Under the pieces are notes generated by a model. That model was not told where the DNA came from, searched no databases, and saw nothing but the letters and a program-made list of their open reading frames with translations. Of a stretch of DNA of 33,678 nt, positions 1-33,678 are shown in pieces. The stretch is from Thermoplasmatota archaeon. Its GTDB lineage: Archaea > Thermoplasmatota > E2 > DHVEG-1. The position numbers were made by a program, and so were the translations under genes. Positions within the stretch are counted from its first letter, which is position 1; each line of letters opens with the position of its first letter. The stretch spans positions 1-33,678 of the forward strand of contig JAFGPP010000005.1 of assembly GCA_016936135.1 (NCBI GenBank), written 5' to 3'.

Positions 1-340
1 CACTTCCAATTTTCAAGTACCGAGTGTTTAATACTTTATGAGAATAGGAAAACGTAATTTTATTTCCAACGCCGTCATATTATTCAGTGCCAAAAATTGG
101 TTCTTTGTATATAATCTAACCTATTTGTTGTGATAAAACTTGCTTGGTACAAAACATAAGTTTTTGGAACTTATAAAAAATAAAAAAGGATATTGTAATT
201 TTCTAATCTTAATTGATAATTTTCCTAGAACTTCTGTAACTTGCTATTGTTAAGTTAATATTTTATAGTTCTAAAATATTTCTAAATTGGAATTGGATGG
301 GATACATTGCAGTTAATATGTCAAATTAGTAATAATTTTG

Positions 341-349
341 TATAAAAAG
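341..349 (+). promoter_or_regulatory. Putative archaeal TATA box for the multi-PAS kinase gene
   Basis: TATAAAAAG about 50 nt upstream of the GTG start at 393, in a non-coding AT-rich region. Confidence 0.4.
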
Positions 350-392
350 TAATTAGTTTTACAAATGCACATCTATAAGCGGATGGGATGCT

Positions 393-3300
393 GTGAAAAA
401 TGAACCAGATATTGTAAAAGAACTCCGAAAACAAGAAAATATCGAAAAACTTCGATCTGCTTCCCAAAATGTTTTATTTTTAGAAAATGATGATGTTAAA
501 AAACAACAAATGCATGCGTATAGTAATGATGAACGCAAGATAGCAGAAAATAAAGAAATCACTTGTTGTTCTACACAACTTTCTACAGAAGTGTCAAAAG
601 AAATACATGAATTAATATTCCAGAGTACAAATGATATAATAGCTTTTCTTGACTTAAGAGGCTGTATAATTAAAATAAATAACGCTGTGGTAAACTTTTG
701 TGGTTATTGTAAAGAAGATATTGTTGGAAAATATTTTTGGAAAATTCCTGATCTAATCCCAGAAAAGTTCTATTCAATGGCTTTAAAAGTTTTTAAAAAC
801 ATTATTTTTGGTGAACATCTAAAAAATTTTAATTTTGAATTATATGATAAAACGCACAAGAAACATAAGATGTGCGTATCAACATATCCAGTAAAAGAAA
901 ACAATAAAATGAAATATATTCTTGTTATTGGAAAAGACATAACTAAAGACGAGGAAAATTTAGAAAAATATCGTAATCTAGTTGAAAGGGCAAACGATGG
1001 TATTCTTTTTTTAAAAGATACAATAGTTCAGTACGCAAATCCTCGACTTGCTGAAATGTGGGGGGGCACTGTTGAGGAGGTTATTGGAACCCCTTTTACA
1101 AATTATGTTGATCTTGATGAGATCCCTAAAGTTATTGGACTATATAAACGTCGAATGGCTGGAGAGCAAGTACCTACAGTATATAAGACTATATTGAGAG
1201 GAAAAGATGGAAGTAAAATCTATGCTGAAGTTAATGCTGGCATCATTTCCCATGAGGGATCAAGTGTTGATTTTGTTATTGTACGTAACATAACACATGA
1301 AAAACTATCAAATGATAAAATCCGTGAAAGTCAAGAACGCTTTAAGATGATTTTTGAGAGTGCAAATGACGTTATGGTTTATACCGATATAAGGGGCAAT
1401 TTTCTAGAAATAAATAAAAAAATAAAAGATGTTTTTGGATATGAACCAGATGAACTAATCGGTAAAAATGTCTTAATAAACAGGTTATTTAAACTAAAAG
1501 ATATTGCTAGGTTGAAAAAACAACTTAAAGCAATTGTTCGTAAAGGAGACATCATTGATAATACTGGAGAAGGACAAAATGTTTTTGAACTTGAAATAAG
1601 ACATAAAAACGGTAAGTATGGTCTCACTGAAGTTAGAACTTCTGTGGTGAAGAAAGAGAATAAACTTGTGGGATTTTTAAGTATTTTAAGAGATGTAACT
1701 GAACAGAGAATTGCAGAGAAAAAATTACGTGAAAGTGAAGAGAGATATAGAATTATTTTTGAATCAGCTGCTGATGGCATAGCATTTATCGATACCCGTG
1801 GGGTTATACGTGATATTAATAAAATTGCATTACAGGTGACTGGTTATTCAAGGGATGACCTTGTTGGTAAGAATATAAAGTTTTTATCCCATATTATAAC
1901 AAAAGACACGTTGCCCCTTGTATTAAAGAATAATTTGAAACGAAAGATGGGAGTTACAGTTGGGCCTTACGAGATGAAGATTGTAGCAAAAACTGGAAAA
2001 ATTCATCATGTTGAAGTTAATGCTGTTCCATTAAATCGAGGCGGTAAAAAATTAGGTTTTTTAGCAATTTTACGTGATATAACTGAACGTAAGAAAGCAG
2101 AAGAGGCTTTAGCAGAAAGAGAGAGACAATATCGAACTCTCTTTGAGCGTGCGCATGACATGATTCACAGTGTGGACAAAAGAGGACATTTTCTTTTTGT
2201 TAATCCTGCATGGAAAGCAGCCCTAGGATATTCTGATGAAGAAATATCAAAACTTCTTTTAACAGATATTATTCATAAAGATTCATTACCTCATTTTATC
2301 GATATATTTTCAAGAGTTATCGGTGGAGAAAAAATGGAAAATATCGAAACAAAATTTGTTACAAAAGACGAGACAGTTATTTACGTGGAAGGTAAGATTT
2401 CAGCACGATATGTTGATGGAAAAATTGTTGGAACTGAAGGAATCTTTAGAGATAACACAAAGCGTAAATTAGCGGAAGACGCACTGAGAAAAAGTGAAAA
2501 AAGATTTCGTGATCTCGCCGAGTTGCTTCCTGAAGTAATTTTTGAAGCAGACCTTCAAGGTCGTATTACCTATATTAATCAAAAAGCTTTTGAAATCTTT
2601 GAGTGTAAAACTGAAGACTTACTAATTGGTTTACCCATATCTTCAATTGTTGCTCCAGAATATTTACAGAAACTAAAAGATAACTATTCCAAGATATTAT
2701 CCGGCAAATTCTCATCTGGAAATGAATATGTTTTCATAAAAAAAGATGGTACTCGGATTCCTATGATGATTTTTTCTGCACCAATTTATGATGGCGATAC
2801 TGTTATTGGTACACGTGGAGTTGCCGTTGATCTTACTAAATTAAAAAAAGCATACAATGAAATAGAAGCGCTGTTAAAGATGAAAAACGATTTTATTAAC
2901 CAATTGGGACATGATCTTAAAACGCCTTTATCTCCCCTGATCAATCTTTTACCTCTCATTCGAGAAAAAGAGCAAGATCCAAAATCACAAGAACGTCTGG
3001 ATGTTGCTATCTCATGTGTAAATTATATTAAGGATTTAGTGGTAAATACTATAGAAGTAGCAAAATTAAGTTCAGATAAAATCTCCTTTAATACCGAAGA
3101 TGTCAATCTTTTTAAAATTATGCAAACAATTATTGACCGGAATAAACCTCTCTTTGATGAAAAAAATATTACCCTAGAAAATAACATTCTCAATAACGTT
3201 ATAGTTAAAGCTGATGCCCTTCGATTAGAAGAGGTATTAAATAACATTGTTTCCAATGCTGTTAAATATATGTCTGTCCAAAATGGTAGAATTACCTTTG

Positions 3301-3566
3301 ATGCAAAGAAAAAGCAAGACCAAGTACTTGTTTCAATAAAAGATACGGGCGTTGGATTAGCCAAAGATCAATTAGAATTAATATTTAATGAGTTCTATAA
3401 ATGCGATACGTCAAGACATGATCCCGATTCTACAGGTCTTGGTCTTTCCATTTGTAAAAGACTTATTGAGAAACAGGGTGGTTGTATTTGGGCAGAGAGT
3501 CCCGGAATTGGAAAAGGGTCTACGTTCTTTTTTACGCTACCCATAGGTGAAGGAAAAAATACATAA
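393..3566 (+). CDS. Multi-PAS sensor histidine kinase (about six PAS domains, HisKA, HATPase_c)
   Basis: Repeated PAS starts (STNDIIAFLDLRG, RANDGILFLKD, RFKMIFESANDVMVYTDIRG, RYRIIFESAADGIAFIDTRG, QYRTLFERAHDMIHSVDKRG, RFRDLAELLPEVIFEADLQG); H-box LGHDLKTPL; N-box VLNNIVSNAVKY; G-boxes DTGVGLAKD and GLGLSICKRL. GTG start. Confidence 0.93.
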   Translation: MKNEPDIVKELRKQENIEKLRSASQNVLFLENDDVKKQQMHAYSNDERKIAENKEITCCSTQLSTEVSKEIHELIFQSTNDIIAFLDLRGCIIKINNAVVNFCGYCKEDIVGKYFWKIPDLIPEKFYSMALKVFKNIIFGEHLKNFNFELYDKTHKKHKMCVSTYPVKENNKMKYILVIGKDITKDEENLEKYRNLVERANDGILFLKDTIVQYANPRLAEMWGGTVEEVIGTPFTNYVDLDEIPKVIGLYKRRMAGEQVPTVYKTILRGKDGSKIYAEVNAGIISHEGSSVDFVIVRNITHEKLSNDKIRESQERFKMIFESANDVMVYTDIRGNFLEINKKIKDVFGYEPDELIGKNVLINRLFKLKDIARLKKQLKAIVRKGDIIDNTGEGQNVFELEIRHKNGKYGLTEVRTSVVKKENKLVGFLSILRDVTEQRIAEKKLRESEERYRIIFESAADGIAFIDTRGVIRDINKIALQVTGYSRDDLVGKNIKFLSHIITKDTLPLVLKNNLKRKMGVTVGPYEMKIVAKTGKIHHVEVNAVPLNRGGKKLGFLAILRDITERKKAEEALAERERQYRTLFERAHDMIHSVDKRGHFLFVNPAWKAALGYSDEEISKLLLTDIIHKDSLPHFIDIFSRVIGGEKMENIETKFVTKDETVIYVEGKISARYVDGKIVGTEGIFRDNTKRKLAEDALRKSEKRFRDLAELLPEVIFEADLQGRITYINQKAFEIFECKTEDLLIGLPISSIVAPEYLQKLKDNYSKILSGKFSSGNEYVFIKKDGTRIPMMIFSAPIYDGDTVIGTRGVAVDLTKLKKAYNEIEALLKMKNDFINQLGHDLKTPLSPLINLLPLIREKEQDPKSQERLDVAISCVNYIKDLVVNTIEVAKLSSDKISFNTEDVNLFKIMQTIIDRNKPLFDEKNITLENNILNNVIVKADALRLEEVLNNIVSNAVKYMSVQNGRITFDAKKKQDQVLVSIKDTGVGLAKDQLELIFNEFYKCDTSRHDPDSTGLGLSICKRLIEKQGGCIWAESPGIGKGSTFFFTLPIGEGKNT

Positions 3567-3603
3567 ATAGTAATATGATTATAAAACTTAAGAGAGATGG
3601 ACA

Positions 3604-4044
3604 ATGGGAAAAAAAATAATGGTTGTCGATGACAGTAATTTTATAACTTACACAGTAAAAGATGCTCTAGAACAAATTGATCCTTCCTTTACAGTCACTA
3701 GAGTAGAGAGTGGGAAGCAGTGTATTGAGTTATTGGAAAAAAATCAAATTCCTGATCTTATTCTTTTAGATATTATGATGCCGGAAATTAGTGGATGGGA
3801 AGTTTTTAAAAAACTGCGTACAAATAAGACATGGAAAAACATACCAGTAGCATTTCTTACAGCAAAAAGTGATAATTTTAGCCGAGCTTTTGGAAAAATT
3901 CTTGCTGAAGCGTATATAGAAAAACCTTTTGAAATCCATGATTTGAAGAATAAAATCGAACGACTTCTTGAGAAGCCATTAAAGATATCACAAGAAAAAC
4001 AGAAAATTATTGATGATATGTTAAAACATATCCCTGATTCATAA
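3604..4044 (+). CDS. Stand-alone response regulator receiver-domain protein
   Basis: VVDDSN (acidic pocket), LILLDIMMPEISG (phosphoacceptor Asp), VAFLTAKSD, YIEKPFE. No output domain in 146 aa. Confidence 0.93.
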   Translation: MGKKIMVVDDSNFITYTVKDALEQIDPSFTVTRVESGKQCIELLEKNQIPDLILLDIMMPEISGWEVFKKLRTNKTWKNIPVAFLTAKSDNFSRAFGKILAEAYIEKPFEIHDLKNKIERLLEKPLKISQEKQKIIDDMLKHIPDS

Positions 4045-4294
4045 GTATTTAAAAAATGATGAAAAGTTTTTATGTTAATTTTGTTACACCCATCAACGCA
4101 ACACTACAGTTTATACAGATAACCATTCGAAATATATCAACATTTTTGGAGAGGTAGCAGCAGGTTTTACATTATTGATTGGTGAACAATGAAAATTGGT
4201 GAGACTAGTAATTACAAAGTATCGATTGTTTAAATTTTTTGCAACCCGAATAATCAACAAAATTAATTTTTTATACAATCGAAAAATTAAATTA

Positions 4295-4316
4295 ATCAAA
4301 CATTGATTAAACATTG
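4295..4316. repeat. Tandem 11-bp near-identical repeat (ATYAAACATTG x2)
   Basis: ATCAAACATTG (4295-4305) followed directly by ATTAAACATTG (4306-4316), abutting the SD of the 4328 gene. Confidence 0.5.
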
Positions 4317-4327
4317 GAGGAAAAAAG

Positions 4328-4741
4328 ATGATTAGTGATACATTAATAGGTGCATTAATTGCTTTTATTGGAATTGTTATTGGGGCAATCATTAATTATT
4401 TATTATCTATTAGTATAGAAAATAGAAAATTCAAAAATCATGCAATGGAAAGATTTAAAGATATTCTTGCGAAAATAAAAGTTCATAGTATTGAACTCAA
4501 ATTTGATTTTAAAGTAAAAAGATATAATTCAACAGATTTGCTAATTGAATTATATACGTTAAAAAATAATTTTTATACTTTCCCTAATACTAAACATCTA
4601 GCAAAAGACTTAGAAATAATTAGTGATCCACTTAAAGATATTACTATATTCAAAGGAGAATATGATCATAAAAAATATAATGATTTTTTAAATAAAATAG
4701 ATGAATTGGGAAAAAAAGTATTAAGAATAAATAATCCATAA
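4328..4741 (+). CDS. Small membrane-anchored protein of unknown function
   Basis: SD GGAGG at 4317-4321 before ATG; N-terminal TM (LIGALIAFIGIVIGAIINYLL) followed by a charged helical region. Confidence 0.7.
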   Translation: MISDTLIGALIAFIGIVIGAIINYLLSISIENRKFKNHAMERFKDILAKIKVHSIELKFDFKVKRYNSTDLLIELYTLKNNFYTFPNTKHLAKDLEIISDPLKDITIFKGEYDHKKYNDFLNKIDELGKKVLRINNP

Positions 4742-4758
4742 ACTTTTTCTACCCGCAT

Positions 4759-4801
4759 TCACCACCCGAGTTAGTCACCACCCGAAACCCGCAGAGTCAC
4801 C
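4759..4801. repeat. C-rich intergenic repeats with three TCACC cores
   Basis: TCACCACCCGA at 4759-4769 and 4775-4785; third TCACC at 4797-4801. Confidence 0.55.
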
Positions 4802-4820
4802 AGTGCCTTTCTAGGTAATA

Positions 4821-4828
4821 TTTAAATA
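4821..4828 (+). promoter_or_regulatory. Putative TATA box for the TFB gene
   Basis: TTTAAATA in context AATATTTAAATATAAC; the start at 4894 is preceded by SD GGAGG (4880-4884). Confidence 0.45.
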
Positions 4829-4893
4829 TAACTTCTTATATGCCGTTAATAAGCTTACCGAAAAGTATAAAAAATTTACGGAGGCATAATTTT

Positions 4894-5844
4894 ATGGTTC
4901 AGGCTCAATCAAAGAAAAAAGACAAGCCAAGTATTGAAGAAATTACTCAATGTCCAGAATGCGGTAGCACTCATTTGACCAAAGATTACTCACGTGCCGA
5001 ATTAGTTTGTGAAGACTGTGGGCTTGTTATAGATGAAGATTTCATTGATCATGGCCCGGAATGGCGAGCATTTGACAGCGATCAACGTGAGAAACGTGCC
5101 CGTGTTGGGGCACCTATGACTTATACCATTCATGATAAAGGTTTAAGCACTATGATAGGTTGGAAAAACCGTGATTCTTACGGGAAATCTATTCCAACAA
5201 GAAATCGTGCACAATTATATCGTCTAAGAAAATGGCAGCGGCGAATACGAATTAGCGATGCGACAGAGCGCAATCTAGCTTTTGCATTATCTGAACTTGA
5301 TCGGATGGCTTCTGGCATGGGTCTACCAAGAAACGTAAGAGAAACAGCGGCAATGATTTACAGAAAAGCGGTTTTAAAAAATCTTATTAGAGGTAGAAGC
5401 ATTGAGGGAGTATCAGCTGCTGCTTTGTATGCTGCCTGTAGACAATGTAATGTTCCTAGAACCTTAGACGAGATTGCAGGGTCTTCGAGAGTTTCACGAA
5501 AAGAAATTGGAAGAACCTATAGATTTATTGCAAGGGAACTTGGATTGAAACTAATGCCGACATCACCCCAGGATTATATATCGCGTTTTTGTAGCGAATT
5601 AAAGCTAACTGGAGATGTTCAGTCAAAAGCAATTGAAATTTTAAAGGATGCGGCCGATAAAGAATTAACCAGCGGTAGAGGGCCAACAGGCGTAGCAGCT
5701 GCTTCTATTTATATTGCTTCAATTCTGTGCGGCGAGAGAAGAACCCAAAGAGAAGTTGCAGATGTTGCAGGAGTTACGGAAGTAACCATACGTAACAGAT
5801 ACAAGGAACTTGCGGAAAGACTTGATATTGACATTATTCTCTAA
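4894..5844 (+). CDS. tfb: Transcription initiation factor B (TFB/TFIIB)
   Basis: N-terminal zinc ribbon [27 protein letters not shown]-finger/linker [12 protein letters not shown], two cyclin repeats ([21 protein letters not shown]). Start moved from 4840 to 4894 because of the SD and TATA positions. Confidence 0.96.
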
Positions 5845-5850
5845 AAGTGT

Positions 5851-6471
5851 ATGACCAGATGGTATTCAGAAAAAAAGAAAGAATTTTATTATAACAAAGC
5901 AAAACGGGAAGGCTATCGGGCAAGATCAGCTTTTAAACTTCTTCAAATCCATAATAAATTCTCGATTTTTAACCAAGGCGATGTTGTTTTGGATCTTGGC
6001 GCTGCCCCTGGCGGATGGAGTCAAGTAGCAAGAAAATTAATTGGAAAAGATGGCCTAGTCATTGGAATCGATCTTTCCTTTATAGAACCTTTAGATGGAG
6101 TTCTGTTTTTACGAGGTGACGTAGCTAGTGAGAATTCCCGTACCGAACTAAAAAATACACTTGCAGGAAGAAAGGTACAAGTTGTACTTTCCGATATGTC
6201 TCCCAATATTTCTGGAAATTATTCTGTTGATCAAGCTAGATCTGTTTTTTTATGCGATCAGGCTTTGTTAGTTGCCCAAGATTTCCTATCAGTAGGAGGA
6301 AAATTTATCTGTAAAATTTTCATGGGAAGTGATTTACCGGAATTTGTTGACCACGTTAAGCAAGTTTTTGGAAAATTATGGAAGTTTTCGCCATCTGCTT
6401 CTCGCAAGAGCAGTAGCGAAATATATCTCATTGCCAAAGAATTTAAACCTTCAAATGTTAAGGTAATTTGA
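5851..6471 (+). CDS. rlmE: Ribosomal RNA large subunit methyltransferase E (FtsJ/RlmE family)
   Basis: YRARSAFKLLQI, VLDLGAAPGGWSQVA, VLSDMSPNISGN, GGKFICKIFMG, SSEIYLIA: K-D-K-E catalytic tetrad context. Confidence 0.95.
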   Translation: MTRWYSEKKKEFYYNKAKREGYRARSAFKLLQIHNKFSIFNQGDVVLDLGAAPGGWSQVARKLIGKDGLVIGIDLSFIEPLDGVLFLRGDVASENSRTELKNTLAGRKVQVVLSDMSPNISGNYSVDQARSVFLCDQALLVAQDFLSVGGKFICKIFMGSDLPEFVDHVKQVFGKLWKFSPSASRKSSSEIYLIAKEFKPSNVKVI

Positions 6472-6635
6472 TAACACCAATACATAAACCGTTAAATTGT
6501 CGATATGTAGTTGTGAAACATCTAGAATTTAATTGTTTAAAAAGGGAAAATTTATATAAACAACGAAACATAATTAATATCACAAGACCTGTTATTTCGC
6601 CGAGTACAGTACTCTGCATTAATGGGGGAAGTTTC

Positions 6636-7610
6636 ATGATGAAAAACCATGTGCTGAGTCTCGATGATTTCTTTAAAACGACAAAGGTAGATATTGAAAA
6701 AAAACTCAGGTCTGTAATTACGGACAAAGACATCCTATTGATTTTAAAATCTGGTAAGAGATTGCGACCTTTGCTTGCTCATCTTTCTTTTAAAGTTTGT
6801 ACCGGTGGTAAGGAAACACCTTATCAATATCAACGGGCATTAGAAGGAACCGTTTGTATAGAGCTAGCCCATACCGCTTCTCTTGTCCATGATGACATAA
6901 TTGACAAAGACAAAGAAAGAAGGGGAACGCCAGCACTATATATTAAAGAAGGGGTTCCAAGGGCTTTGCTAAATGGTCACAAAATGCTTGCTATTGGATT
7001 TAATATAGCACTTACACACGGAGAAAAAATTGCCAAGCTTTATGTGGATACTTGGACCGAGATTCTGTGCGGTGAGCTCAAAGAAGTCAATTTCAACATG
7101 AAGGATTTAAAAAACAATAATTCTGACGAGTTATCAACCAAATCAAGAATATTTAATGAATACAACAAAATTATCAATATGAAAACAGCTTCATTGTTTT
7201 CCTCTGCATGCAAGGCAGGTGCCGTTGAGGCTGAAGCGTCCGGTGAAATTTTGGATATTTTAGCAGACTATGGTAGGGAAATTGGTCTGGCGTATCAATT
7301 GGCCGACGATCTTGTTGATCTTGAAAAGGGAGAAATGATTAACAGCGTGGTGGTCCCTCTATTAACAAAACTGGAAAACAAAACAGTTAATAATGGCTCC
7401 TTGAAAATGAAGGCAATCAAGAAAAAACTTGCGGAGAACCAATCAAAAATAAAACAACTTTATATTGAGGAAATAATAAGACATGTGTCCAGAGCTAAAA
7501 AACTAAGTAGATCGGATGTCATACCGCCTTCCCCATACAAGGATTTACTTTACGAAGCACCAAGATATGTCACAAATACAATGTTAAAAGAGATCAATGC
7601 TGAGATATAA
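6636..7610 (+). CDS. idsA: Polyprenyl (geranylgeranyl/farnesyl) diphosphate synthase
   Basis: GKRLRP, first Asp-rich motif HDDIIDKDKERRG, MKTASLFSSACKAGA, second Asp-rich motif LADDLVD. Likely start at 6636/6639 after GGGGGAA; a TATA-like TTTATATAAA lies near 6552. Confidence 0.92.
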   Translation: MMKNHVLSLDDFFKTTKVDIEKKLRSVITDKDILLILKSGKRLRPLLAHLSFKVCTGGKETPYQYQRALEGTVCIELAHTASLVHDDIIDKDKERRGTPALYIKEGVPRALLNGHKMLAIGFNIALTHGEKIAKLYVDTWTEILCGELKEVNFNMKDLKNNNSDELSTKSRIFNEYNKIINMKTASLFSSACKAGAVEAEASGEILDILADYGREIGLAYQLADDLVDLEKGEMINSVVVPLLTKLENKTVNNGSLKMKAIKKKLAENQSKIKQLYIEEIIRHVSRAKKLSRSDVIPPSPYKDLLYEAPRYVTNTMLKEINAEI

Positions 7611-8253
7611 CATTCTTGGGTTTTTTTGTTTTTTTTGCAACAAAATAGCTTATTAAAATTATTGCAAGTATAATTATCAAAATAACTGTTAATGTCGTAT
7701 TTATCTCTGCAAAGATCATAAAAGCCTTTGAAAAAGTTGCTACCAAAAGGCATCCTGTAATTGCTCCAATGGCTATCGCAATAAAGGTATTCCACGGTTT
7801 CATTCCAACAAATCTTCCAACTATGGAGGCAACTAACCCACCGGATCCCTGGAAAGGTATCATTACAAAAATAACAATACCTGCAAATCTAAGAGGTTTA
7901 ATCCATCCGTATTTATCTTCAACATTCCTTCCCTTTTCCTCAACCTTTTTCATAAATTTGCCAAGAATGGGTATCTTTTTTGCAAGATCGTAATTCCAGA
8001 CCAAAAACATTGCAACAACAACGTCAACAAATGCAATAGAAAGCGCGATTAGAATTGGATTAAATCCTCGTGCAACTCCAATAGGAATTATCGATTCCTT
8101 GCCCAATGGTGGGAAAAAATAACCTGTAACTAATGACCAATATTCTAGTCTAACGTAACCCTGCATAAGTAAACCTATTGCCCCAAATACTCCAACACCT
8201 AATAAAATAGGTAAAAAGAGCTTTATCAAACGAGTTACGACTGTTGATTTCAA
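7594..8253 (-). CDS. Small multi-drug export family membrane protein
   Basis: Multi-pass hydrophobic protein with GKESIIPIGVARGFNPILIALSIAF and FVMIPFQGSGGLVASIVGRFVGM, the pattern I associate with the small multidrug export (COG2426) family. Confidence 0.8.
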   Translation of the reverse strand: MKSTVVTRLIKLFLPILLGVGVFGAIGLLMQGYVRLEYWSLVTGYFFPPLGKESIIPIGVARGFNPILIALSIAFVDVVVAMFLVWNYDLAKKIPILGKFMKKVEEKGRNVEDKYGWIKPLRFAGIVIFVMIPFQGSGGLVASIVGRFVGMKPWNTFIAIAIGAITGCLLVATFSKAFMIFAEINTTLTVILIIILAIILISYFVAKKTKKPKNVISQH

Positions 8254-8300
8254 CTTGACACCTTGAAATAAGAACTGGAAATGTTTATCTGCTTTTAAGA

Positions 8301-8963
8301 TTATGTAGCAATAACAACTGCCGCATGATCTTTTACGTTAGGAGACAAATCAATAAGATTGGTTACGTTTAAATCTTGTTTTTTTATTTTGTCAATAACT
8401 GCATCATATATTTTTTTTGGGCTGCTTGCAACATCTATGCTTCTGGCCTTTATCATTAAAATACCCTCGCCTTTCTGTTTTAAAAATATCTTGACATTAT
8501 CAATAAAAATGTCTGCCTGGTTTCTCTGACTTATATCCTGATAAATAAAATCTATTTTTGGAACCGAAGAAAGATATCTTTCTGGATGGTTTGCATCAGC
8601 AAGTATCGGCACAATATTGCTCCTAATTTTGCAGATTTCCAACAACTTTTTTACAGCCACAGGAGAATATTCCACAGCATAAATGGTTCCCTCAGTTGTG
8701 ATATCTGAAATATGGCTTACAGTTGTTCCAGTTGCTGCACCTAAGTATAAGATATTTTTCTTTGAAGAAAAATTAATTGATGTCAAACCATTAAGAATAG
8801 CTGCTGCAAGTTTACTTCTATAGGGATTCCAGGAGCGAAATTCCTTACCATTGTACAAAATTAGTCTTTCATTATAGATTTTTATACCTTTGCATTTGTC
8901 AGGATTAATAGTAAAAAGCTTTCCTTTTTGTCTGAAAACGCCCGAAATTTCTGTAGATTTCAT
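8301..8963 (-). CDS. flpA: Fibrillarin-like rRNA/tRNA 2'-O-methyltransferase
   Basis: RSKLAAAILNG, ILYLGAATGTTVSHISDI, YAVEYSPVAVKKLL, IFYQDISQRNQADIF-type motif (IDFIYQDISQRNQADIF), LMIKARSID. Confidence 0.95.
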   Translation of the reverse strand: MKSTEISGVFRQKGKLFTINPDKCKGIKIYNERLILYNGKEFRSWNPYRSKLAAAILNGLTSINFSSKKNILYLGAATGTTVSHISDITTEGTIYAVEYSPVAVKKLLEICKIRSNIVPILADANHPERYLSSVPKIDFIYQDISQRNQADIFIDNVKIFLKQKGEGILMIKARSIDVASSPKKIYDAVIDKIKKQDLNVTNLIDLSPNVKDHAAVVIAT

Positions 8964-9042
8964 GTTAGTGTATCTTTTTTTTAAGATAAACCCTTTTGTC
9001 GAAATGTTAAACTAGGGGAATTATATTCACATCGCCGATAAC

Positions 9043-10149
9043 ATGGCACAGCGATCACCGTTACATGAGATACACAAAGAGCTAGGCGCAAAATTTACAG
9101 AATTTGCAGGTTTTGAAATGCCTATACAATATTCATCAATTAAAGATGAACATTTAACAGTGAGAAAAAAGGTTGGTCTTTTTGATGTTTCTCACATGAG
9201 TAACTTATGGATTACTGCTCGTGATGCTGAAAAATTAATTAGTCTTACAACCGTAGAAGATGCATCAAGAATTGCTAATGGTATGAGCCAGTACACAGAG
9301 CTATTGAGGGAAGACGGTACAATAATTGACGACACAATTTTTATGCATCTTGAGGACAAATACATGATGATTCCAAATGCCGGAATGGCTTCTACAGTTA
9401 CTGGCTGGCTAAACGTAAAGGCTGAGGAACACGATCTATGCGCAAAGGCTGACAACGTTTCAAAGGACTATGTTATTCTTGCAATTCAGGGTCCGAAATC
9501 TGGAGATACCTTACAGAAGCTAACCGATGTCGACATTAAAACAGTGAAATTTTTTGGATGCATGTACATAAAAATTGCAAACACCGATTGCATTATTTCC
9601 CACACAGGATATACCGGAGAGCTAGGGTACGAGCTTCAAATTACACCTGCAAAAACCGCTAATCATGTATTTAAAAAGATACTTGATGCAGGAAAGGAAT
9701 TTGAAATAAAACCAATTGGTCTAGGGGCACGAGATACCCTAAGACTTGAAAAATGTTTCATACTTGCTGGCAATGAATTTGAGGGAGGAAAAACCCCCCT
9801 TGAAGCACTTTTAGGTTGGACGGTAAACTGGGACCATGAATTCATTGGTAAAAAAGCAATTTTAAAACAAAAGGAACAAGGAGATTTTAAACGTTTGACT
9901 TATTTGGAATGCATTGACAAGGGAATTCCACGACATAGCTGTAAGGTCGAAAAAGATGGAAAGGACGTTGGCGTTGTTAGTAGTGGGACTTTATCGCCCT
10001 GTTTAAGCAAAGGTATTGCAATGGCATATGTTCATCCTGACTTTCGTGAAAAGGATTCGATTCTTGATATAATAATAAGAAACAATCCTGTTAAAGCAAA
10101 AGTCGTGAAACCTCCCTTTGTAAAAAAGGATTGGGCTGAAAATAATTAA
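9043..10149 (+). CDS. gcvT: Glycine cleavage system T protein (aminomethyltransferase)
   Basis: GLFDVSHMSN, REDGTIIDDTIF, HTGYTGELGYEL, GLGARDTLRLE, SSGTLSPCLSKGIAMAYV. Confidence 0.95.
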   Translation: MAQRSPLHEIHKELGAKFTEFAGFEMPIQYSSIKDEHLTVRKKVGLFDVSHMSNLWITARDAEKLISLTTVEDASRIANGMSQYTELLREDGTIIDDTIFMHLEDKYMMIPNAGMASTVTGWLNVKAEEHDLCAKADNVSKDYVILAIQGPKSGDTLQKLTDVDIKTVKFFGCMYIKIANTDCIISHTGYTGELGYELQITPAKTANHVFKKILDAGKEFEIKPIGLGARDTLRLEKCFILAGNEFEGGKTPLEALLGWTVNWDHEFIGKKAILKQKEQGDFKRLTYLECIDKGIPRHSCKVEKDGKDVGVVSSGTLSPCLSKGIAMAYVHPDFREKDSILDIIIRNNPVKAKVVKPPFVKKDWAENN

Positions 10150-10159
10150 AATGAGTTAA

Positions 10160-10167
10160 AGGTGATT
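10160..10167 (+). promoter_or_regulatory. Shine-Dalgarno of gcvH
   Basis: AGGTGATT 5 nt before ATG 10172. Confidence 0.6.
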
Positions 10168-10171
10168 AATC

Positions 10172-10552
10172 ATGGGAGAAGAGATTAGAGAGGGTTTAAA
10201 ATACACTGAAACCCACGAATGGTTGAAAGTTGAAGGAAATAAAGCCAAGGTAGGTATTACTGACCATGCACAGTCTGAACTTACCGACATTGTATTTGTG
10301 GAATTACCCGCCATAGGCAAGGAAATTAAGAAGGGAGAGGAACTTTGTATAGTTGAATCAGTGAAATCTGTTTCTGAGATATATGCACCTGTTAGCGGAA
10401 AAATACTAAAAGTAAATGAAAAACTTGAGGATGCACCGGAAACTGTAAATCAAGATCCCTACAATGACGGATGGTTAATTGAAATGGAAATAGCAGACAA
10501 GAAAGAACTGGACAAATTACTGGATGCAGAATCCTACCGTAAATGCATTTAA
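10172..10552 (+). CDS. gcvH: Glycine cleavage system H protein
   Basis: Lipoyl-lysine motif VESVKSVSEIYAPVSG; THEWL; VNQDPYNDGWLIEM. Confidence 0.96.
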   Translation: MGEEIREGLKYTETHEWLKVEGNKAKVGITDHAQSELTDIVFVELPAIGKEIKKGEELCIVESVKSVSEIYAPVSGKILKVNEKLEDAPETVNQDPYNDGWLIEMEIADKKELDKLLDAESYRKCI

Positions 10553-10607
10553 TTAACAAATCAAATATTGATGAGCCGTTGCTCCTAATAATAGATTATT
10601 TTTAACC

Positions 10608-10630
10608 AATGAACGTCATTATTTTTATTT
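10608..10630 (+). terminator. Hairpin plus T-rich tract downstream of gcvH
   Basis: AATGA-ACG-TCATT stem-loop immediately followed by ATTTTTATTT. Confidence 0.35.
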
Positions 10631-10642
10631 ATCGAAACTTAC

Positions 10643-10649
10643 TTATATT
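10643..10649 (+). promoter_or_regulatory. Putative TATA box of the intergenic structured RNA upstream of thrS
   Basis: TTATATT with purine-rich BRE-like CGAAACTT upstream; expected TSS about 25 nt downstream coincides with the first base of the GGCGGAG stem at 10670. Confidence 0.35.
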
Positions 10650-10669
10650 GAAAAGTTTATTCTAAATTA

Positions 10670-10736
10670 GGCGGAGAGATGGGATTGCAAGTACGTTCGA
10701 CTAAATTTTTTTGTGACGGTGTTTAACACCTCCGCC
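10670..10736 (+). ncRNA. Candidate structured RNA or thrS leader element (67 nt, closed by a perfect 7-bp stem)
   Basis: GGCGGAG (10670-10676) pairs with CTCCGCC (10730-10736); internal GGTGT-TTA-ACACC hairpin at 10718-10730 competes or coaxially stacks; C-rich 3' end CACCTCCGCCGCCTCCCCC. Confidence 0.4.
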
Positions 10737-10804
10737 GCCTCCCCCAATAGACTGATAACATTATCTTTAAAAACGGCTAATTTGTTTACGGGAGTCGAGT
10801 CTAT

Positions 10805-12679
10805 ATGAAGTTGTTATTAATCCATAGTGATTTCATTGAATATGAGGTTAAAGACAAGGCAATTAAGCAACCTGAAGAAACTACTATTAAAAAGGGTAGG
10901 CTTGATGAGGCGCTAACTGCTTTCACTGCTGTTGAAAAAATAGATGAAAAATCTCCTAGTCAATCGGTCAAACAAACAGCCGATGAAATTATTAAAACTG
11001 CCGAGCAACTAAAAGTTAAAAACATAATGCTTTACCCATATGCTCATTTATCTAGTAATCTGGCAAGTCCAAAAAAGGCACAAGAAATATTAATTGAAAT
11101 CGAGTATGAATTAAAGCAAAACAATTACAATGTAAAACGCTCACCATTTGGTTGGTACAAATCTTTTAAAATATCCTGTAAGGGTCATCCTCTCTCAGAG
11201 CTTTCGCGTGAAATTGTTCCTGTTGATGAAGAATCGGAATCATTGAAAAAGGAAAGAAAACTTAGTTCTTATTGGAATATTTTAACAGAGGATGGGCAGT
11301 TATTAGATATCGGTAAATTTAACTTTGAAGGGCATGAAAATTTAAGGAAATTTTCCTTTTATGAAAAAGAAAAATCAAGAGCGGTCAAGCAGGAACCAGC
11401 CCACGTTAAGTTAATGCAAAAATTGGAAATAGCAGATTATGAACCTGCCTCCGATGGAGGCAACATGAGATTTTATCCGAAAGGCAGGTTTATAAAAAAA
11501 TTAATTGAGGAATATGTAACCAAAAGAGTGGTTGAATACGGTGGACTAGAAGTAGAAACTCCAATAATGTATGATATGGATCATCCAACACTATCAAAGT
11601 ATTTACAAAGATTTCCTGCACGGCAATATCAAGTGGAAAGCGATAAGAGAAATTTTTTCCTCAGATTTGCAGCATGTTTTGGGCAGTTTTTAATGGCCCA
11701 TGACGCAACTATTAGCTATAAAAATTTACCTCTTAAAATCTATGAATTAACAAGGTATTCTTTTAGAAGAGAACAATCAGGTGAACTCACTGGGCTAAGA
11801 AGACTAAGAGCTTTTACAATGCCTGATGTTCACGCAATGGTTTCAGATTTAGAGATGGCTATGAGTGAGTTTAAAGTAAGATTTGATTTATGTCTGAGTG
11901 TTTTAAATGACATAGGAATCGAAAATGATGATATAGAGATGGCCCTTAGAACTACTAGGGATTTTTATGAAAAAAACAAGAATTTCTTAATAGACTTAGT
12001 TAAAAAATTTAAAAAACCCATTTTAATAGAGATGTGGGATGAGAGAATTTTTTATTTTATATTGAAATTTGAATTCAACTTTGTTGATATGTCAGATAAG
12101 GCATCAGCCTTAAGCACAGATCAAATTGATATTGAAAATGGAGAAAGATACGATATAAAATTCACAGATAAAAATGGAACCCAGAATCATCCTTTGATTC
12201 TTCATTGCAGTCCATCGGGTGCAATAGAAAGGGTAATTTATGCATTACTTGAAAAAGAAGCTATGAAAATGAACAAAGGTCAAAAGCCAATGCTTCCTTT
12301 ATGGCTTTCACCAACACATATCCGTTTCATACCAGTTGACAATAAGTTTATAAAAGATTGTGAAGAATATGTTAATGTTTTAAAGAATATCTCAGAGTTG
12401 TATCATATTCGATCCGATATTGATGACCGCGAGGAAAGCGTAAGCCGTAAAATTAGAGATGCGGAAAAGGAATGGATTCCTGTAATCATTGTTATTGGTG
12501 AAAAAGAAAAAACAGGTAAGAAATTTACCCCTAGATTTAGAGCGGTAAGCATCGGTGACAGCAATAAATCCTATTCAATAAATGAGTTATTTGAACTGAT
12601 AAAGTCTCAGATCAAAGGTTTTCCTCAAGCAACATCGCCTTTGCCAACTTATTTATCTAAAAGACCGAAATTCAAATAA
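10805..12679 (+). CDS. thrS: Threonyl-tRNA synthetase, archaeal type (N-terminal DTD-like editing domain)
   Basis: N-terminal MKLLLIHSDFIEYEVKDKA and MLYPYAHLSS (archaeal editing domain); class II motifs RYSFRREQSGELTGLRRLRAFTMPD; C-terminal anticodon-binding region. Confidence 0.95.
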   Translation: MKLLLIHSDFIEYEVKDKAIKQPEETTIKKGRLDEALTAFTAVEKIDEKSPSQSVKQTADEIIKTAEQLKVKNIMLYPYAHLSSNLASPKKAQEILIEIEYELKQNNYNVKRSPFGWYKSFKISCKGHPLSELSREIVPVDEESESLKKERKLSSYWNILTEDGQLLDIGKFNFEGHENLRKFSFYEKEKSRAVKQEPAHVKLMQKLEIADYEPASDGGNMRFYPKGRFIKKLIEEYVTKRVVEYGGLEVETPIMYDMDHPTLSKYLQRFPARQYQVESDKRNFFLRFAACFGQFLMAHDATISYKNLPLKIYELTRYSFRREQSGELTGLRRLRAFTMPDVHAMVSDLEMAMSEFKVRFDLCLSVLNDIGIENDDIEMALRTTRDFYEKNKNFLIDLVKKFKKPILIEMWDERIFYFILKFEFNFVDMSDKASALSTDQIDIENGERYDIKFTDKNGTQNHPLILHCSPSGAIERVIYALLEKEAMKMNKGQKPMLPLWLSPTHIRFIPVDNKFIKDCEEYVNVLKNISELYHIRSDIDDREESVSRKIRDAEKEWIPVIIVIGEKEKTGKKFTPRFRAVSIGDSNKSYSINELFELIKSQIKGFPQATSPLPTYLSKRPKFK

Positions 12680-12688
12680 AATAATTGC

Positions 12689-13837
12689 ATGGCAGGTAGC
12701 ATTAATATGATTAATAGAGGAAAAATCCAGGAAATGGCTGATTCATACGATAAAAAAAATATAACTATTGGTGTTCTCGGTGGGCATTCTGCTCTTGATG
12801 TCTGCAGGGGAGCAAAAAAATTGGGATTTCATACACTTGCTGTTTGCCAGAAAGGAAGAGAGAAAACTTATACTAAGTATTACAAGAAGCGCAAAGATGG
12901 AAGGGGATGTATTGACGAAACAATAGTACTCGACAAATTTTCTGATATAATTAGAAGTGATGTCCAGAAATTGCTGCGCGAAAAAAATACGATCTTTATT
13001 CACAACAGATATTTTTGGGTATATTTCAATTTTGCAGATATAGAAAATAATTTTCTTGTACCAATTTTTGGAACTCGTGGAATGCTAAAACTGGAAGAAA
13101 GAGATGTGCCAAAGAATCAGTATTATTTATTGGAAAAGGCTGGCATCAGATTTCCAAAAATTTTCAAATCACCTAAAGACATAGATCGTCTAGTAATTAT
13201 CAAGGTTAACGAGGCAATAAGAGGATACGAAAGAGCTTTTTTTTACGCATCTAACTATCAAGATTACCAAAAAAAGGCAAAAAATCTTCTCGATATCAAA
13301 ATGATAACAAAGGATTCCTTGGAAAAAGCCGTAATAGAAGAGTACGTAATCGGTGCACAGATAAATTTCAACTATTTTTATTCTGTAATTAACGACGAAC
13401 TAGAGATAATGGGTACAGATACAAGACGACAAACAAACCTTGACGGATTAATTCGTCTTCCCGCAACTGAACAATTAGAAGTGTTAAGATACCTGCGTCC
13501 AAAAATAATCGAGACAGGACATATTGCAGCAACTACGAAGGAATCAATTATCGAAAAAATCTTTGATTTAGGGGAAAAATTTGTGAAAACAACAAAGAAA
13601 GAGTGCCCTCCAGGAATTATTGGCCCGTTTGCTTTACAAGGTGCAATTGCTGCTGATAAAGGTAAGGAAGAGATGATAGTCTTTGATGTTTCAATGAGAA
13701 TTCCTGGCAGCCCTCTTACTCGTTTTACTCCTCATTCAGGTTATTTGTACGGAGATTCCATCAGCTACGGTGATCGAATTGCCATGGAAATAGAACAGGC
13801 AATAGAAGAAAACAAACTAAAAGATATTGTTACTTAA
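12689..13837 (+). CDS. purP: Formate-dependent FAICAR synthetase PurP
   Basis: IGVLGGHSALDVCRGAKKLGFHTLAVCQKGREKTY, FGTRGMLKLEERD, VIIKVNEAIRGYERAFF, EEYVIGAQINFNYFYS: characteristic PurP ATP-grasp sequence. The true start may be internal (MINRGKIQEM). Confidence 0.92.
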   Translation: MAGSINMINRGKIQEMADSYDKKNITIGVLGGHSALDVCRGAKKLGFHTLAVCQKGREKTYTKYYKKRKDGRGCIDETIVLDKFSDIIRSDVQKLLREKNTIFIHNRYFWVYFNFADIENNFLVPIFGTRGMLKLEERDVPKNQYYLLEKAGIRFPKIFKSPKDIDRLVIIKVNEAIRGYERAFFYASNYQDYQKKAKNLLDIKMITKDSLEKAVIEEYVIGAQINFNYFYSVINDELEIMGTDTRRQTNLDGLIRLPATEQLEVLRYLRPKIIETGHIAATTKESIIEKIFDLGEKFVKTTKKECPPGIIGPFALQGAIAADKGKEEMIVFDVSMRIPGSPLTRFTPHSGYLYGDSISYGDRIAMEIEQAIEENKLKDIVT

Positions 13838-14400
13838 ATTTTGCACTTAAATGATTTTTTTTCAGTTATTACCATATCTAGCCTGACATCATGTGGGTCT
13901 GCGGGAATGTACTCAACTATTTGACAATGAAATCCCAATCCTATCTTGAAACAGTTATTTGTAATACTAAGCAATCTATCGTAGTAACCCATACCATGAC
14001 CAATGCGATTGCCACGGGCGTCAAATCCAATACCTGGAACAATTATCAGTTCAATTTCCTCTAATGGAAATTTTTTTAATTTATTTTGCTTAGGTTCCAA
14101 AATATTATACGAGCCTATCTCTAGATCATTCCAGTTTTCAAGTTTAATAGGTATTATCCTATGCTCATTTTTTTTTACAAACGGAACGCAAACAATTTTC
14201 CCACAATCTATACTCTCCTTTATCATTTCATGCGTTCTAACTTCGTTATCATAAGAAATATAAAAAAGGATTTTTTGTGATCTAATAAATTCAGATGTGG
14301 CGAAGAGTTTTTCTTTAATTATTAGACTTTTTTTTTCCACTAGAGATGATGACAAATTTTTCCTCGAGATTTTAAGTTCATTTCTTATGTTTTCCTTCAT
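13834..14400 (-). CDS. 5-formyltetrahydrofolate cyclo-ligase family protein
   Basis: RKNLSSSLVEKKS, ILFYISYDNEVRTHEMI, LIIVPGIGFDARGNRIGHGMGYYDRLL, IGLGFHCQIVE. Start MKENIRNELKISRKN chosen to match the family N-terminus. Confidence 0.92.
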   Translation of the reverse strand: MKENIRNELKISRKNLSSSLVEKKSLIIKEKLFATSEFIRSQKILFYISYDNEVRTHEMIKESIDCGKIVCVPFVKKNEHRIIPIKLENWNDLEIGSYNILEPKQNKLKKFPLEEIELIIVPGIGFDARGNRIGHGMGYYDRLLSITNNCFKIGLGFHCQIVEYIPADPHDVRLDMVITEKKSFKCKI

Positions 14401-14535
14401 TGATATCTGTGAATATAATCGATTTATAAAGTTAATTCTGCTTTTTTGCGAAATTTTTACCGCAAGCATAAAAAACATTAAGAGATTATGGTATTTTATC
14501 AGAATATTACTCATGTAGTAGTCTATGTGGTAGAA

Positions 14536-15486
14536 ATGACCGGCGAGGGCATAGGTTTTGGAAAAGCAATTTTATTTAATGAACATTTTGTCGTTTATGG
14601 GGTACCAGCAATCGTATCTGCTATTGGACAGTACACCCTTGCAAGGGTAAATCCATCTTCAAGCTCGGACATTATCTTAAAAGATAATAGAGATGCAACA
14701 CCCAGCTATAAAGAAGATAAGTCTGAACAGCAGAAAGATTCTCTCAACCGTATTTTAGCAAAAATGGGTATTGATAGAAATAACGCAGAAATTGAAATTG
14801 AATTAGGGGGAAACCTCTATGCTGCAAGTGGAATTGGTGCCAGTGCTGCTTCATGCGTTGCAATTGCACGGGCACTTTCTCAGCATTACGGTTTGAATCT
14901 AACGGATGAGGAAATCAATGATATTGCATATGAGGGGGAAAAGGGCTATCATGGTACGCCATCTGGAATAGACAACACAGCTTCAACATATGGCGGTTTA
15001 ATTTGGTTTCAAAAAAACGATACCAACGTGATGAACAAAATCCGATTATCTACTCCAGTGGAAATTGTTATGGGCAACACGGGAAAAGTTGCAAATACCA
15101 CTGCGGCCGTTGCAGGTGTAAGGGAAAGAAGGGAGAAGAACCCGGAAAAATATCAAAAGATATTTGATAGGGCCGAAAACATTGCATATTTAGCAAAACG
15201 TTCACTTGAAGAAGAAAATTTCAGAGAAATTGGAAAACTGATGAATGAGAATCATAAATTATTACAACAGATTGAAGTTTCTTCTAGAGAACTCGACTTT
15301 TTAGTTAATATTGCCAGAGAATCTGGCGCTTACGGTGCAAAACTAACCGGGGGAGGCCTTGGAGGAAACATGCTTGCATTAACTCCTGGAAAAGATTTGC
15401 AGGAAGAAGTCGCTAATGCTATCGAGAAAGAAGGATTCAAGGTTTTAAAAACAAAAATTGGAGTTGTTAGAGAAGGGATAATATAA
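14536..15486 (+). CDS. mvk: Mevalonate kinase (GHMP kinase)
   Basis: GFGKAILFNEHFVVYGVPAI, GIGASAASCVAIARAL, GTPSGIDNTASTYGG, GAKLTGGGLGGNMLAL. Start MTGEGIGFGKAILF inside the longer ORF (14488). Confidence 0.94.
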   Translation: MTGEGIGFGKAILFNEHFVVYGVPAIVSAIGQYTLARVNPSSSSDIILKDNRDATPSYKEDKSEQQKDSLNRILAKMGIDRNNAEIEIELGGNLYAASGIGASAASCVAIARALSQHYGLNLTDEEINDIAYEGEKGYHGTPSGIDNTASTYGGLIWFQKNDTNVMNKIRLSTPVEIVMGNTGKVANTTAAVAGVRERREKNPEKYQKIFDRAENIAYLAKRSLEEENFREIGKLMNENHKLLQQIEVSSRELDFLVNIARESGAYGAKLTGGGLGGNMLALTPGKDLQEEVANAIEKEGFKVLKTKIGVVREGII

Positions 15487-15487
15487 T

Positions 15488-16798
15488 ATGAATTTAAGAA
15501 AATTCCTTTCTTCTCTAGAGAAAGAAGATAAACTAACTAGGATAAAAAAGGAAGTTTCCGTCCAATATGAGATTGCAAATATTATTTATTCAATGGATGA
15601 AAAACCTGTAATTTTTGAAAATGTTAAAGGATATGACTTTCCACTTTTTGCAGGCATTACATCAGATCGTGACATTATTTCAAAGGGCCTGGGAACTACA
15701 AAAGATAAGCTTTTATTTAAACTGGTAGATTCGCTTCTTAATCCTTTAAAGCCAAAAATACTAGATTCTGGGCCATGCCAAGAGGTTATCTTGCATAATC
15801 CAGATATTAGTAAACTTCCTTTACTACATCATCTAAAGGGAGATGGGGGTAGGTACGCTACCGCAACGGTTGCAACTATTAAAGACCCTGAAACCGGAAG
15901 AAATGTTTCTTATCATCGCTTAATGGAGATTGGAAAAAATCGTTTTACTGCCAGACTGATAAAAAATCGTCAGACCAGAACAACATATGATAAGTTAAAA
16001 GGCGATCTTGAAATGGCCGTTTGTATTGGAAATTCCGTCCCGGTAATGATTGCGGCGTCTCTTGGTCCCCCGCCAGGGGTTGATGAATTCTCCATTGCTA
16101 ATGCGCTGTATCAAACTCCACTCGTAAAATGTGTTACGAAAGATTTAGAGGTCCCTGCAGAATCCGAGATAGTTTTAGAAGGACGATTGACAAAGGATTT
16201 GGACCGTGAGGGTCCATTTGTAGATTTAACTGAAACCCGTGATTTTGAAAGGCAAGAGCCAGTCTTTGTAGTTGATTGCATTACCCATCGGAAAGATGCT
16301 ATGTATCAAGCTTTAATCCCCGGAAGATTTGAACACAAGATACTAATGGGAATGCCAAAGGAACCGACAATTTATGATGAAGTAAGTAAGGAAGTAGATT
16401 GCAAAAACGTCCTCGTTACAATGGGCGGCGGTTCCTGGCTTCATGGAGTTGTACAAATCGGTAAAAAACATCCGGATGATGGAAAAAAATCAATTGAAGC
16501 TGCTTTTAGAGGGCATAAAAGTATGAAGCATGTTGTCATAGTTGACGAAGATGTTGATATTTTTAACCCCAATGCAATAGAATGGTCAATTGCCACTCGG
16601 TTCCAGGGACACAAGGATCTAGTAATAAAACCCGATATGCCTGGAAGTTCGCTTGATCCTTCAGGAAAGCACGAGTCCGGAAAAAAAACTCTTACCACAA
16701 AAGTCGGATTTGATGCAACAATACCTTCAGATGTTGACAAGAGCAAGTATGAATTAGTGAAGTATCAGAAAGTTGATGTAAATGATTACCTCAGGTGA
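15488..16798 (+). CDS. UbiD-family decarboxylase, probable anhydromevalonate phosphate decarboxylase
   Basis: UbiD-type sequence (ARLIKNRQTRTTYDKL, MIAASLGPPPGVDEFSIANALYQTPL, EGPFVDLTETRDFE, ALIPGRFEHKILMGMPKEPTIYDEV); genome context with mevalonate kinase and AcnX. Confidence 0.9.
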   Translation: MNLRKFLSSLEKEDKLTRIKKEVSVQYEIANIIYSMDEKPVIFENVKGYDFPLFAGITSDRDIISKGLGTTKDKLLFKLVDSLLNPLKPKILDSGPCQEVILHNPDISKLPLLHHLKGDGGRYATATVATIKDPETGRNVSYHRLMEIGKNRFTARLIKNRQTRTTYDKLKGDLEMAVCIGNSVPVMIAASLGPPPGVDEFSIANALYQTPLVKCVTKDLEVPAESEIVLEGRLTKDLDREGPFVDLTETRDFERQEPVFVVDCITHRKDAMYQALIPGRFEHKILMGMPKEPTIYDEVSKEVDCKNVLVTMGGGSWLHGVVQIGKKHPDDGKKSIEAAFRGHKSMKHVVIVDEDVDIFNPNAIEWSIATRFQGHKDLVIKPDMPGSSLDPSGKHESGKKTLTTKVGFDATIPSDVDKSKYELVKYQKVDVNDYLR

Positions 16799-17099
16799 GG
16801 GAAAACACAAGATTTGGTTAGAACGCTTTGAAATTGGTCAAGACACAGTTTATATTCTGGGGGGAGGAGAAAAACCCCATATCGGTGGAGCTGTAATATG
16901 TGAACCTGGAAAAAATCCCCAAACGATTTCACTAAAGAACCATCATGATTATGAAGTTTTAGAGCTAGTCGCAAAATCAGCATGTAAAAAATTTAAAAAA
17001 ACAGTTGTTGCTGTTGGGGGTATTCACATTGATAATGCTTCAAAAAAAGACATTGAAATTATTCTTAAAAATTGTAAGGAGTTGGTATCTTGTATTTAA
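16782..17099 (+). CDS. Small LpdD-like / proteasome-assembly-chaperone-like protein, possible prFMN/UbiD chaperone
   Basis: 105-aa ORF translationally overlapped with the UbiD gene (17 nt) and with AcnX-L; alpha/beta pattern VYILGGGEKPHIGGAVICEPG ... KTVVAVGGIHIDNASKKDIEIILKNCKELV resembles the LpdD-like prenylated-flavin chaperone fold from memory. Confidence 0.55.
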   Translation: MITSGEGKHKIWLERFEIGQDTVYILGGGEKPHIGGAVICEPGKNPQTISLKNHHDYEVLELVAKSACKKFKKTVVAVGGIHIDNASKKDIEIILKNCKELVSCI

Positions 17100-18274
17100 C
17101 TAAAGATGAGGAAAAAATACTTGACGGAGAGCATGGCGAGGTAATGGAACGAATGTTTCGGTTGCTGGCAAGACTTGGTGATATTTATGGTGCCGATCAA
17201 ATGATTCCAGTAGGTTCAGTCCAAGTAGCAGGGGTATCTTATAAATCAATTGGGGATCCCGGAATGGAATTTTTAGAGGACATGGCATCAAAAGGAACGA
17301 AAGTCAAAGTTCTTACATTTCTAAATCCCGCAGGAATGGACCTTGAAAACTGGAAAAAGCTGGGTTTTCCAAAGGAATTTGCAAAAAACCAACTGCAAAT
17401 TATGCAGTCATTTAAGGAAATGGGAATTATAATTACTTCTACATGCACCCCATATCTTGCGGGAAATCTTCCAAGATTTCGGGAACATATTGCCTGGTCA
17501 GAATCTTCTGCAGTATCATTTTCAAACTCTGTAATTGGTGCTCGTACTAACAGGGAGGGCGGTCCTTCTGCTTTGGCTGCAGGAATATGCGGTAAAACCC
17601 CAAATTATGGACTGCATCTTTGGCAAGAACGTCAACCTAATGTAAGGGTTGATGTCAGCGCAAGATTAGAATTTTCATCAGATTTTGGAGCTCTAGGATA
17701 TTACGTTGGAAAACAAGTAAAAAACAAAATCCCATATTTTACTGGAATAAAAGATGCAGATACAGATCAATTAAAAGCACTTGGGGCTGCAATGGCTGCA
17801 TCTGGTGCTGTTGCTTTGTACCATGTTGAGGGTTTAACGCCTGAAGCAGATCTTGTAGAAAAAAAAGGTTTAGAGACTATTTCAATAGGTGAAAAGGAAC
17901 TTAAGGATACTTACGAAAAATTAAATACTGGAAAAAATCCAGATATAGTTATTTTAGGTTGCCCTCATGCCTCATTAAGAGAGATTTCATTGGTCGCCCA
18001 ACAAATTGAAGGAAAACATTTGAAAAAACCGCTTTGGATTTGTACATCACGTATGATGAAAGAAGCAGCCGACAGAATGGGGTTTACGGATACAATTGAA
18101 AAAGCTGGCGGCCATGTGGTTGGAGATACCTGCATGGTTGTATCACCCATAGAACAGATGGGTTACAAGACTACAGGAGTTAATTCAGGTAAGGCTGCAA
18201 ATTACTTACCAGGATTTTGCAAACAAGAGGTTGTTTTTGCAAATATTTACTATTTATTGGAGGGTCAACAATGA
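17090..18274 (+). CDS. AcnX large subunit, probable phosphomevalonate dehydratase large subunit
   Basis: AcnX/DUF521 motifs (MIPVGSVQVAGVSYKSIGDPGMEFLEDMA, TCTPYLAGNLPRFREHIAWSESSAVSFSNSVIGARTNREGGPSALAAGICGKTP, GGHVVGDTCMVVSPIE). TTG start with AAGGAG SD at 17077-17082. Confidence 0.93.
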   Translation: MYLTKDEEKILDGEHGEVMERMFRLLARLGDIYGADQMIPVGSVQVAGVSYKSIGDPGMEFLEDMASKGTKVKVLTFLNPAGMDLENWKKLGFPKEFAKNQLQIMQSFKEMGIIITSTCTPYLAGNLPRFREHIAWSESSAVSFSNSVIGARTNREGGPSALAAGICGKTPNYGLHLWQERQPNVRVDVSARLEFSSDFGALGYYVGKQVKNKIPYFTGIKDADTDQLKALGAAMAASGAVALYHVEGLTPEADLVEKKGLETISIGEKELKDTYEKLNTGKNPDIVILGCPHASLREISLVAQQIEGKHLKKPLWICTSRMMKEAADRMGFTDTIEKAGGHVVGDTCMVVSPIEQMGYKTTGVNSGKAANYLPGFCKQEVVFANIYYLLEGQQ

Positions 18275-18654
18275 AAGGACGGATGATTTCACCGGGTAAG
18301 GCCAAAGGTGAGGCGATAGTTACTTCAGAGCCAATAGGATTCTATGGCGGAATAGACATCAAAACAGGAAAAGTAATTGAGAAAGGTCATCCTCTAGAAG
18401 GAAGATCTGTAAATGGTAAAATATTAGTTTTCCCTTGCGGCAAGGGCTCAACTGTAGGTTCCTATGTAATCTACGGATTAAAAAAGAACAATGTTGCACC
18501 TGCTGCAATAATCAACCAAGAAACAGAGACAATCGTTGCAACCGGGGTAATTTTGGCTGGAATTCCTTGTGTGGATCAGGTAGATATATCAAAAATAGCA
18601 GATGGGGCCAATATTTTTGTTGATGCAGATCAAGGTATTGTCGAGATAATTTAG
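18271..18654 (+). CDS. AcnX small (swivel) subunit, probable phosphomevalonate dehydratase small subunit
   Basis: ATGA overlap with the large subunit; SPGKAKGEAIVTSEPIGFYGGID, GKILVFPCGKGSTVGSYVIYGLKKN. Confidence 0.92.
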   Translation: MKGRMISPGKAKGEAIVTSEPIGFYGGIDIKTGKVIEKGHPLEGRSVNGKILVFPCGKGSTVGSYVIYGLKKNNVAPAAIINQETETIVATGVILAGIPCVDQVDISKIADGANIFVDADQGIVEII

Positions 18655-18656
18655 CT

Positions 18657-19955
18657 CTAGACCAATGCTCTCATGCTCCAGATTGTTCCTGTACCTATTA
18701 GTTCAACCTCCTGATTTCCCTCCTTTCTATCTGTCCAAGATATCTTACCTTCGATAGAACTCATCCCAACTTTCATACCCATGTAAGTTGGTACTTTCCA
18801 GACTTTTTCACAAGTGTTTTTTGAAATAATGCTTAATTCCAGTTCAATTTTATATGGAGTTAAGAAAGGTTGTAGTATACTAGGTTTTGCTGAAAGGCTA
18901 AATTCCGCCGGCATTTTAACAAATGGAAATATCCTCTCATCGGATTTGGTAATTTGAAATTCTATATCATCTAGAGCAGTAAAAGTAATCCCATTATCGG
19001 TAGTCAATATCAACGTCGCAAGTGGATTAGATTGCGATATCTTAGTTGAAAAATATTGTGGGGTTGGATAATAATTTGTAAAGTAAAGATTCCATCCATT
19101 GTCAAAAGCTATGTAACACCAATCCCATCCGCCTATTAATCCTCTTGTAACAACCCCGGGGGACCACGAATGCTCATGATGCCCTGTGCCTGATACAACA
19201 TAAATTCTTCCATCGATTTCTATAGTTCCGGTAACTTCACAACCTAAAAATACATAGCTGGCAATTAGACTTTCAGATTTTTGAAATGCCCTTTCACCTA
19301 TTGTCCAAAGGGGATCAGATGGTGCAAAATAGTGTAGGTCCACAATTATATCGTGATTTTTGTCAATATCATCATCCTCGGCATGAACTTGCCACTCGGG
19401 CATAAGACCTTCCGCCCAAGATTTTTCGTATTTTATGCTGACTCCAGGTGTTTTTGCTTGCAAAGTTGGTTTTGAAATTATTCCTAGTCCTCTTTCCTTG
19501 TTAATTAGGCCGCCGTATTCTTCACCGTTTGGTCCATTCAAAGTCAAGACCAAAACATCTGGTTTGAGCGTGCCTATCAAATCTCCTGCTGCCATGTGAT
19601 TAAAACTAATCGATACTGTCCAGCCCTGAAGTTCACAGTCTTCTCCGTTTAAAACGGCACCAAAATACCACCATTCTCTACCAATTAGAAGTTTATCATA
19701 ATGAGAACCTTCATCTTCCGGTGAAACTGCTCTTAGAAATCCTGCATATTCAGAGCCGATTGATGTTGGGGGGGTTGGGATTTGGATGATTGGTTCAGGC
19801 TCTTCAGTTTCGGTTGGTTCTGGTTCCTTTAATCCTGGAAGATTTATGTAGCCTGCCTTAGTTAGAACAACTCCTGCAATAATAATTAGCACTACAACTA
19901 TTATTGCATCAACCTTTGTAAGTTTCTTACTCGGACTAGACCCCAATGTAATCAT
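18657..19955 (-). CDS. Membrane-anchored CrtC/AttH-like (carotenoid 1,2-hydratase-like lipocalin) protein
   Basis: N-terminal TM (VDAIIVVVLIIIAGVVLTKAG), Pro/Glu linker, then HYDKLLIGREWWYFGAVL, GHHEHSWSPGVVTRGLIGGWDWCYIAFDNGWNLYFTNYY typical of the CrtC/AttH fold. Confidence 0.7.
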   Translation of the reverse strand: MITLGSSPSKKLTKVDAIIVVVLIIIAGVVLTKAGYINLPGLKEPEPTETEEPEPIIQIPTPPTSIGSEYAGFLRAVSPEDEGSHYDKLLIGREWWYFGAVLNGEDCELQGWTVSISFNHMAAGDLIGTLKPDVLVLTLNGPNGEEYGGLINKERGLGIISKPTLQAKTPGVSIKYEKSWAEGLMPEWQVHAEDDDIDKNHDIIVDLHYFAPSDPLWTIGERAFQKSESLIASYVFLGCEVTGTIEIDGRIYVVSGTGHHEHSWSPGVVTRGLIGGWDWCYIAFDNGWNLYFTNYYPTPQYFSTKISQSNPLATLILTTDNGITFTALDDIEFQITKSDERIFPFVKMPAEFSLSAKPSILQPFLTPYKIELELSIISKNTCEKVWKVPTYMGMKVGMSSIEGKISWTDRKEGNQEVELIGTGTIWSMRALV

Positions 19956-20122
19956 CTTTCGTTTTATTTTAAGATTAATATTAAATATTTCATTATTTAA
20001 ATTTTCTTTACATTTCTTACCTAAAAATGATTTCTTGGACCTATCAATCTAAAAAAATCATGATAATTTAGATGCATATACGTATGCACAATTATCTGCG
20101 AAAAAAACACTTAAATCTATCG

Positions 20123-20130
20123 TATATTAA
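20123..20130 (+). promoter_or_regulatory. Putative TATA box of the intergenic structured RNA upstream of the HD gene
   Basis: TATATTAA; expected TSS about 22-25 nt downstream falls on the GGGAAGGA stem at 20148. Confidence 0.35.
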
Positions 20131-20147
20131 TAGTTTATGGATATTTC

Positions 20148-20222
20148 GGGAAGGAAAGGCAATAAGTTTTGAATTTAGAGAGCCCATCCAAATTTCCCTC
20201 TAAATCACCTCTTCTCCTTCCC
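20148..20222 (+). ncRNA. Candidate structured sRNA (75 nt core, perfect 8-bp terminal stem plus 8-bp inner stem)
   Basis: GGGAAGGA (20148-20155) pairs with TCCTTCCC (20215-20222); ATTTAGAG (20173-20180) pairs with CTCTAAAT (20198-20205); U-rich tract TGATTTTTTCTTATTTT downstream near 20263-20279. Confidence 0.45.
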
Positions 20223-20351
20223 TTTATTCCAAATGTAATCAATCTGTGGTATTTTATAATGTTGATTTTTTCTTATTTTAAGGATTTACAATCCTGGCAA
20301 CAATATTAATAACAGCATTTTTTATTACAAACTCAATTTCGGGGGTCTTAT

Positions 20352-20885
20352 ATGGTTTCGACAAATGATATCAAAACTTGCTTTTCGGAAGAGCTTCAAT
20401 GGATCAAGAGCAGTGACATAAAAGAAAAAATAATTGCTGTTTGGCAAAAGGCTACAGAGAAAGGTGGATGGAATAAGCTTGATGAAGTACCATTCACGCT
20501 TCTTTTTGAAAATTCTGGGAAACTTACCGATCATACAAGGAGAGTAACACATCTTGTTAAAGCTGTAATGGATCTAAGAGAAGAACCATTGAATAAGGAT
20601 TATCTAATTGCCGGGGCCCTGTTACATGACGTAGGAAAAATGCTTGAATATGACAGAGTTGATGGAAAAATTGTCAAGGGAAAATTTGGGCAGAAATTCC
20701 GACATCCGGTATCGGGAGCTAAACTTGCCTGGCAGTGTGGTGTCCCAGATGAAATTGTTCACATTATTTATTCTCACTCTCACGAAGGGGACAAAACTGA
20801 ACGTTCACCTGAAGCATTTATTGTGCATCACTGTGATTTTATTGATTTTGAAATCAAAAAATCTCAAAAAATGGAGTCTAAATAA
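20352..20885 (+). CDS. HD-domain phosphohydrolase
   Basis: HTRRVTHLVKAV ... AGALLHDVGKMLEYD ... HPVSGAKLA ... IYSHSHEGD ... HCDFIDFE: complete HD metal-binding motif set. Confidence 0.85.
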   Translation: MVSTNDIKTCFSEELQWIKSSDIKEKIIAVWQKATEKGGWNKLDEVPFTLLFENSGKLTDHTRRVTHLVKAVMDLREEPLNKDYLIAGALLHDVGKMLEYDRVDGKIVKGKFGQKFRHPVSGAKLAWQCGVPDEIVHIIYSHSHEGDKTERSPEAFIVHHCDFIDFEIKKSQKMESK

Positions 20886-22169
20886 ATGAAGTTGTATGAA
20901 TACGAGGCGAAAAAAGTCTTTGACAGAATGAAAATTCCTATTCCAAAACAATATGGAGTTATTCATTCTTTAAAAGATCTTGACAAACTAAATATTGATT
21001 TTCCGGTGATGCTTAAATCAATGGTTCTATCTGGAGGAAGAGGGAAAGCTGGAGGTATCAAAAAAGCAAATGATCTGCATGAAGCAAAAAAACTTTCCGA
21101 AGAACTGTTCAAACTTAAAATCAAAGGTTTTCCTGTCGAAAGTGTTCTTGCTGAAAAGGCAGTTGATGAAATCAGTGCACTGTATATTGGTGTAACAATG
21201 GATCCTGCCGATTTTAATAACGTAGTTATAGCAAGTTCAAAAGGCGGGGTTGATATTGAGACGGTTGCGAGTAAAACACCTGACGCTATTTTAAAAAAGG
21301 AAATCCCTGGTAATGACAAAACCCTCCCTAAAAAAATTGCTGAGGATCTTTCAACTAAATTGGTAAAAAATTTAAGTGGAAAAAAATCTTTGCAAAAGGA
21401 GATCGAAGATGTCATTTCAAAGCTGTATGAGACATATCAAAAATTCGATGCTCGGCTTTGCGAAATCAACCCATTGATTATAACCTCAAAAGGCCTCGTC
21501 GCAGCTGATGCTAAACTTGTATTAGATGATAACTCTCTATACAGACAGGTTGAACTACTTGAAATGCTCGGAATAAAAGAAAAAAGACATGATGTATCTG
21601 AACGGACAAAAAACGAACTAAAAGCCCAAACTTCTGGTTTTCCATATGTTGATCTATTAACAGAAGATCATATAAAGGATAAGAAAAAACTATATGTGGG
21701 TCTAGTGCCGGGAGGAGCAGGCTACGGTATTTTTTCAATTGATGAGGTTAAAACAATTGGGAAACGATACTTCCAGGATAGGGTAATTCCAATTAATTTC
21801 ATGGACAGTGGGGGCGGTCCACCTCAAAACCGTGTTGCTGATATGTTCCATCTTTTAATGGATAATGAAACTGTAGATATTATCATCACTTCGAGATTTG
21901 GTGGGATATCAAGTTGTGATGTTTTCATCCGAGGCATGGTGCAGGCAATATTAGACAGATTTGAATCGAAGAGACGTATGATTCCAATTTATGGTAGAAT
22001 GGTTGGAACAGATTTACCTAGCGCAAGAGCATTTTTAGAAAAAACATATGCAGAAAACCCCGAAGCGATGAAAAATGTAAAAATTGTTGTGGGCAACCAA
22101 AAAATCATGGCTGATGTTATCCGTGAAGGAATCAAAGAGGCTTTTGAATCTAGGGGATGGAAGGTATGA
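20886..22169 (+). CDS. ATP-citrate lyase / citryl-CoA synthetase beta-type (SucC-like ATP-grasp) subunit
   Basis: SucC-like KLYEYEAKKVFDRMKIPIP, GGRGKAGGIKKA, ARLCEINPLIITSKGLVAADAKLVLDD; paired with a SucD plus citryl-CoA-lyase fusion. Confidence 0.85.
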   Translation: MKLYEYEAKKVFDRMKIPIPKQYGVIHSLKDLDKLNIDFPVMLKSMVLSGGRGKAGGIKKANDLHEAKKLSEELFKLKIKGFPVESVLAEKAVDEISALYIGVTMDPADFNNVVIASSKGGVDIETVASKTPDAILKKEIPGNDKTLPKKIAEDLSTKLVKNLSGKKSLQKEIEDVISKLYETYQKFDARLCEINPLIITSKGLVAADAKLVLDDNSLYRQVELLEMLGIKEKRHDVSERTKNELKAQTSGFPYVDLLTEDHIKDKKKLYVGLVPGGAGYGIFSIDEVKTIGKRYFQDRVIPINFMDSGGGPPQNRVADMFHLLMDNETVDIIITSRFGGISSCDVFIRGMVQAILDRFESKRRMIPIYGRMVGTDLPSARAFLEKTYAENPEAMKNVKIVVGNQKIMADVIREGIKEAFESRGWKV

Positions 22170-24304
22170 AAAAATTACAAGCAGATCAAGGAATGCTTTA
22201 TTATCTGGTCAAAAGCAGAAACCCTAAAATTGCACAAAAAATCAAAGAAACGGGCAAAGTCGAAACAATTGTCGTTGGCCTCGGTGGGCAGGGAACGCGA
22301 CATGCCGAACTTATGCAACAATATGGTACAACAATTACTTCAGGTATCGCACCTGGGAAAGGTGGAACTCGTCTAATGGAAACCATTCCCGTGTATGACA
22401 ACGTTAAGGACTGTCTAAAGAAACATCCTTACATTGCTGCTGCCAGTATTTGGCGTCATTATTCGACTGCAAAGGATGCCACAATTGAGATAATTGAAGC
22501 AGGAATTCCATTGGTTACTCTCATTAGCGAGGGTATCCCACTCAAAGATGTACGTGACATTATTGTTGCCGCAAGAAAAAACAACACTATGCTAATTGGT
22601 GGCAACACACCGGGCATTATTTTTCCACCTGAAAATATTAAAATTGGGATGTTGCCCGACATTTTTTATCCAGAAGAGACATCCTCTAACTCATTTGGAC
22701 CAAAAGGCGTAACAATTATTTCAAGAAGCGGCGCAATTTTGTATCATCTCTCAGATGCTCTGGCTAGTGTTGGTATTGCTCAAAATGCTGTTATTGGTGT
22801 TGGTGGCGATGGTGCAATTGGTTCAACATTTCGTGAACTTGTACCAGTTGTGATGGGCTACAAACATACTGATCTTGTTGTTGTTGCTGGCGAAATTGGT
22901 GGCTATCAGGAAGAACTTCTAGCAGAAGATATCAAAAACAATCCTAAGAAGTATCCTAAACCTATAGTCACTCTTATTTCTGGTGCAAATGCTCCTGAAG
23001 GAAAAACAATGGGTCACGCAGGTGCTATTGTCTCTCCGGGAAAGGCATACGGTACTTTCCAGTCAAAAAAAGCCGCACTTGAAAGTGTAGGCATTCCAGT
23101 TGTAAATAGTCAATATGATCTTATTAAAGAGGTAAAAAAGAAGCTTAATAATAAAACCTACTTTGATGTAAATAATTATTTTGAAAAAATGAAATCTGTA
23201 TGGGATGCCCCACCGAAAAAGGTAGGGTGGGGGACACTTATTACAAAAGTTGAGCCAAATAATTTGATAATATCTGGATACTCCCTTCAAGACATTGTTA
23301 AACAAAAGGGGTTTTTAGATACTGCTTTTCTTTTGATAGAAGGTGAGTTTCCTGATAAAAAATCACTTGAAGATATCAGAAAAATCGCAATTACCGCTGC
23401 AAAAATTCCAGCGCCAAAGATTAAACGTCTCAAAGATGAAGATATTTCAAAAACTCTAGTCAAATATCTTCTCGTAGACGAAAAAATTGCGAAATTTCAA
23501 GGAGAGGGAGTTAATAAAAACGTTGAAAAAACGGCATTTGCAATTGGAAGAATGGCCAGATTTTTAGCCTGCGCACTTGGCAATGAAAAAACCTTAGAAA
23601 ATATCCGAGATAATGAGCCTTTTTCGCATATTATTTACCGTGCTATTACTGGCAACGAAAAAGCTGATAATAAAAAATCTAAAATGATTGAGGCTATGAT
23701 TACTGCATGTGTTGATCATGGAGTCACTCCTCCTTCCGCACAAGCCACGTTAATTGCTTCATCAACTCGGGCTGCATATGAGGTGGCGGTTGCTCACGGT
23801 ATCGGTGCAATTACTGATGTTCATGGTGGTGCCGGTGCAAAAGCAGCCGAATTCTTTGATGAGTGCATTTTAAAATCTAAAAAAGAAAAAATCAGCCTAG
23901 AAGTGGCTACACGTAATCTGATGAGAGAATACATCGAATCTGGAAAAAGGATCGAAGGCATGGGGCATAGGATTCATAATAAAGATCCTAGGCGTGATGT
24001 TTTGTGGAATTTTGCTGATCAAACTGGTGTTGCTGGTAAACATGTTGAACTTTCTAAGATGGTGACAAAGATTTTTTCTCAGGTTAGAGGTATGACCCTC
24101 CCGATTAATGTTGATGGTGTAATTGGTGCAATTGTAGCAGATATGGGTCTTGATCCCTCAATTGCCAAAGCTCTCTTTATCTATGGCAGGACTGCAGGTC
24201 TTTCCGCTCATTACTTTGAGGAGATAATGTCGCAGCCCAGAATGAGAAGAATAAATTTTGCAGAGGCCATCTACAAAGGTAGGAAATTAAGAAAAGTTAC
24301 ATAG
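22166..24304 (+). CDS. ATP-citrate lyase alpha-type subunit: SucD-like CoA ligase domain fused to a citryl-CoA lyase (citrate synthase-like) domain
   Basis: N-terminal VGLGGQGTRHAELM, GVGGDGAIGSTFREL, phospho-His motif MGHAGAIVSPGKAYG; C-terminal citrate-synthase-like DHGVTPPSAQATLIASSTRAAYEVAVAHGIGAITDVHGGAGAKA and GMGHRIHNKDPRRD. ATGA overlap with the beta subunit if the second ATG is used. Confidence 0.9.
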   Translation: MKKLQADQGMLYYLVKSRNPKIAQKIKETGKVETIVVGLGGQGTRHAELMQQYGTTITSGIAPGKGGTRLMETIPVYDNVKDCLKKHPYIAAASIWRHYSTAKDATIEIIEAGIPLVTLISEGIPLKDVRDIIVAARKNNTMLIGGNTPGIIFPPENIKIGMLPDIFYPEETSSNSFGPKGVTIISRSGAILYHLSDALASVGIAQNAVIGVGGDGAIGSTFRELVPVVMGYKHTDLVVVAGEIGGYQEELLAEDIKNNPKKYPKPIVTLISGANAPEGKTMGHAGAIVSPGKAYGTFQSKKAALESVGIPVVNSQYDLIKEVKKKLNNKTYFDVNNYFEKMKSVWDAPPKKVGWGTLITKVEPNNLIISGYSLQDIVKQKGFLDTAFLLIEGEFPDKKSLEDIRKIAITAAKIPAPKIKRLKDEDISKTLVKYLLVDEKIAKFQGEGVNKNVEKTAFAIGRMARFLACALGNEKTLENIRDNEPFSHIIYRAITGNEKADNKKSKMIEAMITACVDHGVTPPSAQATLIASSTRAAYEVAVAHGIGAITDVHGGAGAKAAEFFDECILKSKKEKISLEVATRNLMREYIESGKRIEGMGHRIHNKDPRRDVLWNFADQTGVAGKHVELSKMVTKIFSQVRGMTLPINVDGVIGAIVADMGLDPSIAKALFIYGRTAGLSAHYFEEIMSQPRMRRINFAEAIYKGRKLRKVT

Positions 24305-24336
24305 TTTTTTTAATTATCTCTTGGCGGGTGTTAAAA

Positions 24337-26103
24337 ATGGGCAAAACAATGATTCAGAAGATTTTCGAGAAACATTCCTCACAAAAGGCTGTTATTGATG
24401 AAATCATTGATGTTGATATTGATGTAAGAATCGCAAGAGATTTTGGGGGAGCAAATGTAGTAAAAAACCTAGAGGAATTTGATCTTCCAATTGAAAATCC
24501 CTCTAAAACCTATTTTACATTTGACTGTAACCCCGGGGGATGTGATCAAAAGTATGCGGCAAACCAACACATCTGCAGGATTTTTGCTCGTCAACATGGA
24601 ATTAAGGTTTTTGACATAAACAGTGGTATCGGAACTCATCTTGTCATCGATGAGGGAATTGCTAAGCCAGGATCAACGGTTGTATCAACCGATTCCCACG
24701 CAAATATACTAGGTGCATATGGTGCATTTGGTCAGGGAATGGGTGACAAAGATATTGCACACGCATGGGCTTATGGTAAAGTTTGGTTCAAGGTTCCGCC
24801 ATCTTTAAAAATATTGCTTGAGGGAAGGCCGTCCAAACATGCCTCGCCCAAGGATATTGCACTAAGGTTGCTGCAGCAATTTGGTGCAAACGGACTTTTA
24901 GGATACTCTGCAGAAATCTATGGTGAATATGTTGATAATTTATCGCTAGATGGACGCATTACAATTTCCTCTATGGCAACAGAGATGGGCGGAATTATTG
25001 TTTTATTCACCCCCCAAAAGAATGATTTAGTTGCCGATTCAGATGCAAGTTATGCTGATGTTATTAAAGTCGACATTAATGGGCTTGAACCTATGATTTC
25101 ACGTCCAGGTCATCCTGAAGATGTTGTAAGTGTTAAAGATGTGGAGGGTACTACTGTTGATTCAGGATTTATCGGATCTTGTACCAATGGTCGCATAGAA
25201 GATATGAAATCTGCTTCTAATGTATTAAAAAATAAAAAAGTGGCTCCCGGAAGGATTCTAAAAATTGTTCCCTCGACCGATTCAATCTGGAAACAATGTC
25301 TTGATAATGGCATAATTCAGATTTTCAAAAACTCAGGAGCCTTAGTAGGTTCTGCTGGATGTGCTGGTTGTGCTGCCGGTCAAATTGGTCAAACAGGAAA
25401 AGGTGAAGTAACAGTTTCTTCCGGAAACCGGAATTTTGTTGGAAAACAAGGCAGTGGTGACATCTACCTTGCTTCTCCAGAAACTGTCGCAACTTCTCTT
25501 GTGGCAGGCTATATAACTACAGCAAAATCGCTACCTGTAAAGCCGAAACCCGTTGAAATACAAACAAAAACATCATTTATTGAGAAAAAAAAATCTATAG
25601 TGATTAAACCTAAATTAGAAGTGAAAGGAAGAGCATGGGTAATAAAGAAAGACAACATTGATACAGATATGATTTTCCATAACCGGTATTTGTCAATTAC
25701 TGACATTAAGGAAATGGGGCAGTACACATTTGACAATCTAAAGGGATTTGAAAATTTCGCAAAAGAAGCAAAACCAGGTGACATTATTGTCACGGGGAAA
25801 AACTTCGGTTGCGGAAGTTCACGTCAGCAGGCTGTCGATTGTTTTAAATCCCTTGGAATAAGTGTAATAATTGCTGAATCTTTCGGTGCTATTTACGAGC
25901 GAAATGCGATAAATAATGCAATGCCGATCCTGATTGCACCTAACATCACCAGTCAAATTGATGAGATGGATACGTTAAATGTTGATTTTTCAACTGGCGA
26001 AATATTTGATCAGACCCAAGTTAAGAATTATTTTGCTAAGCCTTTTTCAAAGTCACAACTGGAAATATACAAAAGAGGTGGGTTACTAAATAATATTAGA
26101 TAG
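24337..26103 (+). CDS. Single-chain aconitase (LeuC-like and LeuD-like domains fused; Aquifex-type-like)
   Basis: CNPGGCDQKYAANQHICRIFA, DSHANILGAYGAFGQGMGDKD, GSCTNGRIEDM and GSAGCAGCAAGQIG (Fe-S cysteines), C-terminal swivel ARAWVIKKDNIDTDMIFHNRYL-like segment and TGKNFGCGSSRQQAVDCFK. Confidence 0.88.
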   Translation: MGKTMIQKIFEKHSSQKAVIDEIIDVDIDVRIARDFGGANVVKNLEEFDLPIENPSKTYFTFDCNPGGCDQKYAANQHICRIFARQHGIKVFDINSGIGTHLVIDEGIAKPGSTVVSTDSHANILGAYGAFGQGMGDKDIAHAWAYGKVWFKVPPSLKILLEGRPSKHASPKDIALRLLQQFGANGLLGYSAEIYGEYVDNLSLDGRITISSMATEMGGIIVLFTPQKNDLVADSDASYADVIKVDINGLEPMISRPGHPEDVVSVKDVEGTTVDSGFIGSCTNGRIEDMKSASNVLKNKKVAPGRILKIVPSTDSIWKQCLDNGIIQIFKNSGALVGSAGCAGCAAGQIGQTGKGEVTVSSGNRNFVGKQGSGDIYLASPETVATSLVAGYITTAKSLPVKPKPVEIQTKTSFIEKKKSIVIKPKLEVKGRAWVIKKDNIDTDMIFHNRYLSITDIKEMGQYTFDNLKGFENFAKEAKPGDIIVTGKNFGCGSSRQQAVDCFKSLGISVIIAESFGAIYERNAINNAMPILIAPNITSQIDEMDTLNVDFSTGEIFDQTQVKNYFAKPFSKSQLEIYKRGGLLNNIR

Positions 26104-26160
26104 TCGCATAATAATTTAACAATAACTTAGATAATTTTATAAAAATAATCTCGAGTATTC

Positions 26161-26184
26161 AATAATGTTTAAATAGGCATTATT
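26161..26184 (+). promoter_or_regulatory. Promoter TATA element inside an inverted repeat
   Basis: AATAATG (26161-26167) / CATTATT (26178-26184) flank TTTAAATAGG; predicted TSS about 26197. Confidence 0.4.
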
Positions 26185-26196
26185 ATTATTTTAATT

Positions 26197-27873
26197 GTGA
26201 GAATTAAAATTATGCGGAGGAAAAGTAACTGGCAAATTTTAGTTGTAATGGCGCTGTTAGTATCGTTATCTTTTGGTACTATTTACACAGTAAAAAGTAG
26301 TAATGAGTTCTACCAACAAATATCGCCTGAAAATAAATTATTTGATAATAACTTGCTAATAAACCCAATAATTTACCCGTATTCTATACCGGCCACGTTA
26401 AATGATAAATCAAATTTTCAAATTGATAATGATAAAATTATATACAACGTCGCAACTGATGTACTCCAGGTCAGCGATGGTTACATTCTTACAGGTTATA
26501 CAGGTTTTCTAGATTTTGGATATAATTTAGATTATTATTTTGAATTAGTACTAATCAAAACTGATTTTGAAGGAAATAAACTTTGGGAAAGAACTTTTCA
26601 ATATCCAAATTCTAAATGGACATCTGGTATATCAATTCATAAAACCTCAGATGGGGGATTTGCTGTTGGTGGATATATTGTCTATGAACTAGGATACAAT
26701 GCCTTATTATTGAAAACAGATAAAAATGGAAATACCGAATGGTATAAAACCTATGATGCAGACGATGCTTTCCTATGTTGTTCTATGAAACAGACCAAAG
26801 ATAATGGTTATATTCTGTCAGGATTGGGTATTAAATCAATTAACGATGATGAAAGTTTGATAGTCACAGTACTTTTGAAAATAGATGAACAGGGAAATGA
26901 AGAATGGCGTAGAAATTTTGATTTTTTTAATTATACCATGGGATATGATGTACATCAGACTTCTGATGAAGGTTTTATTTTAACTGGTCAAGGAAGTGAG
27001 GGTGGTTTAAAAACTCCTATGAAAGGCTTTATGATATTAATGAAGACCGATAAAAATGGCAATGAAGAGTGGCATAAGACTTACAATTATCATGAGCTGA
27101 GCAATGGCTTAAGCGTGAAACAAACCAATGATGATGGATTTATCATTACCGGATATTCATATGATACAGATCAATACACTGCCCCAGACAAACAAATGTT
27201 ATTACTTCTGAAAACTGATTGCCTTGGAAAGGAGGAGTGGGTCAAATTCTTTAATTTTAATGATTCAGGATGTGGTAGTTCTTTACTAATTTGTCTTGAT
27301 TCTGGATTTATTATTGCTGGAGATTCCGATTCAAAAGGATTAATCCTTAAAACTGATGAGAATGGAAACGAAGAATGGCGCAGAATCTTCCAAGGGTTAG
27401 GAAATGCAGGATTCACAAAATTAAAAGAAACTTCTGACAAAGGTTACATATTAACTGGTGCAACATATTCAACTCCAGAACAGGGATACCCCAAACTTCT
27501 AATGTATCTAGTAAAAACCAGTGCGTCTGGACATGAAGAGTGGAGCAAAATATTTCCAGAAATTGGAGAAGAATCCGAGATCTCTATTACTATTAAGAAG
27601 GATTCTATAATTATTGGAAATATCGGGGAAAATACACTATATGATGTAAATGCTGCAATTAAGATAACTGGGGGATTTTTAAATAAAATCAATAAAAATA
27701 TAGTCTCTAGTATCAGCACCGTTCCATCTGGAGAAACATCAACAATAGACATGCCAAAATTATTTGGTTTTGGCCGCATTGAAATAGCTGTTATTGCATA
27801 TGCATCAAATGCCCCGATGGTTTCAAAATCCGCAAATGGATTGCAATTTTTTTCATGGACATTTCTATCTTGA
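26197..27873 (+). CDS. Secreted seven-repeat beta-propeller-like protein
   Basis: N-terminal signal/TM segment (WQILVVMALLVSLSFGTIYTV); seven copies of the K(T/I)(D/S)xxGxxxW motif with intervening SDGGFxxxGY motifs; C-terminal Ig-like tail. Start could be ATG 26212. Confidence 0.75.
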   Translation: MRIKIMRRKSNWQILVVMALLVSLSFGTIYTVKSSNEFYQQISPENKLFDNNLLINPIIYPYSIPATLNDKSNFQIDNDKIIYNVATDVLQVSDGYILTGYTGFLDFGYNLDYYFELVLIKTDFEGNKLWERTFQYPNSKWTSGISIHKTSDGGFAVGGYIVYELGYNALLLKTDKNGNTEWYKTYDADDAFLCCSMKQTKDNGYILSGLGIKSINDDESLIVTVLLKIDEQGNEEWRRNFDFFNYTMGYDVHQTSDEGFILTGQGSEGGLKTPMKGFMILMKTDKNGNEEWHKTYNYHELSNGLSVKQTNDDGFIITGYSYDTDQYTAPDKQMLLLLKTDCLGKEEWVKFFNFNDSGCGSSLLICLDSGFIIAGDSDSKGLILKTDENGNEEWRRIFQGLGNAGFTKLKETSDKGYILTGATYSTPEQGYPKLLMYLVKTSASGHEEWSKIFPEIGEESEISITIKKDSIIIGNIGENTLYDVNAAIKITGGFLNKINKNIVSSISTVPSGETSTIDMPKLFGFGRIEIAVIAYASNAPMVSKSANGLQFFSWTFLS

Positions 27874-29154
27874 ACGATAGTGTTTTCTCAAATCAGCAAA
27901 TTTCTTCAGACGTATACTTCCAGTGAGTAGTTTATCAGTTTTGAACACCCAAACTACGATACTAATAGTAACAATTGCAAATACTGTTACATATATTATA
28001 CCTGAAACAACTAAAAGATAATCATTGAAAATCAGTGCACGTGCAGCCATCATCGGATGAGAAAACGGTATTGCAAAAACAAGTGCTTTCAAAGCCAATG
28101 GAAGTGTGTCAAAATCTGCAAACATCGTAAAAAACATCGGAACAAGAGCAAGCATGGTAATTGGAAAAGTAAGAGTCTGTGCACTTTTGTAATTTTTTGC
28201 AAGTGTTCCCAGCAACATACATAGAGCTAATGCAGAAATTAACGCAACAAACAATGAAATTCCCATTAGAACAAAATCATCTGATGTAAGGGCCAGACCA
28301 AAATCCGCAAGGTTTAACTCTTGTACTGAAAAATTTAACCCTGAGAAATATCGGCTCATACCAACCATATAAATTATTGCAAAAATCAAACCAACAACCG
28401 CACTTGCTACAATTTTTCCTGTAACAATACTTGTTCTTTTGACAGGAAGTGTTAGCAATGTTTCAAGGGTTTTATTTTCTTTTTCCATTGCCATTGATGA
28501 AATAACCATACTGCCTGCAACAATAATTATCATCATCATTACAATTGGAAATAGGAATGATTGAGTAGAAAGCAATCCAATTATTATCCCGGGAGAAAGT
28601 CTATTGAATTCTTTTCCCTTGAAATAAGTTGTATCTATTTTATTAGAAGGATTCAGGGCAATGGTTGCATTTATTGTTGAATTTTCTTCAATTAAACTTT
28701 TGGAAATCTCATAATTTATTGAACCTATTAATTGTTCAACAGTCTCAGAAGAGATGGAATCCATTATTCCTGCTCCCTTCATTATCCAATATACCTCTAT
28801 TTCGCCCATTTTATTATTATGAATGTTTTTCGAAAAGTTCTGTGTTATTACTATTAGTGCCATACCGTCATTTTCACCAATTTGTTCTAATCCAATACTT
28901 TTATCATTAATATTTGTAGAGTTAAAAACAACTTCAGAACGATTATCTATAATTGAAACTGCAAGAGTAACAAGATCTCCAGTATCTTGGACAATATATC
29001 CAATTACAGGTTTTTCTTCTAGTTCCTCCTGTATTCCCTCCATAGAAGTTCCAATTGAACCGAAAATAAAAGCCATCACAACAATGGGAATAATCGTTGC
29101 TGGTGTCAGCAATTCCTTTATTTCTTTTTTTATAATGTTATTTAAGGATTTCAT
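27865..29154 (-). CDS. ABC-2 type transporter permease (NatB-like)
   Basis: N-terminal TM, long extracytoplasmic loop, then multi-TM with SSMAMEKENKTLETLLTLPVKRTSIVTGKIVAS typical of ABC-2 permeases. Confidence 0.88.
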   Translation of the reverse strand: MKSLNNIIKKEIKELLTPATIIPIVVMAFIFGSIGTSMEGIQEELEEKPVIGYIVQDTGDLVTLAVSIIDNRSEVVFNSTNINDKSIGLEQIGENDGMALIVITQNFSKNIHNNKMGEIEVYWIMKGAGIMDSISSETVEQLIGSINYEISKSLIEENSTINATIALNPSNKIDTTYFKGKEFNRLSPGIIIGLLSTQSFLFPIVMMMIIIVAGSMVISSMAMEKENKTLETLLTLPVKRTSIVTGKIVASAVVGLIFAIIYMVGMSRYFSGLNFSVQELNLADFGLALTSDDFVLMGISLFVALISALALCMLLGTLAKNYKSAQTLTFPITMLALVPMFFTMFADFDTLPLALKALVFAIPFSHPMMAARALIFNDYLLVVSGIIYVTVFAIVTISIVVWVFKTDKLLTGSIRLKKFADLRKHYRSR

Positions 29155-29873
29155 TGCACCACCTTTGTAAAAACTTCCTCGATATTTGATGCATTGTATT
29201 TTTCCATCAATTGCTTGGGTCGACCCCTTTCCACAATAATACCATCTGAGATAAGGGCAATTCTATCACATAAATATTCAACTTCAAGCATGTTGTGTGA
29301 TGAAAGTAAAACTGTTGTTCCGGCCCTAGTAATGTCCTTAATAATTTTTCTTATTTCTTGTGCATTTATTACGTCTAAGCCAGAAGTAGGTTCATCAAGT
29401 ATTGCAAGACGAGGGTCTGTCATCAATGCTCTTCCAACCAAAAGACGTCTTTTCATTCCTTTACTGTAAGTATCCACCTTGTCATCAATTCTATCTTCCA
29501 AATCGGCAATTGTTATTCCTTTTTCAATCATTTCTTTTGTGTTTTTATAAGTAAAAAAATTGGCAATAAATGTTAGGTAAGCCCTACCTGTAAGATTTTT
29601 GTAAGCACCTGCATCTTCCGGAAGATAGCTTATGAGCTTTCTGACCTCCTCTGGATTTTTCTTTACATCGTATTCAAGTACTTTAACGGATCCAGACGTT
29701 ATCTGCAATAAAGTGGAAATAACTCTTAGTGCTGTTGTTTTACCAGCACCGTTCGGACCAATTAGACCAAAAATTTCACCTTGGTCGATATTAAAGCTTA
29801 TTCCTTTAATGGCTTGAATCGCACCATAATCTTTAACTAAATTATTTACCTCAACAGTATGCATTATTACCAC
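29151..29873 (-). CDS. ABC transporter ATP-binding protein (NatA-like)
   Basis: Walker A GPNGAGKTT, signature YSKGMKRRLLVGRAL, Walker B LAILDEPTSGLD, H-loop LLSSHNMLEVE. Confidence 0.95.
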   Translation of the reverse strand: MVIMHTVEVNNLVKDYGAIQAIKGISFNIDQGEIFGLIGPNGAGKTTALRVISTLLQITSGSVKVLEYDVKKNPEEVRKLISYLPEDAGAYKNLTGRAYLTFIANFFTYKNTKEMIEKGITIADLEDRIDDKVDTYSKGMKRRLLVGRALMTDPRLAILDEPTSGLDVINAQEIRKIIKDITRAGTTVLLSSHNMLEVEYLCDRIALISDGIIVERGRPKQLMEKYNASNIEEVFTKVVQ

Positions 29874-29878
29874 ACCAT

Positions 29879-30193
29879 TTAATGAGTTTTAACAGCAGTT
29901 CCAAAAGCAATTATTTCTGCTGCTCCATGCATTGTTTGAGCTGTTGCATATCTCATACCAACAATTGCATCAGCTCCCAGCTTTTTTGCATCTTTAATCA
30001 TACGTTCCATGGCAGTTCGCCTTGATTCCTCCATAAGTTCAGTATATGCCTTTGCCTCTCCACCAACTACAGTTCTTAATCCTGCACCGATATCTTTTCC
30101 TATGTGTTTTGTTTGTACGCAACTTCCAAAAACAACTCCTAGAACCTCTTTTATTTCCCTACCTGGTAGATTCTCTGTTGTGGCAACCATCAT
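29879..30193 (-). CDS. YbjQ/UPF0145 (putative heavy-metal-binding) family protein, copy 1
   Basis: TTENLPGREIKEVLGVVFGSCVQTKHIGKDIGAGLRTVVGGEAKAYTELMEESRRTAMERM..GADAIVGMRY..AEIIAFGTAV. Confidence 0.93.
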   Translation of the reverse strand: MMVATTENLPGREIKEVLGVVFGSCVQTKHIGKDIGAGLRTVVGGEAKAYTELMEESRRTAMERMIKDAKKLGADAIVGMRYATAQTMHGAAEIIAFGTAVKTH

Positions 30194-30211
30194 GATTCTT
30201 CCCTCTCTACG

Positions 30212-30382
30212 TTAAATCTTATTTTGTTTTTTAAGGTATTCTTTCCTTATCTCCTCTGCCATTTTTCCGTCTTCGACAATCAGGGGACCGATATAACCGC
30301 AATCCCTACACTCCCATTTAGACCAAATCTGGGGAAGAACCCATTCAACGTTTGTAGATCCACATTTTGGGCAAAACTTCAT
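30212..30382 (-). CDS. Small zinc-ribbon protein
   Basis: MKFCPKCGSTNVEW...WECRDCGYIG: two CxxC knuckles. Start moved to ATG 30382, just after the stop of the upstream gene. Confidence 0.8.
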   Translation of the reverse strand: MKFCPKCGSTNVEWVLPQIWSKWECRDCGYIGPLIVEDGKMAEEIRKEYLKKQNKI

Positions 30383-30386
30383 TTTA

Positions 30387-30611
30387 TCACCCGTATTCAT
30401 ATCCGCATTTTGCACAACGATAAGTTTTACCATCAAATCTGAGTTTTTCGCTTCCGCATTTCACGCAATTTCCCAGAACTCTTTCTTCTAGAGCCCTAAT
30501 ACGATTTAGTTCGCGTTCTGCTAGTTGTGAAAGGTTTATCCATGCATTGTCCTTCCACCATTTCCATATATCTTCATTAAGCGTAATTGTCACTTTTTTC
30601 ATTTTTTTCAC
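30387..30611 (-). CDS. Mini protein with an N-terminal RHH-like segment and a C-terminal zinc ribbon
   Basis: KKVTITLNEDIWKWWKDNAWINLSQLAERELNRI resembles a ribbon-helix-helix; CVKCGSEKLRFDGKTYRCAKCGYEYG zinc ribbon. GTG start overlaps the upstream stop; alternative ATG at 30602. Confidence 0.7.
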   Translation of the reverse strand: MKKMKKVTITLNEDIWKWWKDNAWINLSQLAERELNRIRALEERVLGNCVKCGSEKLRFDGKTYRCAKCGYEYG

Positions 30612-31972
30612 TCAATTTCATAATTTGTCATCCAGGTAGCAATGTCCTCAATTACATCTTCCCAAACATTGCTGAAATTAAGATATTCCTCTGGGTTTGG
30701 TGTCCCACTACCAGATATGAATAAATGATTTAATGTTGGATAACTTTTCATTGTTACATTTTCATTTGTTGCTAAAGCAATTTGCCATAGGTTATAATCT
30801 TGCATTGTAACCTGATAATCCCTTTCCCCTTGCAAAAAGAACATCGGCAAAGTTAGGTTTTTAGCAGTTGCTACTTGATTGTATGTTAAGAGATATTCCC
30901 AGTATGCCTTGTAAGCGCCAAGTATTAATTCCCCTTCCTGAATTGTCAGGTTTTTTATCTTATCTACTTGTTGTCTTGTTGAATTTATAACAATGGAATC
31001 GTTTTCATCAATTTCTCCATCAAGGGATGAAAGATATATCGTTTGGTTAAGCCAAAGATCTTCTAAATTTCTTGCAGGTGCTGCCAAAAGAATTATGCCG
31101 CTGAGTTGAGGATGTTGCTCGGCAATTTTTGGCGCCATCATAGCTCCTAGACTGTGACCTGCTAGATAGATTTTTTCTGAGTTAACTTTCTCAAGGTTTT
31201 CCAGATAGGAAATTGCAGCAATTGCGTCATCAATAACCTCTTCCTTAGGAGTTAGATTTGTTAATTGAGCCATTTCGTTTTGGTAATGTTTTGTTCTTTT
31301 ATCATATCTTAAAACCGCATAGCCATTTGAAGCAAGTCCCCAAGCAATGTCCTTAAACGGTTTATTTGGACCAATTGTTTCGTCTCTATCATTAGGTCCT
31401 GAGCCGTGGACAAGTACAACCGCAGGAAAAGGACCCTGACCTTTTGGAACAGATAATGTTGCAGGTAGTTGCCAAGGTTGTTGCCCGATTATAACCTCTT
31501 CTTCATCAAATAAATTTGTATTTGCATAACTGGGAGTTTGGTATTCATCAGATCTATCAGTTTGTACAAACCACAGTCCCCAAATTTGTTTTTTGGAATC
31601 AAATACGAATTTGATATCAAAATAGCCTTGTATAGAGAAATTACATGTGACAAATACCAAATCGTAACCAGAATCATTTTCAGTTATTGATTTTACAATG
31701 CCATCGAATTCACCATATTGTGTAATTACACCGTTCCAAACTTCTTCAAGTTGCTGAAGGGACAGTGCATTTTTCATTTCGGAATTAAAAAGACTGTAAA
31801 CCTCTGTGTAGTTACCATTACTTAAATGAATCGTGGCATCTAGAGCAATTTCTTCAATATCTTTTTCAGGTGGAGATGCTTCTTGCTCTACACAACCTGA
31901 GAAAATACTACCGACAATAATTAGACAGGAAATTATCAAGAGTTGGTTTTTTATTTTCATTTTATCCCTCAC
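30608..31972 (-). CDS. Lipoprotein-like alpha/beta hydrolase with N-terminal DUF3887-like domain
   Basis: Signal with lipobox-like IVGSIFSGCVEQ; VLVHGSGPNDRDETIGPNKPFKDIAWGLASNGYAVLRYDKRTK; nucleophile elbow LAGHSLGAMM; catalytic Asp and His contexts (FLQGERDYQV, YPTLNHLFISG). Confidence 0.85.
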   Translation of the reverse strand: MRDKMKIKNQLLIISCLIIVGSIFSGCVEQEASPPEKDIEEIALDATIHLSNGNYTEVYSLFNSEMKNALSLQQLEEVWNGVITQYGEFDGIVKSITENDSGYDLVFVTCNFSIQGYFDIKFVFDSKKQIWGLWFVQTDRSDEYQTPSYANTNLFDEEEVIIGQQPWQLPATLSVPKGQGPFPAVVLVHGSGPNDRDETIGPNKPFKDIAWGLASNGYAVLRYDKRTKHYQNEMAQLTNLTPKEEVIDDAIAAISYLENLEKVNSEKIYLAGHSLGAMMAPKIAEQHPQLSGIILLAAPARNLEDLWLNQTIYLSSLDGEIDENDSIVINSTRQQVDKIKNLTIQEGELILGAYKAYWEYLLTYNQVATAKNLTLPMFFLQGERDYQVTMQDYNLWQIALATNENVTMKSYPTLNHLFISGSGTPNPEEYLNFSNVWEDVIEDIATWMTNYEIE

Positions 31973-31984
31973 AAATTTTGGAAA

Positions 31985-32173
31985 TTAACCAAGAGTTATT
32001 ACAAACCCCGTAATAATTATAATGGTTCCGACCACTAAAGATATGATTGCCTTTACTGTAGCATTCCCTGGCAAATTAATGAGTCTCTCAATTTTTGGAT
32101 TTAATAGTGTACCAATCCCCGGGAGGAAAATGATTCCTCCTGCAATTATTAAAATTAAATTTGGAATTGCCAT
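31985..32173 (-). CDS. Small two-TM membrane protein
   Basis: 62 aa: LILIIAGGIIFLPGIGTLL and AIISLVVGTIIIITGFVITLG. Confidence 0.6.
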   Translation of the reverse strand: MAIPNLILIIAGGIIFLPGIGTLLNPKIERLINLPGNATVKAIISLVVGTIIIITGFVITLG

Positions 32174-32177
32174 TTAT

Positions 32178-32492
32178 CTATCTAAGTTTCACAGCGGTTC
32201 CATATGCAAGAATTTCTGCAGCCCCGCCCATGATTGCAGAGGTCATGAATCTTATGTTAATTACCGCATCCGCACCTAGCTTTTCAGCTTTGTCCTTCAT
32301 CCTTTTTAGGGCGACTTCTCTTGATTCTGCAAGCATTTCTGTGTATTCCTTGATTTCGCCACCTACCATATGTCTGAAACCTGCCTTTATATCCTTTCCA
32401 ATACTTTTTGCCTGAATGGTATTACCTCTTACTAGTCCTAGTATTTGAGAAATTTCTTTACCTGTTACAAAATCTGTATTTACAAGTATCAT
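32178..32492 (-). CDS. YbjQ/UPF0145 family protein, copy 2
   Basis: Alignable by eye with the 29879-30193 product (IGKDIKAGFRHMVGGEIKEYTEMLAESREVALKRM..GADAVINIRF..AEILAYGTAVK). Confidence 0.93.
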   Translation of the reverse strand: MILVNTDFVTGKEISQILGLVRGNTIQAKSIGKDIKAGFRHMVGGEIKEYTEMLAESREVALKRMKDKAEKLGADAVINIRFMTSAIMGGAAEILAYGTAVKLR

Positions 32493-32728
32493 GGCTCTAA
32501 TTCCTCCTTTTCAATTTCATCCATCATTTTTTTTGTGTCTCTTCTCTGTTCTATTATAATTGAAATTATCAGAACTACAATTCCCACAAAAATTAGACCG
32601 AGGAAAAATCCCGAAAGAAAATCTAATGCTTCCAATAGTTCCTCAAACCCAAGGTATAGTCCATATGCGATTAGAAGGATTATACCTCCTACAAAGAGTA
32701 TCATTCCTATTGTTTTTCCATTACTCAT
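32489..32728 (-). CDS. Small two-TM membrane protein
   Basis: 79 aa: TIGMILFVGGIILLIAYGLYLG and FLSGFFLGLIFVGIVVLIISIII, acidic C-terminus. Confidence 0.6.
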   Translation of the reverse strand: MSNGKTIGMILFVGGIILLIAYGLYLGFEELLEALDFLSGFFLGLIFVGIVVLIISIIIEQRRDTKKMMDEIEKEELEP

Positions 32729-32740
32729 TTTTTACCTCCA

Positions 32741-33385
32741 TTAATTTTTAAATAATTTAGCCGGAGCATATCTTTCCATTTCTTTGATAAAAATAGGGGA
32801 ATCAAAAATGAAAAAGCGTTGGGCTCCTAAAAACATTTGTCTATGTTTAAAATTTATGAGATTGCCTCTCGCCTTTATCGCTGTTAAGCTATCAAAATTG
32901 TAAAATAGTCCAGGAAATGGAAATACCCTATGGCACTTAACAATTATCCCATCTTTTGTAAGCACCATTTTCATAGTAAAACTCTCAAACCACATAATAA
33001 GACCCAGACTAAAGAATAGGGCGCCTGGTATTAATCCAATTAATCCATATTTATCATATAATAAAAACCCGCCTAAAATCACCAGAAACCCAACGAATGT
33101 TAAAAAAGTTGCAGTAATCCATAGAACGATTGGTGAACATCTAATTTCATATTTTTCCTTTTTGAATTTATTAATTTTTACAGTGTTTTTCTTAAATATG
33201 TATAAAAGAGCAGAAAAAATTACAATAGTAAAAGTAAGTATTCCTATGTTGAAGAAGTTTTCATAGTCGCCAACTCCTAGTATATTTTCAAAAATAATCT
33301 TCAATATCAGTATAATAGTCAAGATTAAAAAAGGAAAATACATAATTTTAAATGATTTAACAGGTATGATTTGCCCTTCTCGCAT
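32741..33385 (-). CDS. Multi-TM membrane protein with a PH-like C-terminal segment
   Basis: Four hydrophobic segments, then MKMVLTKDGIIVKCHRVFPFPGLFYNFDSLTAIKARG; start ATG 33385 follows SD GGAGG rather than the TTG at 33397. Confidence 0.6.
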   Translation of the reverse strand: MREGQIIPVKSFKIMYFPFLILTIILILKIIFENILGVGDYENFFNIGILTFTIVIFSALLYIFKKNTVKINKFKKEKYEIRCSPIVLWITATFLTFVGFLVILGGFLLYDKYGLIGLIPGALFFSLGLIMWFESFTMKMVLTKDGIIVKCHRVFPFPGLFYNFDSLTAIKARGNLINFKHRQMFLGAQRFFIFDSPIFIKEMERYAPAKLFKN

Positions 33386-33403
33386 TTTTACCTCCAATAT
33401 TTT

Positions 33404-33511
33404 TTATTTTTCAATTCGCTTAACATCATCAAACCATGCTTGTCCATTACCAGAGACGGTTAATCGGGCTATGATATTGCCAGTATTTTTTGATACATTT
33501 TCTTTGACCAT
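33404..33511 (-). pseudogene. Possible gene remnant or micro-ORF (MVKENVSKNTGNIIARLTVSGNGQAWFDDVKRIEK)
   Basis: ARLTVSGNGQAWFDDVKRIEK resembles the C-terminal end of carbohydrate-binding/discoidin-like domains in secreted proteins; no upstream coding frame for the rest of such a domain (in-frame TGA just upstream). Confidence 0.3.
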
Positions 33512-33536
33512 ATTAAACACGTCAATACATGTCTTT

Positions 33537-33571
33537 ATACGTTCTAATACGTTTCAATACGTATATATACG
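33537..33571. repeat. 10-bp phased ATACG iterons ending in the perfect palindrome CGTATATATACG
   Basis: ATACG at 33537, 33547, 33557 and 33567 (exact 10-bp spacing); palindrome at 33560-33571. Confidence 0.6.
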
Positions 33572-33678
33572 ATTTAATATTTAAAGTTGCCGACTGGAGG
33601 GGCTTTGAGGGAACGTTAAAGTCAATCTAAACAAAAAGTTATAAAGACTATAATTTTTACACATCTCTATGGAATTTC

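Follow-up and report, generated by a model that had tools for sequence, protein, structure and literature searches.

The window analyzed here, a stretch of 33,678 nucleotides, is contig 40 of a 1.71-Mb genome assembled in 153 contigs. The element studied, which we call F1, lies upstream of a gene for an HD-domain protein. The named relatives of this gene are found in Thermoplasmata/Thermoplasmatota MAGs such as SM1-50 and B44_G15, which we take to belong to the MBG-D/DHVEG-1 lineage; therefore, the promoter logic must be archaeal. ARAGORN detected no tRNA or tmRNA gene in the window. F1 was also ruled out as a known RNA, since no Rfam 15 family matched it above the gathering threshold. The region is organized as follows (F2 is a second type of RNA, described below):

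20070 to 20096, plus strand: conserved upstream element TGCATATACGTATGCACAATTATC, kept in nine aligned homologues and preceding F1 and F2 genes
20097 to 20115, plus strand: core promoter TGCGAAAAAAACACTTAAA, BRE/TATA-like, with the pattern TGCGAAAAN6TTAAA
20123 to 20130, plus strand: TATATTAA, the promoter proposed in an earlier note on this DNA; present, without conservation in the homologue alignment
20140 to 20275, plus strand: predicted F1 sRNA transcript, based on conservation and structure (both ends predicted, from the location of the TATA element and of the T-tract, respectively)
20148 to 20155, plus strand: 5′ strand of stem P1, GGGAAGGA, read from the sequence
20173 to 20180, plus strand: 5′ strand of stem P2, ATTTAGAG, read from the sequence
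20183 to 20189, plus strand: loop motif CCCATCC, invariant in alignments and also present in F2 RNAs
20198 to 20205, plus strand: 3′ strand of P2, CTCTAAAT, pairing perfectly with ATTTAGAG
20204 to 20211, plus strand: anti-Shine-Dalgarno-like segment ATCACCTC, mostly unpaired in the predicted fold and kept in most F1 members
20215 to 20222, plus strand: 3′ strand of P1, TCCTTCCC, pairing perfectly with GGGAAGGA
20263 to 20279, plus strand: T-rich tract TGATTTTTTCTTATTTT, a probable oligo(dT) terminator judged from the sequence
20352 to 20885, plus strand: HD-domain protein gene (PF01966), the downstream neighbor of F1, outside the RNA

Direct reading of the sequence confirmed the positions that the earlier note had given for TATATTAA, for the two 8-bp stems, and for the T-tract. 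As the F1 promoter, TATATTAA was ruled out, since it is not conserved among the aligned homologues; the conserved TGCGAAAAN6TTAAA element ends 8 nt upstream of it. The family consensus of the upstream element is TGCAnA..TACATAnTCAnC. The transcription start site (TSS) had been equated with the first base of the stem, but archaeal TATA-to-TSS spacing predicts a start at approximately 20140, about 8 nt 5′ of the stem. The AUCACCUC segment of F1 is identical in its letters to what we take to be the 3′ end of archaeal 16S rRNA, the anti-Shine-Dalgarno tail.

Folding of the single sequence gave no significant support for a structured RNA: the minimum free energy of positions 20130 to 20300 had a z score of −0.62, and 50 of 200 shuffles folded equally well. 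Of 419 segments of 160 nt on the same contig, 5 contain a perfect 8-bp stem nested within another. In the single sequence, the features of F1 are at chance level, and what exceeds chance is their conservation. These ordinary statistics would suit a chance inverted repeat without any gene, an explanation that is hardly credible given the family-wide conservation, the compensatory changes, and the conserved promoter described below.

Conservation and genomic context of F1

A blastn comparison of the intergenic region with related loci revealed approximately 155 nt at 70 to 72% identity upstream of HD genes in several genomes, at differing distances from HD. In the alignment, the promoter block CTGCGAAAAAnnCACTTAAA is strongly conserved and is followed by a variable spacer and then by GGGAAGGR...UUUAGAG..ACCCAUCC..CCCUCUAAAUCACCUC..CCYUCCC. 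All nine homologues found first fold singly with a long outer helix, and nearly all of them also form the inner helix with the C-rich loop. T-runs are present 3′ of the stem in homologues, at variable distance.

A covariance model was built on the RNA part only, with the promoter left out. It matched 27 of 45 family genomes at an E value of ≤0.05, with one site each, and 17 of them at E < 1e-8. The promoter was found upstream of every strong match, sometimes with single-base changes, and also upstream of most weak matches (L132, L133, L137, L138, and L139; diverged in L131). Three weak matches without it (L134 to L136) are probably false. In seven genomes from two other families of the order, the model detected no F1 at E ≤ 0.01, and no F1 match was obtained in phage records.

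The nested stems are kept among the homologues, and compensatory changes were detected in both. In the alignment, which was fitted to the model and in which the 3′ strand of a divergent subgroup is misplaced, 83.0% of the cells were paired, compared with 79.2% after shuffling and 55 to 68% in slid versions. Furthermore, 21 cells were changed on both sides, compared with 10.4 in shuffled alignments, and none of 500 shuffles reached the score. The 12-pair P1 helix was paired in 83.6% of the cells, with both-sided changes at six pairs; the corresponding values for P2, which is broken in L121, L126, and L128, were 81.9% and three pairs. In the divergent subgroup, AGGAAGGGAAGAA...TTCTTCCTTCCT forms an outer helix that differs in sequence but pairs perfectly or nearly so, and the members of this subgroup retain just the stem and C-rich tracts.

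The gene neighborhood of F1 varies. F1 is located behind carB in 10 genomes, before HD in 9, and beside a P0002-type protein in others, while in the divergent subgroup it lies behind a Nog1-like GTPase (except for HD, these names were assigned by eye). F1 thus lies upstream of HD in the window and in nine genomes, but the link to the HD/citrate-lyase operon that had been proposed is not general. This position upstream of HD would fit an operon leader that acts in cis, or a riboswitch. Such a role is nevertheless very unlikely: the distance to HD ranges from approximately 100 to at least 480 nt or several kilobases, HD can be on another contig, T-runs are located between the F1 stem and HD, and F1 is also found behind carB or the Nog1-like GTPase, ahead of other genes. 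Because its neighbors differ between genomes, F1 is not the leader of one operon. The varied neighbors, the family-wide conservation, and the conserved promoter of its own all argue for the autonomous small RNA gene proposed in the earlier note.

F2 RNAs and their complementarity to ftsZ leaders

The TGCGAAAAN6TTAAA pattern occurs at approximately 72 sites in 38 of 44 family genomes, compared with approximately 13 sites for the reversed control. On reading, the sites proved to belong to F1-type RNAs, to approximately 33 RNAs of the F2 type, and, in one genus, to diversified copies resembling F1; a few were coding matches. Nearly all noncoding sites lie ahead of an F1- or F2-type RNA. The spacing from TTAAA to the stem is approximately 30 to 33 nt in most F1 members. 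The genome studied here contains F1 (in the window), F2b (C48:9918), F2a (C120:2112), and an F2 with an ordinary promoter (C71:6095). Genus g7 carries several F1-like copies (L149 to L151, L216 to L219, and L221), and g12 has a similar one (L165); the copies have the same promoter and a CTAGGAAGGGA/TCCCTCCTAG stem and differ in their inner sequences.

F2 has the architecture GGAAGG..GGCUGGUAGUU..GAGUGCAUCCCAUCCC..CCAGCC..CCUUC followed by a T-tract, and its loop, UGCAUCCCAUCCC, is invariant. An F2 covariation model matched 192 of 390 Thermoplasmatota genomes, from dozens of families, at E ≤ 1e-3. Among 22 diverse members, 96.1% of the cells were paired and 27 were changed on both sides, compared with 7.6 after shuffling (0 of 500 shuffles). 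No Rfam 15 family matches F2. Cross-model searches between F1 and F2 gave weak scores, with a best E value of 0.024 in one direction and no match in the reverse direction. F1 and F2 have in common the promoter, a purine/pyrimidine closing stem, and CCCAUCC, and they may well be of common descent. Viral contigs L521, L523, and L525 carry an F2-like hairpin with a GAGTGCATCCCATCCC loop (E values of 4e-6 to 9e-6), perhaps as viral mimics of the sRNA.

In each of the 12 genomes tested, sites complementary to the F2 loop with at most one mismatch were more numerous than those of the reversed control. The exact 13-mer complement of the loop was present in 30 of 30 genomes, compared with 0 for the reversed control. 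Outside the F2 genes, the exact sites fall into leaders or intergenic stretches, mostly ftsZ leaders. A second exact site is absent from some F2-carrying genomes, and therefore the F2 target set may differ between lineages. The start regions in general were bound by the C-rich F2 loop no better than by shuffles, and thus the specific 13-nt complement matters rather than composition.

In four genomes (G000, G034, G001, and G006), the ftsZ leader has the order GGGATGGGATGCA, hairpin, (A)AACTACCAG, AGGAGG, and start codon. Both invariant F2 segments have their complement in this leader, arranged antiparallel, and cofolding yields gains of −24, −22.5, −26, and −11.6 kcal/mol, respectively. The downstream gene is ftsZ (PF00091 and PF12327). 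The exact 13-mer marks leaders of ftsZ or FtsZ-like genes in G000, G009, G019, G020, and G027 from the same family and in G039, G045, G099, G131, G204, G210, G234, and G356 from elsewhere. The exact loop complement is found in ftsZ leaders of at least 13 genomes in eight families, often with the second matching segment. Pairing beyond the 13-mer was better for the genomes' own leaders than for swapped pairs (exact P = 0.006; P = 0.03 in an energy-based version), a signal that comes mainly from two clades, in which CCCCUCCUA occurs with UAGGAGGGG and CCCUUCUGAC with GUCAGAAGGG. By this complementarity, F2 looks like a trans-acting antisense RNA directed at division genes.

Across Thermoplasmatota, GGGATGGGATGCA is located just upstream of the Shine-Dalgarno sequence in ftsZ leaders, often together with a second F2 match. 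These leaders are G000:C61:7518-7530 (L361), L341, L359, L360, L411 to L415, L417, L420, L421, L424 to L426, and L429.

The 13-mer is also found before smc or smc-like genes in G131 and G259 and, in G259, where a ribbon-helix-helix regulator gene begins (L427 in G131; L430 and L431 in G259). Leader genes beyond the Pfam scan were identified by reading their protein sequences. The occurrence of the 13-mer at smc-like and ribbon-helix-helix genes suggests a cell cycle regulon. In addition, EarA-like small regulator genes, so assigned by PF07381 in one related protein, have the loop complement in their leaders and carry GGATGGGATGCA across the start codon (L327, L331, L334, L348, L363, L371, L377, and L379).

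We also observed further conserved intergenic structured RNAs with GGGACGGGATGCA or GGATGGGATGCA (L330, L367, L373, and L376 as well as L324, L326, L332, L342, L364, and L369), the closing stems of which end in CUCCCCC or GUCCCCC. They are possible F2 sponges. An element at 10.67 kb (window positions 10670 to 10760), which the earlier note had likened to F1, contains AGATGGGATTGCA, ends in CTCCCCCAA, and resembles these possible sponge RNAs. The gene downstream of this element encodes a product that, by eye, begins like archaeal threonyl-tRNA synthetase. No convincing homologue of it was found among the related loci compared.

Possible function of F1

The genome samples used comprised approximately 400 kb of G034 and approximately 310 kb of the genome studied here. 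In G034, the F1 segment AAAATTCACCTCTTC, the equivalent of ATCACCTC, bound start regions better than all 25 shuffles. In the genome studied here, the best matches of the anti-Shine-Dalgarno-like segment are at Shine-Dalgarno positions. The F1 loop complement GGTAATTGGATGGGT has no exact extra site in ten genomes; at up to two mismatches, it gave 51 sites, including the ten F1 genes, compared with 27 for the reversed control. The 400 kb of G034 contain six TTTTGAGGGAG sites matching the 3′ strand of P2, four of them in leaders of secreted proteins. This candidate was rejected, because the T/A variant in the leaders does not track the F1 allele (20:5 versus 15:6). No specific F1 target survived the loop-complement and TTTTGAGGGAG-leader tests.

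The invariance of CCCAUCC, together with the lack of an exact complementary site for the full loop elsewhere in ten genomes, and the retention of only the stem and C-rich tracts in divergent members could also be explained if F1 were a structured RNA that binds a protein via its C-rich loop, as a decoy or scaffold, and does not pair with mRNA. We regard this as unlikely, since ftsZ leaders contain clear antisense sites for the coregulated F2 and F1 itself has an anti-Shine-Dalgarno-like segment. Even less probable is that F1 lacks targets of its own and instead regulates the F2 RNAs (as a competitor or sponge) or shares the GGAUGGG leaders with them as sites of action. The two RNAs do have the promoter and the CCCAUCC core in common, and the core matches, as its complement, the GGAUGGG stretch within the F2 sites; however, they share just approximately 7 nt, and no long F1-F2 or F1-ftsZ pairing was observed.

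We consider it probable that positions 20140 to approximately 20275 of the window are a stand-alone small noncoding RNA gene, F1, acting in trans together with F2. According to this explanation, F1 would be transcribed from approximately 20140, end at the T-tract, and display the C-rich single-stranded segments CCCAUCC and AUCACCUC. These segments would pair in trans with G-rich mRNA start regions, and the pairing would block or tune translation, alongside the F2 RNAs. In an anti-Shine-Dalgarno mode, the partner mRNAs would have GAGGTGAT start regions. We infer a mode of action similar to that of F2 because the promoter, the closing-stem style, and the CCCAUCC loop are common to both. F1 is probably part of an RNA control system not yet described.

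More tentatively, F1, F2a, and F2b might be coregulated, related sRNAs with a common origin in an ancient sRNA of the Thermoplasmatota, one pairing with ftsZ, smc, and archaellum-regulator-like leaders. This would be a form of RNA-based cell cycle control in archaea of which some viruses may be carriers. If true, the phylum-wide F2 with its covarying ftsZ site would be a rare archaeal sRNA whose likely target and mode of action can be read from genomes. Posttranscriptional control of archaeal cell division would become open to direct testing, also in those members of the phylum that are in culture, and F1 would illustrate the way in which one such RNA may give rise to a lineage-specific set with a single type of promoter.

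Comparison with known systems

Bacterial sRNAs acting on ftsZ and archaeal base-pairing sRNAs are already known. In the part of the open-access literature that was covered, we found nothing relevant on sRNAs in Thermoplasmatota and no relevant paper in which the F2 loop sequence is printed. Nor did we find a description there of an archaeal sRNA that spans a phylum, has a conserved pairing site in ftsZ, and is accompanied, within one family, by a second sRNA with a dedicated promoter. In Methanosarcina mazei, the intergenic sRNA162 is reported to use two distinct domains to target cis- and trans-encoded mRNAs (PMC3510493); F1 and F2 differ from it in lineage and targets, and no Rfam family matches either of them. 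Sibling sRNAs in one genome have been described in Neisseria meningitidis (PMC5362039). F1, F2a, and F2b are likewise a set per genome, although Neisseria is bacterial and no homology is implied.

The work-alike of F2 is DicF, an Escherichia coli small RNA acting on ftsZ mRNA and cell division (PMC5069750); StfZ is another bacterial small RNA acting on ftsZ (PMC9628754). Like DicF, F2 would act on ftsZ, to whose translation start region it is complementary; for F1, no such ftsZ pairing was observed. No sequence relation to DicF was found, as neither F1 nor F2 has an Rfam match. DicF is located on a defective prophage of a bacterium, whereas F2 is chromosomal and distributed across an archaeal phylum.
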